The position numbers and the translations under genes are program-made. From contig CANFQX010000010.1 of assembly GCA_947449255.1 (NCBI GenBank), forward strand, positions 1-64,000: DNA of 64,000 nucleotides, written 5' to 3'. Positions 1 through 64,000 of this stretch are shown in pieces (position 1 is the first letter of the stretch; each line of letters begins with the position of its first letter). Source of the stretch: Pseudobdellovibrionaceae bacterium. Lineage in GTDB: Bacteria; Bdellovibrionota; Bdellovibrionia; Bdellovibrionales; Bdellovibrionaceae. The notes under the pieces were generated by a model that made no database searches, was not told where the DNA came from, and worked only from the letters and a program-made list of their open reading frames with translations.

Positions 1-153
1 CCCTGAAGAATCCAATTTATTTAAAAAAAGAAATGGATAAAAAACTTAAAGAATTTTTTCAGCGTGTCGATGAGATTAAAATAAGAAACCGTTCAACGGG
101 ATCATGACTAAAGTACCAAATAGTGTCATTTATCCATGAGTCAATACGTCCGT

Positions 154-181
154 TCATTAGCAGGGGGTTAGTTATGCCAAG
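154..181 (+). repeat. Imperfect inverted repeat, left half
   Basis: A 28-bp segment containing AGGGGGTTAGTTATGCCAAG matches the reverse complement of 2845-2872 with three mismatches. The two halves point at each other across about 2.7 kb that includes the HNH endonuclease gene. Whether they are ends of a mobile cassette or two copies of a dispersed repeat cannot be decided here. Confidence 0.55.
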
Positions 182-573
182 CCGAAGGACTTTCCACAGA
201 AATATCCCAGCTCTGCGTTTTTTATGGAGACTCAGCTTCCCGGCGCCTTTTTTGCAGAGCCCTAAATTGTGAGTGAATTTTGAGTTTTTAAAAATGGAAT
301 AATCGTTAAAAATTCTGATTGTACTTTCTTGCAAAGTGTCATTTTTAACAAATAAGATGCGAGATGATTGAGTATGCCACTCATTGAGTAAAAAAGAGAA
401 ATTTTAATTACCGAAGCGGCAATTGCCAGCAAATCAAAACAATCAAAACAAATTTATCAAATTAACCTAAAACAAAATAACATCATTCGACATTTAGCCC
501 CAATTTATTCTTTGTTTCTCTTCAATCCAAACAAAGTTGCCTTACTCCGCAAAATACATTTAAGGAGTATAAA

Positions 574-724
574 CTGGCCCCTAAAATTGTTGGTCAGACT
601 AGCCCGAGTACATACTTTGCCCTCAAGCGCACGATGCGCTTGAGGAAGGCTGCACAGGATGGCCAGACGATCTGAAACCGAGGGCAGCTGTAAAAAAAAT
701 ACCATCAACAATTTAAGGGGCCAG
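574..724 (+). repeat. 151-bp palindrome-ended repeat, copy A
   Basis: The ends are near-perfect inverted repeats of about 20 bp (CTGGCCCC at 574 and GGGGCCAG ending at 724, with a matching AATTGTTG/CAACAATT core). The centre has a perfect 11-bp-stem hairpin, CCTCAAGCGCA with TGCGCTTGAGG. The segment from there through GGCTGCACAGGATGGCCAGACGA is almost identical in copies B (36675-36828) and C (49439-49590). It could be a miniature inverted-repeat element, a REP-like element or a structured RNA. No transposase is seen near any copy. Confidence 0.85.
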
Positions 725-871
725 TTCGTAAGTAGTAAATTTAATATGACGACAACATGAAGTTTCTAATTGCAGATAGAAAAGCCTTTCAGCATTTTTT
801 AATTTTCAAATTTACTCCCAACAGCCCTTTATTTGAAAATTCCAATTCAAATTCAAATTCCGACTCAATTT

Positions 872-919
872 AAACCTAAACCTAAGCCTAAGTCTAAGCC
901 TAAGCCTAAGCCTAAGCCT
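872..919 (+). repeat. Tandem hexamer repeat (AAGCCT)n
   Basis: Eight consecutive 6-bp units run from AAACCT through AAGTCT to AAGCCT. An open frame across them would give a Lys-Pro repeat, but it begins with a weak TTG and has no good ribosome-binding site, so I treat this as a non-coding simple repeat. Confidence 0.8.
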
Positions 920-1264
920 GAACAGAGTAATTTTAATTTTAAAACTTCATGGCTACGAATTCCCGGTGCTACTTATTTCCTAAAAAAATTTAAATACCAG
1001 AAAATAGTTGTTGACGATCTTTTTCTATCAATTGTTTCCGCTATAACTGATTAATTAGGGCTCATCTAATTGCGAAGACAAAAAAACCTGAGTAACGCCT
1101 CCAATGGCCTTTTCCTGGCGTATAAAAAGAAATAAAGAGAGCATCCTTTTCCTCTGAAAAATAACCTTCAAAAAACCTGTGGTATAAATTTCTTGGAATT
1201 TGCCTAAGCTTATTCTTCTTGCCCGGGCTTAAACTTCTCAGGCTTTTGAAAGGACAATCTCTCA

Positions 1265-2509
1265 ATGAATCAAATCAAGCCACTTGTTAACTCAATTGCA
1301 AACCAACCTGCCAAACCCCTTGCTAAATTAACAGATCAAGAGCTTGAAATGAGATTAAGGGATCTTGCAACTAAAGAACGAAAAATATTGCATGTGATTT
1401 TAGAGCACATTAAGGAATTTGAATCGAGAAAGCTTTATTTGGCGCGAGCTTACACTTCAGTTTTCGAGTACCTTGTGAAAGAACTGGGTTATTCGAATTC
1501 AGCCGCAATGCGCAGGTTGGAAGCTGCGCGACTTTTGCGTGAGGTTCCTATTGTTGCGGAAAAAATTAAAGAGGGTTCAATTAATTTGTCTCAGATTGGC
1601 GAGTTGTCGCGGGCCTTGAAGGAGAAAGAAAAAATCACAGGTGCTAAAGTTTGTCGCGAAATAAAAGCTGAACTCGTGTCCTCGATCAGTGGAAAAAGCA
1701 CGAAGGAAACACAAAAAGAGCTCGCTGTGGCCCTGGATATTCCAGTTTATGATTTTGAAAAACAAAAGATTCAGCAGGATGATTCTCTACGTATTGAGAT
1801 AACACTGAACAAAGCACAACTTGAGAAATTGCAGCAGTGCAAAAATTTGACATCCCATTTGTTGATGCAGAATTTTAATGGTGATTCCTCTTGGGCCACT
1901 TTATTCGAAGTTCTTGCTGATCAATATTTAAATAAAAGAAAAATGAATCGAAAATCATCTCTTGCGGGAGCCGAAAAAGAATCGCTTGAGCTTAAAAAAG
2001 CATCTCTAGGAGCTAAGGCAGCATCATTGGAGCCTGAAACCCAGGCAAATAGAATTGAAATGGGTGGCGCAAATTCGTCAAACTTAACATCAATCGAAAT
2101 GAAAGATTCACATTTTTCAGAGATTGTTTTTTCTGCTTGTATTTCCTCTGATATTTCAAGTGGCTCGATTGGTGGTAGCTCCATTGGTGGCAGCACTATT
2201 GGTGGTAACCCTAAATATGATTCGACATCTCCAATATCTACTCCCATTGCCGATGCGGCAATTCACAATCGTATCTATAAAAATGTAACTCCCTTGCTCA
2301 GACGAACTGTTCTGCTCCGCGATGGGTGCTGTCAGTTCTTGGATTCCTTAACAGGTAAAAGATGTGGTTCAAAGTTTAGTTTGGAAGTCGACCACAAGAC
2401 AAGTCAATGGGCTGGAGGAAAACACATGCTGGCAAACCTTCACACCCTATGTCGAGAGCATAATTCTTACAAATATTCACTGGAGTCAGGGGTTCGAACT
2501 TTATCTTGA
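1265..2509 (+). CDS. HNH endonuclease domain protein
   Basis: A 414-residue protein with a C-terminal HNH nuclease domain at about residues 340-405: a Cys pair (CCQF and KRCGS), EVDHK and NLHTLCREHN give the Cys/His/Asn pattern of HNH enzymes. The first 200 residues are helical and charged and resemble the N-terminal part of the HNH proteins frequent in Bdellovibrio genomes. Residues about 215-330 are a low-complexity linker with Gly-Gly-Ser repeats. An AAAGGA ribosome-binding site precedes the ATG at a rather long spacing. The gene stands alone in repeat-rich DNA between inverted repeats 2.7 kb apart, which suggests a selfish or exchanged element, but no transposase or intron is visible. Its DNA target is unknown. 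Confidence 0.85.
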   Translation: MNQIKPLVNSIANQPAKPLAKLTDQELEMRLRDLATKERKILHVILEHIKEFESRKLYLARAYTSVFEYLVKELGYSNSAAMRRLEAARLLREVPIVAEKIKEGSINLSQIGELSRALKEKEKITGAKVCREIKAELVSSISGKSTKETQKELAVALDIPVYDFEKQKIQQDDSLRIEITLNKAQLEKLQQCKNLTSHLLMQNFNGDSSWATLFEVLADQYLNKRKMNRKSSLAGAEKESLELKKASLGAKAASLEPETQANRIEMGGANSSNLTSIEMKDSHFSEIVFSACISSDISSGSIGGSSIGGSTIGGNPKYDSTSPISTPIADAAIHNRIYKNVTPLLRRTVLLRDGCCQFLDSLTGKRCGSKFSLEVDHKTSQWAGGKHMLANLHTLCREHNSYKYSLESGVRTLS

Positions 2510-2530
2510 TTTAGCATCACCTCACTCCTT

Positions 2531-2590
2531 CTCAGCTGACTCATCCTCAGCTGACTCATCCTCAGCTGACTCACTCTCAGCTGACTCATT
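2531..2590 (+). repeat. 15-bp tandem repeat, four units
   Basis: Four head-to-tail copies of CTCAGCTGACTCATC (the last two with changes at the end) begin 21 bp after the stop of the HNH gene. Each unit contains the palindrome CAGCTG. An alternative frame reads through them as Ser-Ala-Asp repeats, but that frame overlaps the HNH gene and is probably not translated. Confidence 0.85.
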
Positions 2591-2844
2591 CATGGTTGAC
2601 TTATTCAAAATAATTCGCTGTCAGCTAAACAGAATAACAGTTTGAATAGACATCAAATCAACAGAAGTGTTGAACAATATGAGCTGTTGAAAAAGCGATG
2701 AAGGCCTCAGGTCTTTTGTTTTTATACAGGGGTCCTGCCAGATCGCTGGTGCAATCCAATATAAATTTATCCACCGATGATTTTTCTCTCAAAATTAGAA
2801 AAATTAATTTAATGCTTGGCTTTGGAAGCCTTCCCACGTCAAGC

Positions 2845-2872
2845 CTTGGCATAACCAACCCCCTTCTAGTGA
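2845..2872 (-). repeat. Imperfect inverted repeat, right half
   Basis: Reverse complement of the 154-181 element with three differences in 28 positions. It lies downstream of the HNH gene, so the pair brackets that gene and copy A of the 151-bp repeat. Confidence 0.55.
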
Positions 2873-3048
2873 GCGGAGACCCTTTTTACAGCCTCTTTTA
2901 GATTGAAAACTTCCACTTGTATTTTAAGATCGTGGATTTGCTTTAACCTTAAGCCGTCAGCCCAGCAGGCCCGCAACAGCACCAATAAATAAACAAATAA
3001 ATGTCTATTGAATTTTATGCAACATTTACTTTGTGTACCTGTATTAAA

Positions 3049-3077
3049 TTGACCTGCCCGAAAAAAAGACTTATATC
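3049..3077 (+). promoter_or_regulatory. Sigma70-type promoter, probably leaderless
   Basis: TTGACC (3049-3054) is followed after 17 bp by TATATC (3072-3077). The ATG of the next gene begins 7 bp after the -10 box and no ribosome-binding site lies between, so transcription would start at or next to the start codon. Confidence 0.6.
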
Positions 3078-3083
3078 CTTAAC

Positions 3084-3395
3084 ATGAGAAATAAACAGAA
3101 AGATATTTTTCAAATTTATGATAGCATCACTAAAGTTCCATGCTATCAACTTTGCCAATTCCTTGTGGACCTGGGTTTCACTGAGTCTGAGCAGCAGTCT
3201 ATTTTTGTTGAAATGAATGATTTATTTTTAAGTAAAGTTAATGACCCCACAGGATTGAATTCGGGAATTTCTTTGATTGAGCAAGGTCGATTGCGAGTCT
3301 TCAATATCATAGAGGGCGTTTACCAACGACGAATGAATGGACTCTCAAATCCAGCACAGTCTAAATTTATGGACCAACATCTGATTCAGGACTGA
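3084..3395 (+). CDS. Hypothetical small protein (103 aa)
   Basis: I recognise no family. The product is a soluble, mixed-charge, probably helical protein with no signal peptide, membrane segment or Cys-rich motif (Cys only in CYQLC near residue 20). A well-spaced promoter just upstream supports it being a real gene, with translation from a leaderless mRNA. It stands alone between the HNH region and a secreted protein gene. Confidence 0.6.
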   Translation: MRNKQKDIFQIYDSITKVPCYQLCQFLVDLGFTESEQQSIFVEMNDLFLSKVNDPTGLNSGISLIEQGRLRVFNIIEGVYQRRMNGLSNPAQSKFMDQHLIQD

Positions 3396-3550
3396 TAGCA
3401 TTCAAAGACAATTCTCAAAACGAGACTCAATGAAACCTGTCTGATTAATATCATAGGTGTCAAAAGTTATACCCTCTGTCACCCGAATATCAGCAAAAAT
3501 GCGATCCCTTCGAATTGAGCCTCTGGCAAGTCCCTTGCAAGGTGTAAGAG

Positions 3551-4906
3551 ATGAAATCTAATCTATTTTTTATACTCACTTGTTTGCTTTTCAACACACT
3601 CACGGCGGCCACTACTCAGGCGATGCCAATGGAAATCGGTGGCAGCAACTATGTGATTTGGAGTCGAGGCGACTACAGTGCTTCTAATCTGGGGGCTTGG
3701 TATGATCCTGTCCATGGAGTTAGGCCTGTCATAGGGACTTACCATCTCAAACCCAAACTCGTTGAACAGCAGCTGCGAAACCTCTATAAGAGCGGGCAAC
3801 GAAAAATTGCTCTTGTCCTGTGGTTTGAAGCTGTTCGAGAAGATGCGCCCTATCATATTCATGGCCATCTTGTGGACTCTTCCCTTTCAAAACTCAGGGA
3901 CCAGCATGAAAAAAATCTGAGGGCTGTTCTAAAACTCATCAATAAAATTGGCTTCACTCAACTCTATTTTCGCTTTGCTATCAATGGTCTTTCAGACCCG
4001 GCGGTGGGTCCTGGCGTGAGCTGGTCCTCTTGGTCGAAGGGATGGAACGAAGTTGGCTATCAACAAAACTTTAAATTCTTAATGAGCACAAGAAGCATTG
4101 TTGAAGAAGAACTTAAAAACACCGCCGTTCGACGGATGTACGACCTCGGTGTTGAACTTGGAGGAATTGAAAGTGGACAGGCCGTTCCCTACCAAAAAAG
4201 ACTCTGGTCCGACTATATCAAAGCCACCAAGGGTGACATCTCTGACACCTATGGATTTTCAATTGCTCACTCCACCAATCGTTTAAGTAAGCTGATCAAT
4301 CTCTTGATGTCCGTGGGCAAAATTCCCAAGTCTTTCGCTACGGATATCTATCCAAGGCCGGGTTATTCAATGTCGACGGCGCTCAGTGAAGTCCGAGGTG
4401 AACTTGACCGCAATGGCCTTTCTGGAAGAGAAATTATTCTGCAAGAGACCTTTGCCAATGATCCATCAGTTTATCAAGGTGTTGCTGAAGCAAGAGCCTT
4501 CGGTCTTAACCTAACAACAATCATGCAGTGGCCCCTTCAAGCTGGCTTAGGCGATGTGCATTTTTCAACTCTTGGTGTTTTAAATCACTTTGATAACTAT
4601 TTAACTGCGGAATCGAAAACACCCTCGATCCAGTCCTCTGGCTTTGGTTGCGTGGATCAGCAGTGCCTCTGGATCCTCGGAAGAAACTTCACTCACGAAA
4701 CTAAAATAAAAATTTACTCTGCGAATAAAAAATATTTAGGCAGTATTGCACAGCCAAACTTTAGGCTTTCTAATAATGAAAAGCAGTCTCAGCTGATCAC
4801 TTTGCGATTGCCAGTTGCTGCGTCCGCAAGCAAGGGTCTCTATTACAGCCTAGAAAATGGAACGGCTTTGTCAAAGACGGTGTATCTAAAAGCCCCTGGT
4901 AAATAG
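3551..4906 (+). CDS. Secreted protein, possible TIM-barrel glycosidase
   Basis: A 451-residue exported protein: residues 1-24 are a signal peptide (hydrophobic core, cleavage near TQA/MPM). The mature part alternates predicted strands and helices, with short acidic and aromatic motifs such as VLWFEA and QETFAND at strand ends, as seen in TIM-barrel glycoside hydrolases. I cannot assign a family or catalytic pair. The last 90 residues look like a separate beta domain containing a Cys pair (FGCVDQQCLW). A periplasmic or extracellular carbohydrate-active role is an inference. It is transcribed alone. Confidence 0.6.
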   Translation: MKSNLFFILTCLLFNTLTAATTQAMPMEIGGSNYVIWSRGDYSASNLGAWYDPVHGVRPVIGTYHLKPKLVEQQLRNLYKSGQRKIALVLWFEAVREDAPYHIHGHLVDSSLSKLRDQHEKNLRAVLKLINKIGFTQLYFRFAINGLSDPAVGPGVSWSSWSKGWNEVGYQQNFKFLMSTRSIVEEELKNTAVRRMYDLGVELGGIESGQAVPYQKRLWSDYIKATKGDISDTYGFSIAHSTNRLSKLINLLMSVGKIPKSFATDIYPRPGYSMSTALSEVRGELDRNGLSGREIILQETFANDPSVYQGVAEARAFGLNLTTIMQWPLQAGLGDVHFSTLGVLNHFDNYLTAESKTPSIQSSGFGCVDQQCLWILGRNFTHETKIKIYSANKKYLGSIAQPNFRLSNNEKQSQLITLRLPVAASASKGLYYSLENGTALSKTVYLKAPGK

Positions 4907-5013
4907 AAGGACTGAAACATTCGCCAGTCCACCCGACGATTTATCGGGGACATCTCGTGGTGTGCTCATCTGAGCTGTACTGGGATTGACCAAAACTCTT
5001 ATCAGTTATTTTG

Positions 5014-5042
5014 TTGATTGTACGAATTTTACCCCTTATAAT
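5014..5042 (+). promoter_or_regulatory. Sigma70 promoter of the DUF4143 ATPase gene
   Basis: TTGATT (5014-5019), a 17-bp spacer and a consensus TATAAT (5037-5042). The -10 box overlaps the left arm of the inverted repeat at 5027-5072. Confidence 0.75.
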
Positions 5043-5072
5043 CTGCTTAGGATACGATTTTAAGGGGTAAAA
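5027..5072 (+). promoter_or_regulatory. Operator-like perfect 12-bp inverted repeat
   Basis: TTTTACCCCTTA at 5027-5038 is an exact reverse complement of TAAGGGGTAAAA at 5061-5072. The left arm touches the -10 box and the right arm contains the AAGGGG ribosome-binding site directly before the ATG at 5074. It could be a repressor operator or an mRNA hairpin hiding the ribosome-binding site. Either would control the ATPase gene. Confidence 0.7.
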
Positions 5073-5073
5073 A

Positions 5074-6474
5074 ATGTCAAAAAAACCAGAATTAAAATCT
5101 CAAAACAGACTTGAAAGAAGTGAATTAGCCCACCTCACTAGCTGGTTTCAGAGATCAAATCGAAAGCCGCTCATGCTTCGAGGGGCTCGCCAAATTGGGA
5201 AAACCAGCATAGTTCGAATGTTCTGCTCAAAATTAAATCTTAACCTGATTGAAGTGAACTTAGAATTTGAAGAAAAACTAAGAGCCACATTTCTTCAAAT
5301 GGACCCTTCGAAAATCATAAGAGATATTGAACATCATTTTCAATGTGAATTTAATTCTAACACCTTACTTTTCATTGATGAAATACAAGCTGTTCCTGAG
5401 GCCATTCAAGGACTCCGATATTTCTACGAAAAAAAACCGGACCTTGCCGTGATTGCCGCAGGATCATTGCTTGAGTTTGTTTTAAGCGATCATGGATTTT
5501 CAATGCCGGTTGGAAGAGTTGAAATGTTTTATATGGGACCCCTCAAATTTAGCGACTACATCCTTGCTCGTAAAAAAAAATCACTTCATAAATTATTTCT
5601 CAATTATAAATTAGAAGATGAAATGACGACTCTAGAGCATCAAAGTTTGCTTGAACTTTTCTTTGAATATATCAATGTCGGAGGTATGCCAGAAGCTGTT
5701 CACGAATTTGTCCAATCCAATTCTTATAGTTCCGTGCGAAGAATTCAAAAAAATATCATTCAAACCTATCGTGATGATTTTGGAAAGTACTCAAAAAAAG
5801 TTCCCCTAGAAAGAATAGATAGAATTTTTCAATTTAGCGCCGTTAACCTTGCAAGAAAAGTCAAATACTCTGAAATTGATCCCAATGAGCAATCCAAAAG
5901 CTTAATTTTAGCCATTGAATTGCTTGAAAAGGCTGGAATAATTCATCGAGTATTTCATAGCAACGCCAGCGGAATCCCCTTAAGCCTAGGAAAAAATGGA
6001 AAGTTTTTTAAATTCTTATTTATGGATGTAGGTTTGGTTTCTAGCTTCTTAAATCTTGATAGTATAGAGATTCAAAAAATTTATTTTAATCCGCCAACGG
6101 ATCTAATTCTTCTACACAAAGGAATGATGTCGGAGCAGTTTGTAGGTCAGCAGCTTCATTACCGCAGTCATATTGAAAAGACCGAGCTTTTTTATTGGCT
6201 CAGAGATGAATCAACTCAAAAAGCAGAAGTGGATTTTGTGATCGAAAATGGTTTATCAATTACCCCAGTAGAGGTCAAAGGCGGAAAAACAGGAACAATT
6301 AAATCACTCATTCAGTTCGTAAAAGATCACAAGTCAAAATCAGCGATCAAGTTAACGACGAAGCCGCCGAACATCTCGGTGAAAGCAGTTGATCAGGCCA
6401 ACGTAACACTGGTCGAACTGCCGCTCTACTTTGCAGAAAGAATTCATGAGCTGACCGCAACTCTTCGCGACTGA
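5074..6474 (+). CDS. AAA-type ATPase with DUF4143 domain
   Basis: A 466-residue protein of the AAA_14/DUF4143 family. Walker A is GARQIGKTS (residues 37-45) and Walker B LLFIDEIQ (98-105). The C-terminal DUF4143 domain ends with the nuclease-like pattern AEVDFVIE...PVEVKGG, which resembles a PD-(D/E)xK core. Family members are widespread and often exchanged between genomes. Their cellular role is not established. The protein has no signal or membrane segments. The gene is monocistronic, closed by a strong terminator, and its promoter and ribosome-binding site lie in a perfect inverted repeat, so expression is probably tightly controlled. Its DNA looks richer in A/T than the hut genes beside it. 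Confidence 0.9.
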   Translation: MSKKPELKSQNRLERSELAHLTSWFQRSNRKPLMLRGARQIGKTSIVRMFCSKLNLNLIEVNLEFEEKLRATFLQMDPSKIIRDIEHHFQCEFNSNTLLFIDEIQAVPEAIQGLRYFYEKKPDLAVIAAGSLLEFVLSDHGFSMPVGRVEMFYMGPLKFSDYILARKKKSLHKLFLNYKLEDEMTTLEHQSLLELFFEYINVGGMPEAVHEFVQSNSYSSVRRIQKNIIQTYRDDFGKYSKKVPLERIDRIFQFSAVNLARKVKYSEIDPNEQSKSLILAIELLEKAGIIHRVFHSNASGIPLSLGKNGKFFKFLFMDVGLVSSFLNLDSIEIQKIYFNPPTDLILLHKGMMSEQFVGQQLHYRSHIEKTELFYWLRDESTQKAEVDFVIENGLSITPVEVKGGKTGTIKSLIQFVKDHKSKSAIKLTTKPPNISVKAVDQANVTLVELPLYFAERIHELTATLRD

Positions 6475-6486
6475 AAATTTGAACTT

Positions 6487-6518
6487 AAAAAGCAGCTATT
6501 GATGAATAGCTGCTTTTT
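6487..6518. terminator. Bidirectional rho-independent terminator
   Basis: AAAAAGCAGCTATT pairs with AATAGCTGCTTTTT around a 4-nt loop. A/T runs flank both sides, so it can end both the ATPase gene and the convergent hut operon. Confidence 0.9.
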
Positions 6519-6545
6519 AAAAACATCCAAATTTGATTTTAATTT

Positions 6546-8198
6546 TTATTTGTCCAACCAAAGACTGTGAACTCCGCGCTCTTTCGCAACTTCCGCGGCA
6601 TCTTCATAGCCGGCATCAAGATGTCTAAAAACACCCATCGCTGGATCAGCGGTCAGAACTCTTTCTAAGCGGCGTGCTGCTTTTTCTGTTCCATCAGCAA
6701 CAATCACTTGGCCTGCATGTTGACTGTAACCCATGCCGACACCGCCGCCATGATGAAGACTCACCCAAGTGGCGCCACAGGCTGTGTTGACCAAGGCATT
6801 CAGCAAAGCCCAATCACTGACGGCATCAGATCCATCTTTCATGGCTTCTGTTTCTCTGTTGGGTGAAGCCACAGAACCACAATCCAGATGATCTCGACCA
6901 ATAACAATGGGGGCTTTTACTTTTCCATCGGCAACAAGTTGATTCAACATCAAGCCTGCTTTTGCACGTTCACCGTACTCAAGCCAACAGATGCGAGCCG
7001 GCAGCCCTTGAAAGGCAATCCGCTCTTCAGCCATGTCCAACCAGCGCAAAAGATCTTTTTTATGAGGAAAAAGGGCTCTCATTGCATCATCCGTCACCTT
7101 GATGTCATTGGGGTCTCCAGAAAGTGCAACCCAACGAAATGGTCCACTGCCCTTACAAAAAAGTGGACGAATGAATGCGGGTACAAAACCTGGATAATCA
7201 AAAGCATTCGTGACCCCGGCTTCCAAGGCACGAGCTCGCAGATTATTTCCATAATCAAAAGTCACGGCACCGAGGTCTTTCATCGCAAGCATTCCTCGAA
7301 CGTGTTTGGCCATGGAGGCATAAGCGGCCTCCAAATAAGCTTTTTGGTCACGAACTCTAAAGTCTGCGGCCGTCTCAACGGTGTAACCCTCTGGAATATA
7401 TCCAACCAAAGGATCATGCGCTGAGGTTTGGTCCGTCAATAAATCAGGTATAAATTTTTTATCTTTCAGTTGATGAATGACCGTGGCCATATTTCCTAAA
7501 AGAGCAATCGATTTTGCTTCTCCGGTGGCGGTGTATTTGCGAACCCTTGCGATGGCATCATCAAGATCTGTGGCGACTTCATCAACATATTTAGTTTCAA
7601 GACGTTTTTGAATTCGTGTTGGATCCACTTCAACAGCAAGCACGCAGGCCCCTGCAAAAACACCCGCTAGAGGCTGAGCTCCGCCCATTCCGCCCAAGCC
7701 AGCGGTCAAGATGACTCGTCCTTTGAGGCTGCCATTGAAATACTGGCGACCTGCTTCGACAAAAGATTCATAAGTTCCTTGAACGATTCCTTGCGTCCCG
7801 ATGTAGATCCAAGATCCTGCGGTCATTTGACCGTACATCATTAAACCTTTTTTATCGAGTTCATTGAAATGCTCCCAGGTGGCCCACTTGGGAACCAAAT
7901 TAGAATTTGCAATCAACACTCTAGGCGCATCTTCATGAGTTTTTATAATACCAATGGGTTTACCCGATTGCACAAGTAAGGTTTCATCATTTTCTAATTC
8001 TTTAAGCGCTTCTAATATTTTATCAAAGCATTCCCAATTGCGCGCAGCTTTGCCGATTCCACCATAGACAACCAGATCTTCAGGGCGTTCTGCAACCATA
8101 GGATCTAAGTTGTTTTGAATCATGCGATAAGCGGCTTCTTGCTGCCAGCCTTTGCAAGTTAATTTGTTTCCGGTTGGAGCTCTCACAACTCTAGACAT
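6546..8198 (-). CDS. hutU: Urocanate hydratase
   Basis: A full-length (550 aa) urocanase, the second enzyme of histidine degradation, converting urocanate to imidazolonepropionate with tightly bound NAD+. The NAD-binding GLGGMGGAQ motif is at residues 168-176. The C-terminal half has the conserved [11 protein letters not shown] segment with the family cysteine, and the Gly-rich [15 protein letters not shown] segment. A GAGGAGG ribosome-binding site precedes the ATG. It lies 37 bp downstream of hutH on the same strand, giving a two-gene operon. hutI and the later hut genes are not nearby. Confidence 0.97.
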
Positions 8199-8235
8199 TT
8201 GTCCTCCTCAAAAAAATACTTAATATTGAATTCCA

Positions 8236-9789
8236 TTACCATTCCAAGGGACCCACAGTTTTTTCTATCACTTTTAATAATTCATTCGACGTGATCATGG
8301 CCTTAATGGCTTCCACATCTTTTGAAAAAATCCGATCTTCTTTTGCAAAAGGAACCGTCTTTCTAATGTGCTCATGAATCGCATTGACTGCAGCATTGGG
8401 TTTAAGTGGTGCTATCAAATCCAAGGCTTGAGTTGCAGAAAGCAGTTCCATGGCCACCACATTTTCTGCATTTCGCAAAATTTGTGTAAATTTTCGAGCA
8501 GCTATGGTTCCCATTGAAACATGATCCTCTTTTTCAGCCGAAGTTGGAATTGAATCTACGCTTGCTGGATGTGATAAAACTTTATTTTCACTCACCAGCG
8601 AAGCTGCCGCCACTTGCACAATCATGTGTCCTGAATTTAGGCCTCCGTGGGGAGTCAAAAAAGGTGGCAACTCACTCATCTGAGTTGAAATCATTTTCGA
8701 AATTCGGCATTCAGAAATACTGGCTTGGGAGCTCATTGCAATACCGGCAAAGTCCATAGCATGGGCCACCGGCATTCCGTGAAAGTTGCCACAAGATAAA
8801 ACTTTGTTTGCCTCTGCAAAAACCAAGGGATTGTCTGTGGATGAGTTGGCTTCCGTTTCCAAAACTTTTACAATATACCTGAATGCATCTTTTGCCGCAC
8901 CATGAACTGCGGGCATACATCGAAGTGAATAAGCGTCTTGAACACGGTGATCGTCGGTGAAATGACTTTCACCAATCTCGCTTTGTTCTCCCATCAATTT
9001 AATTAAATTTCGCGCCGTTTTAGCTTCTCCAGGATGCGGACGACTTGCAGAGATTAAAGGATCAAAGGCTTTCCGCGAGCCACGCAGTCCTTCCAGAGAC
9101 ATGGCTCCCGCAAGATCTGCCATCCATAAAAGTCGGCGAGCTTCCCAGAGAGAAAGCAAACCAATCGACGTCATCACCTGACAGCCATTAATCATGGATA
9201 AACCTTCTTTGGCCTTTAATTCAAGGGCCGTGATATTTTTCTGTTGAAGGAGATCTTGCACTGGAATTATTTTTCCATCAGTCCCCCACGCCTCACCCTC
9301 GCCAATAATTGTCAGAGCCAAATGAGACAGCGGAGCCAGATCACCACTGGCACCGACCGAGCCTTGTGAGGGCACCACGGGAATAATATCGTTATTTAAG
9401 AATTCTAAAATTTTCTCTACTACCAAAGGGCGAATGCCACTGTGACCTTTGGCCAAGGCATTGGCGCGCAAAATCATCATGGCGCGAGTTTCTGTTTTAG
9501 AAAATGGAGTCCCAATTCCCATGGAGTGAGATCTGATTAAATTTCTTTGCAGCTGTTCAATTTCAGAATCAGAAATTCGCACGGAAGAAAAGGCACCAAA
9601 GCCTGTGTTGACTCCATACATGACTTCCCCGCTGGCAATGCGACTTTCAATATAATCGCGAGATTTTTGCATCTGAGCCTTGGCCGAAGCCGCCAACTCC
9701 ACCTTGAGGTCAGCGCTGTGAGCTGCCACATAAAGATTCTCAAGCGTGATGTTTTCACCAGTCAGTTGTAATTTATCAAGATGATGCAT
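8236..9789 (-). CDS. hutH: Histidine ammonia-lyase
   Basis: A 517-residue histidase that deaminates L-histidine to urocanate and ammonia. The GSVGASGDLAPLSH segment (residues 143-156) holds the Ala-Ser-Gly triad that cyclises to the MIO electrophile, and YGVNTGFG (59-66) is the conserved active-site tyrosine loop. Length is normal. GGGGGG lies a few bases before the ATG as ribosome-binding site. It is the first gene of the hutH-hutU operon. A possible -10 (TATAAA, minus strand, 9819-9814) and a dyad at 9834-9856 lie upstream and may control it. No hut repressor gene is in the window. Confidence 0.97.
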   Translation of the reverse strand: MHHLDKLQLTGENITLENLYVAAHSADLKVELAASAKAQMQKSRDYIESRIASGEVMYGVNTGFGAFSSVRISDSEIEQLQRNLIRSHSMGIGTPFSKTETRAMMILRANALAKGHSGIRPLVVEKILEFLNNDIIPVVPSQGSVGASGDLAPLSHLALTIIGEGEAWGTDGKIIPVQDLLQQKNITALELKAKEGLSMINGCQVMTSIGLLSLWEARRLLWMADLAGAMSLEGLRGSRKAFDPLISASRPHPGEAKTARNLIKLMGEQSEIGESHFTDDHRVQDAYSLRCMPAVHGAAKDAFRYIVKVLETEANSSTDNPLVFAEANKVLSCGNFHGMPVAHAMDFAGIAMSSQASISECRISKMISTQMSELPPFLTPHGGLNSGHMIVQVAAASLVSENKVLSHPASVDSIPTSAEKEDHVSMGTIAARKFTQILRNAENVVAMELLSATQALDLIAPLKPNAAVNAIHEHIRKTVPFAKEDRIFSKDVEAIKAMITSNELLKVIEKTVGPLEW

Positions 9790-9833
9790 TCATCCCCCCT
9801 ATTTCCCAAAACTTTTATAACTCACCGAATCCC

Positions 9834-9856
9834 AAAAAGGTACGCCGTACCTTTTT
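9834..9856. promoter_or_regulatory. Perfect 10-bp dyad upstream of hutH
   Basis: AAAAAGGTAC and GTACCTTTTT flank a 3-bp centre (GCC). It falls around the -35 position relative to a TATAAA -10 box at 9819-9814 on the minus strand, so it could be an operator for hutH. Its A- and T-rich stem ends also allow a second terminator for the upstream beta-barrel gene. Confidence 0.5.
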
Positions 9857-9870
9857 GCCACTCGCCGCGT

Positions 9871-9909
9871 AAAAAAAAAGGGAAGGTCGATGTGACCTTC
9901 CCTTTTTTT
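9871..9909 (-). terminator. Rho-independent terminator after beta-barrel gene
   Basis: AAGGGAAGGTC pairs with GACCTTCCCTT around a short loop with T runs on both sides. It lies 40 bp after the stop of the minus-strand gene at 9949. Confidence 0.9.
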
Positions 9910-9948
9910 AGCTCAATTTTAAATCTGGAGACTTGCTCTAACTTCGAA

Positions 9949-10491
9949 TTAGAAATAGAGAGGCAAAGAAAGAGAAACTAAAAAAGACTCCGAAGTTGTG
10001 GAAGGGCTAGAATTGGCCAGTGTTCCACCAGTGATCTCGCTGACTGTTCCTTTGATGTACTCAACATTGAGCGAAACCAGTGGCAAGAATGTAAAGCCTA
10101 AGCCGATTTTGGTTGAATTCGCCTTCATCGTTGAATTCACTGGAGAATCGATAACGAATTGATCTGAAACTCCGTAACCAATCCAACCTCTTAAAAGAAT
10201 TGGCAGATTCACGCCCAGAACTCCATAGTAGCTGTTTCTTTTCATATCAGCTTCAGCTCCAAAAACTGGTTTATATTTTCCGCTCACGCCCATGTCTGCA
10301 TCCAAACCAACCCAAACAAAGAGTGGGAATTTGTAGGCAATACGCGCACCGAAACTGTTTCCACTGGCCGTGGCTTCAGCACTGGAAAATTTTCCAGCTT
10401 CAAAGCCAATGTGAGGTTCTATTAAAAGATCTGCATTTGCCACACCTGTAAAGCCCAACATCAAAGCTATGGCCATTAACATTTTTTTCAT
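9949..10491 (-). CDS. Outer-membrane beta-barrel protein
   Basis: A 180-residue exported protein with a signal peptide ending at VANA (about residues 1-20). The mature part has regularly spaced amphipathic strands (IGFEAG, SFGARIAYKF, YYGVLGVNLPI, SLNVEYIKG) and ends in LPLYF, with the terminal Phe typical of outer-membrane barrels. Size suggests a small 8-stranded porin-like or OmpW/OmpX-like barrel, but no exact family is recognised. A GGAG ribosome-binding site precedes the ATG. It is a single-gene unit with its own terminator. Confidence 0.8.
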   Translation of the reverse strand: MKKMLMAIALMLGFTGVANADLLIEPHIGFEAGKFSSAEATASGNSFGARIAYKFPLFVWVGLDADMGVSGKYKPVFGAEADMKRNSYYGVLGVNLPILLRGWIGYGVSDQFVIDSPVNSTMKANSTKIGLGFTFLPLVSLNVEYIKGTVSEITGGTLANSSPSTTSESFLVSLSLPLYF

Positions 10492-10703
10492 CTAAAATTC
10501 TCCTTTTGTAATTCAAAAATCCACAAACCCAACTCCTCAATCTTGAGATGAAGTGTCATAATGGTCAAGATCATGACTTTCAAAGTCTGGCCTTTAGATC
10601 TTAAGCTGGATCAAAAGCCGGATCATCCGTTGGACCTTTTGCTAGACCTATTGCTGGAACTTTATTTTACGGGAATGGCGCTGCTGCCAACCTGGGAGGT
10701 TCA

Positions 10704-11246
10704 ATGTCTATCCATCATATCAGCAACAAAGATTACTACCAATCCCTCCCTAAAAAGCGCCTAGCCATTGGCGCCCTTATTTTTTACCGAGAGCAACTGC
10801 TTATTTTAAAGCCCACCTACACTCAGGATCCCTTGGATCAACCGATTGTTCGAAATTGGATTCTGCCTGGAGGAATTGTCGAAGCCGAAGAATCTCCAGA
10901 TGAGGCCCTGCGCAGAGAAATCAAAGCGCAACTTCAAATAGAGATTCAACCTGTTCGACTCCTCACCGTCGATTACATTCACAATATAGATGTGCGTGGA
11001 GAGTACCTGTACTTCCTCTTTGAAACAAAAGCTCTGTCCGAGTCTCAGGCACAAAAAATAAAGCCCCAAGCTGAGGAAATAAAAGATTATAAATTCGTCG
11101 ATATCGAAAAAGCTCTAATGATCCTCAATACAAATGCAGCACGCCGAATAGAAAGCGCACTCATTTCGATGCAAGATGGAATCAATGTAAATTATCTAGA
11201 GGATGGACTTTCACCTTTTTTTAAAACAGATATGGCGCCCTCATAG
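10704..11246 (+). CDS. Nudix-fold protein with degenerate Nudix box
   Basis: A 180-residue Nudix-superfamily protein. The fold signature GGIVEAEESPDEALRREI is clear (residues 56-73), but the REUXEEXGU part reads REIKAQLQI: both metal-binding glutamates are replaced (Ala75, Gln76) and the Gly is Gln78. The family normally hydrolyses nucleoside diphosphate derivatives. This copy is predicted to be catalytically weak or to bind rather than cleave. A GGGAGG ribosome-binding site 5 bases before the ATG supports the start. Its last 55 bp overlap the 3' end of rpe on the opposite strand. Confidence 0.85.
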   Translation: MSIHHISNKDYYQSLPKKRLAIGALIFYREQLLILKPTYTQDPLDQPIVRNWILPGGIVEAEESPDEALRREIKAQLQIEIQPVRLLTVDYIHNIDVRGEYLYFLFETKALSESQAQKIKPQAEEIKDYKFVDIEKALMILNTNAARRIESALISMQDGINVNYLEDGLSPFFKTDMAPS

Positions 11247-11863
11247 TCTTGACTAAAGACGAAATTACCCGCTACAAAAACATCCGCTTCGAAGCAAATC
11301 TTAGCCGTTTCTGCGTTAATTCCACCATCCACTTCAATCAGGCAGTCTAAATTCATTTTTTGAATTTCAGAGCGCAGCGCCGTGATTTTTGCAACTTGGT
11401 CGTACATAAAGGATTGGCCACCAAATCCAGGCTCAACGGTCATGACTAAAACCAGGTCACACAAGGGCAATAAAGGCAACACAGCAGACACCGGTGTTCC
11501 TGGCCTGAGTGTGATCCCGGCCTTCGCTCCCAACTCTCGAATGCGACGAAGTACCGCTTCCGGAGTCTTTGTCGATTCAATGTGAATCGTCAAATAATCG
11601 CTTCCCGCTTTGATGAAATCTTCGATGTATTTTTCTGGCTCTGTGATCATCAAATGAACGTCTAAGGGGATGGGTGAAATTTTCTTCAGTGATTTGACGA
11701 CAGGAATTCCAATCGTGATATTCGGTACAAAATGACCGTCCATCACATCAACATGAATCCAATCCGCACCTGCTTTGGAAACTGCCAAAATTTCTTTTTC
11801 TAAATTTGCAAAATCAGCACTGAGAATGGATGGTGCAACTAGTTTTTTTGATGAATGACTCAT
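11192..11863 (-). CDS. rpe: Ribulose-phosphate 3-epimerase
   Basis: A 223-residue TIM-barrel epimerase that interconverts ribulose 5-phosphate and xylulose 5-phosphate in the pentose phosphate pathway. Conserved segments are APSILSADF, HVDVMDGHFVPN (metal His/Asp), DVHLMI and EVDGGIN. The ATG at 11863 was chosen because it has a GGGGAG site at good spacing and overlaps the fmt stop as TAATG; an earlier in-frame ATG at 11878 lies inside fmt. It is translationally coupled to fmt in a def-fmt-rpe operon. The 3' end overlaps the convergent Nudix gene by 55 bp. Confidence 0.95.
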   Translation of the reverse strand: MSHSSKKLVAPSILSADFANLEKEILAVSKAGADWIHVDVMDGHFVPNITIGIPVVKSLKKISPIPLDVHLMITEPEKYIEDFIKAGSDYLTIHIESTKTPEAVLRRIRELGAKAGITLRPGTPVSAVLPLLPLCDLVLVMTVEPGFGGQSFMYDQVAKITALRSEIQKMNLDCLIEVDGGINAETAKICFEADVFVAGNFVFSQDYEGAISVLKKGESPSSR

Positions 11864-12834
11864 TATTTTTCTCCCCATTTGTCGCCAACCTTAAGCTCAT
11901 GACCTTTGAGGAAATCACCTATTTTCATGCGATTGCGTGACTCAGGTTGGACCTCAGTGATTTCTAAAATTCCACTGCCTGTGGCTACAGATAAATAATC
12001 ACCTGTGGGATCTGTAAAAATGCCGGTGATCATTCCCGGTTCTGATTGTGCTTGTGATGCGGATAAGGATGACAATCTTGCTTTATGAATTTTAATTTTC
12101 TTTCCATGAAGCCAAGTGTAGGTTCCTGGGCCATAAACAAAGCCTGCAATTTTGCCCGCAATCGACCGAGCACTCAATTGCCAATTGATTTCTGATTCTT
12201 GCTTGTCAATTTTTGCGGCAAGAGTCACCAGGGATTCATCCTGAGGAAGGGCTGCCAAATTTCCACGCAAAAAATCCATCAACTCCACTTGCAACAATTC
12301 AGCACCAAGCTTTGCCAAACGATCATGAAGCTGCAAAGCATCCATGTCTGGCTCTATAGAAACTCGCCGAACACCTATGATATCTCCAGCATCCAACTTC
12401 TTGACCATTTTCTGAAGTGCTACGCCAGTTTCTGCATCCCCCGCTTCGAGAGCTCTCTGTATCGGAGCTGCCCCTCGCCAGCGCGGCAAAATCGACCCAT
12501 GAACATTCACACATCCGAAGGCAAAAGAATCCATGAACTCTTGAGTTAAAATTTGCCCAAAAGCCACAACAACGCCGACTTCAGCGCCCCAACTGCGAAT
12601 CTCCTCGACCGCTAAAGGATCCTTGCGCAAGGATTCCGGTGTTACAACTCTGATTTGATGGGCCAACGCCAGCTGCTTCACGGGACTTGGCATCAATTGC
12701 AGTTTTCGCCCGGCAGGACGATCAGGCTGAGTCACAACACCAACCACTTCAAAGTGTTCATCACTCAAAAGCGCCTGCAATGAAGTGACTGCAAAATCAG
12801 GAGTTCCGAAAAAACAAATTCGAATCTTGCTCAC
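11863..12834 (-). CDS. fmt: Methionyl-tRNA formyltransferase
   Basis: A 323-residue enzyme that formylates initiator Met-tRNA from 10-formyl-THF. The LPRWRGAAPIQRAL segment is the family signature. The N-terminal Rossmann-like formyltransferase domain is followed by the C-terminal tRNA-binding beta-barrel domain. The start is GTG at 12834, overlapping the def stop by four bases (GTGA). Coupling with def (which removes the formyl group) is the common bacterial arrangement. Confidence 0.97.
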   Translation of the reverse strand: MSKIRICFFGTPDFAVTSLQALLSDEHFEVVGVVTQPDRPAGRKLQLMPSPVKQLALAHQIRVVTPESLRKDPLAVEEIRSWGAEVGVVVAFGQILTQEFMDSFAFGCVNVHGSILPRWRGAAPIQRALEAGDAETGVALQKMVKKLDAGDIIGVRRVSIEPDMDALQLHDRLAKLGAELLQVELMDFLRGNLAALPQDESLVTLAAKIDKQESEINWQLSARSIAGKIAGFVYGPGTYTWLHGKKIKIHKARLSSLSASQAQSEPGMITGIFTDPTGDYLSVATGSGILEITEVQPESRNRMKIGDFLKGHELKVGDKWGEK

Positions 12835-13487
12835 ACTTTTTGCTTTTCTGATTTAGATGTTTTTGTCGTTTTCTTTTTGAGTTCGGGCTCAATCTCTTGC
12901 GAATCTTCCGATTCATCAGCTTCATCTTCGTTAGATTTAGGTGGATAACCGTGCTTTTTGATTTGATTTTTGATTCTGTTGCCTTTAACAAAACTCAAGC
13001 GATCAATGAACAAGGTCCCCTCTAAGTGATCCATTTCATGCTGCATGCAAATTCCAAGCAGACCATCAGATTTAATGCGAATCTCTTTGCCATTCACATC
13101 AAAAGCCTTCAACTCCACAACCAGATTGCGCTCGACGGTTTCAACATACCCAGGTACTGAAAGGCAGCCTTCATCAAAAGTTGTCTTGCCTTCCCCTTGC
13201 ACAATTTCTGGATTGATCAAGACCAGGGGTTGAGTGATTTTTTTTTCAAGTTCAGTCATTTCATCATATTTATATCTGCGCCCTGCCTCATTGCGAGAGC
13301 GAGTATCAATCACGATCATGCGAACCAGCTCTCCCACTTGCGGTGCTGCCAGTCCAATTCCGTGAGCATCGTACATTGTTTCAATCATGTCTTCAGCCAA
13401 GGTTTTAATCTCGGGTCCAAAGACTTTGATCGGCTTCGACACTTCGCGAAGCCTGGGATCTGGAAACGTGAGGATTTTTCTGACCAT
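12831..13487 (-). CDS. def: Peptide deformylase with charged C-terminal tail
   Basis: A 218-residue metallo-deformylase removing the N-formyl group from nascent proteins. The three motifs are GLAAPQVG (residues 45-52), EGCLS (106-110; Cys108 metal ligand) and QHEMDH (149-154; His150, His154 ligands, Glu151 catalytic). From about residue 180 there is an extra acidic then Lys-rich tail (NEDEADESEDSQE, then KKKTTKTSKSEKQK), absent from most homologues, which may contact the ribosome (inference). A GGGAGG site precedes the ATG. It is the first gene of def-fmt-rpe. Confidence 0.95.
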   Translation of the reverse strand: MVRKILTFPDPRLREVSKPIKVFGPEIKTLAEDMIETMYDAHGIGLAAPQVGELVRMIVIDTRSRNEAGRRYKYDEMTELEKKITQPLVLINPEIVQGEGKTTFDEGCLSVPGYVETVERNLVVELKAFDVNGKEIRIKSDGLLGICMQHEMDHLEGTLFIDRLSFVKGNRIKNQIKKHGYPPKSNEDEADESEDSQEIEPELKKKTTKTSKSEKQKV

Positions 13488-13517
13488 TAAGAACCTCCCA
13501 AAAAGGATGCCACTCTA

Positions 13518-14597
13518 TCAGCGTTTTAGTCGTTTGAGAAGGACCAAGGCAAAAGATCCCATCAACAAATTTGGAGCCCAAGCTGCCACTAAAGGAGGCA
13601 AAGTTCCATGCTGCCCCAGAGTTATACCTGAAGAATAGAAAACATAGTAGGCAAAAACTAGACCTAAACTGATGCCAAGATTGAGCATCGTTCCTCCGGA
13701 CCTCGCCCCGCCGACGCTAAAGGGTATCCCCAGCATACACATAACGAGGCCTGCGAAGGCAAAACTAATTTTGGAATGATAGTCCACTTCATAGGTCACC
13801 GTGTCCAATCCCGCCTCTTTATTTTTATTGATAAAGTGATCCAGCTCCCGCTGCGACATCATACCCGAAGTTTGACCTGAGCTCTGCAGATCCTTAGAGT
13901 CCTCTGCCATCGTGATATTCTTGTGTTTAAATTGGGAGGTTAAAGGAAAACTTGAACTCTTGCTAAAAACCGTCACTGTGCCGTTTTCAAGTTTCCACTG
14001 GTTTTTGACGATATCAATGTCACGTGCAGTCATCATTTGCACAAGATCCCAATTCTCATTAAAAAAATACATCGTTAAACCCTGAGCGTGATCACCTTTG
14101 GCCGTTAAAGTCTTAATATTAAAAATGGCATCTTTGGTGCGATACCAAATCTTATTGGTTTTCACCGTGGAAAATCGATGGGGCTCTTTTTTAATATCAT
14201 AAAAGAAAACATAGTTTTTCTGTTTGATGGCCTTGGGCACAATATAATCACCCACGACAAAGCCTGTTCCTGAAAGCAGAACCACCCAAAATAAGATTGG
14301 CAATGAGATTCGAAAAAGACTCATTCCACTGGCAAAAAGTGCGACCAATTCATTGGCCTTATTTAAATTTGCAAGGGTGAGCACAGTTCCCATGAGACAG
14401 GCCACTGGCAATAATTTCTGAATTATTTCCGGAAATGAATAGAGATAATACTTCATCAGTTTATCGATGAGTACGCCCTTATTTTCAGCCATGATGGACA
14501 TCGCATCCACAGCCGTGAATAAGGTCAAAAAAACCAAGAGGCCGCCAAGAAAGTAGCCCCAAAAAAGCCAAGTTGTGTAACGATCAATACGATTCAT
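13518..14597 (-). CDS. lptG: LptG/LptF-type LPS export permease
   Basis: A 359-residue inner-membrane protein of the YjgP/YjgQ family. Three hydrophobic segments lie in the first 130 residues, a beta-rich periplasmic domain follows at about 135-270, and three more hydrophobic segments end the protein. Family members form the transmembrane part of the LptB2FG transporter that extracts lipopolysaccharide. Whether this is LptG or LptF is uncertain; I see no partner nearby. The ATG at 14597 was chosen because earlier in-frame codons overlap the divergent receiver-domain gene. A CATAAT box 6 bases before the ATG and the lack of a ribosome-binding site suggest a leaderless mRNA. Confidence 0.85.
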   Translation of the reverse strand: MNRIDRYTTWLFWGYFLGGLLVFLTLFTAVDAMSIMAENKGVLIDKLMKYYLYSFPEIIQKLLPVACLMGTVLTLANLNKANELVALFASGMSLFRISLPILFWVVLLSGTGFVVGDYIVPKAIKQKNYVFFYDIKKEPHRFSTVKTNKIWYRTKDAIFNIKTLTAKGDHAQGLTMYFFNENWDLVQMMTARDIDIVKNQWKLENGTVTVFSKSSSFPLTSQFKHKNITMAEDSKDLQSSGQTSGMMSQRELDHFINKNKEAGLDTVTYEVDYHSKISFAFAGLVMCMLGIPFSVGGARSGGTMLNLGISLGLVFAYYVFYSSGITLGQHGTLPPLVAAWAPNLLMGSFALVLLKRLKR

Positions 14598-14611
14598 AGA
14601 TTTATTATGTC

Positions 14612-14640
14612 TTGACTCAATGAGAAAATACCATTTAACT
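14612..14640 (+). promoter_or_regulatory. Sigma70-type promoter of receiver-domain gene
   Basis: TTGACT (14612-14617), a 17-bp spacer and TTAACT (14635-14640). The ATG at 14647 starts 7 bases after the -10 box and no ribosome-binding site intervenes, as expected for a leaderless transcript. Confidence 0.55.
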
Positions 14641-14646
14641 TTCCCT

Positions 14647-15750
14647 ATGGCTTTACGCGTCTTATTAGCTGATGAGAGTTCTACTATAAAAAAAGTGATG
14701 CAATTGGCATTGTCGGACTTTGCCGTTGAAGTGAAGTCGGTCCCTATTGGGTTCGATGTGCTCCCTGTCGCAAAGAATTTCAAACCAGACATTGTTTTTG
14801 CAGACATCTTGCTCACTAAGAAAAGCGGCTATGATGTTTGCCATGAAATTAAAAGTGATCCGGCCACAGCTCACATTCCTGTTGTTTTGATGTGGAGTGG
14901 TTTTATGGAAGTCGATCAAGCCAAACTTTCCGAATCTCAAGCCGATGGACGCTTAGAAAAACCTTTCGATGCCGATGGACTTCGACAGGTCGTCCAAGAT
15001 CTGGTTGCAAAGACAAAATCAAATCCCATCAGCCCATTTTTAACTTTCCCTAAACTGCCCGACTTTGAAGAGTCGGTTGAAAGCCCTCCAGCCATAGATG
15101 AGGACGTTCAGGAGCTCTTTAAAATCCCGGAAAGAGGCCCCCAGGACTCTTTCCTAAAGTCTTCCTTTAAGCCCACTTTAGAAGTCGAGCTTCCCGATGA
15201 AATGATGGCCTTAAATTCAGAAGAGGCAGAAGAAGACCGAGATGAGGGCGGCTGGGCACATCAAGACCTGTCTAAATTTAAACTAAATGTTCAACTTGAG
15301 TCTGAGCCCTCTGATTTTGCATCAAAGTTTGTCATCCCCCAAGAAGGCGATGAACACTCACATGAACTCTCTAAAGTCCGCATCAAAACGAATGGGGATT
15401 TTGAAGAAGTCAGTTTCCCTGGTCTAGATGGCGAAATTGAAGATGAAAACGCCTTTGAAATTAAATCTGAAATTCAATCCAAAATGGGTTCGAAATCAGG
15501 CTTGCACGCCAAAATTGAAAAATCAGTCAAAGATCAAATGCTGGAGTCCCTCAAAAAAGGCCCCTCTGCTGCTCAGCCCAAAAATCAAACTCAGGGTGAC
15601 ATAAAAGCTGATATGATGGAAAAGATTGTTCGAGAGGAAGCTCGCGAAGCAATTGAGGCTATCTGTTGGAAAATTCTCCCCGAGATTGCCGAGCGTCTTG
15701 TGAATGAAGAAATCAAAAAAATTCTTCGTCATATCGAAAAATCGATTTAG
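14647..15750 (+). CDS. Response-regulator receiver protein with helical C-terminal motif
   Basis: A 367-residue protein. Residues 1-120 are a CheY-like receiver: RVLLADES (acidic pocket), VFADILLT (phospho-Asp) and the Lys in LEKPFD. A long acidic linker (about 130-310) is followed by a C-terminal helical motif, EEAREAIEAICWKILPEIAERL, similar to motifs at the C-termini of receiver proteins in Deltaproteobacteria-type genomes. There is no DNA-binding or enzymatic output domain, so it probably works by protein-protein contacts. The layout recalls the polarity regulator RomR, but that link is only an analogy. The start MALRVLLADES was preferred over an earlier ATG because it fits the promoter and begins at the domain edge. 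Confidence 0.8.
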   Translation: MALRVLLADESSTIKKVMQLALSDFAVEVKSVPIGFDVLPVAKNFKPDIVFADILLTKKSGYDVCHEIKSDPATAHIPVVLMWSGFMEVDQAKLSESQADGRLEKPFDADGLRQVVQDLVAKTKSNPISPFLTFPKLPDFEESVESPPAIDEDVQELFKIPERGPQDSFLKSSFKPTLEVELPDEMMALNSEEAEEDRDEGGWAHQDLSKFKLNVQLESEPSDFASKFVIPQEGDEHSHELSKVRIKTNGDFEEVSFPGLDGEIEDENAFEIKSEIQSKMGSKSGLHAKIEKSVKDQMLESLKKGPSAAQPKNQTQGDIKADMMEKIVREEAREAIEAICWKILPEIAERLVNEEIKKILRHIEKSI

Positions 15751-15854
15751 TTAGATTTAGTTAGATCGATCTAGTCATCCTCTCAAAAACCAGTGATTTT
15801 CATGAATCGTAATTTTACTGAGACAGTACAAGAAACAGTACAAATGGAGCATCA

Positions 15855-16679
15855 ATGAATTCATACGAGCTTATTCGAGCCGCAATCAAAGAAGATATGC
15901 CTCATGGTGATATCACAACTGAATCCCTTGCTCTTAAACCACGCCAGGGCCGAGCCCGCCTCATTGCAAAAGAAGATTTAGTCCTGTCTGGATCCTCACT
16001 TCTGGAGCAAAGCATGCAACTGCTTGAGCCAAACTGCCTCATCAAATGGCATTTCGAAGAGGGTGATTCAGTACTCAAAGGTCAAATCATTTGCACGATT
16101 GAAGGTGACCTTGTTCAAATATTAAAAGCCGAACGTGTGGCCCTTAATTTTTTAGGCCACCTTTCTGGGATTGCCACTTTAACTCGTCGATTTGTTAAAA
16201 AAGTCGAGGGCACTCAAACTCAAATTTTGGATACGCGCAAGACAACTCCAGGCTTTCGCGAACTGGAAAAATGTGCGGTCACTCATGGCGGCGGAAAAAA
16301 TCATCGTATGAACCTCAGCGCCTCAATTTTGATTAAAGACAATCACATCTCGGTCATGGGGGGAATTTCAAAAGCCATCACCCGTGTCCGCGAGCACAGC
16401 GCACTGCCCATTGAAGTTGAAACCCGCAATCTTGATGAGGTGAAAGAAGCCTTAAGCATGAATGCCAAGCACCTGCTTCTCGACAACATGGACAATGAAA
16501 TGCTGAAACAAGCCCTTGCGATCATCCCAGCTGATGTGATGACAGAGGCCAGTGGCAACATGACTCTAGACAGAGTTCAATCCGTTGCGCAACTGGGAGT
16601 CACTTTTATCTCTGTCGGTGCTCTAACTCACTCAGCTCCCTGCGCTGATGTCAGCTTGATTTTTTCTTGGGAGGATTAA
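15855..16679 (+). CDS. nadC: Nicotinate-nucleotide pyrophosphorylase (carboxylating)
   Basis: A 274-residue quinolinate phosphoribosyltransferase making nicotinate mononucleotide from quinolinate and PRPP in NAD synthesis. TRKTTPGFRELEKCAV and GGGKNHRMNLS are the conserved active-site segments, with DNH downstream (IKDNHI). Length is normal. A GGAGC site precedes the ATG. It lies 4 bp before birA and starts a possible nadC-birA unit. Confidence 0.97.
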   Translation: MNSYELIRAAIKEDMPHGDITTESLALKPRQGRARLIAKEDLVLSGSSLLEQSMQLLEPNCLIKWHFEEGDSVLKGQIICTIEGDLVQILKAERVALNFLGHLSGIATLTRRFVKKVEGTQTQILDTRKTTPGFRELEKCAVTHGGGKNHRMNLSASILIKDNHISVMGGISKAITRVREHSALPIEVETRNLDEVKEALSMNAKHLLLDNMDNEMLKQALAIIPADVMTEASGNMTLDRVQSVAQLGVTFISVGALTHSAPCADVSLIFSWED

Positions 16680-16683
16680 AAAA

Positions 16684-17457
16684 ATGTCAGCTCAAGACTT
16701 TCAAGCCACTGACAATCCCCTGCGAGATATCAAGATAGGCCAGATCACCTCACAGTGGGCTCAAAGAAATCACCTTTACTCGAACTACACACCAGAAATA
16801 GACAGCACCAACAATTTAGCAAAGTCTGAGGCTTTTACCGAAACACTTTTAGCCGAACTTCTGGCCGTCTATGTCACGGATCACCAAACAGCTGGACGAG
16901 GTCGCAGCCAAAACTCTTGGCTCAACGATACGCCCGGCAGCGCCTTGCTCAGCTCCTGGTCTTACATGCTCAACACAAAGCCGCAACCTACGGCTTCTTG
17001 CCATATCGGCTTAGCACTCTACCGAGCTTGCTCCGCCACGTGGCCTTTTTTAGATTGGAATTTAAAGGCCCCCAATGACATTTATATTCGGGGAAAAAAG
17101 ATTGCCGGAATTTTACTCGAAAGTGTCATGCAGGGCGATGAGCTTCGTCTGATTATTGGCATCGGAATAAACATCACGGCCGCTCCAAAATCAGTCGACA
17201 ATGCCACCAGCTTGATTGCAGAGCTTCCACCTGGAGTTCCCCTGCTGGGTCAAGATTATTTAGCTTTCTTAGATCGGTTGTTGTTTGAAATCACCGAAGC
17301 CATCACTTATGTGGATTCACAACTGAGTCCAACGGAAAGATTGGCTTTACTAAAAATTCTCAATCAGCATCCCCTGTTAAAAGAAAAATACACGGATCTT
17401 GAACCTAATGGGAGCCTGATCATGGGTGAGAAAAAAATAAGTTGGATGAATTTATAA
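16684..17457 (+). CDS. birA: Biotin--protein ligase, monofunctional
   Basis: A 257-residue ligase that attaches biotin to carboxylase carrier proteins via biotinyl-AMP. TAGRGRSQNSW is the biotin/ATP loop; APNDIYIRGKKIAGILLE corresponds to the KWPND...KxxGIL motif with Ala in place of Trp, and GIGINI follows. No N-terminal helix-turn-helix is present, so it cannot act as a biotin-operon repressor as E. coli BirA does. A GGGAGG site and 4-bp gap to nadC suggest co-transcription. Confidence 0.92.
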   Translation: MSAQDFQATDNPLRDIKIGQITSQWAQRNHLYSNYTPEIDSTNNLAKSEAFTETLLAELLAVYVTDHQTAGRGRSQNSWLNDTPGSALLSSWSYMLNTKPQPTASCHIGLALYRACSATWPFLDWNLKAPNDIYIRGKKIAGILLESVMQGDELRLIIGIGINITAAPKSVDNATSLIAELPPGVPLLGQDYLAFLDRLLFEITEAITYVDSQLSPTERLALLKILNQHPLLKEKYTDLEPNGSLIMGEKKISWMNL

Positions 17458-17488
17458 TCTTAAAAATATTTCAACTCGAGGAACTTTT

Positions 17489-18037
17489 ATGGCACTCACA
17501 TTTACTCCCTTTGCAGAACTTGGCGCAAAATGCCCTGATTTCACTCTTCCCGGCCTGGATGGTAAAAATTATTCTTTAAAGGACTTCACGAATGATAAAC
17601 CTCTGGTGGTTATGTTCATTTGTGCGCATTGTCCCTACGTTCAAGCCATTGAAGATCGCCTGATCACACTAGGCCGTGATTTAAAAAAAGAAGGTGTTCA
17701 TGTCGTTGCCATCTGCTCTAACGATGCCAAAGATCACGCTGAGGATTCTTTTGAGAATTTAAAAAAGCGCGCTCATGAAAAAAATTATTCCTTTGTGTAT
17801 TTGCATGATGAATCTCAGGACATTGCTAAAAAATTTGGCGCGGTCTGCACTCCAGATTATTTTGTCTATGACAAGTCTCTGCACTTGGCTTATCGAGGCC
17901 GACTTGATGACTCTTGGAAGGACGCGCAGAAAGTGACTCAAAGAGAGCTCTATAGCGCCGTTCAAGATCTCCTCCAAGGCAAGCAAATCACCGTTCAGCC
18001 AACGGCCTCTATGGGGTGCTCGATCAAGTGGAAATAA
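17489..18037 (+). CDS. Thioredoxin-fold (AhpC/TSA-like) protein
   Basis: A 182-residue redoxin-type protein without signal peptide. The active site is CAHC (FICAHCPYVQAIEDR) at about residues 49-52, followed by the cis-Pro region (CTPDYFVYD). It belongs to the AhpC/TSA-Redoxin group of cytoplasmic thioredoxin-like proteins; substrates are unknown. A GAGGAA site precedes the ATG. It lies 31 bp after birA and could share its transcript. Confidence 0.88.
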   Translation: MALTFTPFAELGAKCPDFTLPGLDGKNYSLKDFTNDKPLVVMFICAHCPYVQAIEDRLITLGRDLKKEGVHVVAICSNDAKDHAEDSFENLKKRAHEKNYSFVYLHDESQDIAKKFGAVCTPDYFVYDKSLHLAYRGRLDDSWKDAQKVTQRELYSAVQDLLQGKQITVQPTASMGCSIKWK

Positions 18038-18102
18038 AATTCGCAGTCAACCCATCGCTCATTCGATCTTTTATTCAAACTCAACGAACGGAAACCTAGA
18101 AA

Positions 18103-18639
18103 ATGAAATATTTTTTAATCTTTATCATCACTGCTATTATTTCTTTTGGTGTCTACTTATCAACTTACTTGGGTGCCTATAAGAAAGTTGATATTTCACA
18201 AGCCACCGAAGGTCCCTTTAAAATAGTTTACGTAGACCACATGGGGCCCTACCACAAAATCATCAAGAATTTGGAAGTCGTTGAAAAATACTTTAAATTA
18301 AAGGGCCAACCTTGTGGCCGAACTTTTGGTGAATATCTAGACGATCCACAAATTGTTGAAGAAGCTCGCCTGCGTGCTAAAGCTGGCTGCATCGTCGAAA
18401 CCATTCCCACGGACTTGCCTGCCGATTTTAAATCCGGAAATCTTTCAGCCAGAAAATATGTCGTTGCCGTCTTCACGGGTTCACCCGGAATTGGCCCCCT
18501 CAAAGTTTACCCAAAAGTAAATGATTTCATGTTGGCGCAAAAGCTTAAACAAGATGGACCTGTCATTGAGATCTATGAAATTCATGCCATCAAGGAAAAA
18601 AACGCCATGACAACAACCTACCTCTTTCCAGCAAAATAA
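18103..18639 (+). CDS. Membrane-anchored GyrI-like domain protein
   Basis: A 178-residue protein with one N-terminal membrane segment (about residues 3-25) and a GyrI/SOUL-type small-molecule-binding domain (duplicated beta-alpha-beta-beta pattern; KIVYVDHMGPYHKI and KYVVAVFTGSP are characteristic). In known members this fold binds hydrophobic ligands or partners. The domain would face the periplasm. The ligand is unknown. Confidence 0.75.
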   Translation: MKYFLIFIITAIISFGVYLSTYLGAYKKVDISQATEGPFKIVYVDHMGPYHKIIKNLEVVEKYFKLKGQPCGRTFGEYLDDPQIVEEARLRAKAGCIVETIPTDLPADFKSGNLSARKYVVAVFTGSPGIGPLKVYPKVNDFMLAQKLKQDGPVIEIYEIHAIKEKNAMTTTYLFPAK

Positions 18640-18767
18640 ATTTCTTGCAAAGCAGCTTCACCGTTGCTTTGCCTCTTATTTTTATGAAAATTATTCTAAT
18701 ACAACACGAAAAAAGGCGGCATTTTTTGTGTTGTGCCATGTTAAGCGGCAGAAATATCTTTAAAGAG

Positions 18768-18795
18768 TTGTAATCTTTCGCCGACTGACTATTAA
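18768..18795 (+). promoter_or_regulatory. Sigma70-type promoter, near-leaderless
   Basis: TTGTAA (18768-18773), a 16-bp spacer and TATTAA (18790-18795). The ATG used at 18805 is 10 bases after the -10 box with no ribosome-binding site. Confidence 0.45.
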
Positions 18796-18804
18796 ATTGC
18801 ATGC

Positions 18805-20241
18805 ATGAAAACGAATCATCCGGTCATAATACAAGGTGGAATGGGCATTGCAGTTTCTGATTGGAAACTAGCAAAAACAGTATCTCAAGCTGGTCAATTG
18901 GGGGTCGTCTCTGGGACTGCCATCAATTCGGTTTTAGTGCGCAGACTTCAAGATGGCGACAAAGAAGGCCATGTTCGACGTGCCTTAAGGGCTTTTCCAT
19001 CGCAAGAGATTGCAGAACAAATTCTTGCCTCATATTTTATTGAAGGTGGAAAAGAAACGACCAAGGGATACAAACGCCCTCCTCTTTTTTCAGTTCAATC
19101 ACCAAAGCCTTTATTGCAATTAAATGTTGTCGCTTCCTTTGTTGAAGTTTTTTTAGCAAAAGAAGGTCATCACAATCCAGTGGGCCTCAATCTGCTTGAA
19201 AAAGTTCTTTTACCTAATCTCTCCTCACTTTATGGTGGCTTACTTGCCGGCGTTGACTATGTGATCATGGGAGCGGGTATTCCCCGTGAAATTCCAGGCG
19301 CCCTAGACCTTCTCAGCCAAAGCAAACCTGCCAGCCTCAAAGTGCATGTTGAAGGCTCCGCACCTGGAGATGAAACACTCACCACTTTTGATCCAGCCGC
19401 TGTCATGAATGGCGTTTTGCCTCAGAATTTAAAACGCCCCTTCTTTTTTCCGATTGTTTCTTCAAGCATCTTAGCTGCAAATTTAAAAAAGAAAGCCACG
19501 GGCGAGATCAACGGCTTTATCGTTGAAGGTCCTTTGGCCGGCGGCCACAATGCGCCTCCACGTGGACCCATGAAAATTGATGAACATGGCGAACCTATTT
19601 ATGGACCTCGCGATGTTGTTGATTTAAAAGAAATGGCAGAGCTTGGCTTGCCTTTCTGGATGGCCGGTTATTATGCGACTCCAGAAAAACTAGCAGAAGT
19701 GCAAGCTCAAGGTGCCCACGGCATACAAGTTGGAACTTTATTTGCATTCAGCCAAGAGTCAGGCCTAATGCCCGACATCCGCGATAAAGTGGTCAGCCTC
19801 ATTGTAAAAAACGATGTTCCGCCAAAAGGCTTGGTCTTCACTGATCCCTTATCTTCACCGACTGGCTTCCCGTTTAAGGCCGTGCGCTTATCAAATACAA
19901 TTTCTCAACCTGATCTTTATGAAAAGCGTAAGCGCATTTGTGATCTGGGTTACCTTCGCCATGCCTACAAAAAAGAGGACGGAACCATCGGACAGAGATG
20001 TCCCGCTGAACCTGTTGAGGATTACGTAAAAAAAGGCGGCAAGCTCGAAGACACTGTGGGACGAAAATGTCTGTGCAATGCTTTGATGGCTGATATTGGC
20101 ATGCCACAAATCCAAAGTGGTGGCGACATCGAGTTGCCCATGTTAACGGCTGGTGATGATCTGAATTTCTTAGGTCGTATTTTAAATCCGGGCCAACTTT
20201 CATATTCTGCTTTAGATGTGCTTCATTATTTATTGAAGTGA
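18805..20241 (+). CDS. Nitronate monooxygenase-family flavoprotein
   Basis: A 478-residue FMN-dependent TIM-barrel protein of the 2-nitropropane dioxygenase family: IIQGGMGIAVSDW at the N-terminus, VDYVIMGAG in the middle, FIVEGPLAGGHNAPP with the phosphate-binding Gly/His segment, and GAHGIQVGTLFAF. It is longer than typical nitronate monooxygenases, with a C-terminal Cys-bearing extension (RCPAEP...RKCLCNALMADIG). Such long forms are annotated as nitronate monooxygenases, but the real substrate is unknown. It is probably transcribed from its own near-leaderless promoter. Confidence 0.85.
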   Translation: MKTNHPVIIQGGMGIAVSDWKLAKTVSQAGQLGVVSGTAINSVLVRRLQDGDKEGHVRRALRAFPSQEIAEQILASYFIEGGKETTKGYKRPPLFSVQSPKPLLQLNVVASFVEVFLAKEGHHNPVGLNLLEKVLLPNLSSLYGGLLAGVDYVIMGAGIPREIPGALDLLSQSKPASLKVHVEGSAPGDETLTTFDPAAVMNGVLPQNLKRPFFFPIVSSSILAANLKKKATGEINGFIVEGPLAGGHNAPPRGPMKIDEHGEPIYGPRDVVDLKEMAELGLPFWMAGYYATPEKLAEVQAQGAHGIQVGTLFAFSQESGLMPDIRDKVVSLIVKNDVPPKGLVFTDPLSSPTGFPFKAVRLSNTISQPDLYEKRKRICDLGYLRHAYKKEDGTIGQRCPAEPVEDYVKKGGKLEDTVGRKCLCNALMADIGMPQIQSGGDIELPMLTAGDDLNFLGRILNPGQLSYSALDVLHYLLK

Positions 20242-20257
20242 TATCAAAAGCAGCCGA

Positions 20258-20776
20258 ATGAAAAATATGAAGCTTGTCTTGTTATTATTTTTAAGCTTTT
20301 TTTTCTGCGTCTTTTCACAAGCCAAGACGCGGATTGCCTTCTTAGAACTCTACGATAAAAATGGAGTTCTGGTCCAATATGAGCCTGGCGGCCGCTTTTC
20401 ACACACAGCCATTCAATTTGATGAACTGGGCGATCGCTGGTTGAACTCTTACCCTGGTGACGGGGTTTCAATCATCACCCTAGAGCAACTTCAGCACCGG
20501 GGCAAGCTCGCTGCCATTGTGGAGATTCCGGGCCGAGAGCTCACCTTGTCTCAAGCGCAACCCTATTTAGGCCGCCCCTTTGATTACCATTACTCTTGGA
20601 GTGATGAGGCTCTTTACTGCACAGAATTGATTGGAAAACTTTTGAATATTCCAACTCGGCCCATGCATTTCAATCGCCAAGTTTGGCCCAAAAATTATTG
20701 GCAGCTTGAGGGAACTTTGGGGTTGTCCCCAGATCAATTGTGGCTTTGGGCTGGGGAACAGGAGAAATCAAAATGA
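20258..20776 (+). CDS. Exported YiiX/NlpC-P60-like cysteine hydrolase
   Basis: A 172-residue protein with signal peptide (residues 1-22). FSHTAIQFDELGD and, later, LYCTELIGKLL supply the His-first, Cys-second order of the permuted NlpC/P60 (YiiX/YebB) hydrolases. These act on peptides or lipids in the envelope. The target here is unknown. It overlaps the next gene by four bases (ATGA), indicating a two-gene operon. Confidence 0.75.
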   Translation: MKNMKLVLLLFLSFFFCVFSQAKTRIAFLELYDKNGVLVQYEPGGRFSHTAIQFDELGDRWLNSYPGDGVSIITLEQLQHRGKLAAIVEIPGRELTLSQAQPYLGRPFDYHYSWSDEALYCTELIGKLLNIPTRPMHFNRQVWPKNYWQLEGTLGLSPDQLWLWAGEQEKSK

Positions 20777-21162
20777 AAAAATTCGGTGTACTCTTTTTTG
20801 GTCTGATTTTAAGTCTGGCTTTTAGCCAAAATGTTTTCGCTGAACAAAGTCTGCTTTGTGTCGGTGGATTCAGAGATGGAAAGACCACAACAACAGTGGA
20901 ACTCTCCCCGGGTGAATTTGGCAGTCAAATCTATTCCGGTGTTTTGCCTACAATGAAAGGTGCCATCCAGTTTCTAGTTCAAAAAAGAAAAACTGATTTT
21001 GTTTTTAGTGCCTCAATAAAAGATTCTAGTGTTGGGATTTTTATTCAAACAGTTCCAAGCGTCCCCGCTGTTCAATCAAAAAATATTGGCAGAGATCAAG
21101 AAGTCTTCATTGATTGCAGACCTTACAGTATGGCGGATTATTGCCGAATTCACACTTGCTAG
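20773..21162 (+). CDS. Small secreted protein (129 aa)
   Basis: No family recognised. Residues 1-22 form a signal peptide (cleavage after VFA). The mature part has several Cys (LLCVGGF, IDCRPY, YCRIHTC) that could form disulfides, and predicted beta strands. The ATG at 20773 was chosen because it has a GGAGA site and overlaps the upstream stop as ATGA. It is probably co-translated with the cysteine hydrolase and acts in the same compartment. Confidence 0.7.
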   Translation: MKKFGVLFFGLILSLAFSQNVFAEQSLLCVGGFRDGKTTTTVELSPGEFGSQIYSGVLPTMKGAIQFLVQKRKTDFVFSASIKDSSVGIFIQTVPSVPAVQSKNIGRDQEVFIDCRPYSMADYCRIHTC

Positions 21163-21178
21163 CTGATGCTGAAAAACT

Positions 21179-22396
21179 CTAATTAAAAACAGGCCCACAA
21201 TAACTGCGCCCACGCAAATAAATTTTTTCAGTAATCATTCGCGAAGTATCCACAAAGCGAGCCGCAACAATCTGCAGCGAGCCCTTCACATCGCCAAATT
21301 CTAAGCGCACAAAGCCCTTCAGAATGGGGGAAACTGTAATACGAATAAGCTGCCGACGCTCTGATTTATTCGTCACCGTTAGCAGGTCTGCAAAAGGTGG
21401 CGGCGGCAGTCCAAGGCTGCTGCTAAATCCAGCTGAATAATATTCAGAGGTTGCCGTTGAATAACCAGGAAATGCAGGTGGATAAAATGAAGTTCCTTTT
21501 AGAGTTTCAATCCCCGTCCTGCGAGAAATTGTTGGCCCCACTTTGCTGACAACTCCTATAACACTGATAGCAGCCCTCGATTTGCTATAGACCTCAGAGT
21601 TGTGAAAGATTTCGAAAATAAATGCTCTGGAGGTTTTATTATAGGCCAAACTAAAACCAAGCTCTTCAGCACCGCCAAAACCTTTATCTAAGACACCACT
21701 CTGTCCCACGACACCAATTGAAGCGCTCACACCAAACTCATTGGATTCGATCACTAAAGGGGCTTGTGACCAAAGTTTGTAATCAATCCCTTGCAGGGTT
21801 GCCTGTATGGATTCTACACCACGCTCAGCCAGATCTCTGGACTGATATTGATAATAGGACTGCACCAATTTCATACCTGTTGCCAACTCAAAGGCTTTTC
21901 CGAAGGCGTTGCCCGCTTTGGCTTTCACGTATTTCAATCCTTCACCAACGAATTGACCTGCACCAAAAGTTATTTTGTTAGAGCCTAAAACTCTAGCTGC
22001 CGCACTTAAAAAAAGCCTTCGTGTTTCCAGAAATTTGATCTTGTTTTCAGGAGATAGACTTTCAAAAGAAAGAAGCGGATCAGTTTCTTCAATAGAGCCG
22101 CCCGCCGCAAGAATTCTTTCTTTCATTTTTTCAGAAAATTGAAGTCCCAGTGCGGCCTTCATTTTCTCTTTATCTGGGGTGGCATCAAAACTAAAAGTTG
22201 TTCCATCTTTGAGTTGAATAATAAGAGGCATTGCCGGATTGTCTTGTTTGCTTTCGCCATTTTCTAAAATGCCCTCAACAACCTCGGTTTCAACAGCATT
22301 TAGTGGGGTTTGAGTATGAGCATGAGGATCCTGTGCGCGGACTTGACTGCCCACGAGCAAAAAACACAATAATATGGACCAGTACCTTTTACCCAT
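21179..22396 (-). CDS. Secreted protein of unknown function (405 aa)
   Basis: No family recognised. A signal peptide (about residues 1-21, ending VRAQ) is followed by an acidic region and then a beta-rich, Gly/Ser-rich C-terminal part ending CGPVFN. A Gly-rich segment GAGQFVGEGLKYVKAKAGNAFGK lies near residues 148-170 and may be an amphipathic helix. The ATG at 22396 was preferred over one 15 bases upstream because of an AAGGA site at good distance. It is monocistronic. Confidence 0.65.
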   Translation of the reverse strand: MGKRYWSILLCFLLVGSQVRAQDPHAHTQTPLNAVETEVVEGILENGESKQDNPAMPLIIQLKDGTTFSFDATPDKEKMKAALGLQFSEKMKERILAAGGSIEETDPLLSFESLSPENKIKFLETRRLFLSAAARVLGSNKITFGAGQFVGEGLKYVKAKAGNAFGKAFELATGMKLVQSYYQYQSRDLAERGVESIQATLQGIDYKLWSQAPLVIESNEFGVSASIGVVGQSGVLDKGFGGAEELGFSLAYNKTSRAFIFEIFHNSEVYSKSRAAISVIGVVSKVGPTISRRTGIETLKGTSFYPPAFPGYSTATSEYYSAGFSSSLGLPPPPFADLLTVTNKSERRQLIRITVSPILKGFVRLEFGDVKGSLQIVAARFVDTSRMITEKIYLRGRSYCGPVFN

Positions 22397-22914
22397 AAAT
22401 CCTTCGTTCAAACAACAAGCCCACTTGAGTGTGGTTGAATATTGATCACAAACAGATGCTGCCAGAAAGGTGCCAGCTCAAAACACCCCTACAACCGCCC
22501 CTGGGCTAAAATAGAGAAAAAAAATGACTATTCAGCCAAAAAAGGGCACTCGAAAATGTTATCTCTAGGAATTATTCTCTCGTAAGATTGATAATTTAAA
22601 TTTTATTTACTTAGTAACAAATACTGTCACCGAGCTTTATTTTGTCATGCTCAAACCTCTCAAAAAAAAATTCCAAAAGAATGAAGCCAAGCCCTCCTTG
22701 GCCATTACTCTCAATAAAGCTCAAGATATCTAGACACTTAAGTTTTTTCAGCAGTGAACTTAGACAAAACAACTTCCCTATCAAAATAATTTTTAAATTG
22801 GCACCAACTTCGCATCCTCTTGGATGAAGGCATCCCTTTTGGAAATTGCCCCTTGAAAATTAAAAGTTAAGCTTCCCCAGAGCTTTCTAAATTTTTTTAA
22901 ACAAAGGAATTGAT
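22397..22914. other. Intergenic region between divergent secreted-protein genes
   Basis: Presumably holds both promoters. A small open frame at 22642-22827 has no good ribosome-binding site and an unlikely composition. No RNA family is recognised. Confidence 0.4.
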
Positions 22915-24087
22915 ATGTACGGAAAATCATTCAATGAAAAAAAGATAGCAAGCTCCAAAATATTTTCAATTTACCTAACTGCGGGTTTGCTAGCACTGTC
23001 AGCTTGTCAAAAAGATTCATCCACAGTGGAACGAAAAAAGGGATTAAAATCTGGGGCAGGCGTTGAAGGAGAAGCTCAACCTAAAGCACTTCAAAACCAA
23101 AGTAGTGAAATACTCTATTCAATGGATATTTTCGGGGACAGCAGCAATCCGCACCTCTCAAAAAGTGAATACACTTTTGATTCTAATATTAGAAAAACCC
23201 AGAATTTTTCCTTCAATCCAACGTTGAATCAATGGACACCTGCGGCTTTGAGGAAAAGCAAAACTTATGAGTTAACAAAAAAAGGATTTGCAGAAATTTC
23301 TTATGAAATGCTTTCTTATAAAAACGATTCTGAAGGAAATAAAATCTTTCTAAGCTCTGACAATGAGGAAATATTCAAAGCTTCTAAAGCAAAGGAAATT
23401 GATCTAGGAGGTAAAAACCTCTTAGAGGTGATGGAAATCACGAATATGAATAGCAATATTAGAAATAAATTGAATTTAGAGGATCTTGATTTGAAGGAGC
23501 ATGGCAAAGTTTATACGGAAAAATTAGTCTACCTTAAAGATTCTTATTCAGTAAATACCGAAGACATAACGAGCGGACAAGACCTCTGCCTCAAGGATCA
23601 AAAAAATCAGAATTGTTTAACTGAAATTAAACAGTTAAAAAATATTTTTGATGGCAACGCAACTAACGCGACTGCCTTTTTAAACCCGGAAGATTTATCC
23701 ATTTCATATTGCAACTTAGAGGCCTCACCCGATTGCAAAGAGTTGTTACCGATCAAGGGAAAACTAGAAAAATCAGTTCTTAGCGAAACTGAAATTTACA
23801 CAATCCAAACACCTGCGGAGTACACGAAGAAAGATTCACAATTAAAAACGATTTTTACCGTTATCAAAGGAAAACTCTATCCTGGCTCCTTGATCAAAGC
23901 CGGCACCGAGGGTTCAAAGGCCTATATGAATGAAGTCGCACTCAAAGAGATCACTCAAATGCTTTCTAAGGTTTTATTTAATACTTCGAGTGCACCACGT
24001 CTTGATTTGCAAGATACAACTCAAGCTAAAGCTCCGATCCAGATCCTGAATCAGTCTCCAGATCCAAGCCCAACAAGAGGGAACTGA
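22915..24087 (+). CDS. Predicted lipoprotein (390 aa)
   Basis: No family recognised. An N-terminal hydrophobic segment ends in the lipobox LSAC (Cys at about residue 31), preceded by an unusually long charged n-region. The mature protein is Lys/Ser/Asn-rich, with three Cys pairs (LCLKDQKNQNC, YCNLEASPDC) suggesting disulfides. It is probably an outer-membrane or periplasmic lipoprotein. A AAAGGA site supports the ATG, and a terminator follows. Confidence 0.7.
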   Translation: MYGKSFNEKKIASSKIFSIYLTAGLLALSACQKDSSTVERKKGLKSGAGVEGEAQPKALQNQSSEILYSMDIFGDSSNPHLSKSEYTFDSNIRKTQNFSFNPTLNQWTPAALRKSKTYELTKKGFAEISYEMLSYKNDSEGNKIFLSSDNEEIFKASKAKEIDLGGKNLLEVMEITNMNSNIRNKLNLEDLDLKEHGKVYTEKLVYLKDSYSVNTEDITSGQDLCLKDQKNQNCLTEIKQLKNIFDGNATNATAFLNPEDLSISYCNLEASPDCKELLPIKGKLEKSVLSETEIYTIQTPAEYTKKDSQLKTIFTVIKGKLYPGSLIKAGTEGSKAYMNEVALKEITQMLSKVLFNTSSAPRLDLQDTTQAKAPIQILNQSPDPSPTRGN

Positions 24088-24110
24088 TTGATTACTTTCA
24101 TTTAAGGCAC

Positions 24111-24141
24111 AAAAAAGGATTCCAAAGCGGGGTCCTTTTTT
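24111..24141 (+). terminator. Terminator after lipoprotein gene
   Basis: AAAAAAGGA pairs with TCCTTTTTT, followed by further T residues. It lies 23 bp after the lipoprotein stop codon. Confidence 0.75.
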
Positions 24142-24147
24142 TTTGCC

Positions 24148-24182
24148 AAAAAAAAAAGTCGTCTTCTCAGACGGCCTTTTTT
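24148..24182 (-). terminator. Terminator after minus-strand acidic protein gene
   Basis: On the minus strand GCCGTCT pairs with AGACGAC around a 4-nt loop and is followed by a long T run. It sits about 50 bp after the stop at 24234. Confidence 0.75.
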
Positions 24183-24233
24183 AAATTTAAATTTTACTTA
24201 TCATTGAGCAACTTTAGAGAGTTGCAAAACTGA

Positions 24234-24779
24234 CTATCTGCGGCCAGATTTGATTTTCACTTGAAGCTTAGAGATCAAATGAACAGCCATCTTCTCTTGA
24301 ACTCTGCACATTTTAAGTTCATCGCGGCGGTAAGATCTTTGAGAAGGCGTTAATGTCCCCGTCTCAAGTTCCATTTCATAGTCCAATTTAGAAGACCGGA
24401 TGCCTTCCAGCTCTTTAGTTTGCTGCTTGAACAATTTAGTTACGCCTGACAAAGGAGCTACTTCGATCCACTCTTCTTTACCACGGTACCAGCTGACCAT
24501 TCTCAAGAAACGAGCCTTGTTTTTAGCCAAGGTAAATTTTGGGTAACCCAAATCTGGCAACTCAAGGATGTTTTCAATCTCATCAAGATTTGTGTCATCT
24601 TCTTCGCCTTCCATCAAAAGGCTTCCAGCCATTTGTGCTAAAGCGGCTTCATTTTCAAGATCATCATCAATATCTGATTCAAAAGCTGATGTCTTTTTCG
24701 TTGCCTTCTCACCCTCTAGGTCAGAGTCGTATTCGTTGTCAATTTCTTCACCGTGAGAGTTTGTGCCTGGATTATTCAA
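24234..24779 (-). CDS. Acidic cytoplasmic protein, unknown function
   Basis: A 181-residue soluble protein. Residues 1-75 are strongly acidic and probably disordered. Residues 90-180 are helical and basic, with a Trp/Tyr motif (RMVSWYRGKEEWIEV) and a coiled-coil-like C-terminus. The start is TTG at 24779 with a GGAGG site 6 bases upstream and a TATAAT box further upstream. No family is recognised. The composition suggests binding to nucleic acid or a protein partner, but this is only inference. Confidence 0.65.
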   Translation of the reverse strand: MNNPGTNSHGEEIDNEYDSDLEGEKATKKTSAFESDIDDDLENEAALAQMAGSLLMEGEEDDTNLDEIENILELPDLGYPKFTLAKNKARFLRMVSWYRGKEEWIEVAPLSGVTKLFKQQTKELEGIRSSKLDYEMELETGTLTPSQRSYRRDELKMCRVQEKMAVHLISKLQVKIKSGRR

Positions 24780-25080
24780 AAAGAGCCTCCATAAATTATA
24801 TATACTTGCATATACTTGTGATGATTTTCTGATTTTCAGAAAATCATGAATTACCTAAAAACAACCTCGACCTGCAAAGTTCATAAAACAAAGCTGACAT
24901 TTCTTATAAATGTCCGTTTTTTTTGCTGGATGGAGAGATCAAGGTTATATCTTATCTTTTCAAATGACACAATATGTTAATTGCATGAAATAAGATGAAA
25001 ATACCAAATACAGTCATCTTAAATAGACACAATAGCGTTTAATTAAACAAAACTCCCGTGTCAAAAATAAGCGCAGTTCT
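24780..25080. other. Intergenic region with promoter of the acidic protein
   Basis: On the minus strand a TATAAT box lies just upstream of the TTG-started gene. The rest is AT-rich with no gene or recognised RNA. Confidence 0.4.
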
Positions 25081-25605
25081 CTATTCATTGGCATTTACAT
25101 CTACTTGAAAGGCGCCAGGATTTTCCCAATAAGACCAGACAGAGGCCCACACAGAAATGCTCACAACAGGCCGCCCTTCTAAGTAGATCTGTTTGACTTG
25201 ATTTGGCTTTAAGAGCCCCAACAAATTGAGTGTTGGATCACTCTTAGAATAAAATTCACTATATTTTTCACTAATTATTTCACTGCTGTCCGCATATTGA
25301 ATCCGAACCTCATTGATCAAGATTTTATTTCGAAGTCCCGTAAAGCTGACCAACGTGACCCTATTGAGGTCATAACGTGGATAAAACACAAATCGGCTCT
25401 CTTGGTAGCGGTTCAATTCGCCAAGTCCCAAGGAGTACATCACTGGATCCTGTCCTGGCGGCTCTGGGGGAGGCTTCGGCAAAGGTTGAGGATTTGGGTC
25501 GGGCAAAGGCCTCGGCAGTCCATATGCCTGTGTGTTTGTCATGATTGAACCTAGGAACAGGCCAACAAAAAAAATAATGAATGCTTTCTGAAACTTTGCT
25601 TTCAT
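25081..25605 (-). CDS. Secreted Pro-rich/beta-sandwich-like protein
   Basis: A 174-residue exported protein: signal peptide of about 27 residues (cleavage near TQA), then a Pro-rich stretch (PRPLPDPNPQPLPKPPPEPP), then a beta-strand-rich C-terminal domain (about 65-174) that looks like a small beta-sandwich. No family named. The Pro-rich stalk could span periplasm or peptidoglycan (inference). Confidence 0.6.
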   Translation of the reverse strand: MKAKFQKAFIIFFVGLFLGSIMTNTQAYGLPRPLPDPNPQPLPKPPPEPPGQDPVMYSLGLGELNRYQESRFVFYPRYDLNRVTLVSFTGLRNKILINEVRIQYADSSEIISEKYSEFYSKSDPTLNLLGLLKPNQVKQIYLEGRPVVSISVWASVWSYWENPGAFQVDVNANE

Positions 25606-25881
25606 ACCAGCATCCTGCTTCCAATCCTGCTTCTTTAAAACCTAAAAAATAAAGACTTGTTTTAAATCACCTTTAAAAATTGAAATAAATTTCACATTCT
25701 GCATGGATTGTCCTACGACAATCCGACGGATCTGAATTTGGAGAGATTGTTTTTTAAAGGTGAAGCCACATTTAAATTGCGAATACATACAGGCGAATTC
25801 AAATTTGAACTTAGAGCCTTGTCCATACCAAAAAAATCCGCCCATGATTTAACTTTGGCTGATGCCCTTGATTGGAGTCCT

Positions 25882-26595
25882 ATGCAAAATCCTGCTCCAG
25901 TTTTTGTCAGTCAAAAATTAAAAAAAGAATACCTTATGGGTGAAGTTAAAATTGAGGCCCTCCGAGGTATTGATCTTGAACTCATGCCCGGAGAGTTTGT
26001 CGCCTTGCTTGGAGCTTCAGGCAGCGGCAAATCAACTCTGGTCAATATATTGGGTGGACTGGACACGCCCACCTCTGGCACCTTGAATTACAAAGACCAT
26101 GTTCTGTCCGCGGCCTCTCCTCGTGAATTGACACGCTTTCGCCGCGAACATGTTGGCTTTGTTTTTCAATTTTATAATCTCATCCCTAATCTCACCGCTG
26201 TTGAAAACATCGACCTTGTCACAGACATTGCTGAAAATCCAATGACCAGCACAGAGGCCCTAAACCTTGTGGGCCTGTCTGAGCGCAAAGACTTTTTCCC
26301 TTCCCAACTCTCGGGCGGTGAACAACAGCGCGTGGCCATTGCTCGAGCCATTGTCAAGCGTCCAGAAATTCTGCTCTGTGATGAGCCCACGGGAGCCCTT
26401 GACTTAAAAACGGGGCAACTTGTTCTGGAGGCCATTAAAAAAGTTCATGAAGAACTGCACACCCTTGTGGTTGTGATCACCCACAACTCAGCCATTGCAG
26501 GGATCGCTGATCGCGTGATTTATCTCAGAGATGGTCAAATCATTAAAGAACAAATCAATTCACAAAAAATTCCGATCTCTGAGGTTTTCTGGTGA
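25882..26595 (+). CDS. ABC transporter ATPase, MacB/LolD-like
   Basis: A 237-residue nucleotide-binding subunit: Walker [10 protein letters not shown] (about 44-52), Q-loop FVFQFYNL, signature [14 protein letters not shown], Walker [13 protein letters not shown], and H-loop VITHN. These features match the LolD/MacB/FtsE group. The frame is open further upstream to a TTG at 25708, which would add 58 unrelated residues. I chose the ATG at 25882 because a GGAG lies just before it and homologues begin near there. It overlaps the permease start (GTGA), so the two are coupled. Confidence 0.85.
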
Positions 26596-28961
26596 AAGCA
26601 CTTTCGCGAAAACTCATTCGTGATCTTTCAACTTTAAGAATGCAAATTTTTACTATGGCTGTACTGATTGCTTGCGGTGTTGCTGTTTTGGTGGCCTCAT
26701 GGAGTTCGTATCTTTCCCTGGAAAGAGCAAAAAACATTTATTATGAGAAATACAGATTTGCTGATATTTTTGCCGTCTTTGTTAGGTCTCCTCTTTCAGT
26801 GCTGCATGAAATCCAGAAACTTCCTCTCACAGAAATAGCGGAAGGCCGAATCCTTCAAGATGCGCTGCTGGATCTGCCCGGGCAAGCTGAACCCGCCTTA
26901 GGCCGCGTGATCTCTTGGAGTTCCAATCAACTTCTAAATAAGATCTATATACGTCAAGGCCGCTTCCCCGAGCGTGGCAAAAACCTCGAAGCCCTCGTTC
27001 ATGAAAGCTTTGCTAAAGCTCATCATATGAAGGCCGGTGATCACTTCTTTTTGACGATTAAGGGCCTAAAAAGCATCGTGACCGTTTCTGGAATTGGCAT
27101 CTCCCCCGAATACGTCTACGCCCTGAGTCCCCTCTCTTCTTTCCCCGACGACCTTCACTTTGGAGTTCTCTGGATGCCTTTCGCTGACCTTGAGAGACTT
27201 TCTAACATGCAAGGAGCCATTAACAATTTAGTTATAAAAGTCGCTCGTCACGCCTCTATTGAAACTCTGAAAAACCAAATGAACACACTCATCTCAAAAT
27301 ACGGAGGCTTGGGCGCTTACGATCGCAGCCAACAACTGAGCCATCTTTTTGTTCAAGACGAAATTCGCCAGCAAAAATCAATGTCGACCATTGTCCCTGG
27401 AATTTTTATTCTGGTTGCGGCCTTTATCTTGCACACAGTTTTGAGTCGACTGATTGGACTGCAAAGACCGCAAATAGCCACTTTGAAATCTATTGGCTAC
27501 ACCTCTGAGGCTCTCGTCCTTTATTATTGGAAGCTTGTCACAATTATTCTGCTTGTGGGAATTATTCCCGCCAACATCTGCGCCTGGGGCATTGGTCAGT
27601 GGTATGCCTATTTGTATGAACGCTATTTTCGTTTTCCCAGTATTGATTTTTCACTTTCTGCAGAAGCCGTATGGATTGGCATTTTGGGAGGTGTATTGCC
27701 CAGCTGGCTTGCATCATCCACAGCCTTGCTGCAGGTCTTTTCCCTAAATCCGGCAGAAGCCATGCGTCCGCCAACTCCGATAAATACCTATTTTATTAAA
27801 AAAAGAATATTTAAAGGAATGCGGGTCCAAGTGAAAATGATCTTTCGAAATATCTTAGCTAAACCCTGGAGATCTTTTTTTTCCATCGCAGGAATTTCAG
27901 CTGCAACGGCCATCCTCATCAATGGCAGCTTTTGGTCTGACATCATGGACAATATGATTGATCAGCAATTTCGTAAGCTGCACCGTGAAGATCTGGAGGT
28001 GCAATTTCTGCATCCAAGAAAACAAGAAGCGCTCTCCCTGCTTGAAAAAATGGACGGAGTCTATTTGGTTCAGGGTTCACGATCTGCCGCACTGAAATTA
28101 AAATTCAAAAACTTTTCCAAAGACACCATCATGACATCAATTCCAACATTAGAAAGTGCTAACAATCCCAATTCAAATCTGCGCAGGGTCCTTGAAAACG
28201 CTGGAAAAAACATCAAGGTTCCTTTGGGACAGGTCCTGCTGGGACAATTTTTTTCAAAAAAATTTCATATCAAAGCTGGTGATGAAATTTCCTTAGAAGT
28301 TCTTGATAAAACAAGTCCTCCTTTTTCAGTCCAGGTTGCAGGTTTCGTCGATGAATTTGTAGGCTCTGCCATCTATGCCAATAAAAGTGATCTGCACAAC
28401 TGGCTTCGCGAAAATCCAACCTTCACCTCTGCCTCCATAAAAATGGACGCTGACAAATCGACGCAGCTGTATTTGAAACTCAAAGAAATGCCTGAAATTG
28501 CCTCAATCAGTATCAAAAAATTGGCCTATGAAAGTTTCACAAAAACACTCTCTGGAATGATTTTTACATTCACCCTGATCCTGATCGGCTTTGCCAGTGC
28601 GATTTCGGGTGCAGTCCTCTTTAATATGGCGCGGATCAGCTTGTCGGAAAGATCCTGGGAACTCGCAAGCCTAAAAATCATGGGCTATGATTTAATCGAA
28701 GTCTTTGAAGTTTTACACACGGAGATGGGCATAGAAATTATTCTGGCCCTGATTCCAGGTCTGCTGATCGGTTATGGACTGTCCTATCTCAGCACAAAAT
28801 GGATTCATACAGATATTTTTAGTTTCCCGTTAGTCATTGAAAATACAACTTATGCCATGGCAGTCACAGTGATTGTAACAATTTATTTTTTAACTGGCTT
28901 TTACCTGTTCAGAAAAATAAAACACCTCGATCTCACTGCTGCCTTAAAAGCCCGGGAGTAA
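26592..28961 (+). CDS. ABC transporter permease with FtsX domains
   Basis: A 789-residue inner-membrane protein with two FtsX-type halves: a transmembrane helix at about 16-40, a periplasmic domain, then three helices (about 275-380); the second half repeats this from about 420 to the end. This fused arrangement resembles permeases that move lipoproteins or other envelope substrates, such as the YbbP/DevC-type group. The GTG start overlaps the ATPase stop by four bases. Together with the ATPase and adaptor it forms an exporter whose substrate is unknown. Confidence 0.88.
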
Positions 28962-28966
28962 ATTAG

Positions 28967-29863
28967 ATGAAAAAGACGCTCTTTAAAATCTCTAATATTA
29001 TCTATGCATTCCTTGGTTGCAGCCTGGCTTTTGGCCTCTGGCTTTTATTTAAAGAAAAGCCCATCGAAGTCGAGACAGCAAAAATCGTGCGCGGAGATTT
29101 TGAGGAAAATCTCCGCGCTGACGGAATTATCAAAGCCAAAAAAAAGGTGTCTGTTTTAGCTAGAGCCAACGGTGACTCAGGACGCGTGGACCTCAAGGTT
29201 GGAGAAGAAATTAAGAAGGGACAAAAAATAACTGATCTCGTTTGGGATCAGCGCGAAGCCATAAAAAGTCCGATCACAGGAATCATTTCAAAGGTTTACC
29301 GCGAATCAGCTGGACCCATCAATCGAGGTGACCCCCTGATTGACATCATCAACCCTGAAGACTTGCAAGTTGAATCCGAAATCCTCACCACTGATGCGAT
29401 TCGAATTCCCCTTAATGCTCCGGTTAAAATATATGGACTTGGTAATGAATTGATACAAAGTGGAACAGTTAAGCAAGTCAGTCGCGCGGGCTTTGTGAAA
29501 CTCTCCGCCCTTGGTGTTGAAGAAGAAAAAACCTTGGTCTATATCCAAATCATCAATCCACAACGGCAACTTCTTGGTGACACCTACCATGTTGAGCTGT
29601 CCATTCTTTTAGACGCTGAAAAAAAGGTACTTAAAATTCCCATTGGCAGCATTTTCAAAACAAATAATCAATGGACGGTCTATACCCTTAAAAAAAACCG
29701 AGCTGATTTAAAAAAAATTCAGATCTTAAAGCGAAATGACACTGAGGCCGTGGTTGAAGAAAAAAACAAAGAATCGGACACCCTAAAGGAAAATGAGACT
29801 GTCATTCTCTTTCCCGGGGATCAAATTTTTCAGGGAACTTTAGTAAAAAACAATAGCAATTAA
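28967..29863 (+). CDS. Periplasmic adaptor (membrane fusion) protein
   Basis: A 298-residue HlyD/MacA-family adaptor anchored by one N-terminal helix (about residues 10-27). The lipoyl-like domain is formed by KVSVLARANG...LKVGEEIKKGQKI and SPITGIISKV; there is almost no helical hairpin between its halves, so it is a short adaptor. A beta-barrel and membrane-proximal domain follow (DTYHVELSILLD, VLKIPIGSIFK). It lies 5 bp after the permease gene. No outer-membrane TolC-type gene is near. Confidence 0.85.
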   Translation: MKKTLFKISNIIYAFLGCSLAFGLWLLFKEKPIEVETAKIVRGDFEENLRADGIIKAKKKVSVLARANGDSGRVDLKVGEEIKKGQKITDLVWDQREAIKSPITGIISKVYRESAGPINRGDPLIDIINPEDLQVESEILTTDAIRIPLNAPVKIYGLGNELIQSGTVKQVSRAGFVKLSALGVEEEKTLVYIQIINPQRQLLGDTYHVELSILLDAEKKVLKIPIGSIFKTNNQWTVYTLKKNRADLKKIQILKRNDTEAVVEEKNKESDTLKENETVILFPGDQIFQGTLVKNNSN

Positions 29864-30040
29864 TGCCGCCACAAGCTTGCAGCAGTTGAGGCTCGGCCGC
29901 GCCCCCGCTATGAACCCTGAGCATTGACATGAACCCCTTATTTTTTCTGTGTGTTACCAGGCTTCGGCAAGCTTTATTGTCAGTAAAGTTAAAAAATTTT
30001 AGCCTTTAAGAACCTAACAACAATTCACAGAGGTTTTTAA

Positions 30041-32626
30041 ATGAAGTCATTCACAAATAGACAACAAGCGGGACAGCTCCTTGGCGAAAGACTTTTGAAA
30101 TTCAAGGATCAAAACCCAATTATTCTTGCCATCCCTCGCGGTGGAGTGCCTGTTGCCTTTGAAGTTGCAAAAAAACTCAAAGCCCCCCTCGATATTTTGA
30201 TGGTCAAAAAAATTGGCAGTCCTGGCAACCCTGAATTTGCTGTGGGCGCAGTCAGTGAAGATTCAAAACCCCTTTTCAACGAAGCCCTGATCAAGGCTGA
30301 ACACATTGATCGCAATGTTCTTAATAAGACGGCACAAATTAAAATAAAAGAAATTCGCGAACAGCTTCATCGCTTCAGAGGCAGCGCTGAGCCGCTTCCG
30401 ATCAAAGATAAAGTTGTGATTATCGTCGATGATGGTATTGCCACAGGAGCAACTCTTTTTTCAGCCATTCAGTTCTTGCGTGAAAAAAAACCCGCAAAAA
30501 TCATTATAGCTTCCCCGGTCGGAGCTCGCGACACTATTTATAAACTGCAAGCCGCCTCTGACGAAGTGATTTGTCTGCAAGCTCCTGAAAATTTTAGAGC
30601 CGTGGGTTTATGGTATGACACTTTCAACCAAGTGGCTGACGAAGAAGTGATCGAATTGCTGCGTGAAATGAGTTACCTCAAATCCCACGGCCTCTCGGAT
30701 GAAGTCGCAATTCGCTGTGGTGAGGCCAAACTCAAAGGCAGCTTCACCCAAACTGAAAACATGAAGGCCATTGTCCTTTTCGCCCATGGAAGTGGCAGCA
30801 GCAGATTAAGTCCAAGGAACCAATTTATTGCCCGCGAACTGAATAAAATTGGCTATGGAACATTGCTCTTTGATTTATTGACTGAAAATGAATCCCTTGA
30901 TCGAAAAAATGTTTTTGATATTGAATTGCTTTCAAAAAGGCTTATCGCCGCCACGGATTGGGTCTGTAAAAACTTTGAAGAGAACCCATTGCCCATAGCC
31001 TATTTAGGGGCAAGCACCGGCGCTGGTGCGGCCTTGATGGCCGCAGCTCAAACAACGCATCCTATTTATGCGGTCATCAGTCGTGGCGGTCGTCCTGACT
31101 TGACTGAACCCCATCTGAAAAAAGTGACTGCCGCCACATTGCTGATCGTTGGAGAAGAAGATGGTCCCACCATTGTTCTCAATGAAAAGATTAAAAACAA
31201 AATAGCCAATTGCAAAATGGTTTTAATTCCACATGCGACCCATTTGTTCGAAGAGCCAGGCACCTTGGAAGCGGTCGTCGAGTACACCTCAGAGTGGCTT
31301 GAAGAGCATTTGCCAAAAAATTTACTCAAGAAACAACCCAAAGAAATTATTGTTGATGAACTCGAAAAACGCTCTCACGTCATTGACAATGAACACAGCT
31401 GGGATCAGCTGATTCAAAAAATAGCCCATTCTCGAATTGTCATGTTGGGCGAGGCCACGCACGGGACCAAAGAATTTTATAGCATTCGTCGCTATATTTC
31501 AGAAAGACTGATCAAGGAGCAGGGCTTTAGCTTTATCGCCGTCGAAGGCGATTGGCCAGACTGTCAAAAAATAAATGATTATATATTAAAAGACCAGGGC
31601 AACAGTGCGGCTGAGACCTTGAGAGAGTTCAAACGCTGGCCCACTTGGATGTGGGCTAACGAAGAGACACCAGCCTTGATTGAGTGGCTTAAAAATTTCA
31701 AAGTTGGCTTCTATGGACTGGATGTTTACTCCCTTTTTGAATCCATGGACTATGTCAAAGCCTTCGCGGAAAAATTAGATCCCCAATTGGCACAAGCACT
31801 CAAAGAGCAATACGCCTGTTTTGATCCCTTCAACCGCAATGAGAAAGCCTATGCCCGGCACTTGGTGAAATTCCCGGAAGGCTGCCGCCAGGAAGTCTTA
31901 ATCAGCCTCAAGCGAATCTTAAGACTTCGCATGAGCGAACTCGCCACCCAAGATGAAGATCTGTTCAATGCCCAACAAAATGCGCGGATCGTTGCCAATG
32001 CCGAACAGTATTACCGCACAATGCTTTTCGGTGGCCCTGAATCTTGGAATGTCAGAGACAATCACATGCTAGAAACTCTAGACACTTTACTACGAAAAAA
32101 AGGCTCTCTGAGTAAATGCATTGTGTGGGCACACAACAGTCATATTGGTGATTACCACGCCACTGACATGAACGAAGAAGGCTATGTCAACCTTGGCGGC
32201 TTAGCCAGGGAGCGCTTTGGCGTAGACAACGTATCCCTCGTGGGTTTTGGCAGCTATGAAGGGCAAGTGTTAGCAGGCCCGGCTTGGGGTGCTCCTGAGC
32301 AAGTCATGAATCTGCCTCCGGCCTTAGAATCCTCGTATGATTTTTATTGCCACAAAGTCGCAAAGAATCTGGCCACCAATAGATTTTATACAATCTTTGA
32401 TCGCTCAGCACAACAAGGTGTGCTTGGCAAAAGACGCTATGGCCATCGTGCGGTGGGCGTCGTTTACAGTCCTCACTATGAAGACAAAGGACACAATTAT
32501 GTCCCGACTATTCCTGCGCAAAGATATGATGCTTTTGTCTTTGTAGATAAAACCACGGCCTTAAAATCACTCCACGCTACCGTCAACAAATTGGACATGC
32601 CTGACACTTGGCCGGGAGGTTTTTAA
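30041..32626 (+). CDS. Phosphoribosyltransferase / alpha-beta hydrolase / erythromycin-esterase fusion
   Basis: An 861-residue three-domain protein. Residues 1-215: type I phosphoribosyltransferase with PRPP motif VDDGIATGATL (129-139). Residues 240-425: alpha/beta hydrolase of dienelactone-hydrolase type with nucleophile elbow LGASTGAG (Ser325), an acidic loop GEEDG and His near PHATH. Residues 440-861: erythromycin-esterase-type domain with GEATHG (470-475), EGDWPD (502-507) and a later VWAHNSH. All three sites look intact. Such fusions exist in other bacteria, but their natural substrates are not established. Macrolide cleavage should not be assumed. GAGG precedes the ATG. The gene stands alone, which suggests one pathway carried out by one polypeptide. 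Confidence 0.9.
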   Translation: MKSFTNRQQAGQLLGERLLKFKDQNPIILAIPRGGVPVAFEVAKKLKAPLDILMVKKIGSPGNPEFAVGAVSEDSKPLFNEALIKAEHIDRNVLNKTAQIKIKEIREQLHRFRGSAEPLPIKDKVVIIVDDGIATGATLFSAIQFLREKKPAKIIIASPVGARDTIYKLQAASDEVICLQAPENFRAVGLWYDTFNQVADEEVIELLREMSYLKSHGLSDEVAIRCGEAKLKGSFTQTENMKAIVLFAHGSGSSRLSPRNQFIARELNKIGYGTLLFDLLTENESLDRKNVFDIELLSKRLIAATDWVCKNFEENPLPIAYLGASTGAGAALMAAAQTTHPIYAVISRGGRPDLTEPHLKKVTAATLLIVGEEDGPTIVLNEKIKNKIANCKMVLIPHATHLFEEPGTLEAVVEYTSEWLEEHLPKNLLKKQPKEIIVDELEKRSHVIDNEHSWDQLIQKIAHSRIVMLGEATHGTKEFYSIRRYISERLIKEQGFSFIAVEGDWPDCQKINDYILKDQGNSAAETLREFKRWPTWMWANEETPALIEWLKNFKVGFYGLDVYSLFESMDYVKAFAEKLDPQLAQALKEQYACFDPFNRNEKAYARHLVKFPEGCRQEVLISLKRILRLRMSELATQDEDLFNAQQNARIVANAEQYYRTMLFGGPESWNVRDNHMLETLDTLLRKKGSLSKCIVWAHNSHIGDYHATDMNEEGYVNLGGLARERFGVDNVSLVGFGSYEGQVLAGPAWGAPEQVMNLPPALESSYDFYCHKVAKNLATNRFYTIFDRSAQQGVLGKRRYGHRAVGVVYSPHYEDKGHNYVPTIPAQRYDAFVFVDKTTALKSLHATVNKLDMPDTWPGGF

Positions 32627-32748
32627 AACTGTGACGAAAGATCACCAATTAAGTTTTCGCTGAAAGACATCTGAATTTTATAGATTTTTTTATCCGAGGT
32701 TTGATTTTCAAAAATGCATTAAATAAAAAGAATCCCTAACTTTTAGGA

Positions 32749-33078
32749 GTGAACATGAATTCAATATTTTCAAAGTTTTTTATCTTGGCTTGTTTAAGTG
32801 TTTGTTTCAGTTTTTCTAGTTTTGCTGTGAATAAATCTGTGAAGCCAAATTCAAAAGAGCCTACCGCCGAAGAAAGAGCTCAAATGGCAACCATGCATGA
32901 AAAAGCCGCTCTCTGCCTTCGCTCAAGTAAAACCATAGCTGAATGCCATGATGAAATGAAAAAAAACTGCACCATGGGAGACCGATGCATGATGGGCATG
33001 GGAATGGGCAAGAAAAGGGGGCCGATGATGGATAAAGAGTGGGCTATGCCTCACGATGGGAAGTCGGAGCCTAAGTAA
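32749..33078 (+). CDS. Small secreted Met-rich protein
   Basis: A 109-residue protein with a signal peptide (about residues 1-25, ending SFA). The mature part contains Cys and Met clusters: LCLRS, ECHDEMKKNC, DRCMMGMGMG and GPMMDKEW. The Met/His/Cys content is what periplasmic copper-binding proteins show, but no family is recognised. A TAGGAG site supports the ATG. Confidence 0.65.
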   Translation: MNMNSIFSKFFILACLSVCFSFSSFAVNKSVKPNSKEPTAEERAQMATMHEKAALCLRSSKTIAECHDEMKKNCTMGDRCMMGMGMGKKRGPMMDKEWAMPHDGKSEPK

Positions 33079-33159
33079 ACTCGCCCCATTTTTCGATTAT
33101 TTGGACTTGCGGTGACAAATCTCAAAAAACTTTTGAAAGGTTAATTTTCAAGTGGACTT

Positions 33160-33711
33160 CTATTTGCACCGCACCCAATGATTTTCGATGAACACCGTTC
33201 GATCTATGATTTCACCGTCCTGATCGTAAACAAATATCAAATTTTTAATTTTTCTAACATCGGGATCAACTATAAAAATTTTCAACGAATCCACTTGAGT
33301 TATTCCAAGAAATTGAAGAGCCTCCAGAACGGTTCCATAACTTCCCAAGGAAGTTTTACTGATTGTTTCACTGACCACAAAATGATATTTTTCAAGTTTC
33401 TTAACACCATTCGTTGTTGTCAAAACTTTAGCATATTTATTGTTTGAGTTTTTAAATACGGAAATGGCCGTGTCCTTCGGCTCACCTCTCACATTGAGAC
33501 TGACCTCACATTGGGCAATCAATCGAATGTGTTCAAAATTATTGAGGTTAGAAAAACTGAAATTCACTTCAAATTTGCCATTGTTGTATTTAAAGGGCAG
33601 ATTTAATTCTTTTTCATTGGGATCAAAAATGATCGACTGAGCCAACGAAGGGGCAGATGCTATCCATATACTCAAAGCCAACATCGTTTTAAAAATGAAC
33701 TTCACTCTCAT
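33160..33711 (-). CDS. Secreted protein of unknown function (183 aa)
   Basis: The signal peptide spans about residues 1-25 (ending SLAQS). The mature protein is beta-rich, with two Cys (AQCEVS and the C-terminal WVRCK) that may pair. The ATG at 33711 with a GAGG site was chosen over an upstream codon giving a non-signal extension. No family recognised. Confidence 0.65.
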   Translation of the reverse strand: MRVKFIFKTMLALSIWIASAPSLAQSIIFDPNEKELNLPFKYNNGKFEVNFSFSNLNNFEHIRLIAQCEVSLNVRGEPKDTAISVFKNSNNKYAKVLTTTNGVKKLEKYHFVVSETISKTSLGSYGTVLEALQFLGITQVDSLKIFIVDPDVRKIKNLIFVYDQDGEIIDRTVFIENHWVRCK

Positions 33712-33846
33712 AAGCACCTCACCCGGACTTTCGGCGGGTCCAGACAAAAGCTTAAGATTCGATTTTATTGTCGATAAATTTTACAAACAGGCGGCATTGA
33801 TTCCCGTTTTTTTATAAGGCAAGTTCGTCATGTCCCTAGCAGATTT

Positions 33847-34242
33847 CTATTTTCGCAGCAGAACTCGGACCTCATCCACAAAGGCCATTGAACTGATATA
33901 AATCTGCAATGCGTGAATGTTTTTTCCTATGATCTTACCACTTTTTGCATGAAGGGGTGTGAAGTCCTCCTTAGACATCCATTCGGTATTTTCGACTTTG
34001 CTGTTTATCCAAAGGGTGAGTTTCGTTTTACTGGTGTATGGCCTTCCTACAACTTCAACGCCCTCAACTTCATAGTTCTTATAAGTGGAATCATTGACCA
34101 GCGAATTCAAGTCAATCAGTTGACTTTGAAACTCTCGGTGAACTTGCACGGTCACTCGCTGAGAAAAAGTGGGGTCGCCCACTTCTGAGACTGCTAAATT
34201 TGCCCAAGCCAATAGGCCCAATATAATCATTCCAAATTTCAT
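33847..34242 (-). CDS. Secreted protein of unknown function (131 aa)
   Basis: A signal peptide (about residues 1-20) precedes a small mixed alpha/beta domain without Cys. The ATG at 34242 was chosen for its GAGGGGA site and because it begins the signal peptide directly. It lies upstream of the 33160 gene on the same strand, separated by 135 bp. No family recognised. Confidence 0.65.
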   Translation of the reverse strand: MKFGMIILGLLAWANLAVSEVGDPTFSQRVTVQVHREFQSQLIDLNSLVNDSTYKNYEVEGVEVVGRPYTSKTKLTLWINSKVENTEWMSKEDFTPLHAKSGKIIGKNIHALQIYISSMAFVDEVRVLLRK

Positions 34243-34575
34243 AGCGCGGATCCCCTCACAAATTGTATACACCTGGAAAAGGTTAGCTTCCTAATTTGGA
34301 GTTAGCAAGCGCCCAGAGAAAAACACCCACAAGCAGGTCCGCACTCAATTTTAAAACGACCGCAGGCTATCAAAACAGGTTCATTTATCGCATTGCGCTA
34401 AATTTCGTTTTTTTGTCAGAATTTGAATATCCAATTGGTTTCATTGAACAAGTCAGCACTCTGCTTAGGTATTTTGCGTCATCAAGTCTTAGAGACATCT
34501 GAAATACAATTTTTTTTCAGGTGACAACCCTCTCGCAAAGAATAACAAGGAGGGAAAATAAATATAGGAGGTCCC
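34243..34575. other. Intergenic region between divergent genes
   Basis: Holds the upstream regions of the minus-strand secreted gene and the Tyr-rich protein gene. A short open frame at 34296-34502 has no ribosome-binding site. No RNA recognised. Confidence 0.4.
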
Positions 34576-34986
34576 ATGAAACTTTTGCTTTTGACAGCAA
34601 TTCTGACTCTAAATACAGGTGCGTTTGCTTTCGCAGGTGAACTTGATAACGAGTCATCTATCACAAATCAATCTATGAATGGCACTGTCGTCATTCGTGT
34701 TGACAGCCGAAGCAATCAAACTTCAGTCCTTACAAGCCAACAAGTTGTTGCAAATGATTCCGAAGCCAAAGCCTTGGTTCAAGACGGTTCATTCAAAGAA
34801 GTTCCTGCTGCAAACCTTAAAAAAGAACTCGATCAAGATGGCGGAGCTTCTAGCTGGTATTTCTACGGCGGCTACAGCCCCTATTACAGCTACAACATGT
34901 ACTGGTATGGATCTTGGTACACTCCGTGCTATTCATACAACTACAACTATTATAACTATTACTACTACTCTTATTATCGTTGGTAA
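34576..34986 (+). CDS. Secreted Tyr-rich protein
   Basis: A 136-residue exported protein with signal peptide (about 1-20, ending AFA). Residues 20-88 are ordinary; the last 48 residues contain about 20 Tyr plus several Trp, Ser and Asn (for example NYYNYYYYSYYRW). Such tails can cross-link, stack or bind surfaces. It has a very strong AGGAGG site, pointing to high expression. It lies 57 bp before the subtilase gene and may share its transcript. No family recognised. Confidence 0.75.
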   Translation: MKLLLLTAILTLNTGAFAFAGELDNESSITNQSMNGTVVIRVDSRSNQTSVLTSQQVVANDSEAKALVQDGSFKEVPAANLKKELDQDGGASSWYFYGGYSPYYSYNMYWYGSWYTPCYSYNYNYYNYYYYSYYRW

Positions 34987-35043
34987 GCCCACGATTTTGT
35001 AGTAGCAGATGACTAGAAATAGTCATTTTGCGAGGTAATAGAG

Positions 35044-36630
35044 ATGAAAAGTATCCTGTGGTTGAATGTGTTTTTGTCATGTTGTGTGGTCTATGGGTCT
35101 TCACCCTTTGAAAACATGAGTGAGATTAAAAAATCATTGGGCTTTTCAAAATTTTATTCTCGCGAAAATTCAGGAAGGCGGCTCAAAGTCGCCGTTCTTG
35201 ATAAGGGATTTTACGGCTATGAAAAAGAAATTGGAAATTCTCTTCCCGCCAACACTCACTACTTTCCCGGTCCTGTAACCAATCCAGATAATATTAAAGT
35301 TGAGCACGGTCTTCGTATGGCTCAAATCCTGACTTCAATGATGACTGACGATCTTAAATCAAAGCAGTGGATCCCTGAACTCACACTCTATAATGTTTTT
35401 GGCTTTTCAAATTTCAAAGCCGCCGTTGATGACCTTATTGCCAACCAATTTGATCTTGTTCTTTATTCTGAGGTTTGGGAATATGGTGGAAACCACGATG
35501 GCGCTGGCTTTATCAACAATCAAGTCAATCGCGCCACTAGCAGCGGCATCACATGGGTCAATGCTGCAGGAAACTTTGCGCTGACTTCTTACAACTCGGC
35601 CATAAAAACAATCACTGACGATTGGGTTCAGCTTCCCGACCAAAACAAGGGCTTAACTATTCGCTGTGAAAGCAAAAAAGACAAATGTCCTGTCAAAATT
35701 GTTCTTTCTTGGAATGATTTTAAAGATGATGTCGAGCTAGGCACAAATAAGGATCTCGATTTAGCCCTGACGGATGATTTATTAAATATTGTGGAAACAA
35801 GCTCTTTAAAGCAATCCAACGACGCCAAAGAAAATCGCCCCGGTTATTCTAAATATCCGCGCGAGATCATCTCTGCTGAATTAAAAAAAGGGACCTATTT
35901 AATACGCGTAAAAAATCGCTCAAAAAACTTTGAGGATCAAGACCGTCTTCGCATCACAATCGACGGCGATAGCATCGTCATGCCATCACACTCTAAGGAT
36001 GAGACAATCCTTAACCCCGCGGACAATAAAACTGCGATCACTGTTGGCGCATCTGATTCAGATCGATCTTCATCTTCGCTCACTTTGGGAAAACCAGATC
36101 TTTTATCTCCTTCATCGATTAAGCTCTCCGATGACACTGAATTTAGGGGGAGTTCTAATTCAGCTGCGATAGTTGCAGCGGGCCTTGGTCTGTTAAAATC
36201 GGAAGATCCAAAACTGACTCGAAAAGAATTAATCAAGGCTGTAAACCTTCAAGTTGAGGATTCAGATCAGCGCGGACTGAGTCTTAATTTCTTAGGGTTT
36301 TGGCCAACCGGCCCAGGCTGCTTTGTCGATATGAATATAAATCCTCCTCCAGAGTTTCTCCGTGAGGTTATCGCTAAAGGCGGAGTGCTCGTGGAAACAT
36401 CGGCAGCTGGCCGAGTGATGGTTCCTTTTGATCCGATCAAAATGGCGACCTATTTAAACCGAGTGTTCATCAACGATATGATCGTGGCTCTTCCTCAGGG
36501 GGGATATGCAGTGTATCCTCGCAACAGTATGGTTCCACAAGGTGCAACGGAAATTTTCCAAAGACCACTTGAGGCAGGCCTTTGTAAAATACAGCCAAAA
36601 ACAGGAAATGGAAAAAACTTTCATTTGTAG
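35044..36630 (+). CDS. Exported subtilisin-like serine protease
   Basis: A 528-residue S8 family peptidase. Signal peptide about 1-19. Catalytic Asp53 (VAVLDKGF), His88 (VEHGLRMA), oxyanion Asn177 (NAAGN) and Ser371 (RGSSNSAA, equal to GTSMAAP). Between Asn177 and Ser371 is an inserted, strand-rich domain of about 110 residues (roughly 195-308) that resembles a PPC-type beta domain. The C-terminal 120 residues are a further domain with Cys (GPGCFVD, GLCKIQ). No obvious propeptide. Secreted proteases fit a predatory or scavenging lifestyle (inference). Confidence 0.88.
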   Translation: MKSILWLNVFLSCCVVYGSSPFENMSEIKKSLGFSKFYSRENSGRRLKVAVLDKGFYGYEKEIGNSLPANTHYFPGPVTNPDNIKVEHGLRMAQILTSMMTDDLKSKQWIPELTLYNVFGFSNFKAAVDDLIANQFDLVLYSEVWEYGGNHDGAGFINNQVNRATSSGITWVNAAGNFALTSYNSAIKTITDDWVQLPDQNKGLTIRCESKKDKCPVKIVLSWNDFKDDVELGTNKDLDLALTDDLLNIVETSSLKQSNDAKENRPGYSKYPREIISAELKKGTYLIRVKNRSKNFEDQDRLRITIDGDSIVMPSHSKDETILNPADNKTAITVGASDSDRSSSSLTLGKPDLLSPSSIKLSDDTEFRGSSNSAAIVAAGLGLLKSEDPKLTRKELIKAVNLQVEDSDQRGLSLNFLGFWPTGPGCFVDMNINPPPEFLREVIAKGGVLVETSAAGRVMVPFDPIKMATYLNRVFINDMIVALPQGGYAVYPRNSMVPQGATEIFQRPLEAGLCKIQPKTGNGKNFHL

Positions 36631-36674
36631 GCAAAAGCCTTTTGAATTGAAATCTACAGGAATGCCTCTTAAAC

Positions 36675-36828
36675 GGGCCACTTAAATTGTTGATCAGTGC
36701 AGCCTGTGTTTATATTTTGGCCTCAAGCGCACGATGCGCTTGAGGAAGGCTGCACAGGATGGCCAGACGATCTGAAACCGAGAGCAGCTGTAAAAAAAGT
36801 TGTGCTATCAACAATTTAAGAGGCCACT
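36675..36828 (+). repeat. 151-bp palindrome-ended repeat, copy B
   Basis: Same element as 574-724: end repeats GGGCCACTTAAATTGTTGAT and the complementary ATCAACAATTTAAGAGGCC, an identical central hairpin and an identical following segment. An extra pairing GTGCAGCC/GGCTGCAC encloses the hairpin. Its right end is 11 bp from the mvaK1 stop codon (minus strand) and its left end is 44 bp after the subtilase stop, so it sits between convergent genes. Confidence 0.85.
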
Positions 36829-36839
36829 TTGAAGACCCC

Positions 36840-37754
36840 TTAACAGGGAATCAATGTCTCCAGAAGACTCTCTGCTGGAGGCGTTTCCCACAAGGATAAA
36901 ACATAGCCTCCACCTCCAGATCCGGTGGGCTTAACGGCCAAGGCACCTTGATCTCTAAGCCACTGTATATGTCGCGCGGTCAGTCCTTCATTCAAATTCC
37001 ACTTTTCAAAACATTGACCAGCAAGGTTGATGGCCTCAGCCAAGATTTTTAATCTTTCAGCAGGTGAATTCGAGAAATGGCTGTCGATCAATGAGCTTTC
37101 AGCTAGGGCCACAGCCTGTGACATTTGCTGATCAATTCCAGCACCTAAACCGGGATCCCGAGCGATCAGGTCTTTAACCTTACGAACAGCATCCACGGTC
37201 ACACCACGCTCACCGGTATAGGATATATACCAATGCGGCTGCCAAGAGGTGTTCAATGGCAATCGCGCACCGTCTCTGATAAAACGCAACCCCTCACCAG
37301 AAAGAGCGACCGCTATATCAACACCACTGCTTTCACCGTGAAATAAATTTTCCAACGACCGAGCAAATTCATAATATTCAAATTCAGCAAAATGCCCCAA
37401 AAAGCCCAGCCAGCGGGTCACTGCCACACAGAGAGCTGCAGAAGCTCCCATTCCAGCACCGACGGGAATTGACGATGTGATGAGGACCTTCCCTTGTAAA
37501 TCAGAACGAGGAATGTTTTTCATCTCACAGGCTTTTTCAAGGACTCCCCAAAATAGCAGCTGCAATTCAGAGCCGTGATCGCCAGCTAAATTTAATTCAA
37601 GTGCCCCTGGGGATTGAATAAAACGCAAATCCAAAAATCGTGAACGAATTGGAAAGACTAAGGCCGGCACTCCGCGCAGGACGGCGTGCTCTCCAGCTAA
37701 AATCCATTTGCCGTAGGATCTACAAGAAAAATCACCAGAAATATCAATGGACAT
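36840..37754 (-). CDS. mvaK1: Mevalonate kinase
   Basis: A 304-residue GHMP kinase phosphorylating mevalonate. N-terminal YGKWILAGEHAVLRG, central PVGAGMGASAALCVA (ATP loop) and C-terminal KPTGSGGGGYVL are the three GHMP motifs, and the EHAV/HGESSG patterns match mevalonate kinases. It overlaps the mvaD end by 11 bp and is the last gene of the mevalonate cluster, followed immediately by repeat copy B. Confidence 0.88.
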   Translation of the reverse strand: MSIDISGDFSCRSYGKWILAGEHAVLRGVPALVFPIRSRFLDLRFIQSPGALELNLAGDHGSELQLLFWGVLEKACEMKNIPRSDLQGKVLITSSIPVGAGMGASAALCVAVTRWLGFLGHFAEFEYYEFARSLENLFHGESSGVDIAVALSGEGLRFIRDGARLPLNTSWQPHWYISYTGERGVTVDAVRKVKDLIARDPGLGAGIDQQMSQAVALAESSLIDSHFSNSPAERLKILAEAINLAGQCFEKWNLNEGLTARHIQWLRDQGALAVKPTGSGGGGYVLSLWETPPAESLLETLIPC

Positions 37755-38724
37755 CGTGCTTCACACCTTCAAAGGCCAAGACTTTATATTTTGCAGCGAA
37801 ATGTTCTCGGTAATCGGCAAAGGACTTTTTTTGATCCTGTCTAAATAGCATGTGCACATTTGCCCCAGCATCCATGGTGACAAGGGGGCCATCTTGCCAT
37901 TTGGTCCAAAAATTTTGACAATCCTCAAGAACTTGCTTCGAGTCTGCAGTCATATAGGAAAAAGACGGTGTGCTGGTTTCAAAAAGTCGGTGCATATCAA
38001 CAAACTCATCCCACACAATTTGCCGGGCTAGGTGCCAGTCATTAAATCTGAGCGCATTGACTAGATCTTTAAGTCTAATTTCTGCTCGTTCTGGGCGTCC
38101 TTCAAAACGTGGACTTGTGGTGACAAGCTTATGAGCTTCAGAGCTTGATATTTGTTTTTTAGAGTCCTCGACCACAACAACAATATGATGCATGTCTGTC
38201 AGCTCCAAGCCCATCGGCTCAGCATATTCATGTTGCCACAAAGCCCATGGTCCAAACAATGAACGACAAGAGGATCCTGATCCCTGCCTGGATAACTCCG
38301 ATAAAGTTTTTTTATCTGTCCCCCAAATCTGAGGATTCATATTTTGAAACACTTCAGCTGCAGCCAGAGTCAAAGCTGCAAAGCTTGAAGCTGAGCTTGC
38401 TAAACCACAATCTGAGGGGAAATTGTTGGCCGATTCAATAAGAAATGTGGCGTTTATATTCCACTTCTCTTTGAGATTTGAAAAATGCTTTAAAAAGCGA
38501 AGTTTTCCTCTTTCAGAAAGATCTAAATGTTCAAGGTCCGGTCGCACAAGGGGCTTCCACTGATCTTCACCCTGATCAATTTGAGTTAAGCGCACAAAAG
38601 TTTTTAAGTTTTCCAAAGTGTAAGACAAAGAGCTGTTCGTTGGTTTATTTCCAGAACCTTCGATTTTCCCCATGTATTTGATCAAAGCAATATTGCTTGG
38701 TGCTGAAACCAGAACGGGATTCAT
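37744..38724 (-). CDS. mvaD: Diphosphomevalonate decarboxylase
   Basis: A 326-residue GHMP-superfamily enzyme converting mevalonate diphosphate to isopentenyl diphosphate with ATP use and CO2 release. NIALIKYMGK at the N-terminus, DCGLASSASSFAAL and RQGSGSSCRSLFG are characteristic, as is VTMDAGANVHML near the C-terminus. It overlaps mvaK2 by four bases (ATGA) and mvaK1 by 11 bp. Confidence 0.95.
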   Translation of the reverse strand: MNPVLVSAPSNIALIKYMGKIEGSGNKPTNSSLSYTLENLKTFVRLTQIDQGEDQWKPLVRPDLEHLDLSERGKLRFLKHFSNLKEKWNINATFLIESANNFPSDCGLASSASSFAALTLAAAEVFQNMNPQIWGTDKKTLSELSRQGSGSSCRSLFGPWALWQHEYAEPMGLELTDMHHIVVVVEDSKKQISSSEAHKLVTTSPRFEGRPERAEIRLKDLVNALRFNDWHLARQIVWDEFVDMHRLFETSTPSFSYMTADSKQVLEDCQNFWTKWQDGPLVTMDAGANVHMLFRQDQKKSFADYREHFAAKYKVLAFEGVKHDVH

Positions 38725-39626
38725 AGATTCTCCTTCATGCGCATTTGCAATCCTGACGAAATATCTTTGTGAGAGGCAATAATATCAAGTTGATGGTCTT
38801 GGCAATATTTTTTTAAGCTTGAAGATTCTCCGCGGGTGACAACGGCAAGCAAAACATCAGATCCCAAAGCCCCACAACCCTTAGCGGCTTTAACGCCGTC
38901 AAGGCCTTTGAGGTCTTTCAAAATTCTTAATGAATTCTCACAGGTGAAACCAAGAACTTTTAAATTTAACGCGTAAGAATTCACGGCCTCAATAAACAAT
39001 TCGCTTTGCTGAGTTTCAAAGGATCGCTTAGCTAAGTTGTAGCTCTTTTCTAATTCCGAAGCATCAAAGGTCTGCAAAGTTCGCAGATGCTCATGAGTCG
39101 CAATTTTATGGCCCGTGTGAATTAAATAAAACTCAAGATCCATAAATGGCCAACTTGAAACTGATAAGAAACTGATTCTTTTTTCAAAAAATGTGAGCGA
39201 GCCCTTCAGCTGAGCAATCAAGTCAGCTCCACTCGGCGGTAAACCTGTTCCGTCCCAGGCCACTTGGACGTAGGCCTCTAGAAGATGCTTATAATCAAAT
39301 AATTTTTCCATTTCATGTTGGTGCACATCCTTATGAAGCCATAATGAATACACCGCCAGAAACTGAGCTGTTGAGGCCCCAAAGCCACCCTTTCCAGCAA
39401 AGGGATCCTGAAAATTTAAATCGTATTTTTTAAAAAATTCGTATTTATCAGTGATAAATTTGCCAGCCGGTGAATCTGAATGGATATTCTCTGTTTTTCC
39501 TGATCCCAATTGCGCTGAGATCTGAAAACAGGGTTCAGTGAGAGCCACCAAAGTGGGCCCTCCTTGAAGAGCCAAGTACTCACCTAATAAAAAAGTTTTG
39601 CCTGGTATAGTAAAAAGGACTGCCAA
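38721..39626 (-). CDS. mvaK2: Phosphomevalonate kinase-like GHMP kinase
   Basis: A 301-residue GHMP kinase. PGKTFLLGEYLALQGG is motif 1, KGGFGASTAQFLA motif 2 and AAKGCGALGSDVLL motif 3. In the cluster with mevalonate kinase and the decarboxylase, phosphomevalonate kinase is the missing step, so this role follows from context. The protein is shorter than many bacterial members. Overlap with mvaD is ATGA; 61 bp separate it from mvaA. Confidence 0.8.
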   Translation of the reverse strand: MAVLFTIPGKTFLLGEYLALQGGPTLVALTEPCFQISAQLGSGKTENIHSDSPAGKFITDKYEFFKKYDLNFQDPFAGKGGFGASTAQFLAVYSLWLHKDVHQHEMEKLFDYKHLLEAYVQVAWDGTGLPPSGADLIAQLKGSLTFFEKRISFLSVSSWPFMDLEFYLIHTGHKIATHEHLRTLQTFDASELEKSYNLAKRSFETQQSELFIEAVNSYALNLKVLGFTCENSLRILKDLKGLDGVKAAKGCGALGSDVLLAVVTRGESSSLKKYCQDHQLDIIASHKDISSGLQMRMKENL

Positions 39627-39687
39627 GTGAGCTCCAACATATTTGTACTATAATGTGAAATTTTTAGGACTTATAGTAAAGCCCTTG

Positions 39688-41001
39688 CTAGGATGAGTGA
39701 TGAACCGACGAAGCCGAAGTTTTATTCGCACGGAGTTCTTTCAAGACATCAATAGCATTACTTAATGAAATTCTTTTTCGAATCGATAAAATTTCTTCTA
39801 ATTTTTTTTGCACCATGGGAATTTCAGTTTCTTCAGCACCAGCACCCAAAGCCAAATTTTTAGTGTGCAGTTTCATATGACCTTCGATAATTCCGACAGT
39901 TGTTAGGGCTTTTAAAGCTCCTAAATTCTGTACCAGCCCGACGGCTGCGGCGACTCTTGAAAGTTCATTGGCTGAGTTTGCACCGATCATCTTCATACAC
40001 ATCATTGCCGTAGGATGAAGCGCTGTTACACCACCTACAGTTCCAACTACCAGCGGCGCCTCAAAGACTCCTGTGAGGCCTCCTTGATCGCGGTACCAGC
40101 GAGTGATAGAACGGTACTGACCATCGCGGCAAGCATAGGCATGAATCCCGGCTTCGACGGCACGCCAGTCATTTCCTGTCGCCACCAGAATCGGATCAAT
40201 GCCGTTGAGAACACCTTTGTTATTTGTGGCTGCACGATAAGGATCTTGTTTTGCAAACAACGAAGCTTCCTCGATTTTTTCTGCTAAATCTGGATCAATT
40301 TTATTGATGTGCACAACCGCTCTAGTGATTTTCGTATCCACTAGATTTGATAAAATGCACATTGTGACCTTTTCCCCAGTGATCTGCTCGATGGGCTCTT
40401 TCAGGAATTCACAAACTTGATTCATGATATTAGCACCCATCGCATCACAGGGATCCATCAGCACATGAATCACAGCCATATCTGTGCCATCACCTCGGGG
40501 AACACGACGAACGTGAATATCACGCACGCCTCCCCCGCGACGAACCAATCCAAAGGCCACTTCACGATTTGAAACTTCAATCAGATATTTTTTTTGCAAA
40601 AGAATCTTTTTTTCAAAATCAGCATAGTCTTTGATTTTAGCACATTGAATCTGGCCAATGATTTCATTCCCAATAACTTCAGTGGTGATGGAACCTGATT
40701 CACGTATCCATTTTGCACTTTTACAAACGGCAGCAACAATCGAAGTTTCCTCGACAGCCATTGGAATCGCATAATCTTTGCCATCAATTCGAAAGTTTGT
40801 AGCAACACCCAAAGGCATTTGAAAATAACCAATCACATTTTCGATGAATTTTTCGCCGAGCGAGGTGTCTCGCAATCCGCCCTTAGCAAGATACTCCAGA
40901 TCAGATTCCTGGAGGACACCCACATCTTTCAAGGCTTTTAAGCGATCTTCACGAGACAATTTTGAAAAACCTTTAAAGATGTCCTGAAGTTGCTTTTTCA
41001 T
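39688..41001 (-). CDS. mvaA: Hydroxymethylglutaryl-CoA reductase
   Basis: A 437-residue HMG-CoA reductase. ENVIGYFQMPLGVA, DAMGANIMNQVCE (catalytic loop) and GTVGGVTALHP are conserved; the length and lack of a membrane anchor fit the soluble class II enzymes of bacteria. In this gene order it should act in the biosynthetic direction, making mevalonate. The ATG at 41001 overlaps the fni stop (ATGA), and the preceding in-frame codons lie inside fni, so this start was chosen. Confidence 0.95.
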   Translation of the reverse strand: MKKQLQDIFKGFSKLSREDRLKALKDVGVLQESDLEYLAKGGLRDTSLGEKFIENVIGYFQMPLGVATNFRIDGKDYAIPMAVEETSIVAAVCKSAKWIRESGSITTEVIGNEIIGQIQCAKIKDYADFEKKILLQKKYLIEVSNREVAFGLVRRGGGVRDIHVRRVPRGDGTDMAVIHVLMDPCDAMGANIMNQVCEFLKEPIEQITGEKVTMCILSNLVDTKITRAVVHINKIDPDLAEKIEEASLFAKQDPYRAATNNKGVLNGIDPILVATGNDWRAVEAGIHAYACRDGQYRSITRWYRDQGGLTGVFEAPLVVGTVGGVTALHPTAMMCMKMIGANSANELSRVAAAVGLVQNLGALKALTTVGIIEGHMKLHTKNLALGAGAEETEIPMVQKKLEEILSIRKRISLSNAIDVLKELRANKTSASSVHHSS

Positions 41002-42137
41002 AAATTCACCTTCGTCATATTGAGATCCTGAAGCTTTTCTGAACCCGTGCAAAACATTGTAATTTTCAATTCAGCTTCAAGTCTATTCAATAAAATTTCT
41101 AGCTGCTCATCGGCTTTGTCCGCAGCAAAGACTTGATCATTTTGTATTATCGCCTCAAGAAAAGGTTTTGCAAGCCCCACTTTTTTGGCTCCCAGAGCGA
41201 GCAACTTTCCGACATCCAACCCAGTGCGCACTCCACCAGAAGCCCAAACTTCATAGGAAACCTGAGCAGCCCTTGCATTCAGCATGGATTGCAGGGTGCT
41301 GACACCCCAATTTTGAAAAGTTTGTGCAATCTGATAAGATAACTCTTCAGGCTGCGAGCGATAGCCTTCAACTCGCCCCCAATGAGTTCCACCTTTTCCG
41401 GCAAGGTCCACCGCGAAAACACCCGTGGCTTGAAGTCGCTTCAATGTTTGCTCGGAAAATCCACAACCCACTTCCTTCACAATAACAGGCATCCCCACAG
41501 ACTTAACTAAATCTGAAATCGCCCGAAGACTGTCTTTAAAGGAGGGCGTGCCTTCTGGCTGCAAGACTTCTTGCAATGAGTTGACATGAACAAACAATCC
41601 CAAGGCCTGTGTGGCTTCGAGCAATTTTAATATCTTTGCCAGCGGGGCTTTAATCAATTGAGTGATCCCAATGTTTCCAATAAGGAGTGCCCGAGGGGCC
41701 TGTTTGCGCACCTGAGTCCACTCTTTAGAAACACTCGAATCATCCAATTCACGACGCTGTGACCCCACGCCCATTAAGATCTGACGACGATCACTCAGAC
41801 GAGCCAAAGCTTCATTAATTTGCTGACCATTTTTATGACCTGCGGTCATCGATGAAATAAAAAGCGGAGATGACAATTGAACTGGCAATGATCTGCCAAA
41901 AAAGAAAGAGGTCGAAATATCGACCTCTTTAAAATCTAAATCAGGGAGAGCCTCATGAATCAATTCAACAGAATCCAAACCACTTTGCCCAAAGGTCTGT
42001 GACCTTTTATCGAGCGCAATCCGTATATGATCGCGCTTTCTTGCTTCAAACTGAGTGCTAGATTCTGATTCAACATCAATTTCAGCAATCAGTTTTGTTC
42101 TGGGATTATTTATGGATTCTTTTTTGAATTCTGACAT
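40998..42137 (-). CDS. fni: Type 2 isopentenyl-diphosphate isomerase
   Basis: A 379-residue FMN- and NADPH-dependent isomerase interconverting IPP and DMAPP. RKRDHIRIAL (33-42), SSMTAGH (95-101), GVGSQR (123-128), GKGGTHWGRVE and ASGGVRTGLDVGK are conserved segments. The start MSEFKK at 42137 was chosen since upstream in-frame sequence overlaps rplT; an AGGAG site lies 12 bases upstream, a little far. It is the first mevalonate-cluster gene, 31 bp after rplT. Confidence 0.95.
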   Translation of the reverse strand: MSEFKKESINNPRTKLIAEIDVESESSTQFEARKRDHIRIALDKRSQTFGQSGLDSVELIHEALPDLDFKEVDISTSFFFGRSLPVQLSSPLFISSMTAGHKNGQQINEALARLSDRRQILMGVGSQRRELDDSSVSKEWTQVRKQAPRALLIGNIGITQLIKAPLAKILKLLEATQALGLFVHVNSLQEVLQPEGTPSFKDSLRAISDLVKSVGMPVIVKEVGCGFSEQTLKRLQATGVFAVDLAGKGGTHWGRVEGYRSQPEELSYQIAQTFQNWGVSTLQSMLNARAAQVSYEVWASGGVRTGLDVGKLLALGAKKVGLAKPFLEAIIQNDQVFAADKADEQLEILLNRLEAELKITMFCTGSEKLQDLNMTKVNL

Positions 42138-42168
42138 AGGCCCGCTAGCTCCTCTTACGGGCTTAAGC

Positions 42169-42516
42169 CTAAGCCAAAGCGTGTTTGCAAAGAGCTGTGA
42201 AGCCCGCTGCATCTGTAATAGCCAAGTTAGACAATACTTTTCTGTCTACTTGGATGCCAGCTTTAATCAAGCCACCAATCAAACGAGAATATGTAGTCCC
42301 ATTCAAACGAGCCGCTGCATTGATACGTTGATTCCACAAAGTACGGAAATCACGTTTTTTAGCTTTGCGATCGCGATACGCATAAGCCATTGCACGGTCA
42401 TTTTTTTCTACCGCATGGATATATGAACGGCTGCCCGCTGCATAATAACCTTTTGCTCTTTTTAGAACTTTTTTATGACGAGCACGATTTGTTTTACCAC
42501 TTTTTACACGAGCCAT
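42169..42516 (-). CDS. rplT: Ribosomal protein L20
   Basis: A 115-residue basic protein, standard L20 length and sequence: RHKKVLKRAKGYYAAGSRSY and LWNQRINAAARLNGTTYS are typical. L20 binds 23S rRNA early in 50S assembly and, in several bacteria, represses its own operon. It is 79 bp downstream of rpmI and 31 bp upstream of fni. Confidence 0.98.
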   Translation of the reverse strand: MARVKSGKTNRARHKKVLKRAKGYYAAGSRSYIHAVEKNDRAMAYAYRDRKAKKRDFRTLWNQRINAAARLNGTTYSRLIGGLIKAGIQVDRKVLSNLAITDAAGFTALCKHALA

Positions 42517-42595
42517 TTTCTACCTCAGACAATTAAACAATCCTGCTGAAACAATCAGAAGGATATGAGAATTTATTTTAGAACTTAATAATAAA

Positions 42596-42787
42596 CTAGA
42601 ATACCAAGCAACGTCTTACTTGCAGCAGATTTGCATCTTCTACGTAGGATGTTTTACCAAGTTGTCGTTTAGTCTTAGAGCTCATGTGTGAGTTCAAATG
42701 ACGCATGCGTGTGCTTTTTTTCTTAACTTTTCCGCTTGAAAGAACTTTCAAACGTTTCTTAGCGCCAGAATGTGTGCGCATTTTCAT
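42596..42787 (-). CDS. rpmI: Ribosomal protein L35
   Basis: A 63-residue basic protein of normal L35 size with the KMRTHSGAKKRLKVLSSGKVK start. It precedes rplT. infC, which precedes rpmI in many bacteria, is here about 10.3 kb away. An AGAAGG ribosome-binding site supports the ATG. Confidence 0.97.
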   Translation of the reverse strand: MKMRTHSGAKKRLKVLSSGKVKKKSTRMRHLNSHMSSKTKRQLGKTSYVEDANLLQVRRCLVF

Positions 42788-42807
42788 AATAGTTACCTTC
42801 TACCGGT

Positions 42808-42876
42808 AAGGCGTCTATCCCGAGGGGGAAAGCTCTTAGTCATTGCCTTAGACAGTGCTATTAATGGACTCACTGT
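42808..42876 (-). promoter_or_regulatory. Structured leader upstream of rpmI-rplT
   Basis: Two hairpins lie in the region before rpmI: an outer pairing AAGGC/GCCTT spanning 42808-42849 (just before the ribosome-binding site) and ACAGTG/CACTGT at 42852-42876. Such leaders upstream of L20 operons are L20-binding autoregulatory elements in other bacteria. No specific leader family is confirmed by eye. Confidence 0.4.
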
Positions 42877-43099
42877 TTTAGGTCGAAGGAAGCAGAAAAT
42901 CAAGCTTTTTAAGGGCTTAGCTTGAGTCCTTCTGCAAATAACTTTATTAAAAACCCCGGAAGTTTATTTTTCTTAGCAATTCCAGACACTTAAACAATGC
43001 AAATGAAAGAAAAAATTATTGCTGCACCCAAAAGCCTTCCTAAGAAGTCGGCTCTCAAATTCAATTATCTTAGGATTAAATAATTCAGAAAAGGCCCAA

Positions 43100-44449
43100 T
43101 TAATAGGCATAATAAGGCCACGTCGTGCCTGTATCTACTCCATTTATTGTTGCACTTTTGCCTTTGATTCCTGTGTAAATGGTTCTGCCAAAAAAGAAAG
43201 GCAAGCCCCAATCGAAGGTCGCCGTCAGCATCTCTCCTCCCAAATTTGAATAAGCATAGTTTTGACTTACAAAAACTTGTTCCGCATTTATTATCTGGAA
43301 GGATACGGCTTTTGTTGAACCACCCGTGTAGGCCACCTGAGTCGCAGTTAAATTCAATGCCTTTGTTGGGCAAAACCAGTTAGAACAGGTTGGATTTTGG
43401 GATGTCGCGGGAAAAAAAAGTCCATTTGAACCACTGTCAATAAAGGAATTTAATGTCCTGCCAGCGTAAGTGGTCGTCAAATAGCCACTTTCATTCGTTT
43501 TAAAAACTGTTGCTGTTGCGCCCGGAGTATTATTGGGCCTAGTGCCTACACCAAAAACTAAATAACCCAAGGCCGTAGCAGCGCCCGTCGAAGGAATACT
43601 TGGCAAAATCAGGGCCGACCCATTGCTGTCATCTATATTGTCTGACGTTGACAACACGGTCATTGCAGCAACTGGATTTTGAACTTGCAACCCCAATGCA
43701 ACAGTGTCGGAGATGCAAACGGATGATGAACTATCACAGGTAAAATATAACTTAGAAGCTGGACTTGACTCGCAGGAACTGCCGCAATCACGATCCAAAA
43801 CACCGACGCCCAAAATTCCATTGTAACCTGCAAGGGTTGGATCGTTTTCAGCCCCATCGCAGGCTGATGAAGCCGGCGTGCTTCCACTGGCAGGAATCGT
43901 GGGTATGATCGCATAATTCGCATCAATGACTTGAACATTCACCCCAAAAACAGTCTCTCCACCAAGCTTAAGATCTGCCGATTTAACGGGACCCCACTGT
44001 GCAGTCCCGTCGGCGTAATTTGTACATTTAGCCACATTTTTTCCACCCGCTGTTGTCATCTGATTCAGTGTCAACCCAGATATGAGCGATCCAAAAATAC
44101 GCAAGCCGCTGCTACCAGTATCTAATAGGACCCGATCAATAGTCCGACAAACCTCAGCCCCCGTACCCGCAGTCCCAGGATTGCAAATTGTCAATGTGAC
44201 GACAGGTTCATTCAAATAACCTAGAGTATTAACCTCGACTGGCAAAATATTATTCCCCGTCATTGACGGAACCACTGCCGCCATCCCCGTGGGAAAAGGA
44301 TCAACGAGCCCAGAGCTGCTTGCCACATCATTCTGATTGCAGGCGGGGACTATAACCAAACAAGATAGAACTAGAACTAAATTCAGCAATCCACCCTTGG
44401 CTGCATTAGTCAGACCCTCTTTTTTAAGCATATTCATTAATCTCTTCAT
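43100..44449 (-). CDS. DUF3443-family protein, pepsin-like aspartate signature
   Basis: A 449-residue exported lipoprotein candidate: hydrophobic segment ending VPAC (Cys37). Two repeated motifs, LLDTGSSGLRIF (Asp110) and FIDSGSNGLFF (Asp338), match the catalytic Asp-Thr/Ser-Gly pairs of pepsin-like aspartic proteases. About ten Cys lie between them. The order and the DUF2844 partner immediately upstream identify DUF3443, known mainly from Burkholderiales and related bacteria. Whether it is proteolytic is untested. It overlaps the DUF2844 gene by ATGA. Confidence 0.85.
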   Translation of the reverse strand: MKRLMNMLKKEGLTNAAKGGLLNLVLVLSCLVIVPACNQNDVASSSGLVDPFPTGMAAVVPSMTGNNILPVEVNTLGYLNEPVVTLTICNPGTAGTGAEVCRTIDRVLLDTGSSGLRIFGSLISGLTLNQMTTAGGKNVAKCTNYADGTAQWGPVKSADLKLGGETVFGVNVQVIDANYAIIPTIPASGSTPASSACDGAENDPTLAGYNGILGVGVLDRDCGSSCESSPASKLYFTCDSSSSVCISDTVALGLQVQNPVAAMTVLSTSDNIDDSNGSALILPSIPSTGAATALGYLVFGVGTRPNNTPGATATVFKTNESGYLTTTYAGRTLNSFIDSGSNGLFFPATSQNPTCSNWFCPTKALNLTATQVAYTGGSTKAVSFQIINAEQVFVSQNYAYSNLGGEMLTATFDWGLPFFFGRTIYTGIKGKSATINGVDTGTTWPYYAY

Positions 44450-44967
44450 TGTAAGTCCTCAGGGGCTACTCCCGGTGGCAGCAAGCTTGGCACGTAGGCA
44501 AGCCCCATCATCGATGAGCCATGTCCAATATTGGATACCACAAGACTTGCACCTTCAAGATGAAGTCGATTGCGACTTCTCCCGTGAATCCGAGCCTTAA
44601 CTTGAGCTTGGTATTCAGCATAATAACTTCCAAAAATTTCAGCAAAATTTGGCGCACCTAATCCACTCCACGACACCGCAAAAACAACGCCGTCAGAATT
44701 TAAATACTCTTTCATCATTCGAACATCGCTGGTCACTGTTTTCACTGAATAAGTTGAACCCAAGGAAGATGTCTTCGCCATAACCCGAACACTTGGATTG
44801 GTTGCTAGACTTTTAGAAGCTGGAGCCGTGGACGTCGGTGACGTCAATACTGATCCTTCGACGGGGGAACGTTCTCCAAGCGGAGTGGCATGAACAAACT
44901 CCAAAGGAAAGAGCATCGCTAAGCTTAGGGAATAATTATAAAAATGAGTGCATTTGGTAAAAGCCAT
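44446..44967 (-). CDS. DUF2844-family exported protein
   Basis: A 173-residue protein with an N-terminal hydrophobic export segment ending near VHA, and the DUF2844 pattern: YSVKTVTSDVRMMKEYLNSD, GVVFAVSWSGLGAPNFAEIFG, then an SMMGLAYVPSLLPPGV end. In known genomes DUF2844 and DUF3443 are encoded side by side, suggesting a joint function in the envelope. AGGAG precedes the ATG, and a 9-bp hairpin at 44983-45009 lies in its upstream region. Confidence 0.82.
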   Translation of the reverse strand: MAFTKCTHFYNYSLSLAMLFPLEFVHATPLGERSPVEGSVLTSPTSTAPASKSLATNPSVRVMAKTSSLGSTYSVKTVTSDVRMMKEYLNSDGVVFAVSWSGLGAPNFAEIFGSYYAEYQAQVKARIHGRSRNRLHLEGASLVVSNIGHGSSMMGLAYVPSLLPPGVAPEDLQ

Positions 44968-44982
44968 GAAACCCTCTCCTTC

Positions 44983-45009
44983 TATCTTCTCGGATTTTTA
45001 GAGAAGATA
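44983..45009 (-). promoter_or_regulatory. Perfect 9-bp hairpin before DUF2844 gene
   Basis: TATCTTCTC at 44983-44991 pairs exactly with GAGAAGATA at 45001-45009. It ends 16 bp before the start codon. It may be an operator or leader hairpin. The rest of 45010-45287 holds the divergent promoter. Confidence 0.45.
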
Positions 45010-45274
45010 AAATAGATCTAGCTGTAAATTCTGTCTAAACCAATGATCCGCCTCATTTTGACCGATTCAGTTCGAGACAACCCTGATTTGCTGTAAGGGC
45101 AGTCTATCAAGATAAGCCGTTTTTTTACATTTCATTGCGAATCTCACCAATTTTAAATGGCCATTTCTATTGCGGTGAAAAAAATACGAGCCAAAAATTT
45201 ATTCACCTTTGAAACTCGACTGTGCTCTAGTCCAAAAAAACAATCAAACGATGCCAAGATGCACTTGGAAAACT

Positions 45275-45280
45275 TATAAT
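45275..45280 (+). promoter_or_regulatory. Consensus -10 box 7 bp before start codon
   Basis: TATAAT at 45275-45280, with a weak TGCCAA at the -35 position (45252-45257). The ATG is at 45288 and no ribosome-binding site is present, so the mRNA is probably leaderless. Confidence 0.5.
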
Positions 45281-45287
45281 TAGTCAT

Positions 45288-46007
45288 ATGAAAAAAATCA
45301 TGACCTTTGTAATTTTAATGGGCCTTCATCCTTCAATTTGTTTTTCTGAAGAAAATCTTTTTTCACATATTGATTATCCTGAACTGCAAGTGACGCCGAG
45401 AGCGACCGAAAGACTGGCACAATTGGCAGCCCTTGAGGACAGCGGTGGAATTGTGATGCAATGGACAGTCCTTGCATCAGGCACTATGACCTTGTTTTCT
45501 GGAATTCGACATCTTCATGATTACAGAGGAAGCGATCTTTCTGTTTCAGAAAAATCAAACAGCGACCTTGCCGCCAGCGCCGGAATTTTTGTGGGCGCCA
45601 GTTGGCTTGCCTGGGGAAGCTATATGGGCGGAAAACATTGGGCGAGCTCTCGCCTGAGCGAGATTAAGCGAGTCCAAGGCAAAGACAAAAGAGCGGAACT
45701 CAATCGCGAACGATTGGCCGAGGAATCCCTTGAACAGTTTGCCAAAACAGCATCGACTATCGACAGCCTGGCCATGTACACCAATTTGGCTACAGGAATA
45801 TTGATCACGGCCTATGCCACGGACACCAATCGAGTTTACAGTTTGCTTGCAACAACAACATCCTTGCTGCCCATGCTTTTTCCAAACATCTACAGCACTA
45901 GCTATGAAAAACACCTGGAATATAAGCGAAAAATTTATGCGCCTCTGGTTAGCGTGACATTCACCCAAAAAATGGAACCGCTCATGGCTTTGAATTGGAG
46001 CTACTGA
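45288..46007 (+). CDS. Exported/membrane protein of unknown function (239 aa)
   Basis: A signal peptide of about 20 residues (ending CFS) followed by four hydrophobic stretches (about 55-75, 95-115, 160-185, 187-200) separated by a charged helical region (KRVQGKDKRAELNRERLAEE). It is likely an inner-membrane protein. No family recognised. It is the first of three closely spaced genes (6-bp gap, then a 4-bp overlap). Confidence 0.65.
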   Translation: MKKIMTFVILMGLHPSICFSEENLFSHIDYPELQVTPRATERLAQLAALEDSGGIVMQWTVLASGTMTLFSGIRHLHDYRGSDLSVSEKSNSDLAASAGIFVGASWLAWGSYMGGKHWASSRLSEIKRVQGKDKRAELNRERLAEESLEQFAKTASTIDSLAMYTNLATGILITAYATDTNRVYSLLATTTSLLPMLFPNIYSTSYEKHLEYKRKIYAPLVSVTFTQKMEPLMALNWSY

Positions 46008-46013
46008 CGTTGT

Positions 46014-46970
46014 ATGAGAAAAATTTTTTTACAATTTTTTTTAATAACTCTCTTCTATCAAAACTCTGCTCTTGCCCAAACAGGCAACTCACCTGATTTA
46101 GGCGCAGCACCCCCGACCTCTCCAAATATCAATATAAAATCAAACGCAATTTCAACCTCGTCGACGGTCCCAACATTAGTCGCGAATGAACCTGCAAGTT
46201 CAGCTCCTGAAGTTTGGAACACTTGCAGTAGCTTTGATGTCTTCCAAAAAACTGTGTCTTACCTCAAAGATCAAAAAGAGTTGCCTTTTTCTACGCAGCA
46301 GATTTATAATGCCGCTCTTGAAATCAATAAGGGCTGCAATGGTGCCGATCGAAGGTTTCGCCGGGTTTTTGAAATGCTCTACAAATCAGGGGTTGAAACT
46401 AAAAAAAGCTATGATCTAGCTCTAGATTTTTCAAAAATGTCGGATCAAAAAACCGACAATTTCATGGTTCTATTTAAGGGGCTTTTTCTGGAATCTAAAT
46501 TCAATTTTGATTTTATGACGGCTTTCAAAGTTTCATTACAACTTTCCGCGGGCCTGCCCGGTCGTTGGGAAAAAATTCGCTTAGACTTCGAGCAGTTTCA
46601 AAATTTTTGTACCGATGCCAGCAAGCTAGACTTACCCATCGCCGTCTGCGCGCAGTGGACCCTAAGCCTGATTAAACAAGAAGAAAAGTTTCCCCTGGGA
46701 ATTTACGAAAGTTTTGAAAAGTTAAATACTTTCTTGACTACCAACAAAGGTCCACAACTGAATGTCAGAGATCGTTTAGGTTTAATCACCGAAGTTTTAA
46801 ATTACGGTCCCACGGCTCCTGAAAATTTTAAAAAAGCTCTGCTGTGGATGAACACTCTGAACGGAGATGGAATTGATCCTGCTAAGGCTCATCGCTTTGC
46901 ACTTCAAATTGCAAAAAACTCGCTGTTGATGGAGAAAGAAACAGCCACTGAAAAAGCTGCCAGAAAATGA
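46014..46970 (+). CDS. Secreted helical protein of unknown function (318 aa)
   Basis: A signal peptide (about 1-22, ending ALAQ), a Pro/Ser/Thr-rich linker to residue 65, then a mostly helical domain of about 240 residues with four Cys (NTCSSF, KGCNGA, FCTDAS, AVCAQW). The helical domain may be repeat-like. No family recognised. Middle gene of a three-gene operon; its stop overlaps the next start as ATGA. Confidence 0.65.
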   Translation: MRKIFLQFFLITLFYQNSALAQTGNSPDLGAAPPTSPNINIKSNAISTSSTVPTLVANEPASSAPEVWNTCSSFDVFQKTVSYLKDQKELPFSTQQIYNAALEINKGCNGADRRFRRVFEMLYKSGVETKKSYDLALDFSKMSDQKTDNFMVLFKGLFLESKFNFDFMTAFKVSLQLSAGLPGRWEKIRLDFEQFQNFCTDASKLDLPIAVCAQWTLSLIKQEEKFPLGIYESFEKLNTFLTTNKGPQLNVRDRLGLITEVLNYGPTAPENFKKALLWMNTLNGDGIDPAKAHRFALQIAKNSLLMEKETATEKAARK

Positions 46971-47896
46971 TCCCACAAAGGGCCTGGCCTCCTTATTTTC
47001 ATGGACATTTGCTGATGTCTCAGTCCGTTGCAACGTCTCTAAAATTTTTTGCTGTCCTGTTGTTTTTAACCTTCCAATTCGAACACAGCTTGGCTGCAAA
47101 TCAGGTTGATTTTGAATGGGAAGTGATCGAAGGGGCGAAACTTTATCAGGTCGAAATCAAAAATAACAAGGGTGAAATTCAGCCACTTAAATCAAAAAAT
47201 GCTGCCTTTTCAGTTTCCATGAATCCGGGAAAATACCTTATTCATGGCCGTGTTGCCGACGACAAAAATCAGGTCAGCCCATGGTCTCCCTGGAAAGGTT
47301 TTGATATTCCGCCAGGTAAAATAAAAATCATTGAGCATCCTCAAAAAGAAATAAAAATTGGCAACAACACTTACCTATCCTCGGTCCCCGTCAGCTGGGC
47401 GCCCGTTGATGGTGCCCACAATTATTCGGTGGAGATTATTGATGCCACAGGAAAAGTGATGATTTCATCAGTGGTCAAAAATCCTCGCATTCGGCTGCAA
47501 CTCCGACCGGGGCTTTATTCGGTGCGAATCAAAGCCAAAACTCTAGACGAATTGGAATCAGAGCCCTTTCAGTCTTTGGAACCTTTTTTGGTCCAAAATA
47601 TTCCCGTAGAGCCGCCTACAAACGTCATCCTTGATAATGCAAAAAACATTCTGACCTTTGGATCTGCTCCTGGAACTTCAATTATCGCAAAGCTTGAAAT
47701 GCAATATTTCTTAAGTGAAAATTGGCAAACCATAAATAGGAAAATCAAGGCCACATCTTCTTTAGACTGGCTTAAAAATTTGAAGCCAGGGAAATATAGA
47801 GTCACCCTGATCAGTCAGAATTCTTTCGGAGAAGTTTCAACTCCAATTGTTAAAGAGTTTATTCGGAAGCCTTCTGATGATATTTTACCGGAATGA
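46967..47896 (+). CDS. Secreted protein with fibronectin-III-like repeats
   Basis: A 309-residue exported protein. Two clear Fn3-like beta modules (about 48-120 and 125-210; each has VxWxxVxGAxxYxVEI followed by LxPGxYxVRIKA) and a third, more divergent one (about 220-300; LKPGKYRVTLISQN). The start at 46967 overlaps the previous gene; a second ATG at 47015 gives a more typical signal peptide and may be the true start. Such modules bind proteins or glycans at the cell surface. Third gene of the operon. Confidence 0.7.
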   Translation: MIPQRAWPPYFHGHLLMSQSVATSLKFFAVLLFLTFQFEHSLAANQVDFEWEVIEGAKLYQVEIKNNKGEIQPLKSKNAAFSVSMNPGKYLIHGRVADDKNQVSPWSPWKGFDIPPGKIKIIEHPQKEIKIGNNTYLSSVPVSWAPVDGAHNYSVEIIDATGKVMISSVVKNPRIRLQLRPGLYSVRIKAKTLDELESEPFQSLEPFLVQNIPVEPPTNVILDNAKNILTFGSAPGTSIIAKLEMQYFLSENWQTINRKIKATSSLDWLKNLKPGKYRVTLISQNSFGEVSTPIVKEFIRKPSDDILPE

Positions 47897-47944
47897 AAAA
47901 ACTATTCCCTTTCAAAAACCCTACATGTATTGTTTTAATTAATT

Positions 47945-48289
47945 ATGAATACAAATGAACTGCAAATTACGGATACACTCCTCGGCACCGGCCAAGAAAT
48001 TGTCAAAGGGGCTTTAGTCATTTGCCAATATGAAGGGTTTCTTGAAGATGGAACAAAATTTGATTCCTCCTTTGATCATGGGCGGCCTTTTCAATTTGTG
48101 ATCGGCTCTGGCCGAGTCATTAAGGGCTGGGATCAAGGACTTATGGGAATGAAAGAGGGCGGCAAGAGAAAACTTTTTGTTCCCGCTCATTTGGGCTATG
48201 GGGAGAGACAAATTGGAAAATTTATCAAACCCCATTCAAATTTGCTTTTTAATGTCGAAGTCCTTGAGGTTCGTCCAAGGGATGCGTGA
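47945..48289 (+). CDS. FKBP-type peptidyl-prolyl isomerase
   Basis: A 114-residue single-domain FKBP: YEGFLEDGTKFDSSFD, VIGSGRVIKGWDQGLMGMKEGGKR and LFVPAHLGYGER are the conserved binding-pocket segments. No signal peptide, so probably cytoplasmic. It catalyses prolyl isomerisation during folding. No clear ribosome-binding site precedes the ATG, and a TTTAAT box close upstream suggests a short leader. Confidence 0.93.
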   Translation: MNTNELQITDTLLGTGQEIVKGALVICQYEGFLEDGTKFDSSFDHGRPFQFVIGSGRVIKGWDQGLMGMKEGGKRKLFVPAHLGYGERQIGKFIKPHSNLLFNVEVLEVRPRDA

Positions 48290-48305
48290 GCCTGATTTCC
48301 GATTT

Positions 48306-49253
48306 TTAAAATTTGATACTTAAACTTCCCTTGAGGCCATATTCAATGCTGGCATCGGGGGACCAATAAATATTTTTTGAAGTGGTCGAGAGTTTCAAAA
48401 TATGAGTGATCAAATCATGTGTTTGCCCATAGACACCGATATTGCCAAGCACTTGCCCCCAAATAGGCCAAACACTTTGATGCAGGCCTAACTCCATGAA
48501 CATCGGTGCATAAAGGCCCTGAGAAAGGCTTTGTGAAAGTCCTCTGTCAACGGCGGTGTCATCCTGATTATTAAATTGATTTTTACTTAATGTTGTTTGC
48601 ATAAAGCCCATACCAAAATCCATTTTGATGTACCAAAATTCAGAGGCAAATCTTTGTTGACTGATCTTCTGATTTTTTTGTAAAGCAGAACGCAAGGGGT
48701 CCGCGGTAAAACTCCAAAGCAAATAAATCATCTGAGGTGAGGGGTCCACTAAACTGCTGGGCTTGGTGTTAAAGGGGCTTTCCGAGGTTGCAATGCCAAT
48801 AGGAAGATTACTAAAACCCAAAGTGATCACTGAATAGGTGTCGTCATAAAATGCGCTTTGACAACTGTACTCTGTCGTCATCGACTGCAGCAAACCAAAA
48901 GTTCCGACGACAGAGCCGCTGCGGTCTAACTTTACGAATTCATCTTGCAGTGTGAAATTACGAAACACGATCATATCTTCACTAGGCAATATCCAACCAA
49001 GATAGACACCCTCTTTGGTGTTCTGTTGATTGAGTCGAAAACCCGCAAGGAATTTAAAATACAAATCGTCATTAAAAAAAAATTCCAAATCCCTGACCAC
49101 CCCATCGTCATTCAACCAACGCGCCGACTTGGTTAATGGGATAGAATATTTTATGGCGCCATAGTCCCAAAGAACATATTTCAAGATGGGCGAGGTCGCT
49201 CCACTTTTCAGACAAAAAAATATTAAAAATAAAAAAATACTTCTTCTTATCAT
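48306..49253 (-). CDS. Exported beta-rich protein, likely outer membrane
   Basis: A 315-residue protein with signal peptide (about 1-19) and strand-rich sequence ending SLSIKF, with the terminal Phe of outer-membrane barrels. Alternating patterns appear near YLGWIL, YSVITLGFS and IEYGLKG. No family recognised. It converges with the FKBP gene (16 bp between stops). Confidence 0.6.
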   Translation of the reverse strand: MIRRSIFLFLIFFCLKSGATSPILKYVLWDYGAIKYSIPLTKSARWLNDDGVVRDLEFFFNDDLYFKFLAGFRLNQQNTKEGVYLGWILPSEDMIVFRNFTLQDEFVKLDRSGSVVGTFGLLQSMTTEYSCQSAFYDDTYSVITLGFSNLPIGIATSESPFNTKPSSLVDPSPQMIYLLWSFTADPLRSALQKNQKISQQRFASEFWYIKMDFGMGFMQTTLSKNQFNNQDDTAVDRGLSQSLSQGLYAPMFMELGLHQSVWPIWGQVLGNIGVYGQTHDLITHILKLSTTSKNIYWSPDASIEYGLKGSLSIKF

Positions 49254-49600
49254 CCGTGTATATTTTTTCTTTTAAAACCCAAATGCAAAATCTGCGCCGA
49301 AGGTTTAAAGCCAAACCCCGATCCTAGGTCAATTATTAAACAAAAGGTATTGAGGATCACTCTTTTATTTAAGAAAAACTCAACTTCTAAATGGACAAAA
49401 AAGAGCACTCACGGCCAATGATCGCGACATTGATTATACAGTGCCCCCTTAAACTGCTGATCAGCTCGCCTATGTGTATATTTTGGCATCAAGCGCACGA
49501 TGCGCTTGATGAAGGCTGCACAGGATGGCCAGACGAGTTAACACCGAGGGCAGCTGTAGAAAAGGCGCCATCAACAATCTAGGGGGCCAGTTTGCATCGA
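49254..49600. other. Intergenic region carrying repeat copy C
   Basis: Nearly half is the 152-bp repeat at 49439-49590. The remainder presumably carries the promoter of the minus-strand beta-rich protein gene. No gene is supported. Confidence 0.5.
49439..49590 (+). repeat. 151-bp palindrome-ended repeat, copy C
   Basis: Third copy of the 574-724 element, more diverged. The central hairpin reads CATCAAGCGCA / TGCGCTTGATG, a paired change from CCTC/GAGG in copies A and B that keeps the stem intact. Ends: GCCCCCTTAAACTGCTGAT and ATCAACAATCTAGGGGGC. Its right end is 10 bp from the cysK stop on the minus strand, the same placement as copy B next to mvaK1. Confidence 0.8.
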
Positions 49601-50581
49601 TTAAAGCTTTCTCCTAACAATCCCCTTTTCGGCCAGAAATTTTTCATTGAAGACTTTGGATTGATATCTTATCGCTGAGTCACATAAAATGGTGACAATC
49701 TTTTTTCCAGAGTTTTTATTTTCCAGAGCATACTGATAGGCCGCATAGACATTGAGAGCTGCCGATGTGCCCACCAAGAGCCCGTCATGTTCGGCCAAGT
49801 GATAAAGCATGGAAAGCATGTCATCATCGCTGACTTGGACTGCATCATCAATTTTTGCTTCCTTGAAATTGGCAGTGATCCGCATGATGCCAATGCCCTC
49901 AGTGATCGAGCTTCCCGTTGAAGACAATTGACCCGTCTTCATAAATGAAAATAAGCCAGAACCAAAGGGATCCACCAGCCGCACATGAATAGAATTATTT
50001 TTTTCTTTCAAAAATTTTGAGATGCCAGATATTGTTCCGCCTGTGCCCACGGCTGAAATAAAGGCATCGAGCTTTCCATCCATCTGCTGCCAAATTTCGG
50101 GACCTGTCGTTTGGTAATGAGCCCTAAAATTAGCCGTGTTTTCGAATTGATTCGCCCAAAAACAATTTGGTCGCTCTGCTGCAATTCTTTTCGCTGTATG
50201 ATAAAAATGATTTTCATTCGCGAATGGACAAGGAGGCGCCGTGATCAACTCGACTCCTAGGGCCTTCAACACATCATACTTTTCTTGAGATTGATTGTTC
50301 GGCATTACAATAATACAGCGATAACCCTTTTGTGGCGCTAAGGTAGCAAGTCCAATTCCTGTATTCCCGGCAGTCCCCTCAACAATTGTAAAGCCTGGTT
50401 TGAGTTCACCTGATTCTTCAGCCTCAGTGATAATTCCTAGAGCCGCTCGGTCTTTAACACTGCCCCCGGGATTCAGAAACTCTGCTTTTCCAAAAATCTC
50501 ACAGCCGGTGAGATCAGAGAGCGATTTGATTTTAATGAGGCTTGTTTTTCCAATGACTTCGCTGACCAAACCCTTTTGCAT
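49601..50581 (-). CDS. cysK: Cysteine synthase (O-acetylserine sulfhydrylase type)
   Basis: A 326-residue PLP-dependent enzyme. GGSVKDRAA carries the PLP lysine (Lys43), EGTAGNTG (69-76) binds substrate and GTGGTISG binds the PLP phosphate. It makes cysteine from O-acetylserine and sulfide; some relatives are cystathionine beta-synthases, which cannot be excluded. The start MQKGL at 50581 has an AAGGAA site; an earlier ATG would add 18 residues. Repeat copy C follows its stop codon. Confidence 0.9.
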   Translation of the reverse strand: MQKGLVSEVIGKTSLIKIKSLSDLTGCEIFGKAEFLNPGGSVKDRAALGIITEAEESGELKPGFTIVEGTAGNTGIGLATLAPQKGYRCIIVMPNNQSQEKYDVLKALGVELITAPPCPFANENHFYHTAKRIAAERPNCFWANQFENTANFRAHYQTTGPEIWQQMDGKLDAFISAVGTGGTISGISKFLKEKNNSIHVRLVDPFGSGLFSFMKTGQLSSTGSSITEGIGIMRITANFKEAKIDDAVQVSDDDMLSMLYHLAEHDGLLVGTSAALNVYAAYQYALENKNSGKKIVTILCDSAIRYQSKVFNEKFLAEKGIVRRKL

Positions 50582-50941
50582 GATGTTCCTTTCTGTGCTG
50601 GCTTTTATGATAGATGAGTTTGTATTTAATTGCATAGATCAAAATGAAACAAAAAAACCCCCAGCAAAAAAATACCCCCCAGGCGGTGTTCAGCATTTTT
50701 TTCACGTGCATATTTTTATTTAAACAGTGTCTTTTTTAAATCCCACTTAGATACATTTTTAGGGTCCAAAAGTACCTCATTGATTTCTAAAGTTAAGCGC
50801 TCCTATAAAATTTTCGGCATATAAATTGCCTATCTATTGCAACCTTGATTTGGAACTAACACAAAAAAAAGAGGGCTTGTGGGACAAACTTTTAAGAATT
50901 CACAGTTTCATTTTCCAAACGGTTGGCAACTGTTGTTAGTT

Positions 50942-50980
50942 GGGATAACGGCCTTCTTATCGGCAGCCTACGTTTATCCC
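50942..50980. other. Dyad/hairpin in long intergenic region
   Basis: GGGATAACG at 50942-50950 pairs with CGTTTATCCC at 50971-50980 with one bulged base, enclosing a 20-nt loop. The function is unknown. Confidence 0.4.
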
Positions 50981-51155
50981 ACTTGACCGTTCGAATACTG
51001 AATTTTAAAAATTATAGCCTCACCCTGTCCTTTCCAGCGGACTCATGGGTTTTTCTGATATCTCTATTTATATTTGTAAAGGCGCTACAGTATGTGTGAT
51101 TGGACAGATTCTCGCAGCAAAATAGGGCTTTGGAGTTTTAAAAGCAGATCAGTGA

Positions 51156-51173
51156 CCCCTTGGCTCCGAGGGG
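51156..51173. other. GC-rich short hairpin in long intergenic region
   Basis: CCCCTTG pairs with CGAGGGG around a GCTC loop. No T run follows, so it is not a typical terminator. Confidence 0.4.
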
Positions 51174-51444
51174 AGGAAAGCGAGATGCCTCATCTTTATT
51201 GAAGTTTTGACATTTTTTTCTTTTTTTTTACTGACACTGCCGAGCAATAAGTATAAATGTACGCATCGCTACAGGTGGCTTTTTAAATGCAGACTTCAGT
51301 ATTTAGCTTCTAGATTCAATTTCTGCATTTAAAACCTAAAAGGTGTGCAACTGATGCTTGTTAAGACAATTGTATTTTCAATTTAATTTAAAGAAGTGCT
51401 GCTTAGAGTATCGCAACTTTTCATTTCAAAAGTTAGGACCATTT

Positions 51445-51804
51445 ATGAAAATAAAGATATCATTTATCAAAAGTTTGACAGTTCTCGCAATTTTTTCTCC
51501 AATGGTGACTCACGCTTATGGGTATAAATTATTAACCTGCGAAAATGCTGAAAATAAAGATCCAAACTGCACGACTTCCATTTTACTGAGAACTGCCGAC
51601 GATTTGAACTATTTCCAGGGAAGCCTCCTTGTACGTTGTTTAAAGCCCTACGATCACTCTCGTCAGTTGTTGCTTAAACAATTCAGCCAGGACGAGACCG
51701 AAGTGAATTATTACTATGGCCAAACTCTCGTCAAGGTTGATAAAACTGCACTCACTGCCACGATTGAACTCGGGGGCAAATTGCAGTCTACATGTAAAGA
51801 ATAA
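51445..51804 (+). CDS. Small secreted protein (119 aa)
   Basis: A signal peptide of about 24 residues (ending THA) and a mature part with Cys in LLTCENAENKDPNC, VRCLKP and STCKE, suggesting two disulfides. The ATG at 51445 was chosen for its AGGAC site and because it begins the signal peptide; an earlier ATG at 51358 would add 29 residues. No family recognised. It converges with the cytochrome b561 gene, 24 bp apart. Confidence 0.65.
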   Translation: MKIKISFIKSLTVLAIFSPMVTHAYGYKLLTCENAENKDPNCTTSILLRTADDLNYFQGSLLVRCLKPYDHSRQLLLKQFSQDETEVNYYYGQTLVKVDKTALTATIELGGKLQSTCKE

Positions 51805-51828
51805 GAGCCGTGGCCCAGTTATTTTGGG

Positions 51829-52533
51829 TCAGTGATGAGATCCATAGTCTTCACTTTCCCCAAGCTGCAAAACCGAACCAAAAAGGTGCAACTGCCGGGA
51901 TTGACTGTCGTAGTTTTTAAATAAAAGCAGACCAAACGAAATCACTAAAGTCACAAAAACAATCGCAACAGTGGGTTTTGAATTAAAAATGATCTCTGCC
52001 GAAGGGACATCTGTTTTTTGACCGTGAACCATACTGAGTCCAATCATCTCTTTGTGGCGAACAGTATGAATGATGATTCCAGTCACGTGAAGAATAACGG
52101 TGATGATCAAACCGTTGCCCAACAATTCATGAAGGTCCTCAAAGGTTTCTTTATTGGGCCCAGAAGTCATCAGGTAACCCGTCAGGGCAAGACCTAGGGC
52201 CATCACCATCATGGCCACGGCAGCCCAGCTGGAGGCCGGATTATGGCCTGCCCACCTTTTTTTGTCGCCAGTCAGTATACCTTTAAAATAACTGAGAAGA
52301 TCTTTAGGGTGAAATGCAAAATCTGAGAACTTTGCGTGCTGAGTTCCAAAAAAGCCCCAAACAATTCGCAATAAGATTGAAAAGCCTAAAGTAAGGCCAA
52401 CGAGCATGTGATAGACATAAATCGGAGAATCATCATCAATCGTCTTGGCAATAATGAAGGCTGTTAAAAAAAGTCCTGCAAAGGCCCAATGAAAGATTCT
52501 GGTGGGCAAGTCATAGACAAGTTGCTGCTTCAT
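51829..52533 (-). CDS. Cytochrome b561-type membrane protein
   Basis: A 234-residue inner-membrane di-heme cytochrome b of the bacterial cytochrome b561/Ni-Fe hydrogenase b-subunit group: four to five hydrophobic segments with His in RIFHWAF, VYHMLVG, DLHELLG and VILHVTGIIIHT. It passes electrons between the quinone pool and a partner. The ATG at 52533 has a GGAG site. A PepSY protein is encoded divergently 260 bp away; the two are paired in other genomes. Confidence 0.88.
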   Translation of the reverse strand: MKQQLVYDLPTRIFHWAFAGLFLTAFIIAKTIDDDSPIYVYHMLVGLTLGFSILLRIVWGFFGTQHAKFSDFAFHPKDLLSYFKGILTGDKKRWAGHNPASSWAAVAMMVMALGLALTGYLMTSGPNKETFEDLHELLGNGLIITVILHVTGIIIHTVRHKEMIGLSMVHGQKTDVPSAEIIFNSKPTVAIVFVTLVISFGLLLFKNYDSQSRQLHLFGSVLQLGESEDYGSHH

Positions 52534-52792
52534 GTTTTCTCCGTTGATGATGATGAGTGCCATGGCCTTACAGCTCATAATATCAACGGAAAGGCCTGAT
52601 TAGTCATTGGATTTAGTCTAAAATTTCAGTCCTTTGCGAAATCTTATGAAATTGCCAACTTATAATGATTGGCCTATTTACAAACTTCACTTTAGACATA
52701 TAATCCTCTTGGGCTTAAGGATTGATCCTTAGAAAATATCCAATAAGATTTCTGAAAAAAAATTTTAGAAAACAACAAGAGGAGATTAACAA

Positions 52793-53050
52793 ATGAAACA
52801 TTTACTTCTAGCTAGCTTCCTGATCCTTGGCAGCCTTTCCGCACAAGCGAAAAAAACTTGCACCGATCAACCAAAAGACAAATGGATGTCAGAGGCCGAC
52901 TTTAAAAAGAAAATTGAAGAGGAAGGATACAAAATTAAAAAATTCAAACAACCTGGATCTTGCTATGAAATCTATGGCACAGATAAAGAGGGAAAAAAAG
53001 TTGAAGTTTACTTCAACCCAGTTGATGCTTCTATCGTCAAAATGAAATAG
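52793..53050 (+). CDS. Small periplasmic PepSY-like protein
   Basis: An 85-residue exported protein: signal peptide about 1-19 (ending AQA), then one PepSY-like domain (KKKIEEEGYKIKKFKQ...CYEIYGTDKEGKKVEVYFNPVDASIVK). Two Cys may form a disulfide. Such proteins often accompany b-type cytochromes and may modulate them in the periplasm. A AGAGGAG site supports the ATG. A shared terminator follows. Confidence 0.8.
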   Translation: MKHLLLASFLILGSLSAQAKKTCTDQPKDKWMSEADFKKKIEEEGYKIKKFKQPGSCYEIYGTDKEGKKVEVYFNPVDASIVKMK

Positions 53051-53078
53051 GCATTCAGCGAGTTTTCTCTTAATAAAT

Positions 53079-53106
53079 AAAAAAAGCAGCTTTCGCTGCT
53101 TTTTTT
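53079..53106. terminator. Shared terminator of PepSY gene and infC
   Basis: AAGCAGC/GCTGCTT hairpin with a TTTC loop, flanked by A and T runs so it works in both directions. The T run overlaps the infC stop codon. Confidence 0.85.
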
Positions 53107-53776
53107 ATTCTTCGCTTTCGTCTTCTTCGATGTCTTTAAGTTCTTCAAGTTCCTTAGAATCTTGTTTGGACTTGTTCGGATGAAGTTTGAGGTAATCTTT
53201 GATCTTGAGTGGATCTGGAGCCAACATCAAGAACATCTGTTTACCTTCCATTTTTGGATTAGACTCTACCATTGCCAAATCATTGACAAAAGCAATCGCC
53301 TTTTTCATGACATCAACGCCAAGCTCTTGATGGGCTAATTCACGTCCCATAAAGCGCAAGCTGACTTTGACTTTATCGCCATCTAAAAGAAAACGTCTCG
53401 CGTGATTCATTTTTGTATCAAAGTCATGCTGATCCGTACGTGGACGCATTTGCACTTCTTTGATGGTCACAACGGTCTGCTTTTTGCGCGCAACTGCAGC
53501 CTGTTTCTTTTTCTCATACTTCCACTTGCCGTAATCCATGATTTTACAGGTGGGAGGAGCAGCTGTTGGAGCGATCTCCAGAAGATCGAGGCCTCTATCT
53601 TCTGCAATACGTAACGCCTCTGGAACTGTCATAACGCCCAGCATGTTACCCTCATCATCGATAACCCGAACTTGCTGTGCACGAATCTCACGATTCACTC
53701 TCAAAGAGTCTTTAGAGTCTTTCTTATTACGGTCGAAGCGACCGCCACCTCTAAAATTTCCTTCAAACTTGCTAAT
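53105..53776 (-). CDS. infC: Translation initiation factor IF-3, AUU start
   Basis: A 223-residue IF-3, which binds the 30S subunit and proofreads start-site selection. REIRAQQVRVIDDEGN, PPTCKIMDYGKWKYE and FMGRELAHQELG are conserved, and the tail is Glu-rich. From a TTG at 53704 the protein would lack a good ribosome-binding site. In the same frame an ATT at 53776 is preceded by AGGAGG with 6 bases spacing, adding the basic N-terminus SKFEGNFRGGGRFDRNKKDS. AUU starts are known for infC in E. coli, where they allow autoregulation. It lies 28 bp after thrS. Confidence 0.9.
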   Translation of the reverse strand: MSKFEGNFRGGGRFDRNKKDSKDSLRVNREIRAQQVRVIDDEGNMLGVMTVPEALRIAEDRGLDLLEIAPTAAPPTCKIMDYGKWKYEKKKQAAVARKKQTVVTIKEVQMRPRTDQHDFDTKMNHARRFLLDGDKVKVSLRFMGRELAHQELGVDVMKKAIAFVNDLAMVESNPKMEGKQMFLMLAPDPLKIKDYLKLHPNKSKQDSKELEELKDIEEDESEE

Positions 53777-53804
53777 GGTAAACCTCCTAATTCGTTTACT
53801 ACCT

Positions 53805-55769
53805 TTAGTTTAATTCTGCAAACTTCGCAAGAGAGCTCTGCAGACTTCTTGAACTAATATCTGATTTTATCAAATTCATGACGTTTTGAACGCTCATTCC
53901 CTTATGTTCTGAGCCATCTCGCAAGCGCAATGAAACCGTTCTACTCTCAGCTTCTTTATCCCCAACAATGATCATATAGGGGATCTTTTGCAACTGAGCC
54001 TCACGGATTTTATAATTCAGCTTTTCATTTCTTTGATCGAACTCAACGCGGACTTTGTTATCCTTCAGTTGAGCCTTTAACTCTTCACAGAATACATTTA
54101 CACGATCCGTCACATTTAAAATTGCAACCTGAGTTGGACACAACCACGGAGGCAAATTTCCTGCCGTATGCTCCAAATAGACGCCAATAAAGCGTTCCAA
54201 AGAACCCAACACAGCGCGGTGAAGCATCACTGGGCGATGATCCTTATTGTCTTCCCCTGTGTATTTTAAATCAAAAGCCTCAGGAAGATTAAAATCCACC
54301 TGAATTGTACCCGTCTGCCAAGATCTACCCAAGGCATCAACAAAATGCATTTCCAATTTAGGACCGTAAAAAGCCCCTTCCCCGGGGGAATAGACAAAGG
54401 GAATCTCAAGTTCATTCAAGGCAGAGGCTAAAGCCAACTCTGCACGATCCCAGACTTCGTCGGAGCCCATTCTTTTTTCAGGCCGAGTGGCTAATAAAAT
54501 CTTATAATTGGGCATTCCCAAAGTCTGATAAATTTTATTCAGCATCTGGATAAAACTAGATATTTCAGATTTTAAAGAATCTAGAGCACAAAAAATATGC
54601 GCATCATCCTGACAGAAAGTCCGCACGCGCGTAATGCCATGAATGGCGCCAGACTTTTCATAGCGGTGCAGTCTGCCGAAATCAGCCATTCTTAATGGCA
54701 ATTCTCGGTAGGAATGCTTTGTCGCCGCAAACATCAAACAGTGACATGGACAATTCATGGGCTTCAAAGCATTTTCACGCTCATCAAGACTGATAAAGTA
54801 CATATTGTCTTTATAATTTTGAAAGTGCCCTGATGTTTTAAACATTTCAACATCAAAAACCTGCGGAGTGATCACCTCTTGATAATCGTACTCTGTATAG
54901 AGTTCTCGGATATAATTCACGAGCTGATTGTAGACGATTGTCCCCTTGCCCGTAAAGAAAGGAGAGGCCGCCGCCATTTCATGAAACATGAACAGGCCGA
55001 GCTCTTTCCCCAGCTTGCGGTGATCTCGCTTTTTTGCTTCTTCCAAATTGTGAAGATATAAATCCAAATCCTTTTTATCACCAAAGGCCGTTGCATAAAC
55101 GCGCTGAAGTTGGGCGTTTTTTTCATCACCTCTCCAATAGGCTCCAGCCACACTCAAAAGTTTGAACGCCTTAATTTGCCCAGTGGATTGCACATGAGGA
55201 CCACGACAGAGATCAAACCAATTGCTTCCATTAAAGTAAATGCCAACTTGGGTTTCCCCTTTTGTTGCTAAGTCTTCAATTAACTCAACCTTAAACCGCT
55301 CGTGCAGGCCTTTAAAAGTTTCAATAGCTTTAGCTATTGGCCAGTCTTCTCTGGTGAGAGGCAAATCAGCGGCCACGATCTCTGACATTTTTTTTTCAAT
55401 TTTTTCGAAATGCTCTTCATTAAAAGCGAAGGGAGAATCAAAGTCGTAATAGAATCCGTTTTCAATCACGGGTCCGATTGTAACCTTCACCTCAGGCCAA
55501 ATGGATTGGATGGCTTGGGCCATAATATGAGCACAAGAGTGACGAATAATATCTGAGGCTTCAGGAGACCTTGTTGTCACCAAGGACACTTGAGTCTGGT
55601 CTGGCAGTCGAATTCTAAGATCTGAGACTGTTTGAGAACCATTGATTTTAACACCCAGGGTCTCTTTAGCAAGACGGGCTCCAATGGCTTGGGCGACTTC
55701 TAACGCCGTTGGTTCGTGGTCAAAAATCTTCGTAGATTGATCCGGCAGTATAATTGTAATTTGTGACAT
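53805..55769 (-). CDS. thrS: Threonyl-tRNA synthetase
   Basis: A full-length (654 aa) class II synthetase: N-terminal TGS domain (to about 62), editing domain with HSCAHIMAQA, catalytic domain with NCPCHCLMF (zinc Cys), REL/RMADFGRLHR and GSLERFIGVYLEH, and a C-terminal anticodon-binding domain ending near residue 650. No obvious ribosome-binding site precedes the ATG; an earlier start is not seen. It is followed by infC. Confidence 0.98.
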   Translation of the reverse strand: MSQITIILPDQSTKIFDHEPTALEVAQAIGARLAKETLGVKINGSQTVSDLRIRLPDQTQVSLVTTRSPEASDIIRHSCAHIMAQAIQSIWPEVKVTIGPVIENGFYYDFDSPFAFNEEHFEKIEKKMSEIVAADLPLTREDWPIAKAIETFKGLHERFKVELIEDLATKGETQVGIYFNGSNWFDLCRGPHVQSTGQIKAFKLLSVAGAYWRGDEKNAQLQRVYATAFGDKKDLDLYLHNLEEAKKRDHRKLGKELGLFMFHEMAAASPFFTGKGTIVYNQLVNYIRELYTEYDYQEVITPQVFDVEMFKTSGHFQNYKDNMYFISLDERENALKPMNCPCHCLMFAATKHSYRELPLRMADFGRLHRYEKSGAIHGITRVRTFCQDDAHIFCALDSLKSEISSFIQMLNKIYQTLGMPNYKILLATRPEKRMGSDEVWDRAELALASALNELEIPFVYSPGEGAFYGPKLEMHFVDALGRSWQTGTIQVDFNLPEAFDLKYTGEDNKDHRPVMLHRAVLGSLERFIGVYLEHTAGNLPPWLCPTQVAILNVTDRVNVFCEELKAQLKDNKVRVEFDQRNEKLNYKIREAQLQKIPYMIIVGDKEAESRTVSLRLRDGSEHKGMSVQNVMNLIKSDISSRSLQSSLAKFAELN

Positions 55770-56272
55770 TATGATTTGGTGCTCGTTATTTCGCGCTTCA
55801 TATCTATAGTGATGCTCTTAATAATAAAAGACGGCCGAATATCTAGCTCGGCTATCTTAGAATTAAGACTTATAGGTTTTGATGAAAGAATAAGCAAATT
55901 TTGCATCACCTTATATTTAATCTGCCTGAGTCGAGGGGTCAAGCTTTCACCTGAAGAAATTGCACTCCGACATCCTGATAAGCTGTAAGACTAGATGCCA
56001 TCCACTTGACTTGAGATTCTGCAGTCAACCATTCCCCCCTTTTGTCCTGAAAAATGAGGACGATAAAATCGGTCACTGCTAGTTAAAAAGTAAGCAAGTG
56101 CCTAGAAAAAATGGACAGCAGAACTCTTTGGCCAAATTACATCCTATCTAAAAATGAGGTCGGGCCACCAATAAATAAAAAAGCCATCCCAAGTAAAGAG
56201 GATGGCTTTTTTTGAGTCGTTCAAAACCAACTCATTTTAATTTTAAAACAATACAGTTCTAAAAAGAACGTA
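55770..56272. other. Intergenic region upstream of thrS
   Basis: No gene is supported; the open frame at 55776-55988 lacks a ribosome-binding site. A hairpin GTCCT/AGGAC lies near 56045-56062. A terminator at 56177-56213 closes the alternative complex III operon. The thrS promoter should lie in the part near 55800-55950. Confidence 0.45.
56177..56213 (-). terminator. Terminator of the alternative complex III operon
   Basis: AAAAAAGCCATCC pairs with GGATGGCTTTTTT around an 11-nt loop, about 60 bp after the actF stop codon. It works on the minus strand and probably also on the plus strand. Confidence 0.9.
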
Positions 56273-57472
56273 TCAATAAGCTACGTGATGATGAATAGCC
56301 TCATGCAATCGTGGATCTTTGAGTGGCACCAAGCTGTTTTTGCTCCAAAAAGAAGTGATACAAAGTAAGAACAAACCAGCAAAGCCAGCAAAAATTCCAA
56401 TCTCCCACAATCCAAAAACCACTTGGCCATCAAAAAAGTTTGGATAAACCAACCAGTAAATGTCCACATACTGCATAATCAAGACAAGGACAGAAACCGC
56501 TATAAGGTTACTGTCACTGCGTTTAGCAGCTCTTGGCAACAAAGCTAAGAATGGCACCACAAAACGGAAGATCAACAATCCAGTGGAGATTGACATCCAG
56601 CCACCCAGTGATCTCATGATATAGAACTCTGTTTCCTCAGGCAAATTGGCATACCACATCAGCATAAACTGAGAAAATGCAATATAAGCCCAAAATACTG
56701 TGAAACCTTTAAGGTATTTAGCGACGTCATGTTGATGTTCATCAGTGACATAGCCTTTTACAAAGCCGTGTTTCTTCATCAAAACGACAACGATGGCCAA
56801 AAAGGCTATGCCAGCTTGAAACAATCCTGCAAATGTATAGATCCCGTAGATTGTTGAATACCATGTTGGTAAAAGTGACATCAATAAATCAACACTAAAG
56901 AATGAAAACATCAGAGCAAAAAATACCAAAAATGCAACAGATGGGCTGATGTTTTTGCGAGTTAAATTGTCATCACCAGTTTGATCTTGTTTTAAAGAAT
57001 TCCCAACAATGATCGCTCGGAAAATCAAAGCTCCAACAACAAACACAAACAACCGAACCAAGAAAAATCCTGTGTTCAAATAAGCTGTTTTCGCTTGGAC
57101 TACTGGATTTGCCGCAACGGCAAGTGGATCTGCCCAGATATATAGTTTTTTGAATCCCAACAGCAAAACGAGTCCGCCACCAAAAATCCATGGGATAAAT
57201 GATGTTGTGGCTTCAGCAAATCTACGGATCGTGACAGACCATCCTGTATTCGCTGTGTTATTTAAGGCCACCCAAAAAAGTCCACTCAAGCCTAAGCATG
57301 AAAAGAAAAAGAAAGCGACTAGGTAAGAGGTCCACAGACGATCCGGGTTTTTCATTAAACCAATAACAAAGGTCAATAGACCGATCGCAACCAAAACCAA
57401 ACTCAAGGTTTTAAGTTTTACTGGGGTCTCAAATTTAGATACATGTAGGTCAACGTGATTGTGATCAGCCAT
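56273..57472 (-). CDS. actF: Alternative complex III subunit ActF
   Basis: A 399-residue membrane protein with about ten hydrophobic segments. Position after ActE and the quinol-oxidoreductase-type sequence (FAEATTSFIPWIFGGG; SQFMLMWYANLPEETEFY) fit ActF, the second large membrane subunit of the quinol:cytochrome c/HiPIP oxidoreductase. A short His-rich stretch, AIHHHVAY, closes the protein. It is the last gene of the operon, 8 bp after actE, followed by a terminator. Confidence 0.9.
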   Translation of the reverse strand: MADHNHVDLHVSKFETPVKLKTLSLVLVAIGLLTFVIGLMKNPDRLWTSYLVAFFFFSCLGLSGLFWVALNNTANTGWSVTIRRFAEATTSFIPWIFGGGLVLLLGFKKLYIWADPLAVAANPVVQAKTAYLNTGFFLVRLFVFVVGALIFRAIIVGNSLKQDQTGDDNLTRKNISPSVAFLVFFALMFSFFSVDLLMSLLPTWYSTIYGIYTFAGLFQAGIAFLAIVVVLMKKHGFVKGYVTDEHQHDVAKYLKGFTVFWAYIAFSQFMLMWYANLPEETEFYIMRSLGGWMSISTGLLIFRFVVPFLALLPRAAKRSDSNLIAVSVLVLIMQYVDIYWLVYPNFFDGQVVFGLWEIGIFAGFAGLFLLCITSFWSKNSLVPLKDPRLHEAIHHHVAY

Positions 57473-57480
57473 ATCAATTC

Positions 57481-58086
57481 CTATTTTCCATCACGCTTCT
57501 GTAAGAAGCGAATGTAGTTAACAACCTGCCAACGATGTTTTGGTTGAATGTGGGAAGCATAAGGCCCCATCACTCCTTGGCCCATAACAATAACATGATA
57601 AAGTTGACCATCTGGCCAACCTTTAATTTTGTCAGACAAAAGTGATGGTGGTTTTAATGCCATCTTACTAGCTACAGGCGCTTGCGCAGCAACCCCGCCC
57701 TCACCCTTATCACCATGGCAAACAGCGCAATTTGTTGTGTAGTATTTTTGACCTACAAGAAGAGTCTCTTGATCAAAATCTGCAGCCATTGGATTTTTTA
57801 AATTCTTAGCCGCAGCATCAACATCCACGCCATATTTGTAGGGCGCAAAGCCCACGGGAACTGTGTGCTCTGGAGGGACTCTCATGCCACTATGATGAGG
57901 TGAGTTCTCATCGTACTCCTGAGCCTTTATTGCCGGAGACTCCATCATATCTTGTATGACTTCAATATTAGGTTTATTGCCGCGAGGTCCGCAGTCAGCC
58001 AGCACCAGCATTGCAAAACCTGCTACTAAAACCGCTGCGACACTTTTTGCACTACTATATTTTGAGATCTTCACAAGGCTTCTCAT
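57481..58086 (-). CDS. actE: Alternative complex III monoheme cytochrome c ActE
   Basis: A 201-residue lipoprotein: hydrophobic segment with lipobox LADC (Cys32), then one class I cytochrome c domain with heme motif CAVCH and a distal Met in the VMGQGVMGPYASH region. It acts at the periplasmic face, passing electrons on from the complex. The gene lies 2 bp after actD. Confidence 0.92.
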   Translation of the reverse strand: MRSLVKISKYSSAKSVAAVLVAGFAMLVLADCGPRGNKPNIEVIQDMMESPAIKAQEYDENSPHHSGMRVPPEHTVPVGFAPYKYGVDVDAAAKNLKNPMAADFDQETLLVGQKYYTTNCAVCHGDKGEGGVAAQAPVASKMALKPPSLLSDKIKGWPDGQLYHVIVMGQGVMGPYASHIQPKHRWQVVNYIRFLQKRDGK

Positions 58087-58088
58087 TA

Positions 58089-58613
58089 TTAGTACTCCGT
58101 CTTTTTCACTTCGAGAGCGCCAAGCTCTTTGAACATTTTCTCAATTTTTGATTCGTCATAACCAACATCATTGTAGGGAATGAAAATGGCGAACTTGTGG
58201 CAACTCAAATCAGGATCAATAATCGGAGGATCAATTTTAGGCATTTTGCATGCATAAAACAAAGCTCCTACTGAAGAAAGTGCTGCAAACAAGATGGTCA
58301 ATTCAAAAATAATGGGAATAAATGCAGGCAATGAAAAGAAAGGCTTACCACCTACATTCACAGCCCAATCCACTGCCGAAGTCCAATAAGTCAAAGCCAA
58401 GCCAGACAATAAGCCAATAAGACCTGCAATGAAAGTGACGTAAGGAATCCAGGATCTGGTGATTCCACAAGCTTCTTCCATTCCATGAACGGCATATGGC
58501 GAAATGGCCTCAAATTTTGTAAATCCAGTTTCACGAGTTTTTCTTGCAGCCTTAAGAATCAAAGACTCTTTATCCCAAATACCCGCAATACCTTTTGTAT
58601 ATTGAGTTGCCAT
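58089..58613 (-). CDS. actD: Alternative complex III subunit ActD (DUF3341)
   Basis: A 174-residue protein with two hydrophobic helices (about 58-80 and 98-120) and the DUF3341 pattern EAISPYAVHGMEEA and IDPPIIDPDLSC...FAIFIPYND. It is a small structural membrane subunit. The start shares one base with the actC stop (TAATG). Confidence 0.92.
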   Translation of the reverse strand: MATQYTKGIAGIWDKESLILKAARKTRETGFTKFEAISPYAVHGMEEACGITRSWIPYVTFIAGLIGLLSGLALTYWTSAVDWAVNVGGKPFFSLPAFIPIIFELTILFAALSSVGALFYACKMPKIDPPIIDPDLSCHKFAIFIPYNDVGYDESKIEKMFKELGALEVKKTEY

Positions 58614-59974
58614 TAGTGGTGCCCTCCTTCATCTTCGTAACCCACATTTAATACGGGCTTCACTTCTGCAATTGAAATTGCAGGGAACAAGCGCAAGTAA
58701 AGTAAGAACAATGTCAGGAACATCCCGAAGGATCCGACCAAAACACCAGTATCAAACCATGACCACTGGTACATACCCCAATTGGCTGGCAAGAAGTCTC
58801 TATGCAAAGAAGTCACTGTGATCACGAATCGCTCAAACCACATTCCGATGTTCACAAAAATAGACACAACAAACATCACTGGAATTGAACGGCGCATTTT
58901 CTTAAACCAGAAAACTTGCGGAGATAGCACATTACAAGAAACCATCATCCAATAAGCCCATCCGTAAGGTCCAAAGGCACGATTGGCAAACACAAAACGT
59001 TCATAAGGATTGCCCGAGTACCAAGCAATAAAGAACTCTGAAGCATAGGCATAACCGACAATCATACCTGTGGTCATAATGATCTTATTCATCACTTCCA
59101 TATGATCCAAGGTCACATAGTCTTTAAATTCTTTGAATCCAATTCGAACCAAAGTCATCAAAGTCACAACCATCGCAAAACCAGAGAAAATAGCTCCAGC
59201 CACAAAGTAAGGAGGGAAGATCGTTGTATGCCAACCCGGCAAGTTAGAAACTGCGAAGTCGAAAGAAACGATCGTATGAACCGAAAGAACTAGTGGAGTC
59301 GAAAGACCTGCCAACAAAAGATATAGCATCTCATAGTGGCTCCAATTTTTTGCAGTTCCTCTCCAACCCAAAGACAAAATTCCATAAACTGTTTTGCGAA
59401 TTTTATTTTTTGCGCGATCTTTAATAGTTGCAAAATCCGGCACCAATCCTATGTACCAAAAAACCATGGAAACCGTGGCATAAGTAGAAACCGCAAAAAC
59501 GTCCCACAACAACGGAGAACGGAAGTTCACCCACAAAGGTCCCCGTTGATTTGGATACGGAAACAACCAATAATCAAGCCAAGGTCGTCCCGTGTGAAGC
59601 AATGGAAACAATCCAGCCGTCATAACGGCAAAAACAGTCATGGCCTCAGCCGTTCTTGCTACGGACGTTCTCCACTTTTGGCGGAATAAGAAAAGCACTG
59701 CAGAAATCAAAGTTCCCGCATGGCCGATACCAATCCAAAAGACGAAGGTCACAATCATTGTTCCCCAGAAAACTGGATGAGTCACGCCTAGCAATCCAAT
59801 ACCAATTCCAACGACCGCGCCTAAAATGCAAATATAAAACAACAACAGTGTCTTCGCACCAAGGAATAGGGCTACCCATCCTTTAGATGGAAATCGTTCC
59901 ACCGGAGCGCAGATGTCGTCCGTCACATCTTTCAAAGTCTTATTTCCAAGGACTAATGGACTACGCTTAATCAT
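58613..59974 (-). CDS. actC: Alternative complex III subunit ActC (NrfD family)
   Basis: A 453-residue polytopic membrane protein with about ten helices, of the NrfD/PsrC family. It carries the quinol-binding site next to the iron-sulfur subunit. Conserved features are [22 protein letters not shown] and [16 protein letters not shown]. It overlaps actB by ATGA. Confidence 0.95.
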
Positions 59975-62900
59975 GAGTGTTCACCTTGTTTTGCAGTTCC
60001 ATGGCCATTTTGACCACCAACATTTTCTTTATCATTGTTGCGAATTTTTGATAAATACCGAACAGCAGGCTTTGCATGCCACTCTTCAAGAAGAGCATAG
60101 CCACGATCTTCTGTTTTGAAAATTTTTGCCACGGCACTGTTTGGATCGTTGACATCACCAAAGGTGATCCCACCGGCAGGACAAGCCGTTTGACAAGCTG
60201 TTTTGACATCGCCGTCTTTAAGTTGACGCTTATCATTTCGAGCAGTTGTTTTAGCATCTTGGATTCTTTGTACACAGAAAGTACATTTCTCCATAACTCC
60301 ACGAACTCGCACGCCCACAGAAGGGTTTAGTGCCATGTTCATTGGTTTTTCAATGAGCTTTGCATAATTAAACCAGTTGAAGCGACGAACTTTATACGGG
60401 CAGTTATTTGCGCAATAACGAGTTCCAACGCAACGGTTGTAAACCATGTCATTCAAACCCTCGTCCGAATGAACTGTTGCCAAAACAGGACAGACAGTTT
60501 CACAAGGAGCATTGTCACAATGTTGACACATAACGGGCTGGAATACGGCCTGTGCATCTGCTGGATCACCCGTGTAATAACGGTCAATACGCAACCAATG
60601 CATAATACGACCTTCAAGAACATACTTCTTACCGATAACTGAAATATTATTTTCAGATTGGCAGGCAATCACACAAGCTGAGCAACCTGTGCAAGAGTGA
60701 AGATCCACAGCCATACCCCATTTGTGTCCGGAGTATTCATGACCTGACCAAATAGACCAAATCTCGTGCTTCTTAATTCCTGATTTTGAATTTTTATTGT
60801 AATCTTTTAAAGTGGCTTCCGCGACGATTTGTCGGCCTTCCATAGAGAAATGACCAGACGTTGTCGCCAAAGGATAAGACTTTGCAAGCTTAGTGATGGT
60901 TGCTGACATCCCAGAGGCTACAAGCTTTCCTTCATTAGAAACTGACATCAATGCAAAAGCATTTTGTCCGACATTATTTCCAACTTTACCAGCTTTGGTA
61001 CGGCCGTAACCCACGGACACTGCCAAAACTTCGTCATGAAGACCTGGCTGAACATAGACAGGCAACTCCATTTTCTTTTTACCAACCAAGAGCTCAACAA
61101 CAGAGCCTTGTTTGAGGTGAAGTTTTTCAGCAGTTGCTATAGAGACAGACACATAGTTGTCCCAAGTTACTTTTGTAATTGGGTCTGGCAACTCATGCAA
61201 CCACGGCACGTTAGCCAAGGATCCATCACCCATTTGAGAAGTCGAATGTAAAACCAACTCAAAGCCTTCTGTCGCCTTAGCAGGTTTGATCGCCGTGAAA
61301 GCATCGACTTTAAATGAGCGAGACGTATTCGACGCTTTAGAAACGTCACCGACATAACCTTTTTGAAGAGCCTGTTGCCAGAAATCTTCAAAATCTGTGC
61401 CTTTGGCCATTTTCGGATGAATGTCAGACTTCCAATAAACACGCAAGTAATCATAAAAGGATTCATAATCACGAAGTCTTGCTGGACCCGCTTTTCCCAA
61501 GAATCCCCAAGTCATCAATGACAACTGGAAAGACCTGGTGTCATACATAGGGCGGATGGCAGGCTGACAAATGGTGTAGACTCCATTGGCCAACTCAAGA
61601 TCATTCCATGATTCAAGGAAATGATTGTCTGGGATCAAATAATCAGCATGGCTGCCTGTTTCATCAACGCGATCACCTGAGTAAAGGACCATTTTAACTT
61701 TTCGAATTGCTTCTTCAAAACCCATTTCTGCAGGCAATACAAAAGAGGGATTCAAGCGATGGATAATCAAAGTTTTCACTTTGCCATCATTCATATCTTT
61801 GATCAGACTAGTCATCGCCTGATAAGAACCTTTCAAAGCTGAATTTCCACCTTTTGAATCAATGGTTTTTCCATCATTTTCCAAAACAGTATTTAAAAAA
61901 TTCACAGCAATTTGAAGTTCTTTAGTTGATTCAGTCATGGCAGCAAGGCCGCCGGCTACGACTAAAGACTCACCTTTATTAGCCCAAAGATCTGCTGCAA
62001 CTTTTGCAAACAATTCTGGTTCAATATTTAGTTTTTTTGCAACGCCAGCAAAAGGCGCAAGTGCCGCTTTTACATTTGCGTTTGATGCATAAGAAGACAA
62101 ACCCTTGCTGATGATGATTTCATGAAGAAGCCCCATCACCACATCAAGCTGTTGAGAAGGTTTAATTTTAATGCGTATATCAGCATTACCACCCGTTAAA
62201 GAGTAGTTTGAATCAAATGAAACTAATCGGTTCATCTTTTTGATGTCTTTGCGCCCTTGCGCAAATTGATTTGTAAATGCCGTAGGACTGATCCATGTGC
62301 CTAAGAAATCTGCATCAATAGAGACAATCATTTGAGCTTTATCAAAGCGAAATGCTGGAACTAATTCTTCACCATAGGAAGCTTTTTGCCCTTGAGACAC
62401 ATCTTCATTTGAAAGTGCTTCCCATGTCACGTGCTTCGCTTTAAAGCCCTCAGCAAAATCAGACACAAGTGCGCGAGTTGCCGGTGACGCTAGAGCCCCC
62501 GTCAACACAACAACATCACCCTTAGAGAGTTGTTCAACAACTTTCTTATCAAGGTCTTCCCATTTGATTTCAACCAACTGGCTGTTGCTTTTCTTTTCGT
62601 TGAATAAATTGTGCTTAGGCCCTTGTGCGCGCTCTGGATCATAGAGATTTAATAGAGCAGCTTGTGAACGAATATTCAATCCACTCACGCTGAAAGGATG
62701 ACCGGGATTGGCTTCGATTTTAATTGGCCGACCTTCTCTTGTTTTTACAAGAACAGCCAAACCATCTGAACCGTCAAAATAGGCTGAGGTGTAATAATTT
62801 GCCACACCAAGAGTCACCTCTTCAGGCATTTTATTATACGGTACAATTTTTTGCACTGGACGACGAACACAACTTGCCGTCGCCATTGCCAATGATGCGC

Positions 62901-63111
62901 CCATCAGCTTCAAGAACTCCCGACGAGCAAAACCGTCTTCGCCGTCACCTTCACGCAGTGGAGATGACAAAAATTCTGTCTGTGCTTTTTTAGCAAACTC
63001 AGGATCGTTGTTTAATTGTTCCAACGTTTCCCAATATTTGGTGTCGTGCTCGATTTGAGGACGAAGCGCTTTTTTCATTTCTAAATCATGATCATGATGT
63101 ATTTCAGACAT
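59971..63111 (-). CDS. actB: Alternative complex III subunit ActB (molybdopterin-type/FeS fusion)
   Basis: A 1046-residue protein fusing a molybdopterin-oxidoreductase-like domain (about 60-740) with a C-terminal four-cluster ferredoxin domain ([46 protein letters not shown]). A Tat signal [11 protein letters not shown] is near residue 65. In ActB the catalytic cofactor site is known to be degenerate, so it serves as an electron-transfer scaffold. The ATG at 63111 was preferred over one 30 bases upstream because of a GGAAGG site. Confidence 0.95.
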
Positions 63112-63128
63112 AGTACCTTCCGAAATCC

Positions 63129-63689
63129 TTAGTAGTGGCAAGTTGAGCAGTTAATCGGGGCTTTATTCTCAGGCTGACGGTGGCAATTTACACACCATCC
63201 CATTGAAAGGTCAGAGAATTGCTCAACACGGGTCATCTTTTCGATTGCGCCGTGGCAAGTTTGACAATTCACGCCCTTTGCAATGTGCGCATTGTGATTA
63301 AAGTGAACAAAATCAGGAAGCATATGCACTCGAACCCATTCAACAGAACCACCGCTATCATAGGCTTCACGCAGTTTCTGAATATTTGGTTTATCTGTAG
63401 CCACTTGAAGATGGCAATTCATGCAAGTTGAAATTGCAGGAATATTTGAGTGCTTAGATCTTTCCACTTGGTTGTGGCAGTACTGACATTGAATTTTATT
63501 GGTTCCAACGTGCAGTGAATGGTCAAATGGAATAGGCTGCTCTGGCGCATAACCTTTATTGTATCCCCAACCTGGTTGAAATTTACAACCGGGAAGAAAA
63601 ACAAGGAGAGTTGAAAGCAAGAGCGAACTTAGTTTTAAATTAAGTTTTAAGCTCCGAAGTAGCTGAAAAAGAATAAATTCCCGATGCAT
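63129..63689 (-). CDS. actA: Alternative complex III pentaheme cytochrome c ActA
   Basis: A 186-residue exported cytochrome with five heme motifs: CQYCH, CMNCH, CQTCH, CVNCH and CSTCH. The signal segment ends in LPGC, so it is a lipoprotein. It is the first gene of actABCDEF and collects electrons from ActB. AAAGGG precedes the ATG. Confidence 0.95.
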   Translation of the reverse strand: MHREFILFQLLRSLKLNLKLSSLLLSTLLVFLPGCKFQPGWGYNKGYAPEQPIPFDHSLHVGTNKIQCQYCHNQVERSKHSNIPAISTCMNCHLQVATDKPNIQKLREAYDSGGSVEWVRVHMLPDFVHFNHNAHIAKGVNCQTCHGAIEKMTRVEQFSDLSMGWCVNCHRQPENKAPINCSTCHY

Positions 63690-63833
63690 AATAATCCCTT
63701 TGCCAAACCATCACTCTAAACACGAGAGCGATTGGGGCCAACAATGCTGTCTAATTTTATTTGGCCTATTTAATGACTTTAAATAGCCGTTGTCCATATT
63801 CTTTTTGAAAGCTTATTGAAAAAATTTAAGAAA

Positions 63834-63874
63834 TAGCGCTGAAAAAATATGCAGATTTTATTTTTTCAGCGCTA
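63834..63874 (-). terminator. Long perfect hairpin, probable terminator
   Basis: TAGCGCTGAAAAAA (63834-63847) pairs exactly with TTTTTTCAGCGCTA (63861-63874), stem 14 bp. It follows the stop codon at 63897 on the minus strand. It also lies upstream of actA, so a promoter element role is possible. Confidence 0.65.
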
Positions 63875-63896
63875 AAAAGAAAGCTTAACTTGAACG

Positions 63897-64000
63897 TTAA
63901 GTCTTAAGATTCTTCTGCTGTCCTCGTCTGAGAATAGTGACATATAGTAGCATCAAAAAGTGGATCAAAATAAAGGCTCCCACATACTCCACGCCACCGG
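63897..64000 (-). CDS. Partial membrane-protein gene, C-terminal end
   Basis: The last 34 codons before a TAA at 63899-63897 read GGVEYVGAFILIHFLMLL, one hydrophobic helix, then a basic tail (RRGQQKNLK). The gene runs off the window edge. Small membrane proteins such as CcmD (cytochrome c maturation) look like this, which would suit the cytochrome-rich operon after it, but too little is seen to decide. Confidence 0.45.
   Translation of the reverse strand, partial: GGVEYVGAFILIHFLMLLYVTILRRGQQKNLKT

Follow-up and report, generated by a model that had tools for sequence, protein, structure and literature searches.

What are the three look-alike units of about 151 bp with palindromic ends that recur within 64,000 nucleotides of the genome of a Pseudobdellovibrionaceae bacterium (this whole stretch is called the window here), and what keeps their hairpins paired when bases change? 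The preliminary description offered a miniature mobile element, a REP-type repeat or an RNA. Our analysis points, with a probability of roughly 0.7, to two nested mobile repeats: a REP/REPIN-like family that owes its mobility to divergent Y1 transposases, and a MITE, the amplified form of one family copy captured by an insertion sequence (IS).

Three composite units in the window

A 22-bp core motif occurs three times in the 64-kb window against 0.00 expected from shuffles, in line with the three copies first noticed. Units A, B and C (572-726, 36672-36829 and 49439-49592; 155, 158 and 154 bp, respectively) are a few bases longer than originally given, and their inverted ends (TIRs), present as described, measure 23 bp rather than about 20 bp (Table 1). 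The proposed central hairpin is found mid-unit in all three copies as a perfect 11-bp stem with a CGA loop (hairpin 1). Copy A shares 87% identity with copy B. In copy C, the second pair of hairpin 1 is A-T in place of C-G (CATCAAGCGCA..TGCGCTTGATG), and the reported paired change, C to A on one side and G to T on the other, is thus real and leaves the pairing intact. The window copies are composites, in which the outer ends and the inner 79 bp are two different repeats, and the hairpin-repeat family is present in the window only as cargo of the MITE. Near the contig start, positions 870-900 of the window hold a short imperfect tandem stretch (cctaaacctaagcctaagtctaagcc).

Table 1. Features of the three window copies, in window coordinates (CM, covariance model).
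Feature	Position	Strand	Evidence
Copy A, left TIR of MITE	572..594	+	AACTGGCCCCTAAAATTGTTGGT; 2 mismatches against the 23-bp TIR
Copy A, embedded 79-bp double-hairpin repeat	614..692	+	CM R1, 101.7 bits; tip CAGCTG at 685-690
Copy A, hairpin 1	621..645	+	11-bp perfect stem, CGA loop; covariation
Copy A, hairpin 2	648..664	+	GGCTG-CACAGGA-TGGCC
Copy A, right TIR	704..726	-	exact TIR
Copy B, left TIR	36672..36694	+	TIR pattern search
Copy B, embedded 79-bp repeat	36714..36792	+	CM R1, 101.1 bits; hairpin 1 at 36721-36745, hairpin 2 at 36748-36764
Copy B, right TIR	36807..36829	-	TIR pattern search
Copy C, left TIR, diverged	49439..49461	+	CAGTGCCCCCTTAAACTGCTGAT; by eye, outside the 3-mismatch match list
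Copy C, embedded 79-bp repeat, compensatory change	49480..49558	+	CM R1, 97.3 bits, and alignment; hairpin 1 at 49487-49511, hairpin 2 at 49514-49530
Copy C, right TIR	49570..49592	-	TIR pattern search

The inner repeat in its own genome

The genome that holds the window (G000) was searched and read in stretches. Copy A used as a query gave 42 matches, mostly to its inner part only, and a covariance model of the inner 79 bp gave 55, far more than the three copies known at the outset. These matches are of three kinds: bare copies next to ordinary genes, copies enclosed by a TIR shell (about 16), and copies that follow one another on the same strand as arrays, on contigs C24 and C33 (9). Most of the 55 have no shell and are intergenic, with sharp ends and no TIR. 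The boundaries of 39 bare copies are sharp, ACTT at the start and GCAGCTGNA at the end, with an A-rich stretch beyond; target duplication among these 39 does not exceed chance. Bare copies have no fixed target tetranucleotide adjoining their ends and show no convincing replication-strand bias.

Gene 3′ ends are the preferred sites: counted over all copies, 20 are convergent, 17 and 9 tandem and 6 divergent, and the tandem sites of bare copies comprise 10 of (-,-) and 5 of (+,+) orientation. About 40% of bare copies are without an adjacent gene reading in the direction of the folding strand. Most copies are solitary and next to core genes, those of the own genome being mostly singlets. In G013, G003 and G020 the gap between pgk and tpiA is occupied by the repeat; other species have a short or different gap there. 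The arrays (L076:1-5000 on C24; L077 on C33) consist of shared units of about 500 bp near an rmlA-like sugar gene, with about 400 bp in common besides the repeat, and BrnT/CopG toxin-antitoxin, Fic, DUF4143 ATPase and other accessory genes lie between their repeats.

An order-wide family with covarying stems

Relatives were searched with successive models (R1, R2, R3), each built on the matches of the previous one. R2 detects the repeat in 5 of the 24 genomes of the genus, and R3 in 23 genomes, all of one order, from 10 genera in 5 families, with copy counts that are 'at least' values among the matches listed, up to 12 per genome; elsewhere in the phylum R3 yields only three marginal matches (E of 3e-4 to 1e-3). 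This is a real order-wide family of hairpin repeats. The first hairpin of each member has a perfect 11-bp stem that is free in sequence and closed by a short conserved loop; the second has CUCA(N)GGAUGG, or something close to it, in its loop, and the tip ends in CAGCTG. The repeat has no match in Rfam, at the gathering threshold or at E values up to 1, and is in that respect not a described family.

Between genera the hairpin stems are wholly different but still paired. In an alignment that was fitted to the model, which favours the structure, 124 cells are changed on both sides of a pair, compared with 34 in shuffles, double changes occur at 14 of 16 pairs, and the covariation score is 0.538, against 0.149 when shuffled and at most 0.117 with slid partners; by eye, too, the stems are perfect or near-perfect palindromes. 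The argument for a selected fold, drawn at first from the single change in copy C, therefore stands on a far larger sample. G-U pairs are very rare in hairpin 1 (3 of about 840 cells in 77 copies); those of hairpin 2 favour the plus strand. Selection on an RNA is expected to lead through G-U pairs, which is not required of a DNA hairpin that an enzyme recognises; the scarcity of G-U pairs in hairpin 1 is thus suggestive of DNA rather than RNA.

Inverted doublets with their tips outward occur in G020, G013, G031, G072, G078, G124 and G051. At more than one place in G020 (L167 and L075), CACTTCCATTTGGCAGT adjoins the doublets. In two other genera (L283-L289 in G107; L294-L301 in G108), the 79-bp repeat is embedded in longer repeats (about 226 bp; several hundred bp), which are often located at the ends of contigs. 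Phages and plasmids were considered as vehicles of spread and rejected, the phage and plasmid collections giving no match, and the pattern matches in viral and genome sequences look like chance matches in coding sequence. The repeat was also rejected as an intrinsic terminator, with no U-run on either strand.

The shell and its parent insertion sequence

The outer shell is a MITE that derives from an IS1/IS1595-like insertion sequence by deletion of the transposase, and it is this 151-bp shell that the proposed 'miniature mobile element' fits. The MITE has about 16 copies in the own genome, where the 23-bp TIR is found 24 times, compared with 0 for a reversed control pattern. The same TIR bounds a decayed IS at C12:106193, whose transposase lies on the minus strand, and is also present at the end of C1. 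An intact relative in G013 encodes a 296-aa transposase (L071:602-1492) that stays below the cut-off of the IS1 family model (51 of 100 bits) and matches no Pfam family above cut-off; its homologues are found in 14 of the 24 genomes of the genus. The preliminary description was right that no transposase is near the three loci, but the genome has the parent IS at another place, and relatives have Y1 transposases next to the repeat.

Both the decayed and the intact IS carry the 79-bp repeat between the transposase stop and the TIR, whereas the homologous IS of ten other genomes have a terminator-like hairpin or a short spacer instead. Because the repeat is missing from these ten, it was most likely inserted into the IS secondarily. 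G020 has the repeat and no IS1/IS1595-like transposase of this kind. A clear 9-bp target duplication (AGCGCTATT) is seen at one of the eight MITE copies checked (C12:53891), and the three window copies show none. Given the shared ends, the MITE copies would have been transposed by the IS enzyme. A second group of transposases (L244, L250, L251 and L252) is followed, past the stop, by imperfect palindromes of about 150 bp with GGCCTGGATGGCC-type hairpins.

Y1 transposases beside the repeat

A protein search of loci from other genera with the RAYTs of the genus revealed matching genes directly beside the repeat in G124 and G043. Y1 genes adjoin 8 of the 12 G124 copies examined and one G051 locus, and in all nine the gene shares the strand of the repeat and starts 49-424 bp downstream of the repeat tip; the single adjoining Y1 gene of G043 is on the opposite strand. 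Repeat and Y1 gene together are homologous between two G124 loci over about 690 bp, with unrelated flanks. Four of the five proteins tested score above the cut-off of Pfam Y1_Tnp, and the repeat-adjacent proteins reach 16-20 bits on the NCBI REP_Tyr_transpos model, compared with a cut-off of 80.

One Y1/RAYT gene was detected in the own genome (C6, L206:3300-4150). It is of another, canonical type (64 bits on REP_Tyr_transpos) and has a different palindrome on its flanks (GGTACGGCGTACC / GGTACC..TTTTTGCCACTCGCTGCG), one also found in the arrays, and a link between the repeat and this RAYT was rejected on account of that palindrome. The search and reading of the own genome brought up no Y1 gene matching the repeat, so the cognate enzyme may have been lost, may have been missed or may act from outside. 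Within the genus, 29 other Y1 loci sampled have no repeat alongside, and ten RAYT loci inspected share no palindromes.

Comparison with known systems

REP and REPIN sequences with their RAYT (TnpA_REP) are extragenic, palindromic and present in many copies, form inverted doublets, make no target duplication and lie beside Y1 HUH genes (PMC3116915, PMC8266576). The 79-bp repeat resembles them in being repetitive, extragenic and palindromic (55 intergenic matches, hairpin pairs kept), in forming inverted doublets and in adjoining Y1 genes (G124, G051 and G043). However, known REPs are 21-65 nt long and have one hairpin with a GT[AG]G tetranucleotide 5′ of its foot (PMC3116915, PMC8266576), whereas this unit has 79 nt and two hairpins, and the alignments show no conserved GTAG or GTGG at either foot of either hairpin. 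It differs from REP/RAYT systems also in the multi-copy Y1 genes of G124, with the repeat always upstream, in the low scores of their products on REP_Tyr_transpos (16-20 bits), and in an own genome without a matching Y1 gene. By analogy, the 79-bp repeat most likely works like a REP, and of the terms first proposed 'REP-type repeat' suits the inner core best; strict membership is not claimed because the GTAG foot is absent and known REPs are shorter.

The atypical Y1 subclasses 2.6 and class 3 comprise divergent Y1 proteins with flanking hairpins that lack GT[AG]G, the palindromes of class 3 having a CnGA foot (PMC6006769). The present system is like these, by description and not residue by residue, in its divergent Y1 proteins and hairpins without GT[AG]G, and unlike class 3 with respect to the CnGA foot; the word Bdellovibrio does not appear in the text of that survey (PMC6006769). 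The shell agrees with IS1/IS1595-superfamily MITEs in its TIRs common to a transposase-bearing IS and its internal deletion, a target duplication of the 8-9 bp expected of such elements being clear at C12:53891 alone, but differs from other such MITEs in carrying a second, independent repeat family as cargo and in a transposase below the IS1 cut-off. The IS200/IS605-derived PATEs are short elements without TIR or target duplication, with subterminal hairpins on one strand and a Y1 enzyme acting in trans. The 79-bp repeat is likewise short, devoid of TIR and target duplication, has its hairpins on one strand and may be served by a Y1 enzyme in trans; unlike PATEs, it has no fixed target tetranucleotide next to its ends.

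Discussion

Under the favoured reading of two nested mobile repeats, the 79-bp repeat would be copied as single-stranded DNA by divergent Y1 (HUH, IS200/TnpA_REP-like) transposases recognising its hairpins, and such recognition would preserve the pairing of the stems independently of their sequence. One repeat most likely landed behind the transposase gene of an IS1/IS1595-like element; deletion of the transposase would have left the IS ends and the repeat, that is, the MITE, which the IS transposase would then have spread, the three window copies being of this kind. We infer that Y1 enzymes move the repeat, that its folded form is single-stranded DNA and that the own genome once had, or borrowed, the enzyme.

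A structured RNA in 3′ untranslated regions, maintained for its role in regulation or mRNA stability and perhaps bound by CsrA, would also produce strong covariation and a plus-strand preference of the G-U pairs in hairpin 2. The loop of this hairpin (CACAGGAUGG / CUCAAGGAUGG) resembles CsrB repeats and contains GGA in nearly all copies, CsrA is encoded in 13 of 13 genomes checked, and copies lie behind core metabolic genes, the one at pgk-tpiA being kept in three species. Yet hairpin 1 is almost without G-U pairs, gene orientation is not fixed at the tandem sites of bare copies, the repeat is patchy though CsrA is found in genomes with and without it, and there is neither a U-run nor a promoter-like conserved sequence in the upstream flank. 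An RNA would, moreover, leave the adjacency of Y1 genes unexplained. The RNA reading, one of those first proposed, is thus unsupported by the evidence that could be tested, also in view of the bare copies without a suitably oriented gene, and we regard it as unlikely.

The repeat might instead have been a working component of the IS1/IS1595-like element from the start, such as its terminator, with the bare copies as IS remnants, an idea that agrees with its position in two species, where the IS has it behind the transposase stop and before the TIR. The repeat-free homologues in ten other genomes, the sharp ends of bare copies with no IS sequence alongside and the presence of the repeat in G020 without such a transposase make this very improbable, and it is largely refuted. 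A cassette recombination site like the attC of integrons is suggested by the arrays on C24 and C33, in which toxin-antitoxin, Fic and DUF4143 genes separate copies on the same strand. It is hardly credible, however, as no IntI scores above cut-off, R′/R″ core sites are absent, the two ends do not pair, the arrays have more in common than the repeat and most copies are solitary beside core genes.

Beyond the nested-repeat reading, it is proposed only tentatively that these repeats may form a separate class of single-stranded-DNA mobile repeats. Its two-hairpin unit would be known by shape, with the stem free and the loops and tip fixed, would be moved by its own multi-copy Y1 lineage, which travels with one copy as an autonomous unit, and would have been captured repeatedly by other transposons across a bacterial order.

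Paired base changes that arise almost without G-U intermediates are a warning that covariation alone is no proof of RNA. The family bears on how RAYT-domesticated Y1 transposases recognise palindromes and whether they still move them. With many different perfect stems on one scaffold, in some genomes beside multi-copy Y1 genes, it makes recognition by shape versus recognition by sequence directly testable.
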